This document shows, in pieces, positions 1 to 40,038 of a stretch of DNA of 40,038 nt. A model generated the notes under the pieces. That model searched no databases. It was not told the origin of the DNA and saw only the letters and a program-made list of their open reading frames with translations. The DNA lies in the NCBI GenBank assembly GCA_016234735.1, contig JACRAN010000089.1, positions 1 through 40,038 of the forward strand, written 5' to 3'. The translations under genes and the position numbers were made by a program. How positions within the stretch are numbered: the stretch's first letter is position 1; each line of letters opens with the position of its first letter. Origin of the DNA: Bacteroidota bacterium. GTDB lineage: Bacteria; Bacteroidota; Bacteroidia; Chitinophagales; Saprospiraceae.

Positions 1-1
1 C

Positions 2-460
2 GATGGCGGGATAATCCTCGTCGGGGAGTTGAACAAGGAATTTCAGCGGGGAACGGCCTCCACCAGCTACTACTCCCGCTCAGGTTTCCGCCCCATCATC
101 GACTACTACTACGACGACGTTTTTCTCATCTCCATCCACCCCGGCGGCGACGTTCACTGGAAAAAAATCCTCCATAAAAAGCAATACTCACAGGATGACG
201 AGGCCATGTATTCTTCTTTTTTTCTGGCAAAAACGCCTGCTGCGCTCCGCGTTATTTTCAACGATGAAATCAAACACGAGAACACAGTCAGTGAATACAT
301 CGTCAAAGGCAACGGCGAGTACGACCACAATGCCGTGATGAGCACGCAACGGCAGGAACTTCAACTTCGCTTCCGGGATGCCGTGCAGGTGGCGGCCAAT
401 GAATTTGTCGTGCCGAGCGAGCGGAGGAGCCGGTTGAAGTTGGTGAGGGTGGCATATTGA
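2..460 (+). CDS. C-terminal part of an unidentified protein (cut by window edge)
   Basis: The reading frame is open from the first bases of the window and ends with TGA at 458-460, so the true start lies upstream; the TTG at 29 is only an internal codon. The visible 152 residues are polar, with aromatic clusters (three consecutive Tyr in a DYYYDD stretch near the middle of the first third) and a basic C-terminal tail (SERRSRLKL). There is no signal peptide, membrane segment or motif that I recognise in this part. I cannot name the family. It is separated from the downstream acyl-CoA dehydrogenase by 131 bp that contain a separate promoter, so the two are probably not co-transcribed. Confidence 0.7.
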   Translation, partial: DGGIILVGELNKEFQRGTASTSYYSRSGFRPIIDYYYDDVFLISIHPGGDVHWKKILHKKQYSQDDEAMYSSFFLAKTPAALRVIFNDEIKHENTVSEYIVKGNGEYDHNAVMSTQRQELQLRFRDAVQVAANEFVVPSERRSRLKLVRVAY

Positions 461-476
461 GGTGTTATTTTTCTTC

Positions 477-492
477 TCAGCGAAAATTCGCA
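477..492. repeat. Upstream copy of a 16-bp operator-like repeat
   Basis: TCAGCGAAAATTCGCA occurs here and again, identically, at 543-558. The core GCGAA-AA-TTCGC is an inverted repeat with 5-bp arms, as expected for a dimeric repressor site. This copy lies 19 bp upstream of the proposed -33 element of the acyl-CoA dehydrogenase promoter. That it is an operator is inference. Confidence 0.6.
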
Positions 493-511
493 GTCATTCT
501 TTTAAAAATAA

Positions 512-542
512 TTGCGCTTCCGAAAAGCTGGATGTAATTTTG
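512..542 (+). promoter_or_regulatory. Bacteroidota-type promoter of the acyl-CoA dehydrogenase gene
   Basis: TTG at 512-514 is followed after 20 nt by TAATTTTG at 535-542, an exact match to the known Bacteroidota -7 consensus TAnnTTTG with an acceptable spacing. Transcription should start near 547-550, inside the second operator-like repeat, about 45 nt before the ATG at 592. Confidence 0.7.
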
Positions 543-558
543 TCAGCGAAAATTCGCA
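543..558. promoter_or_regulatory. Downstream copy of the operator-like repeat, at the probable transcription start
   Basis: This is the second identical copy of TCAGCGAAAATTCGCA, with inverted arms GCGAA/TTCGC. It directly follows the -7 box (535-542), so a bound protein would block initiation. Together with the copy at 477-492 it flanks the promoter. Fatty-acid regulators of the FadR/TetR type act this way, but no regulator gene is visible nearby. Confidence 0.55.
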
Positions 559-591
559 ACTCTTTCATCAAACATCACAATTCAATTAGCC

Positions 592-2385
592 ATGATAGAC
601 ACACTTGTCAAATCCAATGTCCTCAAGGGCGGGGAATTCATCATCAAAGAATCTGCTGCGGAGGGCACTTTTATCCCGGAAGACATCAACGAGGAGCAAA
701 ATATGGCCCGCCAAATGGTGCGTGATTTTGCAAAAGAAGCGGGCGAAAAAGCTCATAAACTGGAATATCAAGTGGAACTGATGGAGAAAGCGGGCGAACT
801 CGGCCTGCTCGGCTGCCACATCCCCGAAGAATATGGCGGTATGTTGCTCGACGCAAACGCCAATACTTTCATCAGCGAAGAATTGGGGCGCATGGGCGGT
901 GGTTTTGCTACCACCATCGCCGCACACTGCGGCATCGGGATGTTGCCTATCCTTTATTTTGGTACGGAGGAATTGAAGTTGAAATACCTGCCGAAACTCG
1001 CCTCCGGTGAGTGGAAAGCAGCCTACTGCCTCACCGAACCCGGCTCCGGCTCCGATGCCCTCGCCGCCAAAACACGGGCCGACCTCGACCCCGCCTCAGG
1101 CGGGCAGCACTACCTCCTCAGCGGCCAGAAAATGTGGATCTCCAACGCGGGTTTTGCCGACATGTTCATCGTGTTTGCGCAAATCGACGGTGACAAGTTC
1201 ACCGGCTTCATCGTGGAGCGAAACCTGCCCGGCATCTTGCTCGGTGCGGAGGAGCAAAAAATGGGCATCAAAGGCTCGTCCACCCGACAGGTGTTTTTTG
1301 AAAACGTAAAAGTGCCCGCCGGGAACGTACTCGGCCAAATCGGCAAAGGCCATCTCATCGCCTTCAACGCCCTGAACATCGGGCGTTTCAAACTTGGCCT
1401 GATGTGCATGGGCGGCTGCAAAAAGGGCATCGCCACTTCCGTAAAATATGCCAACGAGCGCATTCAATTCGGCCAGCCTATCGCCAGTTTTGGTGCCATC
1501 AAGCACAAGCTGGCAGAGCAAACCATCCGCAACTTTGCACTCGAAAGTGCTTGCTACCGCATTTCCGACTTGTTGGAAGACAAAAAAAATACGCTCGTAG
1601 AGGCAGGTAACAACTACGCCGACGCCACGCTGAAAGCTGCCGAAGAGTACGCCATCGAGTGCGCCATCATCAAGGTGTACGGCTCGGAAGTGACCGACTA
1701 CGTGGTGGATGAAGTGGTGCAGATTCATGGTGGCAACGGCTTCTCGGAGGAGTTCACGGCTGCCCGTGCTTACCGGGATGCCCGAATCAACCGCATATAC
1801 GAGGGCACCAACGAAATCAACCGGATGCTCATGGTTTCCCAACTGCTCAAGCGGGCGATGAAGGGGCAGGTGGACATGGTAGGCCCAGCCTGGGAGGTGC
1901 AGAAAGAATTGGCCTCCATGCCTTCGTTCGAGGGCGTGACCGGCAGCTACGCAGAGGAGAAAAAGGCGTTGAAAGATTTCAAAAAAATCATCCTGATGAC
2001 TGCCGGGGCCGCTGTGAAAATGCAGATGGAAGGCCAACTCGACATCAAGGAAGAGCAGGAAATCGTGATGAACATCGCCGACATGATGATTGACGTTTTC
2101 GTCGCAGAGTCGCTGCTGCTGCGGGTCGAAAGGTTGGCGGAGATGCCTGCCAAAGCACACAGCCAGGAGGTGTACGAGGCCATGTTGAAGGTGTTTTTCA
2201 ACGATGCCAGTGCCCGCGTGACGAAGAATGCCACCGATGCGATTTCTTCGTTTGCCGAAGGCGACCTGCTGAAAACTTTCCTGATGGGCGTGAAACGTTT
2301 TTCAAAATACCCGCCGATGAACGTGAAAAATGCCCGCCGGTTGGTGGCGGATACGCTGATTGAAGCCAACGATTATTGTTTCTGA
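592..2385 (+). CDS. Acyl-CoA dehydrogenase, long (VLCAD-like) form
   Basis: This is an FAD-dependent acyl-CoA dehydrogenase that introduces the first double bond in fatty-acid beta-oxidation. The protein has 597 residues, longer than the roughly 380-residue short forms, and the extra C-terminal part after residue 430 resembles the second helical domain of VLCAD-type enzymes. Residues 146-155 hold the family signature CLTEPGSGSD. QIHGGNGF at 377-384 and IYEGTNEINR at 402-411 match the C-terminal signature; Glu404 in YEGT corresponds to the catalytic base (Glu376 of MCAD). The ATG at 592 follows a good promoter. Substrate length cannot be read from the sequence. Electron transfer flavoprotein and thiolase partners are not in the window. 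Confidence 0.95.
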   Translation: MIDTLVKSNVLKGGEFIIKESAAEGTFIPEDINEEQNMARQMVRDFAKEAGEKAHKLEYQVELMEKAGELGLLGCHIPEEYGGMLLDANANTFISEELGRMGGGFATTIAAHCGIGMLPILYFGTEELKLKYLPKLASGEWKAAYCLTEPGSGSDALAAKTRADLDPASGGQHYLLSGQKMWISNAGFADMFIVFAQIDGDKFTGFIVERNLPGILLGAEEQKMGIKGSSTRQVFFENVKVPAGNVLGQIGKGHLIAFNALNIGRFKLGLMCMGGCKKGIATSVKYANERIQFGQPIASFGAIKHKLAEQTIRNFALESACYRISDLLEDKKNTLVEAGNNYADATLKAAEEYAIECAIIKVYGSEVTDYVVDEVVQIHGGNGFSEEFTAARAYRDARINRIYEGTNEINRMLMVSQLLKRAMKGQVDMVGPAWEVQKELASMPSFEGVTGSYAEEKKALKDFKKIILMTAGAAVKMQMEGQLDIKEEQEIVMNIADMMIDVFVAESLLLRVERLAEMPAKAHSQEVYEAMLKVFFNDASARVTKNATDAISSFAEGDLLKTFLMGVKRFSKYPPMNVKNARRLVADTLIEANDYCF

Positions 2386-2407
2386 AAAAATAGAGCTACG
2401 ATAAAAC

Positions 2408-2441
2408 AAAAGGCAGTTCGGCAAGACGGGCTGCCTTTTTT
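2408..2441. terminator. Bidirectional terminator between fadE-like gene and rodA
   Basis: AAAAGGCAG at 2408-2416 pairs with CTGCCTTTT at 2431-2439, with a run of T on the plus strand and a run of A on the other side. It lies between two convergent genes and can serve both. Confidence 0.75.
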
Positions 2442-2457
2442 ATTGGCAGGCAGGCCA

Positions 2458-3855
2458 TCAGGTTCGCTGGGCATCCAATTTTAGCAGCACCCCGATCATA
2501 ATGGAAAAAACGAGCAGGCTGGAGCCGCCTTTGCTCAGGAAAGGAAGCGGAATGCCGATGATGGGCATCAGTCCCATGGTCATCCCGATGTTGATGAAGA
2601 AATGGATGAACAGTACGCTGGCCACGCCGTAGGCATACAGGCGGTTGAAGTCGGAGCGCTGCCGCTCGGCTACCACGATGATGCGCCACATCATGCCCAG
2701 GAACAGTGAGAGGATGAAGATAGTGCCGATGAATCCCTGCTCCTCGCCTACGGCGCAGAAGATGAAGTCGGTAATTTGCTCCGGTACGAAGTTGCCTTGC
2801 GTGAAGCTCCCTTCCAAAAAACCCTTGCCACTCAGCCCGCCGGAGGCGATGGCCATTTTGGAGTGGTTGAGGTTGTAGGCGGCACCTTGCGGATCGGCTT
2901 CGGAGGGTTTCAGCCACACGAGGATGCGCTCCTGCTGGTGGCGTTTGAGGATGTGTTCGTAGGCAAAATTGGAGGCAATGGCCAAAACGCTTCCGATGAC
3001 TACTGCCCCTGCCACGAGGCTCACCAACCGCTGTTTTTTCTTTACCCATTGAAAAACACATAGCCCTGTCAGTATGCTCAGGGCACTTGCCAGTATCAGA
3101 TTTGTCTGTTCGTTTTTCACGCCGATAATGCCTGCCGTTACCAACAGGATGAAGCCAGCAAACCAGTAGAGGCGCTTGTTTGTGTTCCATATCAGAAAAA
3201 AAGCGCCAATGGCAGCCAGCGCCAATACGACCAGCGGCGGCGGGTTCACCAAGCCTGCTGCCAAAATAGCGGCGGCACTCAGGCCAACTACGAAAACATT
3301 GCCCGAAAACCCCTCGCGGTACAGTACGATAAAAAACGACAGGAAAACCAGCGTCGATCCCGCATCTGGTTGTAGCAAAATCAACAGCATGGGAGCAAGC
3401 AGAAACGAAATGGCGTAGAGTTTCGACTTTAAAGTCTTCAGGTTGTTGGCATAGGCACTGAGGTAGCTGGCCAGGGCCACCATCGTGCCGAACTTTGCAA
3501 ACTCCGAGGGCTGCAGGGTGATGCCTCCGCCGAAATCAAACCAGGAAGTGGCCCCTTTGATGGTTTTTCCGAAAATCAGCACCGCCACCAACAGTACCAG
3601 GCAGCTCACGTAAATGATATTGGCAAACGTCCGCCAAAATTTTGCATCGATGGAAAATGAGATAAAAAGCACAGCTAACGAAATGAGCACCCAAATCAAT
3701 TGCTTGCCGACGGGGTTATCCAGAAATGCGAAAAAACCACCTGCGTAGCCCTCCCCGTACCCCACTGTGTAAATCATCGTCCAGCCAATAAATACAAGGG
3801 CCAAGTAAATGGAGAGAATAATCCAGTCGATGTTATTTCTGCTTCTCGAAGGCAT
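2458..3855 (-). CDS. rodA: Rod shape-determining protein RodA (SEDS peptidoglycan polymerase)
   Basis: This is a SEDS-family glycosyltransferase that polymerises lipid II into glycan strands during cell elongation, normally with a class B penicillin-binding protein. The 465 residues form many hydrophobic segments. Family hallmarks include GATSWFDFGGGITLQPSEFAK around residue 105-125, LLQPDAGSTLVF around residue 160, and the C-terminal stretches GEEQGFIG and GIPLPFLSKGGSS. The protein is longer than E. coli RodA (370 residues) because of added hydrophobic segments in the middle. ATG at 3855 is the first good start. It is directly preceded by five copies of a heptamer, leaving no room for a normal leader motif. 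No PBP2 or mre gene is visible in the window. Confidence 0.95.
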   Translation of the reverse strand: MPSRSRNNIDWIILSIYLALVFIGWTMIYTVGYGEGYAGGFFAFLDNPVGKQLIWVLISLAVLFISFSIDAKFWRTFANIIYVSCLVLLVAVLIFGKTIKGATSWFDFGGGITLQPSEFAKFGTMVALASYLSAYANNLKTLKSKLYAISFLLAPMLLILLQPDAGSTLVFLSFFIVLYREGFSGNVFVVGLSAAAILAAGLVNPPPLVVLALAAIGAFFLIWNTNKRLYWFAGFILLVTAGIIGVKNEQTNLILASALSILTGLCVFQWVKKKQRLVSLVAGAVVIGSVLAIASNFAYEHILKRHQQERILVWLKPSEADPQGAAYNLNHSKMAIASGGLSGKGFLEGSFTQGNFVPEQITDFIFCAVGEEQGFIGTIFILSLFLGMMWRIIVVAERQRSDFNRLYAYGVASVLFIHFFINIGMTMGLMPIIGIPLPFLSKGGSSLLVFSIMIGVLLKLDAQRT

Positions 3856-3890
3856 GGACGGTGGACGGTGGACGGTGGACGGTGGACGGT
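3856..3890. repeat. Five-copy heptamer array (GGACGGT)5 touching the rodA start codon
   Basis: Five perfect copies of GGACGGT run from 3856 to 3890, followed by a partial copy (GGAC). The first base of the array is adjacent to the rodA ATG, so the rodA mRNA would carry ACCGTCC repeats at positions -1 to -35. A change in copy number would alter promoter or leader spacing but not the reading frame. Confidence 0.9.
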
Positions 3891-3917
3891 GGACTTCCCC
3901 ACCATTCGCTGCCGCCG

Positions 3918-4646
3918 TCAGTCGATGTATTCTACTTTTCTGAGGAAACGGAAACCTGCGGTCACTTCAAAAGTAATGTTTCGGATGGTTCGTTCGGGCA
4001 GGGTCCTATTTTGACCGGTGTACGGGTCACGCACATTGGGGATGGCCTGTTGGCGGTATTGGTACGAAAAATCAGGGTTTACGGTAAATTCGAGCAGTGC
4101 CCCCATCAATTCCCCCAGTGCAAACTCAAAGCCGCCACCCAGGGTAACGCCGTAGTTCCAGTCCTTCACGAAGGCGTTGTCAGGAAAAAACAGGCCGCCG
4201 TTTTGCTCATTGGCCGCCTTGTATTTGTCAAGGTTAGTCCCCAACGTGTAGTCGCCCCGGAGTCCGAGCAGGTAGTATCCTTTCATCCTGTCCGAGAGGT
4301 CGTATTTGCGCTTGCCGCCGAAGGTCAGGGAAATATTTTTGAAAATAAACTCCTGGGCAGACGGGCGGTAGGCGTTTCCGTTAACGTCAAAAAAATTGCG
4401 GTTGCGGAGTGCACTTCCTTTCAGGTGGTACCCGACCTGAGCGAACACCGAAAACTGTGCGGTTTCATCGATGCTTTCCGCAGACAAAATGCCGTGGTAT
4501 TTGAAGAGCGGATCCTGGTCGAAACCATTCCACTTCTGCACGCCCAGCGTCAGGCCGCCTTTGATTCCAAATGCTGTTCCCTGAGCATTTAACCCATTGA
4601 TAATCAAAGTGAAAAGAAAAACCAAGGGTAAATATTTCGCCCTCAT
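3918..4646 (-). CDS. Outer-membrane beta-barrel protein
   Basis: The 242-residue protein starts with a clear signal peptide (residues 1 to about 21, ending LNAQ). The rest alternates short amphipathic strands and ends with VTAGFRFLRKVEYID, typical of small barrels in this phylum (PorT/OMP_b-brl group). The repeated pattern FGIKGGLTLG / GYYLLGLRGDYTLG / YGVTLGGGFEFALGE fits barrel strands. Function is unknown; PorT itself takes part in T9SS, but I cannot assign this one to it. It lies 62 bp upstream of rodA and 92 bp downstream of the LysM gene, so one transcript is possible, although a hairpin separates it from the latter. Confidence 0.75.
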   Translation of the reverse strand: MRAKYLPLVFLFTLIINGLNAQGTAFGIKGGLTLGVQKWNGFDQDPLFKYHGILSAESIDETAQFSVFAQVGYHLKGSALRNRNFFDVNGNAYRPSAQEFIFKNISLTFGGKRKYDLSDRMKGYYLLGLRGDYTLGTNLDKYKAANEQNGGLFFPDNAFVKDWNYGVTLGGGFEFALGELMGALLEFTVNPDFSYQYRQQAIPNVRDPYTGQNRTLPERTIRNITFEVTAGFRFLRKVEYID

Positions 4647-4667
4647 TTGTTTGTCGTTTTTAACATC

Positions 4668-4700
4668 AAACCTGTTGGAGCCAGTGGTTCCAACAGGTTT
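4668..4700. repeat. Perfect 12-bp inverted repeat (hairpin)
   Basis: AAACCTGTTGGA at 4668-4679 and TCCAACAGGTTT at 4689-4700 are exact inverted copies around a 9-nt loop. It sits between the stop of the LysM gene (4739) and the start of the barrel gene (4646), both on the minus strand. There is no clean T-run after it, so it is either a weak terminator or a dispersed palindrome. Confidence 0.75.
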
Positions 4701-4738
4701 GAATCAGGTACCGCAAAGCTACGAAAGTAATGCAAACA

Positions 4739-6007
4739 TCATTTCACCCGAAGCACCTGCCCGATTTTTATCGTGTTGTCGGCCATGTTGTTGAGCCTTT
4801 TCAAGTCATCCACCGGGATGCCGTATCGGCGGGAAATGTTGTAAAGCGTGTCGCCCTTTTCCACCGTGTGGTACACGGCTCCGACAGGTTGGTCGGGTTG
4901 CGAAGGTAGGTCGGTGTCCGTTGTGTCGGGTTTGGTGGTCGAGGGGGTCACTGGCGTGGAACCGGGGTCGGGCGAGATGTCTTCGTCCTGCATGAAACCG
5001 TCGTCGGCAGGCACCGTGACAGCGGGCTTCGGCTCCGTGTTGAGGCGGGGCCGTTCGCCTTTTTTGATTCTAAAACCTTTGAGTTTGATGCGTTGGTTTA
5101 GTTGTAGTTCGGCATTTTCGGGGATTCGGTTGCGCTTCCGCAGCTGGTTGACCTTCACCCCGTAAAGCTGCGAAATGCTGAACATCGTATCATCTTTTTG
5201 AACGTAGTGCCATTTTCGGCCCCGGAAATTGCAGCGTTTGGGCTGAATGTAAATCCGGGTGTTGTCAGCGAGCGAATCTTGTATGGCAGGCAACTGGTCG
5301 TTGTAGCGCTCCAGTCGCTTGAGGCTTACGCCGGTTTTATCAGAAATTTCCTGCACCGTGATTTTATTTTTTGCAAAAACCACTTTCACGTCGTTCACCC
5401 GGCGCAGGTCAAGGCCGGCGATGGCATCCTTGGGCCGGTCAGGCCGGCCTTCGGGGAAGTTGTCTTCGGAAAGCCGGTCGAGTTCGTACAGCTTGTAAGT
5501 TTCAATAATTCGGATGAGTTTGCCATCATAACCGGCACCTGTCGCATAGCCTGACGTACGGAGGCCCTTGGCCCACCGCTTGTAGTCGGTTGGGTTGAGC
5601 CGGAAGAGGAAGCCGTAGCGGTTTTCCTTGCGGGGGTCCCGCAAAAACTCCGAATGGGCGATGTAGGAGTCCTCTGCCGATTTGTATTTTCGGAAACAGG
5701 ATTTTTTCAAATTGCCGGAATCATCGTAGTCATCGTCCTCGATTTGGTATGTTTTGCCACTCCAATCATTGTGGCATTTAATACCAAAGTGATTATTAGC
5801 TTTGCGGGCAAGTTCGCTTTTGCCGGCAGCGGATTCCAGGAGGGCTTGGGCCAGTTTGATGCTGGCCGGGATTCCGGTACGCTCCATTTCTTTCACGGCG
5901 ATTTTCTTGTAGTCTTTGATATAGTCTTGAGAATCAGTGTTTTGTGTAAATGCCTGGCAGACAAATACCAGGGCGAAAGCCAAAACGAAAAAGGATTTTT
6001 TGCGCAT
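4739..6007 (-). CDS. Secreted glucosaminidase with three LysM domains
   Basis: This is a peptidoglycan hydrolase (GH73-type endo-beta-N-acetylglucosaminidase). Residues 1-22 form a signal peptide. The catalytic domain spans about 28-180, with the probable acid Glu58 in QALLESAAGKSELA and the typical NNHFGIKC at 71-78. Three LysM peptidoglycan-binding domains follow: 213-256 (weak), 267-311 and 379-422, the last two starting HYVQKDDTMFSIS and YHTVEKGDTLYNIS. A Pro/Thr/Asp-rich linker lies at 320-375. I chose the ATG at 6007 because it begins the signal peptide directly; an in-frame ATG at 6019 is possible. The frame stays open upstream, but that stretch looks non-coding. It probably acts in cell separation or wall turnover. 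Confidence 0.9.
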   Translation of the reverse strand: MRKKSFFVLAFALVFVCQAFTQNTDSQDYIKDYKKIAVKEMERTGIPASIKLAQALLESAAGKSELARKANNHFGIKCHNDWSGKTYQIEDDDYDDSGNLKKSCFRKYKSAEDSYIAHSEFLRDPRKENRYGFLFRLNPTDYKRWAKGLRTSGYATGAGYDGKLIRIIETYKLYELDRLSEDNFPEGRPDRPKDAIAGLDLRRVNDVKVVFAKNKITVQEISDKTGVSLKRLERYNDQLPAIQDSLADNTRIYIQPKRCNFRGRKWHYVQKDDTMFSISQLYGVKVNQLRKRNRIPENAELQLNQRIKLKGFRIKKGERPRLNTEPKPAVTVPADDGFMQDEDISPDPGSTPVTPSTTKPDTTDTDLPSQPDQPVGAVYHTVEKGDTLYNISRRYGIPVDDLKRLNNMADNTIKIGQVLRVK

Positions 6008-6348
6008 GAGGTTATCCATTTTGAAGATAATTGAACAAGCCGCAGGAAACTGTTTTCCAATAACCAACCTCCCGGCTTCAAGTTTTTGACATAGGATAAA
6101 AAACGCATTTATCGGGGTCGGCGAAATGAACGGCAGTGCAGGAAACCATATTGCTTCCAACCGGTGCCGCCCGTGTTTTTGCAAAGGTAAAAACTGTCGC
6201 CCGTGTTTTTATTTCATAAAAATCAAGGGAAACTTTTACATATTATCTTCCTTGTATATTTTGGCAGCCGAAAGCAGACCATGGGAAAATTCACGCCACA
6301 GAACAATGATACGAATCACCACACAATCATCGTGTACCATTCAAAAGC
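6008..6348. other. Intergenic region between divergent LysM and NYN genes
   Basis: About 340 bp without a supported gene. It holds two identical 13-bp copies of CGCCCGTGTTTTT (6168-6180 and 6198-6210) that flank a minus-strand TACCTTTG box. An AT-rich stretch at 6235-6262 probably contains the promoter of the plus-strand NYN gene, but I see no exact TAnnTTTG there. Confidence 0.6.
6182..6189 (-). promoter_or_regulatory. Possible -7 box of the LysM gene
   Basis: Read on the minus strand this is TACCTTTG, matching TAnnTTTG. I see no TTG at the right distance upstream, so the promoter is incomplete. The two 13-bp direct repeats flanking it could be regulator sites. The leader would be about 165 nt, which is long. 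Confidence 0.4.
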
Positions 6349-7047
6349 ATGAACACACAGACCCGTCGCTACTTGTTTATTGACTACGAAAACCTGCTCC
6401 AGGTCAAGTTCAAAAAACTGGAGAAAGTTGCTTCCAGGATTTTCATTTTCGTTGAATCCAGCCAGGAAACAGTGCCGCTTTCCCTTGTCCGCCAGGCCCA
6501 GCGCTCCGGCAAAAACCTCCGTTGGATAGTTGTCAGTAACACTGATGGTGGCAAGTTGAACTACCACATCGCCTTCATCATGGGAAAATTGCACCAAAAA
6601 TTAGAGGAAGACGTTGAGTTCGCCGTCGTGTCCAACGACCCGGAGTTCGACCCGCTCATCAGTTTCATCAATACCTCCGGCAGAAGTTGCATCCGGGTCA
6701 AGCGCAAAAAAGACGAATCGTCGGTGTACGACGAGAAGAACCTGAATTACAGCAATCCCCCCGAATTTGTGGACGAATTTTCGCTCCCTTCGCTATCTGA
6801 CGACCATGACGAAGGTGGCGTACCCGTTCTCGTCGAAGACGAACTCATCACTCGCACCGCCGAAGAAACCGTCAAGCGACTCATCCGCTCCGGCAATCGC
6901 CCGGCAGAGATTTCAACTCTCAAAAATTACATACTTTTGCACAGTCAGGAAGTTTCCCTGCATGGCAATGTCGAACGGATCATTCAGCGATTGAAGGATT
7001 CCAAGGACATTGAAATCCTGAAAGGGGAAGTGATTTACAATTTCTAA
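6349..7047 (+). CDS. NYN-domain (PIN-like) putative ribonuclease
   Basis: The 232-residue protein starts with RYLFIDYENL (residues 7-16), the classic first strand of NYN/PIN-like nucleases, with Asp12 and Asn15 in metal-binding positions. Further conserved elements are GGKLNYHIAFIMGKL and VVSNDPEFDPLISFINTSGRSCIRVKR, the second giving the other acidic residues (SND and FDP). Residues after about 165 are a separate small helical domain (EETVKRLIRS to the C-terminus) that looks like a winged-helix or LOTUS-like module, common in bacterial NYN proteins. The role is probably RNA cleavage or processing; the target is unknown. It is followed by a repeat-rich spacer and then frr on the same strand. 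Confidence 0.8.
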   Translation: MNTQTRRYLFIDYENLLQVKFKKLEKVASRIFIFVESSQETVPLSLVRQAQRSGKNLRWIVVSNTDGGKLNYHIAFIMGKLHQKLEEDVEFAVVSNDPEFDPLISFINTSGRSCIRVKRKKDESSVYDEKNLNYSNPPEFVDEFSLPSLSDDHDEGGVPVLVEDELITRTAEETVKRLIRSGNRPAEISTLKNYILLHSQEVSLHGNVERIIQRLKDSKDIEILKGEVIYNF

Positions 7048-7048
7048 A

Positions 7049-7147
7049 ACTTAGATTTTAGACAAGAGACTTTAGATCTTAGAAATGCAAATTGTGCCAT
7101 CTGCCTACCTGTCTAAAGTCTAACTTCTAAAGCCTCAAAGTCTAAAC
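7049..7147. repeat. Inverted pair of heptamer arrays between the NYN gene and frr
   Basis: Positions 7049-7083 are five consecutive 7-nt units, four of them of the form nnTTAGA and one (CAAGAGA) more divergent. Positions 7112-7147 hold the reverse-complement type, TCTAAAn, in four units plus one 8-nt variant. A 28-nt centre separates the arms. The whole can fold into an imperfect long hairpin in the transcript leader of frr or the trailer of the NYN gene. Confidence 0.75.
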
Positions 7148-7163
7148 ATTGGAGACTACGCAA

Positions 7164-7724
7164 ATGGAAGACATTAATATTTTGATGAAAACCACCGAGG
7201 AGTCGATGCAATTCGCACTCGAACACCTCCAGTACGAACTCACCAAAATCAGAACAGGCAAAGCCTCCACCTCATTGCTCAACGACTTGGCAGTCAACTA
7301 CTACGGCTCCATGACGCCTGTCAACCAGGTGGCCAACATCAGCACCGCCGATGCCCGCACCATCGTCATCCAGCCCTGGGAAAAATCGATGCTCAGGCCC
7401 ATCGAAAACGTCATCTTCGAAGCCAACCTCGGCATCACTCCCATGAACGACGGCGAGGTCATCCGGTTGACCATCCCGCTGCTCACGGAGGAGCGCCGCC
7501 GTGACCTGGTGAAACAAGCCAAGCACCTCGGCGAGGAAGCAAAAATCAGCGTCCGCAGTGCCCGGCACAAGGCCATTGATGCCATTAAGAAAGCGGTGAA
7601 AGACGGTTACCCCGAAGATGCCGGAAAAGATAAGGAGGAGGCTGCGCAAAACTTAGTCAACAAGTTCATCAAGAACATAGACCATCTCATCGAATTGAAA
7701 GAGAAAGACGTGATGCACGTCTGA
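7164..7724 (+). CDS. frr: Ribosome recycling factor
   Basis: It separates ribosomal subunits after termination together with EF-G. The 186 residues match the family's usual length of about 185. Conserved stretches are ELTKIRTGKAS near the N-terminus, VNYYGSMTPVNQVANI, MNDGEVIRLTIPLLTEERRRDLVK and, at the end, a helical segment finishing IELKEKDVMHV. I chose the ATG at 7164, which gives the family start; an upstream in-frame TTG at 7149 would add five residues and lies almost at the edge of the heptamer array. pyrH, often next to frr, is not here. Confidence 0.97.
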   Translation: MEDINILMKTTEESMQFALEHLQYELTKIRTGKASTSLLNDLAVNYYGSMTPVNQVANISTADARTIVIQPWEKSMLRPIENVIFEANLGITPMNDGEVIRLTIPLLTEERRRDLVKQAKHLGEEAKISVRSARHKAIDAIKKAVKDGYPEDAGKDKEEAAQNLVNKFIKNIDHLIELKEKDVMHV

Positions 7725-7731
7725 CAGCATT

Positions 7732-7778
7732 GGCAGTTTTCAGTGGGCGATGAAAAAATGTTCCTACTAAAAACTGCC
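7732..7778. terminator. Hairpin between convergent frr and DUF5682 genes
   Basis: The 16-nt arms 7732-7747 and 7763-7778 are inverted copies with two mismatches (GGCAGTTTT against AAAACTGCC at the base). It fills the 59-bp gap between two converging genes, so a bidirectional terminator is likely, although there is no perfect T-run. Confidence 0.55.
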
Positions 7779-7783
7779 GATGT

Positions 7784-10099
7784 TCACCGACTTCCCACCA
7801 AAAGCCTCACCATCGGCAACACGACCACCGCCCTATCTTCGTCGTAATCAACAACTTGTGGGCTTGCTGCGCCGACCTGCCCTTGCTTCGCAAGGTCGAG
7901 CATCCGCTCCCGTTCCGGCGGGGGGAAGCGGGAAAAAGTGCGCCGCAGCAGTGGCAGCACGTCGCTGAAATTCTCCTCGCCCAACTCCCCCACCCACTCG
8001 TCGAGCAGGTTCCAAAGCGCTGAATTGTGCAGGAGCAACAGGCCGCTGCCTTGCAGGAACCCTTCGAGCCATTGCGCAGCGGCGAGCGGCGGCGAAGCGC
8101 GGGAGAGTGCGAACCGCATCCGGGTGGCGGTTTCCGCTTCGCTGAATATTTTTTTGTCGAACAAAATCCTCGTGCAGGCACCCGCGAGGATGCCGTTCAC
8201 GTGGGCGTTATCGGCAATGTTGTGAAGGCTGTCGAACCATTGCCCGAAGTAAGTCGCCTCGTTGAGCAAACCGAGCGCCCGGTTCACGGCAAGCAGTTTG
8301 TCGAATGCCTCCTTCGAAGCGTCCTCGTCGAGGTGGTGGACGGCGGCAGGCAGGCCGATGCAGATTCTGGGCACCAGGTGCCGCACGACCTGCTCCACCG
8401 CCTCAATGTCCGTGCCCCGCGTGTTGCCGTATCGCACGATTTGCGCCAGCGGCGGCAGGGCATCCATCAGGTGGTAAACGTCGGTGGTGAGGGCGGCGAG
8501 GTTTTCCAGTTTGTGCAGCAGGCTGCCGAAAGCCGCTGGCAGGTTGGCGTTCAACGTCAGTTTCACGAGCGAGGTGAGGGCCGGGAGCGCCGATGTTTCG
8601 GCTGTTTTTTTGGTCAAAAAATTCACGCAAGCCTCTTCCAGCGTATTGCCCCAGGCTCCCATTTCGATGATGCGGATGGCAAATTCAGGCGACCATTTCA
8701 TTTTCCAAAACTCCTTGAAACCGCCCGCCGACTGGTGGCGGTTGAGTTCAACGAGTTTGCCCCACGGGATGTCGAGCAGGTTCAGGCGGTGCAGCAGGTG
8801 GCTTTTCAGCCTGCCCGGTTCCTCCCGGAGGTCGATGCCGCCCTGCGGGTTGGCGGCGGTGGCACCCAGCCATTCCTCGTCGGTGGTCTCCCAGTGCTTC
8901 GTCAGGCGGGCGGATTTCACGGCCTGCTCGATGTCCCGTTGCAGCGGCACCACCGGAACGTTGTCCGGCACACTGCCGACTTTGTTGCCCGTAATCAGCT
9001 TATTTTCAATGAGTTGCAATCGTTCCCCGTCGCCTTCGCAGATGGTCGTCACGGCGGCTTCCTTCAGTTCGTCGATGCCGGGCACGGCCAGCCCTCGCAG
9101 CGTCGCCAGCGTCTCCGCCAGCCGGATGCCCTCGATGACGTGTGCCGAGGAAGCATCCAAATCCTCCGCCCGGAACAGCCTTGCCACGTTGATCATCCAG
9201 TGGGTCGCTGCTTCTTTTTTTTCTGAAAAAAGCAACTCGTACCACGCCGGGGAAATCACCCCCGACCGGTAGCCGCTCTGAAACGTCAGCCGGTCGTAGC
9301 TCCAGGGAATCCAGGTGGCAGTGGTTTTGATTTTTTTAATGCCCTTCAACAGCGCCGCATCGTGGCTGGCCTTGATTTTTTCAAAACCATGCAACGTCGG
9401 TACGTGCCACGCCCCGCAAACGATGGCGATGTTTTGAAAACCGTCCTTCGCCGCCTGCCGGATGGTTTGGCGCATGTGTGCTTCCCGCTGGAGCGTCCGG
9501 GACGACTCCTCCACGCCTTCGCGCAGGGCCGCCACCATCTGGTGGGTGGCGGCGAAAATGTCCGTCTCGTGGTCGGGGTTTTCAAACATGACCTCCCACC
9601 AGCGCTCGCTGTCGGCGTAACCTGCAAGGCGGGCGAGGTGTGCCATCGGGTCGATGCGGAATTGCCGCTCCTCCGGGGCCGTTTTTTCGCTTGTCCCTTC
9701 GGGAAAAAAATCCAGCGATGCCTGCGGGTTCTGCCGCTCCATTTCGTCCAACGCAAAGCTCAGTTCCATCGGCAAATCCATGAACCGCACGGGAATGTCG
9801 TGGCTGAGGGCGAAGCAGATGGCTTGCCACTCCGGCGAAAATTCGGCGAAGGGCAGGTAGCTGGCTTTGCCCAAATCTTTCGGGTCGTAGATGAGCATGG
9901 AGACGGGAGGGAGGAGGGATTGACGATTGGGGGTGTCTGCTTCCGCAATCGTAAATCGTAAATCGTAAATCGTCAATAACCCTTGCGCATCGGCGGGCGC
10001 TTCGACCAGCAGACAGTCGGGCGGATGGGCTTCGAGGGCCTTGAGGACGGCCCTCGAAGAGCCGGGGCCGTGGTGACGGATGCCGAGGAGGTGGAGCAT
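7784..10099 (-). CDS. DUF5682 family protein
   Basis: The 771-residue protein opens with HLLGIRHHGPGSSRAVLKAL and contains LVEAPADA (31-38), LIYDPKD (69-75), PFAEFSPEWQA, FMDLPME and IVCGAWHVPTL. These identify DUF5682, whose N-terminal part resembles the EreA/ChaN/TraB-like fold with conserved Glu and His residues; the remainder is helical. As I recall, the family usually occurs in operons with a SWIM zinc-finger protein, DUF5691, a MoxR ATPase and a VWA protein, but none is here. Instead it starts 6 nt after an AbiEii-like nucleotidyltransferase. Residues 43-51 (TIYDLRFTI) are encoded by a heptamer array, and roughly residues 43-63 look like an insertion relative to other members. Activity is unknown. 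Confidence 0.8.
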   Translation of the reverse strand: MLHLLGIRHHGPGSSRAVLKALEAHPPDCLLVEAPADAQGLLTIYDLRFTIAEADTPNRQSLLPPVSMLIYDPKDLGKASYLPFAEFSPEWQAICFALSHDIPVRFMDLPMELSFALDEMERQNPQASLDFFPEGTSEKTAPEERQFRIDPMAHLARLAGYADSERWWEVMFENPDHETDIFAATHQMVAALREGVEESSRTLQREAHMRQTIRQAAKDGFQNIAIVCGAWHVPTLHGFEKIKASHDAALLKGIKKIKTTATWIPWSYDRLTFQSGYRSGVISPAWYELLFSEKKEAATHWMINVARLFRAEDLDASSAHVIEGIRLAETLATLRGLAVPGIDELKEAAVTTICEGDGERLQLIENKLITGNKVGSVPDNVPVVPLQRDIEQAVKSARLTKHWETTDEEWLGATAANPQGGIDLREEPGRLKSHLLHRLNLLDIPWGKLVELNRHQSAGGFKEFWKMKWSPEFAIRIIEMGAWGNTLEEACVNFLTKKTAETSALPALTSLVKLTLNANLPAAFGSLLHKLENLAALTTDVYHLMDALPPLAQIVRYGNTRGTDIEAVEQVVRHLVPRICIGLPAAVHHLDEDASKEAFDKLLAVNRALGLLNEATYFGQWFDSLHNIADNAHVNGILAGACTRILFDKKIFSEAETATRMRFALSRASPPLAAAQWLEGFLQGSGLLLLHNSALWNLLDEWVGELGEENFSDVLPLLRRTFSRFPPPERERMLDLAKQGQVGAASPQVVDYDEDRAVVVLPMVRLLVGSR
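9947..9974. repeat. Four-copy heptamer array (AATCGTA) inside the DUF5682 coding sequence
   Basis: Four consecutive units of AATCGTA, the last with one change, lie inside the gene and encode residues 43-51 on the minus strand. Three units make 21 nt, so blocks of three copies keep the frame. Similar arrays elsewhere in the window are mostly intergenic. Confidence 0.9.
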
Positions 10100-10105
10100 G
10101 TGGGT

Positions 10106-10738
10106 CTAAAAAATAGCGTAAGGTTTTTGAACAGCAGCGACCAGCCTTTTTTTCATTGCTTCGATGGTTATTTTTTTGACCATCATCGGCTTGTTTGCTT
10201 CAAAATCTATATCTCCAAAGTAGGCAACTGCTTTGACCGGGATGGCAGGATTGGAATGCGGGTACTTTACTTCATAGGCTTCCAGCATGGCGCTCAACGA
10301 CCTGATTTCCAGTAGAAAGTAAACATCAATGAAGTCTTTCAGGCGCTGACCACTGTGGGAAATGGCATTCAGTTTCATGGCGGCAATGTCCTCCAGCGAA
10401 GCCATTCTCAGGCTTTCGACTTCGAGCAATGGATTGACCAATGGATATGTGTGTGTAATAAAATCGGTTTTTACGCCTGAAATTGAGCCAATAAGTGTGT
10501 TGATGCCGAGCTTGTCAGTTTGAAAGCCATATTGGGACGAAAGATAGGTGAGCAGCGATGCAGTGTCGAATGGTTCGATGGTAAACAGGTCCAGGTCAAT
10601 CGATTGGCGATGGCCAATTTGTAAGGCCAAGGCCGTACCCCCAACCAAAAAAAAACCGGAAAGCATTTCGTCTGACTGGAGGGTTTCGAGCAATTGAAGG
10701 GTTTGCGCTGGGATGATTTTTGGTGATTTATGCAGCAT
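10106..10738 (-). CDS. AbiEii/AbiGii-type nucleotidyltransferase (toxin-like)
   Basis: The 210-residue protein has the nucleotidyltransferase signature FFLVGGTALALQIGHRQSIDLDLF near residues 30-55: a GG-T turn followed by DLDLF, whose two Asp residues bind metal. Later ASLEDIAAMKLNAISHSGQRLKDFIDVYFLL is the conserved second part, giving the KL and RxKD(F/Y)xD positions. AbiEii proteins are toxins of type IV toxin-antitoxin and phage-abortive systems, transferring nucleotides to a cellular target. I took the ATG at 10738, which overlaps the end of the upstream small gene by 11 nt; a longer frame exists to 10789. The next gene (DUF5682) starts only 6 nt downstream. Confidence 0.85.
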   Translation of the reverse strand: MLHKSPKIIPAQTLQLLETLQSDEMLSGFFLVGGTALALQIGHRQSIDLDLFTIEPFDTASLLTYLSSQYGFQTDKLGINTLIGSISGVKTDFITHTYPLVNPLLEVESLRMASLEDIAAMKLNAISHSGQRLKDFIDVYFLLEIRSLSAMLEAYEVKYPHSNPAIPVKAVAYFGDIDFEANKPMMVKKITIEAMKKRLVAAVQKPYAIF

Positions 10739-10991
10739 TGAATTCAGAATCGATGAAGATTTCGGTAAAACTCTTTTCCCTTTCACCAAGCTGTTTGCTC
10801 TGTCTGGCTACGGCCAATACTTTCTCCCGACCGTAGTACAAAATCATCTCCCGCCATTCTTTGAGGTTTCCGCGCTCGATAACCCGTTCGATCACAAGCC
10901 TGCTCGAACGGTTGAAATCGAATTTGTCAAAATCATATTCCCACAAAAGATGCCGCCGGATGTCGGGCGCTGATTTCCGCTGATTAATCAT
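10728..10991 (-). CDS. Small DUF6922-like protein, probable antitoxin partner
   Basis: The 87-residue protein begins MINQRKSAPDIRRHLLWEYD and has the pattern FNRSSRLVIERVIERGNLKEWREMILYYGREKV, which I associate with DUF6922, a small family found upstream of AbiEii-type nucleotidyltransferases in Bacteroidota. It overlaps the nucleotidyltransferase gene by 11 nt, the usual coupling of an antitoxin-toxin pair. It has no obvious DNA-binding domain. That it acts as an antitoxin is inferred from position. Confidence 0.7.
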   Translation of the reverse strand: MINQRKSAPDIRRHLLWEYDFDKFDFNRSSRLVIERVIERGNLKEWREMILYYGREKVLAVARQSKQLGEREKSFTEIFIDSEFNAA

Positions 10992-11100
10992 GTCAACAAG
11001 CGATTTTAGCTTCCAAAGTTAGCAAATTCCACTGAATTGGCACCATCCGAATTTTGCGGATTCTGCTACCTTCGCCCACATCATTCTTCAACATAATTTT

Positions 11101-11841
11101 ATGAAAACGCTTACCTCGCTTGTCATTTTTTTACTGTTTTTTTTCATCCGTTGCGATGCGCCGAAGCAGGGTGCCACAGGCGGCAAATTCAACGTGCTGG
11201 TTTTTTCAAAAACGGCAGGCTTTCGCCACGCCAGTATTCCGGACGGCATCGCTGCCATCAAAAAACTGGGGCAGGAGAACAACTTCGGGGTGGAAGCAAC
11301 GGAGGATGCCGCATTTTTCACCAAAGAAAAACTGACCGGGTACAAAGTCGTGGTGTTCCTCAGCACCACGCTGGATGTGCTGAACGACCAGCAGCAGCAG
11401 GCGTTTGAAGGCTTCATCCGCTCCGGGGGTGGCTTCCTGGGCATCCATGCGGCGGCGGACACGGAGTACGAATGGCCGTGGTACGGCAAGCTGGTCGGGG
11501 GATATTTTGAGAGCCACCCCAAACCGCAGGAGGCGGTCATCCGGGTGAAAAATGCCTCGCACATTTCGACAAAACACCTGCCCGCCGACTGGACCTGCAC
11601 CGATGAGTGGTACAACTACAAAAACCTGAACCCCGATGTGCAGGTGCTTTGCCAACTCGACGAGTCAACCTACGAGGGCGGCAAAAACGGCGCAAACCAC
11701 CCCATCGCCTGGTACCACGAGTACGATGGCGGCAGGGCGTTCTACACGGGCCGGGGGCACACGCCGGAGGCGTACAGCGAACCGCTGTTTTTGCAGCATG
11801 TTTTGGGCGGCATCCTGTGGGCTGCGGGCGGGAAGAAATGA
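11101..11841 (+). CDS. ThuA-domain lipoprotein
   Basis: The 246-residue protein carries a lipoprotein signal ending FFFIRC, with Cys18 as the probable lipidated residue. The body is a ThuA/trehalose-utilisation domain with the class I glutamine amidotransferase-like fold: NVLVFSKTAGFRHASIPDGI, VVVFLSTTLDVL, GFLGIHAAADTEY and HPIAWYHEYDGGRAFYTGRGHT. ThuA proteins are linked to sugar oxidation or to glycan breakdown; the exact reaction is unclear, and the nucleophile Cys of true amidotransferases is not evident. It stands alone, upstream of a strong terminator. Confidence 0.9.
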   Translation: MKTLTSLVIFLLFFFIRCDAPKQGATGGKFNVLVFSKTAGFRHASIPDGIAAIKKLGQENNFGVEATEDAAFFTKEKLTGYKVVVFLSTTLDVLNDQQQQAFEGFIRSGGGFLGIHAAADTEYEWPWYGKLVGGYFESHPKPQEAVIRVKNASHISTKHLPADWTCTDEWYNYKNLNPDVQVLCQLDESTYEGGKNGANHPIAWYHEYDGGRAFYTGRGHTPEAYSEPLFLQHVLGGILWAAGGKK

Positions 11842-11874
11842 AGGTAACGATTTGATTTCCAAGTTTTTATAAAC

Positions 11875-11913
11875 AAAAAAGGCGAAGCGGCAAGTTGCCG
11901 CTTCGCCTTTTTT
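11875..11913. terminator. Strong bidirectional terminator after the ThuA gene
   Basis: A perfect stem, 11875-11893 against 11895-11913, of GC-rich centre (GGCGAAGCGGCAA) flanked by A6 and T6. It lies between the ThuA gene and the convergent T9SS surface protein. Confidence 0.9.
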
Positions 11914-11927
11914 GAAACAATGCTGTG

Positions 11928-14534
11928 TCACTGCACCACCAATTTCAGGCGTCCAGCGGGCAGTCCGTCCATGTCGAGTTGGATGAAATAAAACCCGGTC
12001 ACGGCGGGGGCGGCGATTTGAAAATCGGACAGGCCAGCCTGCACCTCGAAGACCGAACGGCTCACCGTTTTTCCTTCCGATGAAAAAATCGTGGCGGTGA
12101 TTTCGCCCGGCGATTTCGTTTTGAAACCGAATTGAACCGGCCCGCCCGCTGCCGCCGGGTTCGGAAACAGACCTGCCCCTGTCAGGCTCCCGTTCACATT
12201 GTTTGTCAGCGTAAAAAGTCCGTACACCTCGTACCCGTACACATGCTGGCAGCCGAGGCCGTCCGTGATGGTCACGATGTAGTCGCCAGGCAGCAGGCCC
12301 GTCAGCGATTGGGTCGTTGCGCCGGTGTTCCACAAAAAACTGAACGGCCCCGTGCCGCCGTTGATGCTCGAAATGATGACCGACCCGTTGGGCGAAGTGA
12401 GGTACGAAGCGTTGGTGACGGACACAACAGGGCTGATTTTATTGGGATTCTCAATATCAAAACTGCCGGTCGCCGTGCAGCCTACTGCATCGGTCACGGT
12501 CACAGTGTAGCTCCCTTCGTACAGGTCGTCGATGGCCTGCGAATGGCTGCCGTTGCTCCACTCGTAGTCCAATGGCGGGATGCCGCCGGAGATGTCGAGG
12601 TCGATGGCCCCGTCCACCACGAACGGGCACGACATGTCGAAAATGTTGGCATCGACGGTGATCGGTGCTGGCAGTGGCACTTCGAAAATGAGCACCAGAG
12701 GGCATGTAGCGGAAGCATCTGAAATCGTCACCTGGTACTCGCCAGCCGGGAGGCCAGAGAGATCCTGCGTGGTGGCACCGTTGCTCCATTCGTAGCTCAA
12801 CGGCGGCGTACCTCCGGTCACTTGCAGGTCGATGGCCCCGACGGGTTCGCCGTTGCAACCCGACGGCTGCACCGCGCCTGCCCCGAAGATGCTGGAGTTG
12901 TTGTCGATGATGAAACTGCCCGGCACCGTGCCCGGCACCACCTGGCTGAGGTTTTGGTGGAACAGCAGCAGGTCGGTCACGGAACCCGTGAAATCGAGCG
13001 GAGTGCTGTCGCCAGTGCTCCCACTGGCCACGAAGTTGATGCGGCAAACAGCGGTGCCGTTCGGCACGGTGCTGCCCGACGACTGTGCGTTGAACCAGGC
13101 AAAAGTGAGTGCGCCGTCGGCCACAGCCGCCGTGCCAATGCTGCTTGGAGTGAACCCGGTCAGGTTAAAATTCGACCCGGAAAGAAAATCCAGCACGTCG
13201 GTGTCCCATTCCAGCGTGAACTGGAAGCCCCGGATGTTTTGAAAATCCTGCACGGTGAGGTCAAAACTCACCGTGTCGCCAGGGTTGCAGGCATTGAGGT
13301 TTGGCAACGAAAAAGTCGTGTTCAGCGCTGGTGGGTTGGCCGGCGATTCGTCCACTACATCGCCGATTTTTACGCCGATGAAATCCTGACCGTACAGCGA
13401 ATCCAGTAGGATATCGATGAAGATGCTCTCAGGAAACACGGTCGGGTTGGTAGGGTCGGGAAACACGTAGTTTCCCGGCACAAACCGCCACGATGTGTTG
13501 TTGGGAAAGCTCGACAACGTACCCAGCAGCACGTTTCGGATTTCGACGATGTCAAAAATATTCAATGATGCACTTTTATTCCCATCGGCAGCAATGAGTT
13601 GGTAGGGTGTGGTCAACAGTTCAATTCCCAAAATATGCCGCGAAATGGCAATCAAATCAGCCACCGTGATGTATTCGGCGTGGTTGATGTCCTTCGACGG
13701 CACGATTTCGTAGCTTGAACCTGTGAGAAGCGTACCGCAAGTGTAGTTGCCAGCCGCATCGGTTGTGTCAATGCTGATGGCGGCGGCCTGCACGGTCGCC
13801 TCCGGCACCGGGATGCTGTTCGTTTTTGAAATGTTGCCGGAGACGGCCAGCGGCGGGTTCTGCTGGAAAATCAGGAATCCGGCGCCGCCGCCGATGTCCA
13901 GCGTGGATGCCTCGAACTCGCCGTAGGGGTAGCCGTTGAAGTTGCCGCTCGACCAATCAGGTGCCGGGCCAGGCACCTGGTCGTAGATGGTCAGCACGGC
14001 AGCGGCAGGCTGCGTGACCGTCGAAAGCGGGTAGAGGCCGCTGCCGTTGCCGATGGTGAACATGTACAAATCGTCCGGTTCGTCCACGAAGAAGCCGAAG
14101 TCGTCCACCGTCGTGGCGATGTCCGACACGTCCACTGTCGAAAAATAAAACCGCACCTGCACGGGGGCGGCGATGGGGTTGGCACCAGTGATTTGCCAGT
14201 AGCGGTTCGTCACCACCCATACGTCGTTGTCGATGTAATCGGCATTGGAGAGGTTGAAAGCGCCGGTGCTGAAGCCCGCGAGGGTGCCCGCCTGCACGGC
14301 CATTCCGAGGCCGATGGAGCCGATGTCCTGGCCATTTTTTTTGATGGAAACCAAAATGCGGTGGCTGGCGCTGTTGTAGTAATGCGTCCAGCCATCGGCG
14401 TCGGTGCATTCATCATCCGCAAAAAGTACCTGGTTGGCGGTGTTGATGACCTGGAGGGGTGCCAGGTCGCACTGGGCAACGATGGCCTGCGAAACGAGCA
14501 AAAAAATAGTGGCGGCGAGTGCTAAAATCCTCAT
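11928..14534 (-). CDS. Large T9SS-secreted surface protein with dockerin-, cohesin- and SprB-like regions
   Basis: The protein has 868 residues from the ATG at 14534, which begins a clear signal peptide (1-20). Segments: an unidentified N-terminal domain (about 25-225); a carboxypeptidase-regulatory/CNA-B-like stretch (230-278); a dockerin-like pair of Ca-binding loops (281-340, with DINHAEYITVADL and DGNKSASLNIFDI); a cohesin-like beta domain (405-543, with DTVSFDLTVQDFQNIRGFQF); three SprB-like repeats (about 555-620, 628-695, 703-770, each with YEWSNG or similar and GxYxVTxxD); and a type A T9SS sorting domain (783-868, starting LFPNPA). It is probably exported through T9SS and anchored at the surface, perhaps in adhesion. 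It starts 147 bp from the divergent pnuC gene. Confidence 0.9.
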   Translation of the reverse strand: MRILALAATIFLLVSQAIVAQCDLAPLQVINTANQVLFADDECTDADGWTHYYNSASHRILVSIKKNGQDIGSIGLGMAVQAGTLAGFSTGAFNLSNADYIDNDVWVVTNRYWQITGANPIAAPVQVRFYFSTVDVSDIATTVDDFGFFVDEPDDLYMFTIGNGSGLYPLSTVTQPAAAVLTIYDQVPGPAPDWSSGNFNGYPYGEFEASTLDIGGGAGFLIFQQNPPLAVSGNISKTNSIPVPEATVQAAAISIDTTDAAGNYTCGTLLTGSSYEIVPSKDINHAEYITVADLIAISRHILGIELLTTPYQLIAADGNKSASLNIFDIVEIRNVLLGTLSSFPNNTSWRFVPGNYVFPDPTNPTVFPESIFIDILLDSLYGQDFIGVKIGDVVDESPANPPALNTTFSLPNLNACNPGDTVSFDLTVQDFQNIRGFQFTLEWDTDVLDFLSGSNFNLTGFTPSSIGTAAVADGALTFAWFNAQSSGSTVPNGTAVCRINFVASGSTGDSTPLDFTGSVTDLLLFHQNLSQVVPGTVPGSFIIDNNSSIFGAGAVQPSGCNGEPVGAIDLQVTGGTPPLSYEWSNGATTQDLSGLPAGEYQVTISDASATCPLVLIFEVPLPAPITVDANIFDMSCPFVVDGAIDLDISGGIPPLDYEWSNGSHSQAIDDLYEGSYTVTVTDAVGCTATGSFDIENPNKISPVVSVTNASYLTSPNGSVIISSINGGTGPFSFLWNTGATTQSLTGLLPGDYIVTITDGLGCQHVYGYEVYGLFTLTNNVNGSLTGAGLFPNPAAAGGPVQFGFKTKSPGEITATIFSSEGKTVSRSVFEVQAGLSDFQIAAPAVTGFYFIQLDMDGLPAGRLKLVVQ

Positions 14535-14680
14535 TGGTGTTCGATTTCCGAGTTTGAAAAAAGATGCTTTCAAAAAAGTAAAAACATTGAACTTGTACCT
14601 GATCGCGGGCATTTTGTTTCACGGGAAGTTGCCAAATTGCAGGCGATTTGGCTTTTCACGGCTCAAAAACAAAACCCAGG

Positions 14681-15301
14681 TTGGAACTACAACAGTTTTT
14701 TTCCCTACTGGCGGAGCAGCTAAAATCGCAGACCCTGCTCGATTGGGCCATCACCATCACGGCCATCCTCTACGTGTGGCTGGCGGCGAAGGAGGTAGCT
14801 TGGTGCTGGGTGTTTGGTATCATCAGTTGTGGGCTGTGGGCCTGGGCCGATTTCGCCCGCTACAACCTCTGGGTGGACGGCGTTCTCCAGGTTTTTTATG
14901 TCGGGATGGGCGTGTGGGGACTGTACTCCTGGAAGTTCGGAAGCGCCTCCGGCGCAAAACTGCCCATCGCCCGGCTGCCGGTCCGGGGGCACTTCTGGCT
15001 GCTACTGGCAGGGCTGGCACTCACGCTGGCGCTGGGTTTTGTTTTCAAAAAATACACCCCCACCTCGCTGCCCTACGCCGATTCGTTCATCACGGCCTTC
15101 TCCATCATCGCCACTTTCCTCACCATCCGGAAGGTGCTGGAAAACTGGCTCTACTGGATGGTTCTGGACACGCTGGCCGTGTTCCTGTTCCTGTCGAGGG
15201 AGGCCGTGCTGGTGGCGGGGGTGATGCTGGTTTACACCATCGTTTCGGTGTACGGCTACCGGCGGTGGCGGCGGGAGTTTGAAATCGTTGTTTCACCATG
15301 A
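14681..15301 (+). CDS. pnuC: Nicotinamide riboside transporter PnuC
   Basis: This is an integral membrane facilitator for nicotinamide riboside, feeding NAD synthesis. About seven hydrophobic segments are visible, with family features: LLDWAITITAILYVWLAAKEVAWCWVFGIIS at the start, the aromatic ARYNLWVDGVLQVFYVGMGVWGLYSW motif, and the C-terminal LYWMVLDTLAVFLFLSREAVLVAGVMLVYTIVSVYGYRRWR. No ATG is available; I chose the TTG at 14681, which gives a family-like N-terminus (206 residues), over another TTG at 14648. A thiamine-type role (PnuT) cannot be excluded from sequence alone; no riboswitch or kinase gene is next to it. Confidence 0.85.
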   Translation: MELQQFFSLLAEQLKSQTLLDWAITITAILYVWLAAKEVAWCWVFGIISCGLWAWADFARYNLWVDGVLQVFYVGMGVWGLYSWKFGSASGAKLPIARLPVRGHFWLLLAGLALTLALGFVFKKYTPTSLPYADSFITAFSIIATFLTIRKVLENWLYWMVLDTLAVFLFLSREAVLVAGVMLVYTIVSVYGYRRWRREFEIVVSP

Positions 15302-15354
15302 AAATAGAGGGAACTTCCCACCGCACCCTTGCGGATCAAGTGGGGGATGCCATC

Positions 15355-16275
15355 TCAGGTTGTTCCCGGAGCAGGAACGTTGAGCATTTCGGAGAGGATG
15401 CCTTCCTTCAAGGCGTAGGCAGAAGTGATGAGTTGGCGGATGCCTGCCTTGCGCATCACAAAATCAATCAGGGCAAAAGCCACCACGATGAGTTCGACCC
15501 GCTCAGGCGGCAACCCCGGCATCTGGCGGCGCTCTTCGATGGAGGCGTGGATTATTTTTTGGTGGATGGAATAGTAATCGTACAGCGAGACAACGGAATA
15601 AAGTGGATGTTCTTTTTGCCGGAAGAGCATGTCTTCCACCACCTCGAATGAACCGGAAGCCCCCAGCAGCAGGGGTGCCTGATGCAGCCGCAGCACCTCG
15701 TCGAGCGGTCGGAGGGTGGCCTCCAAAAATATTTCAATCATGGCAAGTTCCTCGGCGCTGATGGGGTCGTTTTTTTGAAAACGGGAGAACAGCACCTGCA
15801 CCCCGATGGGGAAACTTTGCGCCCAGAACACCTCCCGCTCGCTGGCAATGATGAACTCCACGCTGCCGCCGCCGATGTCCATGATGAGCGCTTTTCCCTT
15901 AAACCGGGGCACAGCCTGCATCACGCCGAGGTGGATGAGCCGGGCCTCTTCGTCGCCGGAAATCAGGTGGATTTGAATACCTGTGGCCTCCTCCACGGCC
16001 CGAATAAAATCGGTGGCGTTGGAAGCCCGGCGCAGTGCTTCGGTGCCGAAGACGCTGTGTTTCTCCACGCCGTATTCCTGCATTTTATTCTTAAACACGC
16101 CGATACATTCCACCCCCCGGCGGAAGGGTCCTTCGCCGATGCGGTGCAGCCCCTCCTGCCCCAGCCGTACGTACTGCCGCTCTTTGAACACGACCTCGAA
16201 CGTGCCGACGACCTTCATCTCGACAATGAGCAGATGGAATGTATTGGTGCCGCAATCGATGATTCCAAGGCGCAT
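15355..16275 (-). CDS. Ppx/GppA-family phosphatase
   Basis: This is an exopolyphosphatase / pppGpp phosphohydrolase family protein of 306 residues, the short two-lobe form without an HD domain. Conserved elements of the actin-like ATPase fold are GIIDCGTNTFHLLI (phosphate 1), VFGTEALRRASNATDFI, ISGDEEARLIHLGV and LIMDIGGGSVEFII (phosphate 2), and LLGASGSFE. It hydrolyses polyphosphate or the gamma phosphate of pppGpp; which of these cannot be told. It lies 38 bp after the small lipoprotein gene, so the two are probably co-transcribed. Confidence 0.92.
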   Translation of the reverse strand: MRLGIIDCGTNTFHLLIVEMKVVGTFEVVFKERQYVRLGQEGLHRIGEGPFRRGVECIGVFKNKMQEYGVEKHSVFGTEALRRASNATDFIRAVEEATGIQIHLISGDEEARLIHLGVMQAVPRFKGKALIMDIGGGSVEFIIASEREVFWAQSFPIGVQVLFSRFQKNDPISAEELAMIEIFLEATLRPLDEVLRLHQAPLLLGASGSFEVVEDMLFRQKEHPLYSVVSLYDYYSIHQKIIHASIEERRQMPGLPPERVELIVVAFALIDFVMRKAGIRQLITSAYALKEGILSEMLNVPAPGTT

Positions 16276-16313
16276 GGTGAAGGGTTGAATGAGAAAATAT
16301 TGAGCCTTGCCCG

Positions 16314-16826
16314 CTACTGTCCCGGTGTCTGCTGCTGCATGTCCTGCTGCATTTTCAATGCTTGCTGAATTTGGTTGTTGAAGTACGTAATGCCCTCGTC
16401 GGTCATCAGGTTGGCGTTTGTTTTTTGCCTGTTTTTTTCAAAAACAAAATACGTGCAGCCAGTGCTGAAATAAAAATCGCCTTCGAGCACGATTTCGCCC
16501 TTGATTTGGTACGTCACCCGCCCGGCAGCCTTGCATTCCGGCCTGAGCGTGGCCGTGCCTTCGGCCACGTGGCGCACGGCGTACTGGATGCTGGGCTTGT
16601 CGGTGAGGCTCATCGGGAAGGGGTAGTTGTAAAAAATGTAGTCCACCTGGGTGCCCTCCTGCCAGATTTTTTCGAGCAGTTCGAGGGACACACTGGGCAA
16701 CGCTGGCATCGGGGCAACGCTGGCCGGGGGTGTGTCTGTTGCTGGTTGCTGGTTGTTGGCCGGTTTCTCCTGGTTGCAGGCACCGAGGGCCAGGGCGAGT
16801 ATGAAAAGGATGAAATGAAGGTTCAT
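16314..16826 (-). CDS. Small lipoprotein of unknown function
   Basis: The 170-residue protein has a lipoprotein signal with lipobox LGAC and lipidation Cys17, followed by a Gln/Pro/Ala-rich linker (20-45) and a compact domain (about 48-150) with the pattern QVDYIFYNYPFPMSLTDKPSIQYAV and a single GCTYFVFE stretch. The C-terminus is Gln/Met-rich. I do not recognise the family. It is the first gene of a probable two-gene unit with the Ppx/GppA phosphatase, and is divergent from the TPR membrane protein. Confidence 0.8.
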   Translation of the reverse strand: MNLHFILFILALALGACNQEKPANNQQPATDTPPASVAPMPALPSVSLELLEKIWQEGTQVDYIFYNYPFPMSLTDKPSIQYAVRHVAEGTATLRPECKAAGRVTYQIKGEIVLEGDFYFSTGCTYFVFEKNRQKTNANLMTDEGITYFNNQIQQALKMQQDMQQQTPGQ

Positions 16827-16975
16827 TGACTTTGTTTTTGCTGAAAAATGGATGAATCAGGGGCAAGATAGGAATTTTGAAAAAAGTAAAAGTAGCCATC
16901 CGGCGGCTCCAAAACCAGCAGTGGCCGGACAGTCCCGATTTTTTTTCAACTTTGGCCTTCCAACACAGCAGAATC

Positions 16976-19048
16976 ATGGCAAAACGCAAAGTCGCACTCA
17001 AAAAAAAGGACGTGGAAACGCCCGCCACCGAAGCGGGCAGGTTCCGGCGCAGGTTCAGCATCGTCATCTTCGCCCTCGGCGTGGCGCTCTACGCCAACAC
17101 GCTGTCCTTCGATTACACGGTGGACGATGCCATCGTCATCTACGACAACGAGTTCACTTGCAAGGGCCTGGCGGGCATCCCCGGCCTGCTGAAATACGAC
17201 ACGTTCCGGGGATTTTTCAAAGTGGAAGGCAAGGAAAAACTTGTGTCCGGCGGGCGCTACCGCCCCCTCACGCCGCTCATGTACGCCGCCGAGGTGCAGT
17301 TTTTTGCCCCAAAAAAAAGGGATGCTGCCGGGCAGCCCGTGAAGGACGCTGCCGGCCACACCGCCTTCGACCCCAACGAGGGCGGCAAACTGAACGCCGT
17401 GAAGTTCATCGGGCACCTGGTGAACGTGCTGCTCTACGGTCTGACCGGCGTGGTAGTCTTTTGGTTGCTATTGAAAATCCTGTCGCCAGGCGGCCCACCG
17501 AACAGCTCTGGCAACCTGCCGACCTACGTGGCGCTGGCGGCGGCGTTGCTGTTCGTGGCGCACCCCATCCACACGGAGGTGGTGGCCAACGTGAAGGGGC
17601 GTGACGAAATCCTGAGCCTGCTGGGCAGCCTCGCAGCACTGTATCTTTCGCTCAAGGCATTTCACCAACACAAAAACCGGCTGAACGTGGCGGCGGCCAT
17701 CGTGTTTTTCCTGGCGCTGCTGTCGAAGGAAAACGCCATCACGTTCCTGGCCGTCGTGCCGCTCACTTTTTTCTTTTTCACCTCGGCGAAGGCAGGTAAA
17801 ATCTTCACGCAAACGCTGCCCTTCCTGGCGGCGGCGGCACTGTTCCTCGTCATCCGTTCCAGTGTGCTGGGGTTCGACTTCGGGGGCCACCCGCCGAGGG
17901 AGCTGATGAACAACCCATTCCTCAAACTCGTTGGCAATCAATACGTTGACTTCAGTTTTGGGGAGAAAATGGCCACCGTTTTCTTCACCCTCGGCAAGTA
18001 CGTGCTGCTGCTGTTGTTCCCGCACCCACTCAGCCACGACTACTACCCCAGGGCCATCGGCATGATGACCTTCGGCAATTGGCGGGTGATTTTGAGTGTG
18101 CTGCTGTACCTCGGCATGGGCGTGTACGCACTCGTTCGTTTACCCAAAAAAGACCCCGTGAGCTACGGCATCCTGTTTTACCTGGCCACGTTGTCCATCG
18201 CCTCGAACATCGTTTTCCCCATCGGCACCAACATGAACGAGCGCTTCGTGTACATGCCATCGGTCGGGTTTGCGCTGGTGGCGGCGGCGCTGGTGTACCG
18301 CATCTCCGGCAGATGGAACAAGCCGAGGCCGGCGCTGATTTTCGCTGGCGCAATTGTGCTGCTGGCGCTGAACGTGAAAACTTTCACGAGAAATTTTGCG
18401 TGGAAAGACAACTTCACGCTGTTCACCACCGACATCAAAACGGTGCCCAACAGCGCCAAACTGCGCAACGCCACCGGTGGCGAACTCGTGGCGCAGTCGC
18501 TGAAACCGGCAAACGCCGCCCGCAAAACCGAGATGCTCAACGAGGCGGTCGGCCATCTGATGGAGGCGATAAAAATCCATCCCGGCTACAAAAACCCGTT
18601 CCTCATCCTCGGCAATGCGTACAACTACCTGCAACAGTACGAAGCATCCGTGCAGGCATACCAGCAAGCGCTGCAACTCGACCCCGATTATGCCGAAGCC
18701 CGGAACAACCTCGGCATCACGTATCGGGATGCGGGGCGCTACTTCGGCGAGCAAAAAGGCGACGTGAACAAAGCGATGGAGTACCTGACGAAAGCCTACG
18801 AACTGCGCCCCGATGAGTACGAGACGTTGCGGCTGCTGGGCGTGGCCAATGGCGTGAGCGGCAACGGGCCGAAGGCCATCGAGTTTTTCACGAAGGCGCT
18901 CCAAATGGAGCCGAACAATGCGGCGGCGCACTACAATTTGGGCAGCGCCTACTTCAACTCCGGCCAGCCGGAAAAAGGGCAGGAGTTTTTGCAGAAGGCC
19001 CGGCAAATCAACCCGAACATCGAGGCGGAGATGCGGGGCGGGAAGTGA
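16976..19048 (+). CDS. TMTC-like multi-span membrane protein with C-terminal TPR repeats
   Basis: The 690-residue protein has a basic N-terminus and about ten or more hydrophobic segments (residues 28 to about 470), then three to four TPR repeats (about 530-690, for example YKNPFLILGNAYNYLQQYEASVQAYQQALQLDPDY and NNAAAHYNLGSAYFNSGQ). The early motif YTVDDAIVIYDN resembles the acidic loop of GT-C glycosyltransferases, and the arrangement matches TMTC-type protein O-mannosyltransferase-like proteins. Its likely role is membrane-linked glycosylation from a polyprenyl-sugar donor; this is inference. I chose the ATG at 16976 over an upstream open frame to 16877, because the extra 33 residues do not look protein-like. 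Confidence 0.8.
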   Translation: MAKRKVALKKKDVETPATEAGRFRRRFSIVIFALGVALYANTLSFDYTVDDAIVIYDNEFTCKGLAGIPGLLKYDTFRGFFKVEGKEKLVSGGRYRPLTPLMYAAEVQFFAPKKRDAAGQPVKDAAGHTAFDPNEGGKLNAVKFIGHLVNVLLYGLTGVVVFWLLLKILSPGGPPNSSGNLPTYVALAAALLFVAHPIHTEVVANVKGRDEILSLLGSLAALYLSLKAFHQHKNRLNVAAAIVFFLALLSKENAITFLAVVPLTFFFFTSAKAGKIFTQTLPFLAAAALFLVIRSSVLGFDFGGHPPRELMNNPFLKLVGNQYVDFSFGEKMATVFFTLGKYVLLLLFPHPLSHDYYPRAIGMMTFGNWRVILSVLLYLGMGVYALVRLPKKDPVSYGILFYLATLSIASNIVFPIGTNMNERFVYMPSVGFALVAAALVYRISGRWNKPRPALIFAGAIVLLALNVKTFTRNFAWKDNFTLFTTDIKTVPNSAKLRNATGGELVAQSLKPANAARKTEMLNEAVGHLMEAIKIHPGYKNPFLILGNAYNYLQQYEASVQAYQQALQLDPDYAEARNNLGITYRDAGRYFGEQKGDVNKAMEYLTKAYELRPDEYETLRLLGVANGVSGNGPKAIEFFTKALQMEPNNAAAHYNLGSAYFNSGQPEKGQEFLQKARQINPNIEAEMRGGK

Positions 19049-19068
19049 GTTTTTTGAAAAAAAGTTGC

Positions 19069-19098
19069 TATCTTTGATAGTATCAAATGATAGTATCA
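19069..19098 (+). promoter_or_regulatory. -7 box and double palindromic operator at the Fic gene start
   Basis: TATCTTTG at 19069-19076 matches the TAnnTTTG box. It overlaps the first of two identical 11-bp palindromes, TGATAGTATCA (arms TGATA/TATCA), at 19075-19085 and 19088-19098, with a 13-bp period. The second ends on the A of the ATG at 19098. A repressor bound here would cover the transcription and translation start. No TTG is well placed for the -33 element. Confidence 0.65.
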
Positions 19099-20066
19099 TG
19101 GCGCAACCACCCTTTGAAATAAGCAGTTTTATCTTAAAAAAAATTGCTTCCATTGCTGAAAAACTCGGCGAGGTCAACTCGGCACACCTGCACAAGCCGC
19201 CGCCTGAGCTTCGCAAGCGAAACCGCATCCGAACCATCGGGGCGACGCTTGCCATTGAGGGGAACACCCTGACAGAGGAGCAAATCACCGCCCTGCTTGA
19301 AAACAAGCGGGTAGTTGGCCCCCAAAAGGACATCCAGGAGGTACTCAACGCCATCAAGGTTTACGAAGAATTGAAACGCCTTGACCCTTTGAAAATCAGG
19401 TCGTTCCTGAAAGCACACGCCATGCTGATGACCAGTTTGATTCCCACCGCTGGAAAGTTAAGAACGGAAGCAGTGGGAATCGTTCGTGGTTCGGAAGTGG
19501 CGCACCTCGCCCCACCAGCTTGGAATGTGCAGCATTTGATGACTGAACTGTTCGGTTATTTGAAAAAAACAGGCGATCATGTTCTGATAAAAAGCTGTGT
19601 TTTTCATTATGAAATGGAGTTCATCCATCCGTTCATGGACGGGAACGGCAGGATGGGCAGGCTTTGGCAGACATTGATTTTGATGAACGAATACCCTGTG
19701 TTCGAGTTTTTGCCATTGGAAACCATCGTCAAAAAAAAGCAGGAACTGTACTACGGAGCGCTTGCCGAAAGCGACAGGGCGGGCAGTTCCACCAGGTTCA
19801 TCGAATTCATGCTTGAAGTGGTGGAAGAAGCGCTGGCCGATTTGCTTTCCATGCAAAGCCGTGTCATGAAGTCGGTGGACAGGGTTGAATATTTCAAATC
19901 GGTGGTGGGTGAAAACGGATTTTCAAGGCAGGATTACCTGCGCCATTTCAGGCAAATATCGCCAGTGACAGCCAGCCGTGACCTCGCAGAAGCAGTCGCA
20001 TCGGGCATCCTGGAACGATTGGGCGATAAACGCACGGCCACCTACAAGTACCACCATCCATCGTGA
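19098..20066 (+). CDS. Fic family protein (AMPylase) with N-terminal inhibitory motif
   Basis: The 322-residue protein holds an intact Fic motif HPFMDGNGRMGR at residues 177-188, with catalytic His177 and the phosphate-binding Asp/Gly/Asn/Gly/Arg. Fic enzymes transfer AMP from ATP to a target hydroxyl. Residues 50-55 (T-x-x-x-E-G, Glu54) match the inhibitory helix, here placed N-terminally (class II). The N-terminal domain of about 75 residues is the Fic_N type, and residues 260-322 form a small winged-helix-like C-terminal domain (FSRQDYLRHFRQISPVTASRDL), as in self-regulating Fic proteins. The ATG at 19098 overlaps the operator palindromes, which fits autoregulation. Target unknown. Confidence 0.93.
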   Translation: MAQPPFEISSFILKKIASIAEKLGEVNSAHLHKPPPELRKRNRIRTIGATLAIEGNTLTEEQITALLENKRVVGPQKDIQEVLNAIKVYEELKRLDPLKIRSFLKAHAMLMTSLIPTAGKLRTEAVGIVRGSEVAHLAPPAWNVQHLMTELFGYLKKTGDHVLIKSCVFHYEMEFIHPFMDGNGRMGRLWQTLILMNEYPVFEFLPLETIVKKKQELYYGALAESDRAGSSTRFIEFMLEVVEEALADLLSMQSRVMKSVDRVEYFKSVVGENGFSRQDYLRHFRQISPVTASRDLAEAVASGILERLGDKRTATYKYHHPS

Positions 20067-20113
20067 ACAGTGCCAATTTTCTCCGCTCCGCAACTATGGA
20101 TGCAGCCTCTGCG

Positions 20114-20143
20114 TTTGAGAGAAGTCTTTTTTACGTAGCTTTG
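20114..20143 (+). promoter_or_regulatory. Bacteroidota-type promoter of the DUF4175 gene
   Basis: TTTG at 20114-20117 is followed after 18 nt by TAGCTTTG at 20136-20143, matching both consensus elements. The leader to the ATG at 20233 would be about 85 nt. Confidence 0.7.
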
Positions 20144-20232
20144 AATGTTGTTGCAACGGAAGGTGTGGAGAGAAATTTGCTTTAAAAAAACCTCCGCCCA
20201 AACGTTTCCCCTCAGAAAAAATAAGCAAGCCC

Positions 20233-23200
20233 ATGTCTTACAAGGATAACTATCAACTGCTCATCGAAAAACTCGACCAGTTCATTCGGAAGTTTTACGT
20301 CAACCAACTCATCCGGGGCGGGCTGTACAGCCTGGCGCTGATGCTGGTGTTGTTCCTGGGGCTGAACTTTTTGGAGTACCATTTTTACTTCAAACCGGGC
20401 ATCCGGGAGGCGTTGTTTTTCTCCTTCACGGGCATTTCGGCGGTAGCGCTTTTCATTTGGGTGGCCATGCCGCTGCTGCATTATTTTCACTTGGGCAAGG
20501 TGATTTCGCATGAAAAAGCTGCCGGTATCATTGGCGACCATTTCGCCAACGTGAAAGATAAATTGTTGAATGTCTTGCAGTTACGGTCGCAGGCAGACAG
20601 TGCCGTGAGCCGGGAACTGATTTTGGCGAGCATCAACCAGAAATCGGAGGAAATAAAACCGGTGCCCTTCCAGCGGGCCATCGACCTCACCCAAAACCGC
20701 AAATACCTGAAATACACGCTGCCACCGCTGCTGTTGCTCATCATCGTGCTGTTCGCAGCGCCGAGCCTCATCACCGACAGCACGGCACGGCTCCTCAAGT
20801 TCAACAAGGAATTTGAAAAACCTGCACCGTTCCGTTTCATCGTGGAAGAAAAAGACTTGCAAGTGGTGCAGTTCGGCGAGTACCCGCTCACGGTGAAGGT
20901 GGAGGGCGAGGCATTGCCGAACGAGGTTTTCATCGACATCGACAACATCCAGTACCGCCTGACGAAGGAGGACGGCGGCACGTTCAGCTACCGATTCAGC
21001 AACGTGGCGAAGGACACGGAGTTCAAACTTTTTTCCAGCGGCATCGAGTCACGGGACTACACACTGGAGGTGCTGGAGAAGCCGAACATCGTCGGCTTCG
21101 AGGTGAAGCTGGACTACCCGGCCTACACGGGCCGCAAGGACGAGGCGCTGAAAAGCACGGGAGACCTCGTCATCCCGGCCGGCACGAACATCGACTGGAT
21201 TTTCAACTCGCAGTTCACCGACAACATCGCCATCCGCTTCGCCAATGCTCCGCAAACCGTGGAGACGAAGCGCTTTTCCGACGAACTTTTTACCTTCAAA
21301 AAACGGGCGCTGAAGGATGAAATCTACCGCCTCTACATCTCCAACGAGGCACTGCCGAAGGCCGATTCGGTGACGTATTCCATCACGGTCATCCCCGATT
21401 TGTACCCGGTCATCAAGGCGGAAAAATTCCAGGACAGCACAAACAACAAGGTGCTCTATTTCGTGGGCGAAGCGTCAGACGACTACGGGCTGCTGGGGCT
21501 TTCGTTCAACTACCGCATCAAGCGGGACGGGCGTGAGGGCGAGTTGAAAACGATGAAACTGCCCAAACAGGAGGGCAAGAGCATCCAGTACAGCCATATT
21601 TTCGACCTGATGGAACTGGCCCTGCAACCGGGCGACGAGGTGACGTACTATTTTGAAATTTTCGACAACGACGGGGTGAACGGCAGCAAATCGGCCCGCA
21701 CGGCGCTCATGGTGTACGCCGTGCCGACGGCAGAGGAGCTTGAAAAAATGCAGGAGGAAAACAGCGAGCAAATCAAAGACAAGTTGATGAAATCGCTCAA
21801 GGAAAGCCAGAAGATTCAGGAGGATATGAAAAAACTCCGGGACAAGGTTTTGCAGCAAAAAGACCTCGACTGGCAGACCCGCAAGGAACTGGAAAAACTG
21901 CTCGACCGCCAGAAAGAGTTGCAAAAACAAATGGACGAGGCCAAAGAAAAATATCAGGAGAACCTCGAAAACCAGCAGGAGTTCAACAAGCCGGACGAGC
22001 AAATGCAGGAGAAACAAGAGCAACTGGAAAAACTGATGGAGGAAGTGATGAGCGACGAGATGAAGGAATTGATGCAAAAAATCGAGGAACTGCTCCAGGA
22101 AATGCAGAAGGATCAGGCGCTGGAAAAGATGGAAGAAATGCAGAACAACCAGGAGCAGAAGGAAAAAGACCTCGACCGGATGCTCGAACTGTACAAGCAA
22201 CTCGAATTCGAGTACGAGATGCAGCAGACCATCGACAAGCTGGAAAAACTGGCGGAGGAGCAGGAAAAACTGAGCGAAGAAACCGAAAAAGCCGACCAGT
22301 ACATCCAGGACCAGTCGAAGCAGGAACAGGAACAGCAGCAGGAAGATTTGAAGAAACAGCAGGAGGAACTCAACAAGAAGTTCGAGGACATTGAGAAAAA
22401 AATGGAGGATTTGAAGAAGAAAAACGAGGAATTGCAGAACAAGCAGGACTTCGACGAACAGAAGGAGGAGCGGGAAGACGTGAAGGAAGACATGAAGGAC
22501 AGCAAGGAGAACATTCAGCAGCAGCAGAACCAGAAGGCCAGCCGCAAGCAAAAAAGCGCCTCCAAAAAAATGAAGGAAATGGCCGAAAGCATGAAAATGC
22601 AGATGGAGGGGCAGGAGCAGGAACAATTGGAATTGGACTTGAAGGCACTGCGGCAATTGCTGGAAAACATCGTGACCCTGTCATTCGAGCAGGAGGATGT
22701 GATGAACCAGTTGCAGCCGGTGGAAATCAATACGCCCCGCTACATCGGCCTGACGCAGGAGCAGAAAAAAATACAGGACGACTTCAAGGTAGTGGAGGAC
22801 AGCCTCTACGAACTGGCGAAGCGGGTGGTGCAAATGGAAAGTTTCATCACGGAGAAAGTTGGCGAAATCAAGGGCAACATGCGCAAAGCCCTCGACAACC
22901 TCGAGGAGCGCCAGAAACCGGTGGCCAGCGAGCAACAGCAGCGGGCCATGAAAAACCTCAACGACCTCGCCCTGATGCTCAGTGAAGTGATGCAGCAGAT
23001 GCAGATGCAGATGTCGAGCGGGATGCCCGGCAGCCAGATGTGCAGCAAGCCCGGCGGCAGCGGCGGCAAATCGGGCAAAGAACCAAAAGACAAGCCTGCT
23101 TCCGAAGGCCAAAAAGAACTGAACGAGGGAATGAAAAAAATGGGGGAAGGTAAAAAAGAGGGAGATGGCAAAGGCGAAGGCCCGTCCAGCAAGGAGTTTG

Positions 23201-23613
23201 CGCAAATGGCGGCCCGGCAGGCGGCCCTTCGGAAGCAATTGGAACAAAAACAACGGGAGTTGCAGCAGCAGGGCAAAGGCGACAAGGAATTGCAGGAAAT
23301 CATCGACCAGATGAACAAAATCGAAAAAAACCTGGTCAACAAACAACTGACCAACGAAATGCTCAAGCGCCAGCAGGACATTTTGACCCGACTGCTCGAA
23401 CACGAACGTGCCGAGCGTCAGCGTGACCAGGATAACAAGCGCAAATCCGAGACCGCCCAGGACAAGGAGCGCAAGATGCCGCCGTCGCTGGAAGAATACA
23501 TCAAAAAACGGGAAGCGGAAACGGAGCAGTTCAAGACGGTCAACCCTGCCCTGAAGCCGTACTACAAAAACCTCGTCGAGGAGTACTACAAATCGTTGAA
23601 ATCGACAAAGTGA
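20233..23613 (+). CDS. DUF4175 family membrane protein with long coiled coil
   Basis: The 1126-residue protein starts with two hydrophobic segments (about 28-48 and 60-82), a third near 150-172, a periplasmic-type beta-rich region (about 190-500, Ig-like strands), and then a very long Gln/Glu/Lys/Met-rich coiled coil (about 510-870). A Gly/Ser/Lys-rich low-complexity segment (about 925-990) follows, then another helical stretch to the end. This architecture matches DUF4175, found mainly in Bacteroidota and Alphaproteobacteria. The function is unknown, with envelope or mechanical roles suggested by the layout. It has its own promoter and a strong terminator, so it is a single-gene unit. Confidence 0.85.
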   Translation: MSYKDNYQLLIEKLDQFIRKFYVNQLIRGGLYSLALMLVLFLGLNFLEYHFYFKPGIREALFFSFTGISAVALFIWVAMPLLHYFHLGKVISHEKAAGIIGDHFANVKDKLLNVLQLRSQADSAVSRELILASINQKSEEIKPVPFQRAIDLTQNRKYLKYTLPPLLLLIIVLFAAPSLITDSTARLLKFNKEFEKPAPFRFIVEEKDLQVVQFGEYPLTVKVEGEALPNEVFIDIDNIQYRLTKEDGGTFSYRFSNVAKDTEFKLFSSGIESRDYTLEVLEKPNIVGFEVKLDYPAYTGRKDEALKSTGDLVIPAGTNIDWIFNSQFTDNIAIRFANAPQTVETKRFSDELFTFKKRALKDEIYRLYISNEALPKADSVTYSITVIPDLYPVIKAEKFQDSTNNKVLYFVGEASDDYGLLGLSFNYRIKRDGREGELKTMKLPKQEGKSIQYSHIFDLMELALQPGDEVTYYFEIFDNDGVNGSKSARTALMVYAVPTAEELEKMQEENSEQIKDKLMKSLKESQKIQEDMKKLRDKVLQQKDLDWQTRKELEKLLDRQKELQKQMDEAKEKYQENLENQQEFNKPDEQMQEKQEQLEKLMEEVMSDEMKELMQKIEELLQEMQKDQALEKMEEMQNNQEQKEKDLDRMLELYKQLEFEYEMQQTIDKLEKLAEEQEKLSEETEKADQYIQDQSKQEQEQQQEDLKKQQEELNKKFEDIEKKMEDLKKKNEELQNKQDFDEQKEEREDVKEDMKDSKENIQQQQNQKASRKQKSASKKMKEMAESMKMQMEGQEQEQLELDLKALRQLLENIVTLSFEQEDVMNQLQPVEINTPRYIGLTQEQKKIQDDFKVVEDSLYELAKRVVQMESFITEKVGEIKGNMRKALDNLEERQKPVASEQQQRAMKNLNDLALMLSEVMQQMQMQMSSGMPGSQMCSKPGGSGGKSGKEPKDKPASEGQKELNEGMKKMGEGKKEGDGKGEGPSSKEFAQMAARQAALRKQLEQKQRELQQQGKGDKELQEIIDQMNKIEKNLVNKQLTNEMLKRQQDILTRLLEHERAERQRDQDNKRKSETAQDKERKMPPSLEEYIKKREAETEQFKTVNPALKPYYKNLVEEYYKSLKSTK

Positions 23614-23628
23614 CAATGATTTTCCCAA

Positions 23629-23667
23629 CAAAAAAGGCCGAAGCGAAATCCGCTTCGGCTTTTTTTG
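23629..23667. terminator. Bidirectional terminator after the DUF4175 gene
   Basis: GCCGAAGCG at 23637-23645 and CGCTTCGGC at 23651-23659 are perfect arms around a 5-nt loop, with an A-run before and a run of T after. It lies between the DUF4175 gene and convergent dapA. Confidence 0.9.
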
Positions 23668-23683
23668 TTCCTGAAACTCTGGC

Positions 23684-24583
23684 TCAAACAGCCATTCCGG
23701 CGTACATTTTTTCCAACTCCACTTTCAAATTTTCCAACGTGCTCTCCCGCACCGGAACCAGCGGCAAGCGGACTTCGCCGGAGCAAATTCCCATGATTTT
23801 CAGCACCGCTTTGATGCCCGCCGGATTGCCATCCACGTAGAGCAGCGGGTGGATGTCGTGCAGGTCAAGGTTGATGCAGCGGGCGGTTTCAAAGTCGCCG
23901 TGGAGGGCCGCCCGCACCATGCCGGAGAACTGTTCGGGCAGGGCGTTGGCAATCACTGAAATAACGCCCCTGCCGCCGCAGGCAATGATGGGCAGCGTCA
24001 GGGAATCGTCGCCGGAGAGGACGAGAAAATCATCAGGTTTGTGTTTGATGATGGAAACTACCTGGTCCATTTGACCGGAAGCCTCCTTCACGGCGATGAA
24101 TTTTTTGCTGGCATGGGCCAGTCGAAGTGTGGTGTCCGCTGTCATGTTGGAGGCCGTTCGGCCCGGCACATTGTATATGATGATGGGCAGGGGCGACACG
24201 GCTTCCAGCGCCATGTAATGTTGAAAAATGCCCTCCTGGGTTGGCTTGACGTAGGACGGGTTGCTGGACATGATGGCCGAAAAGCCCTCCAGGTCGTAGT
24301 TGCGGACACGCTCGATGAGGTGCAGGGTGTTGTTGGCACCGAAAAGCCCAGCCACCACCGGCACCCGCTCGGTCACTTTTTTCAAAGTGAATTTAAAAAC
24401 CTCCTTGCACTCGGCGGTGGTGAGCATGATGGCTTCGCCCGTCGAACCCAACGACACGATGAAATCCACACCGCCGCCAATCACATGCTCGATGACTTTT
24501 TCGAGTGCTTCAAAATCAACTTTGCCTTGTTGGTAGGGCGTTACGAGGGCGACTCCCGTCCCGTTAAATTGCTGCTGCTTCAT
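23684..24583 (-). CDS. dapA: 4-hydroxy-tetrahydrodipicolinate synthase
   Basis: It condenses pyruvate with aspartate semialdehyde in the lysine/diaminopimelate pathway. The 299 residues match the family length. Lys166 in AVKEASG forms the Schiff base, Tyr137 in IIIYNVPGRT and Thr48 in GSTGE complete the catalytic relay, and the Arg of VPGRT binds the substrate carboxylate. The start at 24583 overlaps the end of the upstream DUF6913 gene by 20 nt, indicating a tightly coupled operon (accA, DUF6913, dapA) read on the minus strand. Confidence 0.96.
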   Translation of the reverse strand: MKQQQFNGTGVALVTPYQQGKVDFEALEKVIEHVIGGGVDFIVSLGSTGEAIMLTTAECKEVFKFTLKKVTERVPVVAGLFGANNTLHLIERVRNYDLEGFSAIMSSNPSYVKPTQEGIFQHYMALEAVSPLPIIIYNVPGRTASNMTADTTLRLAHASKKFIAVKEASGQMDQVVSIIKHKPDDFLVLSGDDSLTLPIIACGGRGVISVIANALPEQFSGMVRAALHGDFETARCINLDLHDIHPLLYVDGNPAGIKAVLKIMGICSGEVRLPLVPVRESTLENLKVELEKMYAGMAV

Positions 24584-25115
24584 AATTTGGTCGCATCTTT
24601 TTCATGTAAAAAACAACCTGGTGAAGGAATGCTTTCAAGTCCGTTTTGACCGGAGAGTCAATCATCAGGTCGTAACAAAATGTATTTTCCGTGAAAGGCC
24701 CCACGCGGAACCTTGCTTTTGAATGTGCTGCGAGGTAGTCCAGTGGCAGTATGCTACTGTGCGAAATGTTCAGCAGCAAATCGAAAGGCTGGTCTTTGAA
24801 TTCGAGGGCTTCGCGGCTGGTGGGCCGCAAGGTCCAGTCGGTTTGCCGACGGTTGAAAGCGGCGAAGGAAAAATTATCTCCCTTGAGTTTGTTGTTGAAA
24901 AAAGCGAGCAGTTTCACTTTTTTCCCTTGCTGTTTCAACTGTTCTGCGTAGCCGAGTACGATTTCACGTTCAGCCTGTTCGGTGCCATCGAACAAAATGC
25001 CGATGGATTTGGCGTTGTCGAGGTACATGGAACTGCGGCCAGGTGGATGGGCGGGCAGTCCTTTTTTCAAAAAAGATTGGTGGATTTGGGTGCGTATTTG
25101 TTCTATCAATTGCAT
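24564..25115 (-). CDS. DUF6913 family protein
   Basis: The 183-residue protein contains SIGILFDGTEQAEREIVLGYAEQLKQQGKKVKLLAFF, then a DWTLRP stretch and FDLLLNISHSSILPLDYLAAHSKARFRVGPF. I recognise this as the DUF6913 type, small soluble alpha/beta proteins conserved next to dapA in Bacteroidota. No catalytic motif is evident. It ends inside the dapA start and begins 37 bp after accA. Confidence 0.75.
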   Translation of the reverse strand: MQLIEQIRTQIHQSFLKKGLPAHPPGRSSMYLDNAKSIGILFDGTEQAEREIVLGYAEQLKQQGKKVKLLAFFNNKLKGDNFSFAAFNRRQTDWTLRPTSREALEFKDQPFDLLLNISHSSILPLDYLAAHSKARFRVGPFTENTFCYDLMIDSPVKTDLKAFLHQVVFYMKKMRPNYEAAAI

Positions 25116-25152
25116 GGTACAGGTATTTTAAGCAGTAAAAAAGTGGAGATTT

Positions 25153-26142
25153 TTACACCTCTGACCCTTCCTCTGCTTCGACATTTGCAGGAATTACGTC
25201 GTAAACACCCATGGAACTATACTTGTTAATTCGAGCCTCGATGAGTTTATCCGGTGTAAGTCTCCCAAGTTCAGCCAAGGCTTTTTTGAGGTAGGTTCTT
25301 AACATTTCAGCCATTTCCTCCGGGGCGGAGTGGGCACCGCCCAGCGGCTCTGCGATGATGCCGTCGATGAGCCCGAAGGACAGCATATCGTCGGCAGTGA
25401 GTTTCAGCGCTTCGGCGGCCTGCTCCTTGAAGTCCCAGCTCCTCCAAAGGATGGACGAGCAGGATTCGGGTGAAATGACCGAGTACCAAGTGTTCTCCAT
25501 CATGTAAACCCGGTCGCCAAGGCCGATGCCGATGGCTCCCCCGGAAGCCCCTTCGCCAATGATGACACAGACAATTGGCACCTCCAGTCTCGCCATTTCA
25601 AAGAGGTTGCGGGCAATGGCCTCCGCCTGTCCCCGTTCCTCCGCCTCGATGCCGGGGAAGGCACCGGGCGTGTCGATGAGCGTCACCACTGGAAAACCGA
25701 AGCGCTCCGCCATTTTCATCATCCTCAGTGCCTTGCGGTAGCCTTCGGGGTTGGCCATTCCGAAATTGCGGTATTGGCGCATCTTGGTATTGATGCCCTT
25801 TTGTTGGCCGATGACCATGATGGTTTGTCCATCGAAATCCGCCAGGCCCCCAACGATGGCCTTGTCGTCGCCGAAGTAGCGGTCGCCATGTAGTTCGATG
25901 AAGTTGCGGCAAAGCCGCTCGATATAAAAAAGAGTGTAAGGACGCTCCGGGTGGCGGGAAAGCTGCACTTTTTGCCAAGGCGTGAGGTTGTCGTAAATTT
26001 CTTTGCGCTTCGCCTTGATTTTATTCTCCAATTCCTCAATCATCGGCGACACGTCGAGGTCGCCCTCCTCTCCCACCTGTTTGATTTTTTCCAATTGCTC
26101 AAACAAGCTTTCCAGGGGTTTTTCAAAATCTAAAAAAACCAT
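25153..26142 (-). CDS. accA: Acetyl-CoA carboxylase carboxyltransferase subunit alpha
   Basis: This is one half of the carboxyltransferase that moves CO2 from carboxybiotin to acetyl-CoA for fatty-acid synthesis; it needs AccD, which is not in the window. The 329 residues carry the family landmarks: an N-terminal helical part ([12 protein letters not shown]), [25 protein letters not shown], the crotonase-fold oxyanion stretch [15 protein letters not shown], and [16 protein letters not shown] chose the ATG at 26142, which gives the usual [10 protein letters not shown] start; a further in-frame ATG at 26187 would add 15 atypical residues. A minus-strand TAACTTTG box lies at 26218-26225. Confidence 0.96.
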
Positions 26143-26217
26143 AGTCCCATAAATTGTCGTCGTTCTTTGACCTTGCATCAAAGCCAAAAATCAACATCCT
26201 GTGTTTGTTGTGGGTGA

Positions 26218-26225
26218 CAAAGTTA
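26218..26225 (-). promoter_or_regulatory. Possible -7 box of accA
   Basis: Read on the minus strand it is TAACTTTG, an exact TAnnTTTG match about 76 nt before the accA ATG. No TTG stands at the usual distance, so the call is tentative. Confidence 0.4.
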
Positions 26226-26285
26226 GCAAACCCAATGGCAGTCCTTTGTGTCGGCAATAATTTTTTTACTTTTTTTCGGTGCGGG

Positions 26286-26316
26286 TTGCTTGTAAAAAAA
26301 AGTAACCCTACATTTG
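26286..26316 (+). promoter_or_regulatory. Promoter of the tRNA unit
   Basis: TTG at 26286-26288, a 20-nt spacer, and TACATTTG at 26309-26316 match the Bacteroidota consensus exactly. Transcription should begin near 26322 and read through the decayed tRNA into tRNA-Asp. Confidence 0.7.
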
Positions 26317-26353
26317 CGACCGCTTCAAAAGAGGGGTGTTTTAAAAGAAAAAA

Positions 26354-26418
26354 GGATCGGTAGTTCAGTTGGTTAGAATATCCCGATTTCACATCGGGAG
26401 GGTCGCCGTTGAATCTGC
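26354..26418 (+). pseudogene. Decayed tRNA gene, 5' half identical to the next tRNA-Asp
   Basis: The first 27 nt (acceptor 5' strand, D arm) are identical to the tRNA-Asp starting at 26428. The anticodon arm differs: CCCGA/TCGGG arms enclose the loop TTTCACA, or a 5-bp arm with a 9-nt loop. Numbering from the D arm gives anticodon UUC (Glu); centring the 7-nt loop gives UCA. The T arm has lost several bases and the 3' acceptor strand is missing, so it cannot form a normal tRNA. Confidence 0.7.
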
Positions 26419-26427
26419 AAAAAATAA

Positions 26428-26501
26428 GGATCGGTAGTTCAGTTGGTTAGAATACCTGCCTGTCACGCAGGGGGTCGCGGGTTCGAGTCCCGTCCGGTCC
26501 G
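26428..26501 (+). tRNA. tRNA-Asp (GTC)
   Basis: All arms pair: acceptor GGATCGG with CCGGTCC (one G-U pair), D arm GTTC/GAAT, anticodon arm CCTGC/GCAGG enclosing CTGTCAC (anticodon GTC), T arm GCGGG-TTCGAGT-CCCGT, and discriminator G. The 3' CCA is not encoded. It follows a decayed tRNA copy and is ended by a terminator. Confidence 0.97.
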
Positions 26502-26515
26502 CTTTCAGAAAATCA

Positions 26516-26553
26516 GAAAGCCTTGCAAGTCAATGATTTGCAGGGCTTTTTTT
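26516..26553 (+). terminator. Terminator of the tRNA unit
   Basis: AAGCCTTGCAA at 26518-26528 pairs with TTGCAGGGCTT at 26538-26548 (one G-T pair), followed by a run of T. Confidence 0.8.
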
Positions 26554-26617
26554 GTTTACACTTTCCACACCGCATTCATCCCGGAATTTCCTTTTCTACC
26601 GATTCAAGGCCGCAACT

Positions 26618-26625
26618 TACCTTTG
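26618..26625 (+). promoter_or_regulatory. -7 box of the Glu/Leu dehydrogenase gene
   Basis: TACCTTTG matches TAnnTTTG and lies 35 nt before the ATG at 26661. The -33 region has only TTTC (26593-26596), so the promoter is partial. Confidence 0.5.
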
Positions 26626-26660
26626 CGCCCGATTTTTTACCTAACCAAAATCTTAAGTAG

Positions 26661-27893
26661 ATGCTCGAACTACTCCAACAATACAAGGACAAAGAACCGG
26701 AGATTGTTTTTGAATGGAACGATGCCGAAACCACCGCCAGGGGCTGGGTGGTCATCAATTCGCTTCGCAATGGTGCAGCAGGCGGCGGCACCCGTATGCG
26801 CAAGGGCTTGACGAAAGAAGAGGTGGTTTCATTGGCCAAAACCATGGAAATCAAATTCTCTGTCGCCGGGCCTGACATCGGCGGCGGCAAGTCCGGTATC
26901 GACTTCGACCCCAACGACCCCCGGCGCAATGACGTGCTCCGGCGCTGGTACAAGGCTGTTTTTCCTATTTTAAAAAACTACTACGGCACTGGCGGCGACC
27001 TCAATGTGGACGAACTGAAAGATGTGGTCCCCATCACCGAAGCACTGGGTCTCTGGCACCCGCAGGAGGGCATCGTCAACGGACATTTCAGTGGCACCAC
27101 GAGTGGCCAGAAAATCAAAATCCTCGGCCAGTTGCGTCATGGCTGCTCAAAAATCGTGGAGGACAGTCGCTACGTGCCAGATGGCCCGGAGAAATATGCA
27201 GTTGCCGACATGATTACGGGCTACGGGGTGGCCGAATCGGTGCGCCATTATTACGATTTGTTCAGGAACAGCGATTTAAAAAACCAAACAGCCATCATCC
27301 AGGGTTGGGGCAACGTGGCCTCCGCTGCCGCCTGCTACCTTGCCGTGGAAGGTGTTAAAATCACCGGGATCATCGACCGGGAAGGCGGCATCATCCGGCC
27401 AGAGGGCATGGGACTTCCCGAGGTCAAGGATCTTTTCCTTCGGAAAAAAGGCAACAAACTGCACGGCGAGGGGTTGCTGTCTTTCGAGGAGACCAATCGT
27501 CAAATCTGGAAACTTGGTGCGGATATTTTCATACCCGGTGCGGCTTCCAAGCTCGTCACCCGCCAGCAGGTGGACGATTTGCTGGCAGGCGGCATCGAGG
27601 TCATTGCCTGTGGAGCCAACGTACCGTTCACGGATGATGGCATTTTCTTCGGGCCGACAGCCGGTTTTGCCGACCAACACCTGAGCCTCCTCCCTGACTT
27701 CATCGCCAACTGTGGCATGGCGAGGGTCTTCGCTTACCTCATGCAGCCCGATGCAGAAATGACGGACGAGGCGATTTTCAGCGACGTTTCGCAAACTATC
27801 CGGCAGGCACTGCAAGAAGTCAAAAACTTCAACCCGCAAACCACTCAAATCTCCACCTCGGCGCTTGAAATTGCATTGAACAAATTGCTGTAA
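26661..27893 (+). CDS. Glu/Leu/Phe/Val dehydrogenase family enzyme
   Basis: This is an NAD(P)-dependent oxidative deaminase of 410 residues. Substrate-binding Lys65 (MEIKFSVAG) and the catalytic Lys77 in DIGGGKSGI match the family; the N-terminal domain also has GGGTRMRKGLT. The Rossmann domain begins IIQGWGNVASAAACYL (around residue 212), the GxGxxA-type dinucleotide site. The C-terminal part has ANCGMARV. Whether it acts on glutamate or branched-chain/aromatic amino acids cannot be decided; the short N-terminus and sequence style are closer to the Glu/Leu group widespread in Bacteroidota than to hexameric GdhA. Monocistronic as far as seen. Confidence 0.88.
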   Translation: MLELLQQYKDKEPEIVFEWNDAETTARGWVVINSLRNGAAGGGTRMRKGLTKEEVVSLAKTMEIKFSVAGPDIGGGKSGIDFDPNDPRRNDVLRRWYKAVFPILKNYYGTGGDLNVDELKDVVPITEALGLWHPQEGIVNGHFSGTTSGQKIKILGQLRHGCSKIVEDSRYVPDGPEKYAVADMITGYGVAESVRHYYDLFRNSDLKNQTAIIQGWGNVASAAACYLAVEGVKITGIIDREGGIIRPEGMGLPEVKDLFLRKKGNKLHGEGLLSFEETNRQIWKLGADIFIPGAASKLVTRQQVDDLLAGGIEVIACGANVPFTDDGIFFGPTAGFADQHLSLLPDFIANCGMARVFAYLMQPDAEMTDEAIFSDVSQTIRQALQEVKNFNPQTTQISTSALEIALNKLL

Positions 27894-28164
27894 CCGGCAA
27901 TGGTTGGCTTTTTGTATTTTAAAAAAGCGCGCCGAACAAAATCGGTCTCTCCTGAGTTTCTCGTATGTCTATTGATGCTTTGATGAATAAGCAACAAAGA
28001 ATACCATTTTGCGTAGTATTTTGATGCTCTCCCCCTGAAATCCCCCACTTATTGTCTTTGAACTCTGAGTTTGCTCCATTAAATTTGCCTACCCTAATCA
28101 TGTTAGTGAAATATTGAAAATACGTGACTTATGACCGATTACTCATTCAAAACGAACTAATCCT

Positions 28165-29661
28165 ATGACAAAGTTTTCACCACTTGCCACCCTGTCCTTC
28201 CTGGCTTTCGTATTTTTTTTCCCAACCTCTGCAAATGCGCAAGATATACCCCCAACGCCGCCTTACCAGGCCACGCCTGCCCACATGTGGGAGTTAGGTT
28301 TTCATGGGGGTACTGCCGTAAATTTTGGTGATATTGAGTTCGTCCCAAATTGGGGCACCGGCTTTCATATCCGAAGGGCCATTGATTATGTTTTTTCCAT
28401 CCGGGGAGAGGCGCTGTACGCCAAACTGAAACAGGAGGACAACGTAAATGGATCGTCAGAATCCACCATCCAGTCCGGCTCTCTCCAGTTGGTTGTTTCC
28501 ATCAACAACCTTGTTTGGAACAATGTGCCAAGGCGTAAAACCAATCTGTACGGCTTCGTAGGCGGAGGAGTCACTTATTTTGAGGTGGATGCCTTGGAAA
28601 TCCTGACTCAGGATTTGAATTCCATAAACCCCACTACTCAAACCCATGCTGATTTAGGATTGGGCATTGCGTTTCGCCTTTCCGAACGCTTTAACCTCGG
28701 GTTTGAATCGAAAGCCCAGGTGCTTTTTGGTAAACATGCCGACCTGCTCGACGGGATTGCAAGGCAGCAAGGCGATGTGCTTGGTTACGGCAACGTCCGG
28801 CTCAATTTTAACCTCGGCAACAAGGAAAAAAAGGCCGAACCACTCTACTGGGTGAACCCGATGGACATCATCATGCAGGACATCACCGAACTGAAAAAAC
28901 GCCCGGTCTTTGACATGACAGACAGCGATGCCGATGGCGTTATCGACCTGCTCGACCAAGACAACACCACGCCGCCGGGCACCGTCGTTGATACCCGCGG
29001 CATACCCCTCGACAGCGACAATGATGGCATTCCTAACAACCAGGACGACGAACCCTACCTGCCTGAAAGCAGCAAAATCGTGACCCGAAAGGAGGGAGAC
29101 AGGCCGGTGACGAACGAAGACGATGTCAGGAAAATAATGGGGGACGAGATGAACAAAATTGTAAACCAGGGGCAGCGGGGCACGAACGGCGATGGCAACG
29201 GCAAAGACAAAAATAGTGGCAGCAGTAGCAAAGGTGTTGTTTTTGGGAGCGGCATCACCGACTGGTTTTTGCCCAACGTTCATTTCAATATCGACAGCTA
29301 CAAGGTCCGATATGCAGAATACGGCAGTCTTTCCAGCATTGCCAAAGTGATGAAATCCAATCCCAGCCTTGCGATTGTCGTCACTGGTTTCACCGACAAG
29401 ACGGCTTCCGACAGCTACAACCTTGACCTTTCATACCAGCGGGCAAAAGCTGCCATAGAACACTTGGTGAGCATTCATGGCATCGCCCGAAGCAGGTTGA
29501 TCCTGAACTACAACGGTGAAGACTTTCCGCTCGTACCATCGACCGGAAGCACTATCATGAACCGCAGGGTAGAATTCAGGGTCGCATCAGATGAAGATGA
29601 AGACATGGAACAGCCCACCCCTGTGACTAAAAAAAACGGTAATTCTAAAGGTGGATTTTAG
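28165..29661 (+). CDS. OmpA-family outer-membrane protein
   Basis: The 498-residue protein has a signal peptide (1-25, ending ANAQ), an N-terminal beta-barrel (about 35-225, ending in GNVRLNFNLG), a short TSP3-like calcium-binding segment (DSDADGVIDLLDQD and DSDNDGIPNNQDDEP, about 253-296), a charged Gly/Asn/Lys linker, and a C-terminal OmpA peptidoglycan-binding domain (about 370-475, with VHFNIDSYKVRYAE and NRRVEF). It links the outer membrane to the wall. Its stop codon overlaps the stop of a possible small minus-strand ORF. Confidence 0.92.
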   Translation: MTKFSPLATLSFLAFVFFFPTSANAQDIPPTPPYQATPAHMWELGFHGGTAVNFGDIEFVPNWGTGFHIRRAIDYVFSIRGEALYAKLKQEDNVNGSSESTIQSGSLQLVVSINNLVWNNVPRRKTNLYGFVGGGVTYFEVDALEILTQDLNSINPTTQTHADLGLGIAFRLSERFNLGFESKAQVLFGKHADLLDGIARQQGDVLGYGNVRLNFNLGNKEKKAEPLYWVNPMDIIMQDITELKKRPVFDMTDSDADGVIDLLDQDNTTPPGTVVDTRGIPLDSDNDGIPNNQDDEPYLPESSKIVTRKEGDRPVTNEDDVRKIMGDEMNKIVNQGQRGTNGDGNGKDKNSGSSSKGVVFGSGITDWFLPNVHFNIDSYKVRYAEYGSLSSIAKVMKSNPSLAIVVTGFTDKTASDSYNLDLSYQRAKAAIEHLVSIHGIARSRLILNYNGEDFPLVPSTGSTIMNRRVEFRVASDEDEDMEQPTPVTKKNGNSKGGF

Positions 29662-29816
29662 GTCTGATCATTTACCCCTTTCAAGCTCGCACACACCAGG
29701 CAGTCTTTTTTATCCGTCAAATTAATATTGGCGACACCGGGCTGCCCGGTGTCAATCGCAGTTTGCAGTTCCGCTTGGGTGAGGTGTTCCAAACTGATTT
29801 TTGCCCGCCGGAACAT
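29658..29816 (-). CDS. Possible 52-residue small protein with a CxxC pair
   Basis: An ATG at 29816 opens a 52-residue frame ending at TAA 29658-29660, overlapping the OmpA stop codon on the other strand. The product starts MFRRAKISLEHLTQAELQ and ends with DCLVCASLKGVNDQT, so it has a CxxC pair near the C-terminus. No recognised family. Coding is uncertain: the frame is short and no clear promoter is seen. The size and Cys pair would allow a peptide precursor, but no modification enzyme is nearby. Confidence 0.35.
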   Translation of the reverse strand: MFRRAKISLEHLTQAELQTAIDTGQPGVANINLTDKKDCLVCASLKGVNDQT

Positions 29817-30055
29817 GACATTTTAGTAGTGTCATCTTTTGAGTGACAGGTTATAATTGAAATGAATAGTTTCAAATTATTGCCTATGCATTTCATCGTT
29901 CCTTGAAAATGACAGCGTTTTCCGAACAAATCGACAAATTCGTTGGCGCAGCATGTTGTCCCACCGTTCAACGTGGCAGGTTTCGCCTGCATTGACCAAA
30001 CATTCTGGGTGGATGAGTTGACGCTTGCCACAGGGGCTACCACGTAGGGCCGCCC
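29662..30055. other. Repeat-bearing intergenic region after the OmpA gene
   Basis: Apart from the possible small ORF, I see no gene. It contains an inverted repeat ATAATTGAAA/TTTCAAATTAT (29853-29880, one extra base), ATGACA/TGTCAT (29814-29834), and a GC-rich palindrome GTAGGG/CCCTAC (30044-30059) that supplies the stop codon of the next minus-strand gene. A longer minus-strand frame here (29717-30043) looks spurious or a remnant. Confidence 0.5.
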
Positions 30056-30619
30056 CTACAGAAACCGCAACGCCAAATGCCTCACCTCCAATGCCACATT
30101 TCCCGGCTCATCAAACAGGAAAAAGACGAACACCGTTGCCCGCCCTTCCTTGCACAGCGCCAGCATCTTGCAGGCAGGCTGGTCGGAAAAACCCGGTTTC
30201 GGGGTGAAAAAATAGGTCATGCCCCAGTCGGCATTGAAGTCCCGCAGCAGCACCTCCTGTTCGGGCCGGATGGCGGAGATGACGGCATCGTCGGCATTGG
30301 ATGCGATGGTGGTCAGCGCCCGGAAGGTGGCGAGGTGCGGGTTCACGGAGGCCGGGTCGTCCTCGTCCCAGGGCAGGATGAAGTAGCGGATTTGCAAATC
30401 CTCCTTCCGGGAACGGATGGCGAACTGGCAGTTGAGGTACTCGTTTTCCGGCAGTTCGATATCCCGGTAGCCGGCATCCAGCGGCTCGAAAAACTCAATG
30501 GCCGCACGGGAAAGCAGTTGGTTGAAATGCGCAGGCACATCCAACTTTTGCGCCCAAAGACAGGCAGGCATCAGCACGAAAACCACCATTTTCAAACAAA
30601 CAAAAGTAAATGACCGCAT
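30056..30619 (-). CDS. Secreted protein of unknown function
   Basis: The 187-residue protein begins with a signal peptide (about 1-24, MRSFTFVCLKMVVFVLMP...WAQ). The mature part has EFFEPLDAGYRDIELPENEYLNCQFAIRSRKEDLQIRYFILPW and FNADWGMTYFFTPKPGFSDQPACKMLALCKEGRATVFVFFLFDE. I do not recognise the family; it resembles small periplasmic proteins limited to this lineage. I chose the ATG at 30619, because the longer open frame to 30814 runs antisense into the sigma-factor-like gene and lacks a signal sequence. Confidence 0.7.
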   Translation of the reverse strand: MRSFTFVCLKMVVFVLMPACLWAQKLDVPAHFNQLLSRAAIEFFEPLDAGYRDIELPENEYLNCQFAIRSRKEDLQIRYFILPWDEDDPASVNPHLATFRALTTIASNADDAVISAIRPEQEVLLRDFNADWGMTYFFTPKPGFSDQPACKMLALCKEGRATVFVFFLFDEPGNVALEVRHLALRFL

Positions 30620-30707
30620 GACGTGAAAGTTTGCGTTGCAAATTGCAAATTTGGTCTGAAAATCTCTGCAAATATGTTGGCGTGTTGGCTCCAATGCAAA
30701 AGCTACA

Positions 30708-32039
30708 TTGCCAAACAACCCAAATCCTCCTGTCTTGAAAAATCGCCACTTGTCCCCCGTCCCTTCAGCCACGCTCAACGTCCAGCACGAGTCCCGGCGG
30801 CTGCTGGCCTGCACGGTGCGTGTTTTCGGGCTTCACCGGCTCGACCTCGCCATGCAGGTCGTGGAAAAAACCTTCGAAGAAGCCGCCGCCCAAGCCTGGT
30901 TCCGCATCCCGCCCGACCCGCCTGCGTTCCACCTGGCATTGGCGAAGCAAAAAACGCACGATGCCATCCGCCAGCAGGGCCTGTCCGGGCGCTTGTCGAA
31001 GGAGGTGTCGCTCGCCGTCGAAGGCGGGCACAACATGGAGGAAGTACTTCAAAAAATCTTCTCCGAAACGGAAGTGGGGCACAGCCGCCTGGCGCTGCTG
31101 TTCGCCTGCTGCCACCCGGCGCTGCCGCTGCGCCTGCGCATGGCGCTCCTGCTCCGCACCATGTACACCTTCTCCGAAAAGGACATCCAGCACTTCCGCC
31201 ACTCCGACGACCTGGCATTGTTGAAAGAACTGGAAACCGCCCCCGACCTGCTGCTGCAAAACGGGGTGCTGGTCAACGTGCCGTCGCCCCGCAACTTCCC
31301 GCCCCGGTTCGAGGCGCTGCTGGAAACGGTGTGGCACCTGTTTTTCGAGGGCTTCGACCACAGCGAAAAAACCGTATTCGCCCGCCGGGCCATCTGCGAT
31401 GCGGCGTTCCGGTTGGGCAGTTCGCTGCTCGAACACCCGGCCACCGACCTGCCGCCCACCTACGCCCTGATGTCGGTGCTGTGCATGTTTTCCGCCCGCT
31501 TCGATGTCCGCCGGGGCAGGCCCTCGTCCTTTCTGTTTTTGGATGAAAAAAACCGGGCGAAGTGGAACCCCGCCCTTATCGACCGGGGCGTGGCGTACTA
31601 TGAAAAAGCTGGCGAGACCGACCGCAACAGCGAGTACCACCTGCTCGCCCAGGTGCTCATGGAGCACACGCTGGCCCCGCACCCCCGTTTCACCAACTGG
31701 AACCGCATCCTCGACCTCTACAACATCCTGCTGCACGTCCGTCCCACATACCACAACCACCTGTGCTACGCCTGGTCGTTGGCAAAAAACCAACAACCCA
31801 GCGCCGCCATCCAGCACCTGTTTTCCGTGCCGACTTTCTCTGGACACCTGCTCGAAGACTGGCAGACCAATGCCCTGCTGGGCGATTTTTACCGCCAGGC
31901 CAAAAACCTGCGGGAAGCCATCAGCTTCTACCGCAGCGCCCTGCAAAAAGCACCGACCGCTGCCTTGCAACGGATGCTCCAAAAAAAAATCCTGTCGTTG
32001 GAAACCGGGAAAATGAAGAAGAAAAAACGGAAGTTTTAA
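30708..32039 (+). CDS. Degenerate ECF42-like sigma factor (DUF6596 type)
   Basis: From about residue 125 to the end the protein follows the ECF42/DUF6596 pattern: LLFACCHPALPLRLRMALLLRTM, a VPSP...LETVWHLFFEGF stretch, MSVLCMFSARFDVRRG, LFLDEKNRAKWNPALIDRG, and a TPR-like C-terminal part (NWNRILDLYNILLHVRP, GDFYRQAKNLREAISFYRSAL). The N-terminal region 2 and the region 4 helix-turn-helix, which carry DNA contacts in true sigma factors, are barely recognisable: where AEIARAFLV...MAQRLVRAKRKI is expected, it reads FSEKDIQHFRHSDDLALLKEL. No YCII/DGPF partner gene is present. No ATG exists before residue 49; the start is one of several TTG codons (30708, 30735, 30750). Confidence 0.75.
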   Translation: MPNNPNPPVLKNRHLSPVPSATLNVQHESRRLLACTVRVFGLHRLDLAMQVVEKTFEEAAAQAWFRIPPDPPAFHLALAKQKTHDAIRQQGLSGRLSKEVSLAVEGGHNMEEVLQKIFSETEVGHSRLALLFACCHPALPLRLRMALLLRTMYTFSEKDIQHFRHSDDLALLKELETAPDLLLQNGVLVNVPSPRNFPPRFEALLETVWHLFFEGFDHSEKTVFARRAICDAAFRLGSSLLEHPATDLPPTYALMSVLCMFSARFDVRRGRPSSFLFLDEKNRAKWNPALIDRGVAYYEKAGETDRNSEYHLLAQVLMEHTLAPHPRFTNWNRILDLYNILLHVRPTYHNHLCYAWSLAKNQQPSAAIQHLFSVPTFSGHLLEDWQTNALLGDFYRQAKNLREAISFYRSALQKAPTAALQRMLQKKILSLETGKMKKKKRKF

Positions 32040-32111
32040 CGATGAACTATGAACGGTGAATGATGAATAATTCTAAAGGCGTTCGTCATTCACCGTTCAT
32101 AGTTCATCGTT
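32038..32111. repeat. Perfect 26-bp inverted repeat built from heptamers, between convergent genes
   Basis: The arms at 32038-32063 and 32086-32111 are exact inverted copies around a 22-nt loop. The left arm continues into four TGAAnnn heptamers (32043-32070). It begins inside the stop codon of the sigma-factor-like gene and ends 2 nt before the stop of the transglycosylase gene. It may act as a bidirectional terminator, but it lacks T-runs. Confidence 0.9.
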
Positions 32112-32113
32112 AG

Positions 32114-33013
32114 TTACTTCGGTATTTTCAAGTCGTAAACCTTCCGTTTGGTGTTCGTGAGTTTGTAGTCCCGCAGCCAGGGGTTGTAGATTTTCAGCAT
32201 CCGGTAGCTGGTGCCGAACTGTTGGGCGAAGTCGCCGAGGCTGGCAATCGACGTATCGACGGTGACGAGGGCGAAGTCGTCGAGCGGAGGGTACATCTGC
32301 TCGTCGTGGAGGTCAAAGCCGAACTTTTCAGGGTGTTCCATCACCTGCTTGATGGCCACCACCCGGAAGAGGTAGCGGTTGGTTTCATCGCTCAGGTTCA
32401 GGTCGTAGAAGTTGGTGGACTTCTGGTTTTCCATCTCCTTTGACAGGCCGTAGGCACCCATGTTGTAGGCCGCCGCCACCGATGCCCAGGTGCCGAAGCG
32501 TTCCTTGTATTTTTTTAGGTACTGGCAGGCCGCACGGGTCGATTTTTCCAGGTGGAGCCGCTCGTCCACCTCCTTGCCGACCTCCAGCCCGTACTCCCCC
32601 GCCGTGCCCTCCATGAACTGCCAGATGCCCTTCGCCCCGGAGGAAGAAGTGGCGTTGCGCAGGTCGCTCTCGGCCACGGCCATGTACTTGAAATCATCGG
32701 GCACACCGTTTTCCTTCAGTATTTTCTCCATCACCGGGAAGAAGCGGGCGCTGTTTTTCAGGTTCAAAATCGTGTGGGAGTGGCGGTACGAGTTGACAAT
32801 CAGCTCCCGCTCCAGCCGCTCCCGCACGTCGAAGTTCTCGACCGGAATGCGCTCCCCGGCGAACCAGTATTCGTCCGTCGGGCCGACGTGCGGAATGTTG
32901 AAGTAGGCTTCCGGGCCGCCGCCGTTCACGGGCGTTTCGGTGTAGGAAGTGAAAATGGCAACCGACGCAATGGCAGCGAGCGCTACGAGGTAATATTTCA
33001 CGGAATTTTTCAT
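32114..33013 (-). CDS. Lytic transglycosylase (SLT domain, MltD-like)
   Basis: It cleaves the glycan strands of peptidoglycan with formation of 1,6-anhydro-muramic acid. The 299-residue protein has an N-terminal signal or anchor segment (7-25) and an SLT domain (about 85-240): catalytic Glu115 in AVAESDLRNATSSSGAKGIWQFM, then AAYNMGAYGLSKEM. The C-terminal part (about 255-299) is a degenerate LysM-like stretch (FAQQFGTSYRMLKIYNPWL). I chose the ATG at 33013, which begins the hydrophobic segment; the longer frame upstream is not protein-like. Confidence 0.92.
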   Translation of the reverse strand: MKNSVKYYLVALAAIASVAIFTSYTETPVNGGGPEAYFNIPHVGPTDEYWFAGERIPVENFDVRERLERELIVNSYRHSHTILNLKNSARFFPVMEKILKENGVPDDFKYMAVAESDLRNATSSSGAKGIWQFMEGTAGEYGLEVGKEVDERLHLEKSTRAACQYLKKYKERFGTWASVAAAYNMGAYGLSKEMENQKSTNFYDLNLSDETNRYLFRVVAIKQVMEHPEKFGFDLHDEQMYPPLDDFALVTVDTSIASLGDFAQQFGTSYRMLKIYNPWLRDYKLTNTKRKVYDLKIPK

Positions 33014-33045
33014 GTTGTTGGAATTGGATGGGTGATACTGGCGAG

Positions 33046-33567
33046 TTACTGTTTCGGTTTTTTGAAAATGGGCACGGTGGAGCAAGGCTCCCCGAACATG
33101 ATGCTTTGGGCGTGGGGTTGCAGCTTGCGGGTCAGTTCGACGTAGGCGGAGGGCGGCACGGGCTTGTCGCTGCAACCTTTCACCACTACCCGCTGGCCAG
33201 CGTATCGCGCAACATCCACTTCATTGAGGGCTTTTTGGAAAATATGCTTGTAAAATTCCTCTGCCGTGCCCTGGAAAATATCGGCGGCGAACGGTGCAGC
33301 GCACACCGCCACGAGCATGTACGCCCAGGTGGGGATGATGGCATCCGCCGAACAAAACACCGCGAGATTTTTGCCTTCGTACTGCGCCCAGTCATGCACG
33401 GCCAGCGCTTCCCGGAAGTCTTTTTCCTTTAAAATCAGCCCCATGAACAGGAAGTCCTTGAGGTCGAAAAGCGCCATTTCTTCCTTCGGAAAATAGTCCT
33501 CCAGCCGCAGCGTCACTAATCCGCTGCCCGCTACCCGGTTCACCAAAGGTTGTTCGATGTTTTGCAT
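33046..33567 (-). CDS. DUF2480 family protein
   Basis: The 173-residue protein has the DUF2480 features QPLVNRVAGSGLVTLRLEDYFP, FDLKDFLFMGLILKEKDFREAL, NLAVFCSADAIIPTWAYML and VVVKGCSDKPVPPSAYVELTRKL. This is a conserved Bacteroidota protein of unknown function; two conserved Cys (FCSAD and KGCSD) suggest metal or redox binding. It lies 24 bp after the methyltransferase stop and 32 bp before the transglycosylase gene. Confidence 0.85.
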   Translation of the reverse strand: MQNIEQPLVNRVAGSGLVTLRLEDYFPKEEMALFDLKDFLFMGLILKEKDFREALAVHDWAQYEGKNLAVFCSADAIIPTWAYMLVAVCAAPFAADIFQGTAEEFYKHIFQKALNEVDVARYAGQRVVVKGCSDKPVPPSAYVELTRKLQPHAQSIMFGEPCSTVPIFKKPKQ

Positions 33568-33591
33568 GGATTGAATTGATTAGTTTTGGAA

Positions 33592-34854
33592 TTATTGAGT
33601 TGGCAATTGAAATTCCGTCTCCGAATAATTGCCGTTTACAAAAATTGTGTAGTTGTTGATTAAATGTTGTTTTACTTTCATTGTCACTTTTGGCTGCTCG
33701 TCTTCTTCTTGGTCAGAGAACAAATCTACCCGTTTAATTTTTTCTACGGGTTTGTCCTCATTCAGGTGATCGTCAAGTGTCTGCGTACCGTTCTGGAAAC
33801 GATTGAGCATTACTTTCATTGATTCACTGCCAATGTCGATACCTATCCAGTTGCGATGAAGTTCATCTGCTGCGACCAAGGTTGTTCCGGAGCCGGCAAA
33901 ACAGTCCATGACCAAATCGCCTTTGTTGGATGAAGCAAGGATAATCCGCTTCAACATTTCAATGTTTTTTTCAGTCGGATAGCCTGTCGTTTGCGTGTTT
34001 TGGTTATTTACGTCCAAATAGTCAAGCCAAATGTCCTGCATTGAAATGCCGTTACTTTCGTCCAAATAAACTTTACGTCTTGGATTGCCGTTTTTGCTCC
34101 AATAAATTTCTCCTTTGCGGTCCAATTCGTCTAATTTGTCAGGTGTGAATTGCCAATGTTTGCCTTCCGGTGGCATCATTCCCCGCCATATTGTTCCTGT
34201 TGTTCCATTCCTTGTCCCCGGGGCGTGAATAGGCACTCTCTTGTGTCGTCTGCCGGTTTCTACTTCAATAAATGGATACTCTTTCAAAATTTTTTCATCG
34301 GTCCACTGGTCGTATTGCTTGTTCCATACTGTGTTTGTTGATTTGGTATAAAACAAAATATAGTCGGAAATATTACCGAACGAGTTTTTGGTGAAGTTTT
34401 TTGATTTGCATTTTTTTCGGGTAATCATGCTGCGGAAATTTACAGCACCAAAAATTTCATCCATTAAAATCTTGATGTTAAAAACCATCTTATTGTCAAG
34501 ATGAACATAAATAGAGCCGTCATCAGCTAATAGCTCTTTCATAAGTAAAATGCGTTCCCGCATAAAACTTAGATACGCTTCTCCTGTCAATAAGTCGGTA
34601 TAAGCATCTTGTTGTTTTCGTGTCTGAAAAACACTGTTCGTTGCGTATGGCGGGTCAATATAAATCAGTCGCACTTTCCCTTTGATGGATTCGTCATTCA
34701 ATAAATCCCTCATCACCACAAGATTATCACCAAAGTACAAACGGTTGGGAGTGTTCCCATTTTGCCAAATGGGGTGAAAAGCAAAGTGTTCATTTTGGGA
34801 ATTGCCGATATGCAACTCACCATTCCATTTTGTCTTTGGTATGCCGGTTGCCAT
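33592..34854 (-). CDS. Site-specific DNA methyltransferase (beta-class, N6-adenine or N4-cytosine)
   Basis: The 420-residue protein has motif IV DPPY at 67-70 and motif I DCFAGSGTT at 317-325; this order (catalytic motif before AdoMet-binding motif) defines the beta class. The roughly 170 residues between them form the target-recognition region. It begins 3 nt after the adjacent nuclease-like gene, so the two form a type II-like restriction-modification pair. Its DNA is clearly AT-richer than its neighbours (one sampled line, 34501-34560, is 38% G+C against 72% for 32581-32640), which suggests transfer. Confidence 0.92.
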   Translation of the reverse strand: MATGIPKTKWNGELHIGNSQNEHFAFHPIWQNGNTPNRLYFGDNLVVMRDLLNDESIKGKVRLIYIDPPYATNSVFQTRKQQDAYTDLLTGEAYLSFMRERILLMKELLADDGSIYVHLDNKMVFNIKILMDEIFGAVNFRSMITRKKCKSKNFTKNSFGNISDYILFYTKSTNTVWNKQYDQWTDEKILKEYPFIEVETGRRHKRVPIHAPGTRNGTTGTIWRGMMPPEGKHWQFTPDKLDELDRKGEIYWSKNGNPRRKVYLDESNGISMQDIWLDYLDVNNQNTQTTGYPTEKNIEMLKRIILASSNKGDLVMDCFAGSGTTLVAADELHRNWIGIDIGSESMKVMLNRFQNGTQTLDDHLNEDKPVEKIKRVDLFSDQEEDEQPKVTMKVKQHLINNYTIFVNGNYSETEFQLPTQ

Positions 34855-34857
34855 GTT

Positions 34858-35739
34858 TTACAATTTAGAGTTTAACCATTCTTTGGTAATCCTTTCCGTT
34901 ACCATTCTCAAAGTCAATACCATGATTTTTCCTTTCCAACTTTCCTCCAAAGTTGAGTAGTCGTTCCACATTGAACCGAGTAATAGTCCGGGGCCATCGT
35001 TTATGAAAATAAGTTTTGTGTTAAGTCCCATTTCCCTGGTATAACCAAGAAACTCATTTGCACAGTTAGCGTATCCGCCCGTTCTGTCGTCTTCCTGCGC
35101 CCCGCCTCTGTCGGAATCGTATCGAGCCAAACCAATGGCAAGTACATTTTCTTCGTCTTTAATTGCGAAGTCAATTGGCCGGTTTGGGTTGGGGTAATTT
35201 TCAAAAACTTCCTTCATCAAAATGTCCTTGCCTGCCCGCTCCGGCCCGATTATTTGAAGTTTTGGAAAATTGCTTCGGAATAATTCAAAAAACCGCTCGG
35301 TTAAATCATATCCCTTTTTGCCCCTGTCTTTATATTCCCAAAGCAAGGCGCACATTACCTCGTCCCTTAACGGCCTGCCGCTAAATGCTTTTTGAACTTC
35401 GGTAATTGGCCTGAACTTACTGTTGAACTCTTTCTCAAATTCTGCTGCCTTTGTTTTCCGCTTCGTCATTTCAACGGGCAAGACCGGGCAAACATAGCGC
35501 TTGAAAACCCTGAGAAGTTGAACCCTCATCCAGGGTTCGGATACTTCTGCTATTTCGAGGAAAAGCCGGGAAGATGATTCGGAGGATTTCACAAGCTGTC
35601 CGAATAAAACCAAAACTGGTTTGTACAGGTTGCAGGCATCTTTCAGGATGTCGGGGTAATACTCGCCACCAGCCAATGTGATCCAGTTGGAAGCGTCTTT
35701 TTTATAATCCGCAAATGAACCTTGCATTGCTTTTTTCAT
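34858..35739 (-). CDS. Probable type II restriction endonuclease
   Basis: The 293-residue protein precedes the methyltransferase by 3 nt on the same strand. The C-terminal half holds RPIDFAIKDEENVLAIGLARYDSDRGGAQEDDRTGG and LIFINDGPGLLLGSMWNDY. The acidic positions in PIDFAI and ARYDSDRGG could belong to a PD-(D/E)xK-type site, but the usual ExK is not plain. I rely mainly on context: a non-helicase protein coupled to a beta-class methyltransferase. Specificity is unknown. It shares the low G+C of the methyltransferase gene. Confidence 0.75.
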   Translation of the reverse strand: MKKAMQGSFADYKKDASNWITLAGGEYYPDILKDACNLYKPVLVLFGQLVKSSESSSRLFLEIAEVSEPWMRVQLLRVFKRYVCPVLPVEMTKRKTKAAEFEKEFNSKFRPITEVQKAFSGRPLRDEVMCALLWEYKDRGKKGYDLTERFFELFRSNFPKLQIIGPERAGKDILMKEVFENYPNPNRPIDFAIKDEENVLAIGLARYDSDRGGAQEDDRTGGYANCANEFLGYTREMGLNTKLIFINDGPGLLLGSMWNDYSTLEESWKGKIMVLTLRMVTERITKEWLNSKL

Positions 35740-35785
35740 TATTGCGATATCTAAAAAATATAGTCCGGCGATAGGCGAACAGCCC

Positions 35786-35813
35786 TCAATTCTCCATTTT
35801 CAATTTTCCATTT
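35786..35813. repeat. Heptamer array (TCmATTT)4 across the scpB stop codon
   Basis: Four units of about TCCATTT/TCAATTT lie here. The scpB frame enters it, so its last residues (EMEN) and its stop codon (TGA, 35800-35802) are made from array sequence. Confidence 0.8.
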
Positions 35814-36402
35814 CTCCAACTCCTCCCGTCACCACCTCTTCAATCGGTGCCCGTTCGCCGATCTCAGTGTCCGGGTCTTTGAAATCTTTCGGCCTCGGCA
35901 GGTCGCTCAGGTTCCGCAGGCCGAAGTAGTCCATGAACTTGATACTGGTGCCGTAGAGCAGCGGTCGGCCCGGCCCGTCGCTGCGGCCGGTAATGGAAAC
36001 AAGTTCTTTTTCCAGAAGTTTTTGCAGGGAGTAGTCGCTGCTCACACCCCTGATTTGCTCGATCTCGGTTTTCGACACCGGCTGCTTGTACGCTATGACG
36101 GCCAGCGTCTCGATGGCGGCCTGCGAGAGCCGCTTTTTGGTGGTCTGCTTCAGCCAGGTACCAACGACGGGGTGGTAGGCTCCCTTCGTCATGAAGTGCA
36201 GGCCACCTGCGATTTCCACCAGTTCAATGGCGAAGTCGTCGGCAGCGTAGCGGGCCTTCACTTGGTTGACAGCAGCAGCGATGTCCTCCTCCGAAAACTC
36301 TGTCCCGAAGGTTTCATCCAAGCACTGCCGGATGTCTTCGTGCGAAACGGGCGTGTCCGTTGCGAACACCAGGGCTTCGATATGTTGGGCTAATTTTTCC
36401 AA
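35800..36402 (-). CDS. scpB: Chromosome segregation protein ScpB
   Basis: ScpB binds ScpA and SMC in the condensin-like complex. From the TTG at 36402 the protein has 200 residues and starts LEKLAQHIEALVFATDTPVS, as expected of the family. It contains two winged-helix domains; KKRLSQAAIETLAVIAYKQPVSKTEIEQIRGVSSDYSLQKLLEKELVSITGRSDGPGRPLLYGTS is diagnostic. An upstream in-frame GTG at 36477 would add 25 residues, but these are encoded by an octamer array and do not look native. The C-terminal residues also come from a repeat array. ScpA is not in the window. Confidence 0.9.
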   Translation of the reverse strand: MEKLAQHIEALVFATDTPVSHEDIRQCLDETFGTEFSEEDIAAAVNQVKARYAADDFAIELVEIAGGLHFMTKGAYHPVVGTWLKQTTKKRLSQAAIETLAVIAYKQPVSKTEIEQIRGVSSDYSLQKLLEKELVSITGRSDGPGRPLLYGTSIKFMDYFGLRNLSDLPRPKDFKDPDTEIGERAPIEEVVTGGVGEMEN

Positions 36403-36434
36403 GGAATGAAGGATTGTGGGATTGAAGGATTCAA
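36403..36434. repeat. Octamer array (GGATTGAA)4 touching the scpB start codon
   Basis: Four degenerate units of GGATTGAA run from 36403 to 36434. The array begins at the base next to the TTG start at 36400-36402, the same placement as the heptamer array at rodA. Confidence 0.8.
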
Positions 36435-36479
36435 GACTTCGGAGGGCAAAAATAGGTAAAAAATCGGGGCGATGCACCC

Positions 36480-37448
36480 TCAGTTTTGCGGTTTCAGGTG
36501 CCCGCAGGCTTGCTCCATCTGGTCTAAAAACAGACGGTTGGTGGTCAAAGCTGCGAAGGTTTCCTGGTTGTGTTCGAGGTTGTAGGCGGGTTTGGTGCCC
36601 TGAAAATAAATGTCGGCCAGCGCCTTCACGCCGTTGAATTCAAAGGCGGTTTTCATAAAACAAGCCGTCATGCCGGGCGGTGCGCCGGGGTGGAGGCGGT
36701 CGTGTACGGTGGCGGCCCGCTGCTTGTAAACCTCGATTTGCCGCTCCGACGGGCGGCTGAACAAAATCTGGTTTACCTCGGGCCGGGCCGGCGAGTAGCG
36801 CACGGTGAACTCGTCGCCGGGTTCGAGCGGCATGCTGTTGGCCAGCAAAATCAGGGTCTCCGATTGGAGGAGCGACGGTGATGTGACGCTTTGGTTCCCG
36901 GCCACGAACTGGTAGGAAATGTCCGGCTTTGAGGCCCCGGTTTTCAGGCTGATTTTGCCGATGGTTTCCCGGCTGTTTTTGGCCAGCATTTCTTCGATTC
37001 TGGTCGCCGGGCTTTTTTTTGCCTGCTGCTGCCAGAAGACGAAGGCCGTGACCAGCAACGCCATCACCCCGATGGAAATCAGCAGTTGTTTGAAAAACTT
37101 GCGTTCCAGGGCATTCCTGGCCCGGTTCCTCGGCGTGTCGGCCTGCTTGTCGATGTTGAAAAAATAGAACATTTCGCCGCCCCGCCGTTCCAGTTTGATG
37201 TGGCAGAGTTCGTCTTCGATGAAAAACGTGTACTCCTTCGAGTCGAACACCTTGAAGTCGATGGTAGTGATTTTTGAACCGATATAAATGAGCAGGTGGC
37301 CCGTCTTGGGGCCATGAAACAGGCCGACAGGATAGTTTCTGCCCCCGCCGGCGACGTATACCCAGGTGTAGTGGTTCAAAAGCGTGGAAGGTTTTTTCGC
37401 TGAAAAGTGAGCCACAAAGGTAACGTGTCCGATGGTTGAAAGAAACAT
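36480..37448 (-). CDS. Single-pass membrane protein of unknown function
   Basis: The 322-residue protein from the ATG at 37448 has an N-terminal soluble part (about 1-125, with HYTWVYVAGGGRNYPVGLFHGPKTGHLLIYIGSKITTIDF and FSIDKQ-like helices), one transmembrane helix (about 124-145, LLISIGVMALLVTAFVFW), and a C-terminal domain (about 160-322) that ends with an all-helical segment. I do not recognise a family. It ends 78 nt before the scpB start, so the two may share a transcript. Confidence 0.75.
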   Translation of the reverse strand: MFLSTIGHVTFVAHFSAKKPSTLLNHYTWVYVAGGGRNYPVGLFHGPKTGHLLIYIGSKITTIDFKVFDSKEYTFFIEDELCHIKLERRGGEMFYFFNIDKQADTPRNRARNALERKFFKQLLISIGVMALLVTAFVFWQQQAKKSPATRIEEMLAKNSRETIGKISLKTGASKPDISYQFVAGNQSVTSPSLLQSETLILLANSMPLEPGDEFTVRYSPARPEVNQILFSRPSERQIEVYKQRAATVHDRLHPGAPPGMTACFMKTAFEFNGVKALADIYFQGTKPAYNLEHNQETFAALTTNRLFLDQMEQACGHLKPQN

Positions 37449-37578
37449 GCAGCCGGGCACGATTTTGACTTAAAACCCGGCGGCAGGGAAGCACGGCCAG
37501 CACCTCTATCTTTCAGTTAAATGTCTGTTAAATGAGCCAAAGGCGGTTTCCAAGTGTTAAATTTGTCAAGTTTGTACG

Positions 37579-37611
37579 TTGGCAGGGAAGCAAAACTACC
37601 GGCTAACTTTG
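37579..37611 (+). promoter_or_regulatory. Promoter of the two-component system
   Basis: TTG at 37579-37581, a 22-nt spacer, and TAACTTTG at 37604-37611 fit the consensus. The start codon at 37628 follows by only 16 nt, so the leader is very short. Confidence 0.65.
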
Positions 37612-37627
37612 GGGCAATATTCTGAAC

Positions 37628-39148
37628 ATGAATAAAAAAGCTATCTGGCTAATCATCGGTTTAATGAGCGCAGCCCTCGTCGGCATAGCGGGGATGCAGG
37701 TAAAGTGGATCGTGGATTCGCTCGGGGCCAATGAAGAACAGTTCAACAACCGCGTGTTTGAAGCCCTGAACGGGGTGGTGGACAAACTGGAATACCAGGA
37801 AAACGTGGAAGCCCTGCGCCACGTGGACAACGGCTTTGCCCAGGAATATTACGAAGAAGATTTGCGCCAGCGGATAGAAACAGGTGAGTTTGATGTATCG
37901 GTAAATCCGGCTGATGCCAAAGACGGCCACATCCACCTGACCAAACAAGAGTTGATCCAATTATCGCTGACCTCCAATACCTGCAATTGCTCCAACTGCC
38001 GGGCCGAAAAAGCCCGGATGCTCACCCAACTCGTCAGCTACACGAAGGGACTGGATTTCGCTCCCATCGTTGACCGCATCGAACTGGAGCACTTGAGCAT
38101 GTTTTTAAAACAGGAATTGCAGAACAAAGGCATCAAAATCCCCTACCGCTATGGGGTTTTCGACAACCGCAAAAGCAGTTTTGTCATCGCCGATGGCCGC
38201 TACATGGTGGAGGACAGCCACTCGCAGCCGACGCTGGAAGGCTACAAAAACCTGAACAACAGCGAGTACCGTGTCAACCTGTTCCAGCAGGACGTGGAGT
38301 CGCCGGGGATGCTGATGGTTTTTTTTCCGAACAAGGGCAGTTTTATCTGGAGTTCGGTGCTGAAAACGCTGCTCGGATCCATCCTTTTCATGGGCATCAT
38401 CCTGTTTTGTTTTGTGTACACGATTTCCGTGATTTTCCGCCAGAAAAAACTCTCGGAGATGAAGAACGACTTCATCAACAACATGACGCACGAGTTCAAG
38501 ACGCCCATCGCCACCATCTCGCTCGCTTCCGACAGCATTTCCAGCCCAATGGTCATCCATTCGCCCGACAAGATCCGCCGCTTCACCGACATCATCCGGC
38601 AGGAGAACAAACGCATGAACAACCAGGTGGAAAAAGTGCTGCAAATGGCACAAATCGACCGGCAGGATTACACGTTGAAACTCACCGATGTGAACCTCCA
38701 CGATGTCATCACACAGGCCATCGGGTACATCACCCTGCAAGTGGAAAAACGGGACGGTACCGTGACCGCTGACCTGCAAGCCACGCAGCCCGTCGTGCAG
38801 GGCGACATGACGCATATCTCCAACATTATCAACAACTTATTGGACAACGCCAACAAGTATTCCCCCGAGAAACCGGAAATTTCCGTGACGACACGCAATG
38901 TGCCGGGGGGTGCCGAAGTTATAGTCAGCGACAAGGGAATCGGGATGACGAAAGAGGCCCGGAAGCATATTTTTGAAAAATTTTACCGGGTGCATACCGG
39001 CAACCTTCACGATGTGAAGGGCTTCGGCCTCGGCCTCAGCTACGTGAAAGCGATGATGGACACCCACAAGGGCAAGGTGGACGTGAAAAGTGAACTGGGA
39101 AAGGGGAGTAGTTTCATTTTGTTTTTTCCGTCCAACACTGAATCCTGA
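37628..39148 (+). CDS. Sensor histidine kinase (RprX-like)
   Basis: This is a membrane-bound sensor kinase of 506 residues. Transmembrane helices are about 5-27 and 246-270; the extracytoplasmic sensor part between them is about 218 residues long and holds a CxCxxC motif (Cys119, Cys121, Cys124). The HisKA domain has His288 in NNMTHEFKTP. The HATPase domain shows N box NLLDNANKYSP, GIGM (G1) and GFGLGLSYVKAMM (G2). It lies 38 bp before its response regulator. It resembles the RprX family of Bacteroidota; the signal is unknown. Confidence 0.93.
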   Translation: MNKKAIWLIIGLMSAALVGIAGMQVKWIVDSLGANEEQFNNRVFEALNGVVDKLEYQENVEALRHVDNGFAQEYYEEDLRQRIETGEFDVSVNPADAKDGHIHLTKQELIQLSLTSNTCNCSNCRAEKARMLTQLVSYTKGLDFAPIVDRIELEHLSMFLKQELQNKGIKIPYRYGVFDNRKSSFVIADGRYMVEDSHSQPTLEGYKNLNNSEYRVNLFQQDVESPGMLMVFFPNKGSFIWSSVLKTLLGSILFMGIILFCFVYTISVIFRQKKLSEMKNDFINNMTHEFKTPIATISLASDSISSPMVIHSPDKIRRFTDIIRQENKRMNNQVEKVLQMAQIDRQDYTLKLTDVNLHDVITQAIGYITLQVEKRDGTVTADLQATQPVVQGDMTHISNIINNLLDNANKYSPEKPEISVTTRNVPGGAEVIVSDKGIGMTKEARKHIFEKFYRVHTGNLHDVKGFGLGLSYVKAMMDTHKGKVDVKSELGKGSSFILFFPSNTES

Positions 39149-39186
39149 TTAGCAACGAAACAACAATTCAAAAACCCACTGATAAA

Positions 39187-39915
39187 ATGACTGATACCAC
39201 ACGTGGAAACATACTTCTGGTTGAAGATGACCAAAATTTCGGGGACGTGCTGCGCTCTTACCTCGAAATGAACGATTACGAAGTCACACTTGCCATTGAC
39301 GGCATCAAAGGCATGGAAAGTTACCACCAGGGCAACTTCGACCTGTGCATTCTCGACGTGATGATGCCCCGCAAGGACGGCTTCACCGTCGCACGGGAAA
39401 TCAGGGAAAAAGACCAAACCATCCCCATCATTTTCCTCACCGCCAAAACGCTCAAGGACGACGTGTTGCAGGGCTTCAAAATCGGGGCGGACGATTACAT
39501 CACCAAGCCGTTCAACTCCGAGGAACTGCTCTTCCGCATCGGTGCCATCCTCAAACGCACCAAGCCGAAGGAAGCGCCCAAGGAAGAAGCACGGGAATAT
39601 TTCATCGGCAGGTACCACTTCAACTACCCTGTCCGCATCCTCACTTTCGACAAAAACGGCGTGGGCAGCCCTCAGTACAAACTTTCCCCGAAGGAGTCGC
39701 AATTGCTAAAAATGTTCGCCCTGAAAATGAACGATGTGCTCACCCGCTCCGAAGCCCTCACCAAAATCTGGGGCGAAGACAACTACTTCACCGCCCGCAG
39801 CATGGACGTGTTCGTAACCAAACTGCGCAAGTACCTCGCCGATGACGACAACCTCGAAATCGTCAACATTCACGGCAACGGTTTCCAGTTGTTGGAGAAG
39901 GACAAAGTGCAGTAG
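39187..39915 (+). CDS. OmpR-family response regulator (RprY-like)
   Basis: The 242-residue protein has a receiver domain (about 8-122) with acidic pocket ED/D at 13-15, phospho-acceptor Asp57 in LCILDVMMP, and the conserved Thr/Lys of FLTAKT and DYITKPF. A winged-helix DNA-binding domain follows (about 140-236), ending ARSMDVFVTKLRKYL and NIHGNGFQLLE. It is the partner of the kinase gene immediately upstream. A terminator follows, so the pair is the whole unit. Confidence 0.95.
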   Translation: MTDTTRGNILLVEDDQNFGDVLRSYLEMNDYEVTLAIDGIKGMESYHQGNFDLCILDVMMPRKDGFTVAREIREKDQTIPIIFLTAKTLKDDVLQGFKIGADDYITKPFNSEELLFRIGAILKRTKPKEAPKEEAREYFIGRYHFNYPVRILTFDKNGVGSPQYKLSPKESQLLKMFALKMNDVLTRSEALTKIWGEDNYFTARSMDVFVTKLRKYLADDDNLEIVNIHGNGFQLLEKDKVQ

Positions 39916-39923
39916 CGGGTCTT

Positions 39924-39947
39924 GAGGTATGGAGGTATGGAGGTATG
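39924..39947. repeat. Three-copy octamer (GAGGTATG)3 before a terminator
   Basis: Three perfect copies of GAGGTATG lie between the stop codon of the response regulator and the first base of the terminator stem. Confidence 0.9.
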
Positions 39948-39993
39948 AAAAAAGCCCTTCGGTAAACTTTGTGGTTCGCCGAAGGGCTTTTTT
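39948..39993. terminator. Terminator after the two-component system
   Basis: AAAAAAGCCCTTCGG at 39948-39962 pairs exactly with CCGAAGGGCTTTTTT at 39979-39993 around a 16-nt loop. Confidence 0.9.
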
Positions 39994-40001
39994 CGCTCCA
40001 T

Positions 40002-40029
40002 CCCTCATCCCTCACCCCTCATCCCTCCA
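40002..40029. repeat. Four-copy heptamer (CCCTCAT)4 after a terminator
   Basis: Four units of CCCTCAT, the second and fourth with one or two changes, start 8 nt after the terminator and reach nearly the end of the window. Confidence 0.85.
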
Positions 40030-40038
40030 TGCTCCTTC

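What the first reader, a model, noticed from the sequence alone, without database searches (positions are those of the whole stretch)
19069..19100. Two identical 11-bp palindromes overlapping the Fic gene start
TGATAGTATCA occurs twice with a 13-bp period, the first overlapping the -7 box and the second ending on the ATG. The Fic protein has a C-terminal winged-helix-like domain, so direct autoregulation is plausible: the AMPylase could be its own repressor.
Basis: partly seen in the sequence, partly recalled or inferred. Interest (0 to 1): 0.55.

Follow-up and report, generated by a model that had tools for sequence, protein, structure and literature searches.

The report
Fic enzyme reads its own operator
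Two small DNA palindromes at the start of an AMP-transferring enzyme gene are almost certainly the docking site for the enzyme's own DNA-binding tail, so the enzyme probably switches its own gene down; the same site precedes related genes in many Bacteroidota and changes in step with a single amino acid in that tail.

Summary
In detail: TGATAGTATCA lies at 19075-19085 and 19088-19098 (period 13). The first copy shares two bases with a Bacteroidota -7 box (TATCTTTG), the second ends on the A of the Fic ATG. It is not chance: all 80 Fic relatives fetched from genome contigs carry the tandem operator upstream, 79 within 60 bp of the start, usually locked to a -7 box while its distance to the ATG varies.

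The protein is a class II Fic AMPylase with a C-terminal winged helix. Across 146 relatives, recognition-helix residue 293 tracks base 5 of the half-site: Ser with TGATA (128), Thr with TGAT[G/C/T] (18). On a tree built without that domain both traits change six times, together. No other of 320 columns does this, and none of 56,920 simulated independent traits matched. The gene is solitary, and the relatives with another C-terminal domain lack the operator.

So this is very probably direct autoregulation, most simply repression at the promoter. Binding was not shown. Precedent: CccR of Yersinia pseudotuberculosis. New here: the compact tandem operator across many Bacteroidota and the natural one-residue specificity switch. 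Unexplained: tandem operators without a Fic, at least one a likely scar of a lost gene.

The parts
19069..19076 (+). -7 promoter box TATCTTTG (Bacteroidota TAnnTTTG; the consensus is recalled)
   Evidence: Sequence. TAnnTTTG ends on the first TG of the operator in 74 of 77 aligned loci and 121 of 147 in the wider set.
19075..19085 (.). operator palindrome 1, TGATAGTATCA
   Evidence: 24-bp tandem operator nearly invariant in 77 loci while flanks are not.
19088..19098 (.). operator palindrome 2, TGATAGTATCA, ends on the A of the Fic ATG
   Evidence: same 13-bp period in relatives.
19098..20066 (+). Fic gene, 322 aa, class II Fic AMPylase with C-terminal winged helix
   Evidence: Pfam Fic PF02661 E 8.3e-19; PDB 4rgl full length Z 34.3; PADLOC SoFic model E 7.1e-46 over residues 8-318.
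19245..19265 (+). inhibitory helix motif, residues 50-56 (TLAIEGN; S/TxxxE[G/N])
   Evidence: E54 in 146 of 147 rows, G55 in 147 of 147; motif definition from PMC9755527.
19626..19661 (+). Fic catalytic motif HPFMDGNGRMGR, residues 177-188
   Evidence: H177, P178, F179, D181, G182, G184, R185, R188 in 147 of 147 rows.
19872..20051 (+). C-terminal winged helix-turn-helix, residues 259-318; recognition helix 289-301, wing strands 305-308 and 315-318
   Evidence: AlphaFold2 model, mean pLDDT 83.8.
19974..19976 (+). codon for Ser293, the recognition-helix residue that covaries with base 5 of the operator half-site

Best explanation
The two palindromes are a tandem operator read by the Fic protein's own C-terminal winged helix. 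The protein binds the 24 bp that cover the end of the -7 box and the presumed transcription start and blocks its own transcription, so that the potentially toxic AMPylase is kept at a low, self-limited level without a separate antitoxin-repressor. Shown here: the site, its conservation, its anchoring to the promoter, the fold of the tail, and the covariation of operator base 5 with residue 293. Inferred: direct binding, repression, and one protein dimer per 11-bp palindrome. Guess: that ATP, AMPylation or target engagement changes operator occupancy.
For: Conservation: of 80 relatives (58-81% identical) from genome contigs, 79 have the tandem operator within 60 bp upstream at 3 or fewer mismatches and the 80th (L031) an exact one 193 bp upstream. 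Anchoring: the operator starts on the TG of TAnnTTTG in 74 of 77 loci, while its distance to the ATG runs from overlap to roughly 40 bp. Covariation: of 147 full-length proteins with an operator, 128 have S293 and 2 or more A-type half-sites of 4 (122 have all 4), 18 have T293 and 0 or 1, and 1 has a gap there; per half-site S293 505 A to 7 other, T293 6 A to 66 other. Tree on residues 1-256 (84 rows): 6 changes each, 5 of 5 independent pairs concordant; only column of 320 that does so; 0 of 56,920 simulated independent traits match. A second residue, wing position 311, leans the same way (K in 115 of 128 S-type, 0 of 18 T-type). No conserved neighbour gene (at most 3 of 49 loci; small ORFs at most 2 of 63). 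The 17 full-length relatives with another C-terminal domain have no such operator. Precedent: CccR binds and represses its own promoter through a C-terminal HTH (PMC9755527).
Against: No binding or expression data. The residue-293 hypothesis was formed after looking at the data, the tree is a quick one, and five independent pairs can only reach p = 0.0625 in the sign test. One row (L213) is intermediate: S293 with 2 A-type half-sites of 4. 26 of 147 operators lack the exact TAnnTTTG spacing. Two full-length proteins of one genus (L225, L238) have no operator upstream; L225 has it downstream. Tandem operators also occur without an intact Fic beside them (16 loci read). Only one period, 13 bp, is seen, so the number of proteins bound cannot be derived.
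Confidence: 0.85

Rival explanations
1. Another, unlinked regulator (for example a stress or phage-response repressor) binds the palindromes and controls the Fic gene.
For: Operators exist in genomes without a Fic of this family at the cut-off used, which could be sites of such a regulator.
Against: Operator base 5 covaries with a recognition-helix residue of the Fic itself, about 880 bp away. In this genome the tandem site occurs once. Of 16 orphan sites only 2 keep a -7 box in register, so they do not look like promoters of a regulon.
Confidence: 0.07
2. The Fic protein binds the site but activates its own gene or uses DNA binding chiefly to tune its enzyme activity, as DNA stimulates CbFic2.
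For: CbFic2 is stimulated by DNA through its C-terminal winged helix (PMC10628234, passages); ATP moves the C-terminal domain of Sofic (PMC12249575).
Against: The operator lies on the end of the -7 box and downstream of it, where a bound protein would be expected to block RNA polymerase; this rests on general knowledge of promoters, not on a test here.
Confidence: 0.06
3. The palindromes act in RNA (hairpin at the start codon) or through coding constraint on the first codons.
For: In the window the second palindrome touches the ATG.
Against: The distance to the ATG varies from overlap to roughly 40 bp in relatives while the distance to the -7 box is fixed, and covariation with residue 293 is unexplained.
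Confidence: 0.01
4. The tandem palindrome is part of a mobile cassette (an end repeat or target site) that carries the Fic gene, not primarily an operator.
For: Exact copies without Fic; a second copy just downstream of the Fic in L137 and the only copy downstream in L225.
Against: Only 1 of 160 rows had both an upstream and a downstream copy; orphan sites share no flanking sequence by eye; the copy before Fic sits in promoter register; base 5 follows the winged helix.
Confidence: 0.01

Closest known systems
CccR, Yersinia pseudotuberculosis (PMC9755527; passages and section 10 read)
   Same: Class II Fic AMPylase with inhibitory helix and C-terminal HTH that binds inverted repeats at its own promoter and represses itself.
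   Different: Footprinted site is AGATAATCAT-N26-ATGATAATCT near -35 and -10; here two compact TGATAnTATCA palindromes 13 bp apart on a Bacteroidota -7 box. CccR is a T6SS effector; no secretion link was tested here.
CbFic2, Coxiella burnetii (PMC10628234; passages read)
   Same: Class II Fic with C-terminal DeoR-type winged helix that binds DNA; full-length structural match (8cil).
   Different: No specific DNA site was known in the passages read; DNA changes AMPylation/deAMPylation; N-terminal DUF4172.
Sofic/SoFic (EcSofic, PMC12249575, abstract, Results and Discussion read; SoFic 3eqx, 3zcn)
   Same: Two-domain toxic AMPylase; PADLOC SoFic model matches residues 8-318; structural match.
   Different: NCBIfam SoFic equivalog cut-off not reached, 53 of 550 bits; EcSofic has a 47-aa antitoxin AS1 downstream, no recurrent small ORF was found here; the paper's text has no 'HTH' or 'transcription'.
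4rgl, Fic family protein Dde_2494 of Desulfovibrio (structure only)
   Same: Closest solved structure, E 2.7e-73 by sequence and Z 34.3 by fold.
   Different: No regulatory data seen.
GntR/FadR-type 11-bp operators (recalled, not tested)
   Same: Compact TxxTNNNAxxA-like palindromes read by winged helices.
   Different: Different protein family; a resemblance from memory only.

Membership tests
Fic/Doc (Fido) AMPylase, class II | Fic motif HxFx[D/E]GNGRxxR | tested here: met
   HPFMDGNGRMGR in the window; motif residues in 147 of 147 rows except N183 in 146; Pfam PF02661.
Fic/Doc (Fido) AMPylase, class II | inhibitory helix (S/T)xxxE(G/N) N-terminal to the Fic motif | tested here: met
   T50-E54-G55 in the window; E54 in 146 of 147 rows.
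Fic/Doc (Fido) AMPylase, class II | AMP transfer activity | not testable with these tools
   Needs the purified enzyme.
[quoted passage not shown]
   AlphaFold2 model residues 259-318; CbFic2 and SoFic full-length matches. Pfam gives no HTH match to the window protein.
Self-repressing Fic-HTH proteins (CccR-like) | inverted repeats at the gene's own promoter | tested here: met
Self-repressing Fic-HTH proteins (CccR-like) | CccR site architecture (10-bp boxes 26 bp apart) | tested here: not met
   Two 11-bp palindromes with period 13 instead. It works like CccR; it is not claimed to be CccR.
Self-repressing Fic-HTH proteins (CccR-like) | direct binding and repression of the own promoter | not testable with these tools
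   Only indirect: residue 293 / base 5 covariation.
Sofic anti-phage system | match to the PADLOC SoFic model | tested here: met
   E 7.1e-46, residues 8-318 of 322.
Sofic anti-phage system | NCBIfam SoFic equivalog cut-off | tested here: not met
   53 bits against a cut-off of 550.
Sofic anti-phage system | AS1-like small antitoxin gene downstream | tested here: inconclusive
   No small ORF of 28 aa or more recurs in more than 2 of 63 loci within about 420 bp; a divergent small protein could be missed.
Type II toxin-antitoxin operon (Phd-Doc-like) | conserved partner gene next to the toxin | tested here: not met
   Most frequent neighbour in 3 of 49 loci; small ORFs 2 of 63.

The most novel reading that the evidence does not exclude
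A one-protein toxin/repressor switch: the same polypeptide is the AMPylase and the sensor-repressor of its own gene, with catalytic state (ATP, self-AMPylation or target engagement, for example in phage infection) moving the winged helix off the tandem operator and so triggering a burst of toxin. It is spread over many Bacteroidota as a solitary, easily lost gene whose DNA specificity has switched about six times by a Ser/Thr change in one recognition-helix position.
Probability: 0.25. Interest if true: 0.75.

Novelty: new variant of a known kind. Interest (0 to 1): 0.6.

Why it matters
How class II Fic proteins, including Sofic-type defence toxins, are kept in check is an open question: the Sofic paper read here says auto-inhibition does not fully silence the protein and that the C-terminal domain controls toxicity, without treating that domain as a DNA reader. 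This finding gives a specific DNA site, a specific protein residue and a natural set of paired variants with which the idea that the domain is an autorepressor can be tested in one gel-shift experiment. It also gives a search signature: the operator marks this Fic family in genomes, and appears to mark places where the gene was lost.

Tried and rejected
Pattern search of viral contigs with the tandem operator: 0 matches; no sign of phage carriage, only that collection and exact pattern. Mobile-element end repeats: downstream copy in 1 of 160 rows, rejected as a general feature. A conserved partner regulator or antitoxin beside the gene: none recurring. A regular third palindrome one period (13 bp) upstream or downstream: at most 4 and 6 of 10 matching bases; a degenerate copy 12 bp upstream is seen by eye in flavobacterial loci and was not tested. 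Pfam HTH assignment: no match for the window protein; a weak HTH_DeoR match (E 0.15) for L006 only. The structural second look listed many Fic rows that cover residues 1-256 only, so the winged helix is supported mainly by 4rgl, 3zcn, 8cil and 7cb8 and by the model itself. Literature searches for an earlier report of this operator or of Fic autoregulation in Bacteroidota (open-licence PMC papers only): none seen in the listings; for the 20 titles listed of 27 were unrelated.

Rows dropped before counts: of 216 loci with a Fic hit, 178 remained after removing identical C-terminal 150 residues; 171 of these have more than 250 residues; 147 have an operator within -12 to 60 bp of the start. The 24 without: 17 with a different C-terminal domain (L114-L119, L121, L122, L126-L134), L031 (operator at 193 bp), L148 (masked upstream), L189, L221, L242 (contig ends), L225 and L238 (no operator upstream). 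The tree used 84 of 146 rows, after dropping rows 88% or more identical over residues 1-256. The profile used 77 of 81 loci (L028 and L032 too near a contig end, L031 no operator in range, L082 a duplicate). L213 was coded as A-type because it has 2 of 4 A half-sites.

Full report
What is there. The window holds TATCTTTG at 19069-19076, TGATAGTATCA at 19075-19085 and 19088-19098, and a Fic gene from ATG 19098 to stop 20066. The palindromes are 5+1+5 with an unpaired centre base and are 13 bp apart. The two sites are the only ones in the window within one mismatch (100 shuffles gave mean 0.11, largest 2). In the 4.88 Mb genome the single palindrome TGATANTATCA occurs at five places, two of them here, the backward control nowhere; none of the other three lies within 1.5 kb of a gene resembling this Fic.

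Conservation. A search of one genome per species gave 472 relatives of the Fic, of which the best 80 were kept (58-81% identical). Within 60 bp upstream of the start, 79 of 80 carry the tandem operator with at most three mismatches; the other (L031) has an exact one 193 bp upstream. Most of these records are named Bacteroidota; L009 and L012 are metagenome bins under other phyla. In a profile of 77 loci the 24 bp are nearly invariant, apart from the centre bases and spacer, and the flanks are not. In 74 of these 77 the operator's first TG is the end of a TAnnTTTG box; in the wider set of 147 it is 121. The distance to the ATG runs from overlap to roughly 40 bp. So the site is anchored to the promoter and not to the reading frame.

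Searching the other way, by pattern first: 12 of 395 Bacteroidota genomes hold an exact tandem operator, the backward control is in 0. Of these 12 sites, 7 lie directly before a full-length Fic, 1 (L095) before a decayed one next to an hsdM-like gene, and 4 (L086, L087, L090, L092) have none within 1.5 kb. In the order, 35 of 298 genomes have the Fic at E 1e-60, and 45 of 298 have the operator within two mismatches, against 1 for the control.

The protein. It is a class II Fic: inhibitory motif TLAIEGN (residues 50-56) and catalytic motif HPFMDGNGRMGR (177-188), both almost invariant in 147 rows. AlphaFold2 (mean pLDDT 83.8) gives a C-terminal winged helix: helices 259-270, 277-283 and 289-301, then a wing 305-318. 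The best structural match is 4rgl over the full length (Z 34.3); SoFic 3zcn and CbFic2 8cil also align over most of it. PADLOC's SoFic defence model matches residues 8-318 (E 7.1e-46), but the NCBIfam SoFic equivalog cut-off is not reached.

Does the Fic itself read the site? Some Saprospiraceae relatives have a different operator, TGATGCGATCA..TGATGGCATCA or TGATCTAATCA, and these have Thr in place of Ser at residue 293, the fifth residue of the modelled recognition helix. Counting the four half-sites TGATx of each operator: of 147 full-length proteins with an operator, 128 have S293 (4 A-type half-sites in 122, 3 in 5, 2 in 1), 18 have T293 (0 in 12, 1 in 6), and 1 has a gap there. Per half-site, S293 goes with 505 A to 7 others and T293 with 6 A to 66 others. 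A tree from residues 1-256 only, without the winged helix (84 rows under 88% identical, 15 with Thr), needs 6 changes for the residue and 6 for the operator; all 5 independent pairs on well-supported branches agree (sign test p 0.0625, the least that five pairs allow). Of 320 columns scanned, only 293 separates the operators fully (15 of 15 against 0 of 69); in the mixed clade of 20 rows the next best is 311, in the wing, where Lys is in 115 of 128 Ser-type and 0 of 18 Thr-type proteins. Of 56,920 simulated traits evolving independently on the tree with 10-20 positive tips, none matched the residue pattern. The hypothesis was formed on these same data, so this is strong but not an independent validation.

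Other support. No gene recurs beside the Fic (most frequent: 3 of 49 loci for ORFs of 90 aa or more; 2 of 63 for small ORFs), so there is no linked candidate regulator. The 17 full-length relatives that have a different C-terminal domain have no such operator. Of the ten plasmid stretches fetched (nine of them such relatives), six annotate an hsdS-type gene directly upstream of the Fic; the others do not. Several chromosomal ones follow sequence that reads like the end of hsdS (by eye).

How it most likely works. The protein binds the tandem palindromes, which overlap the end of the -7 box and the presumed start of transcription, and excludes RNA polymerase (inference). Each 11-bp palindrome may hold one dimer (inference; similar compact operators are recalled for GntR-type winged helices). 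The result would be a low, self-set amount of an enzyme that can be toxic. In CccR the same logic is shown by EMSA, footprint and promoter fusions, with a different site (PMC9755527). For Sofic, ATP binding moves the C-terminal domain (PMC12249575), and for CbFic2 DNA alters enzyme activity (PMC10628234), so coupling between enzyme state and DNA binding is plausible but untested.

What does not fit. Sixteen loci with a 0-1 mismatch tandem operator and no intact Fic beside them were read; 2 of 16 keep the -7 box in register. At least one looks like a scar: in a genome of the window's own genus (G596) the operator lies, without Fic and with TATCCATG in place of TATCTTTG, between the orthologues of the two genes that flank the window's Fic, while another genome of the genus (G826) has neither Fic nor operator there. 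Others have no visible remnant and remain unexplained. L137 has a second operator 34 bp after the Fic, and L225 has its only one downstream. L213 is intermediate in the covariation.

Novelty. Fic proteins as autorepressors are known in one case (CccR) and were suggested in general in 2009 (PMC2686095, passages). I found no report of this operator, its spread or the Ser/Thr switch in the listings, which cover open-licence papers only. I rate it a new variant of a known kind.

Noticed in passing
L098 (G000:C322:6472-7599), upstream of the ATG: Another class II Fic with a C-terminal HTH-like tail in the same genome has its own inverted repeat, GTTAAATA-N10-TATTTAAC, running into its -7 box; several relatives show AAAGTAAAAT/ATTTTACTTT repeats. 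Family-specific operators may be general for Fic-HTH genes.
   Followed up: partly
L101 (G000:C253), 20-37 bp before the ATG: A short Fic gene (253 aa) has TTGATACGATAATATCAA upstream, with half-sites like those of the window operator; cross-regulation was not tested.
   Followed up: no
L161, L162, L164, L169, L176, L188, L086, L087, L090, L092, L244, L245, L247: Tandem operators with 0-1 mismatch and no Fic beside them; L176 keeps a -7 box and lies 11 bp before a peptidase-like gene.
   Followed up: partly
L273 (G596:C26:75900-80500), operator at 410-433: Probable scar of a lost Fic: the operator remains at the orthologous place in the same genus, with a decayed -7 box.
   Followed up: yes
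L127, L128, L130, L131, L132, L134: Relatives with other C-terminal domains sit directly after hsdS-type genes, mostly inside type I restriction-modification operons, on plasmids of gammaproteobacteria.
   Followed up: partly
L137 (G469:C357), 34 bp after the Fic; L225 (G864), about 60 bp after the Fic: A tandem operator just downstream of the Fic gene, in L225 the only one seen. Unexplained.
   Followed up: no
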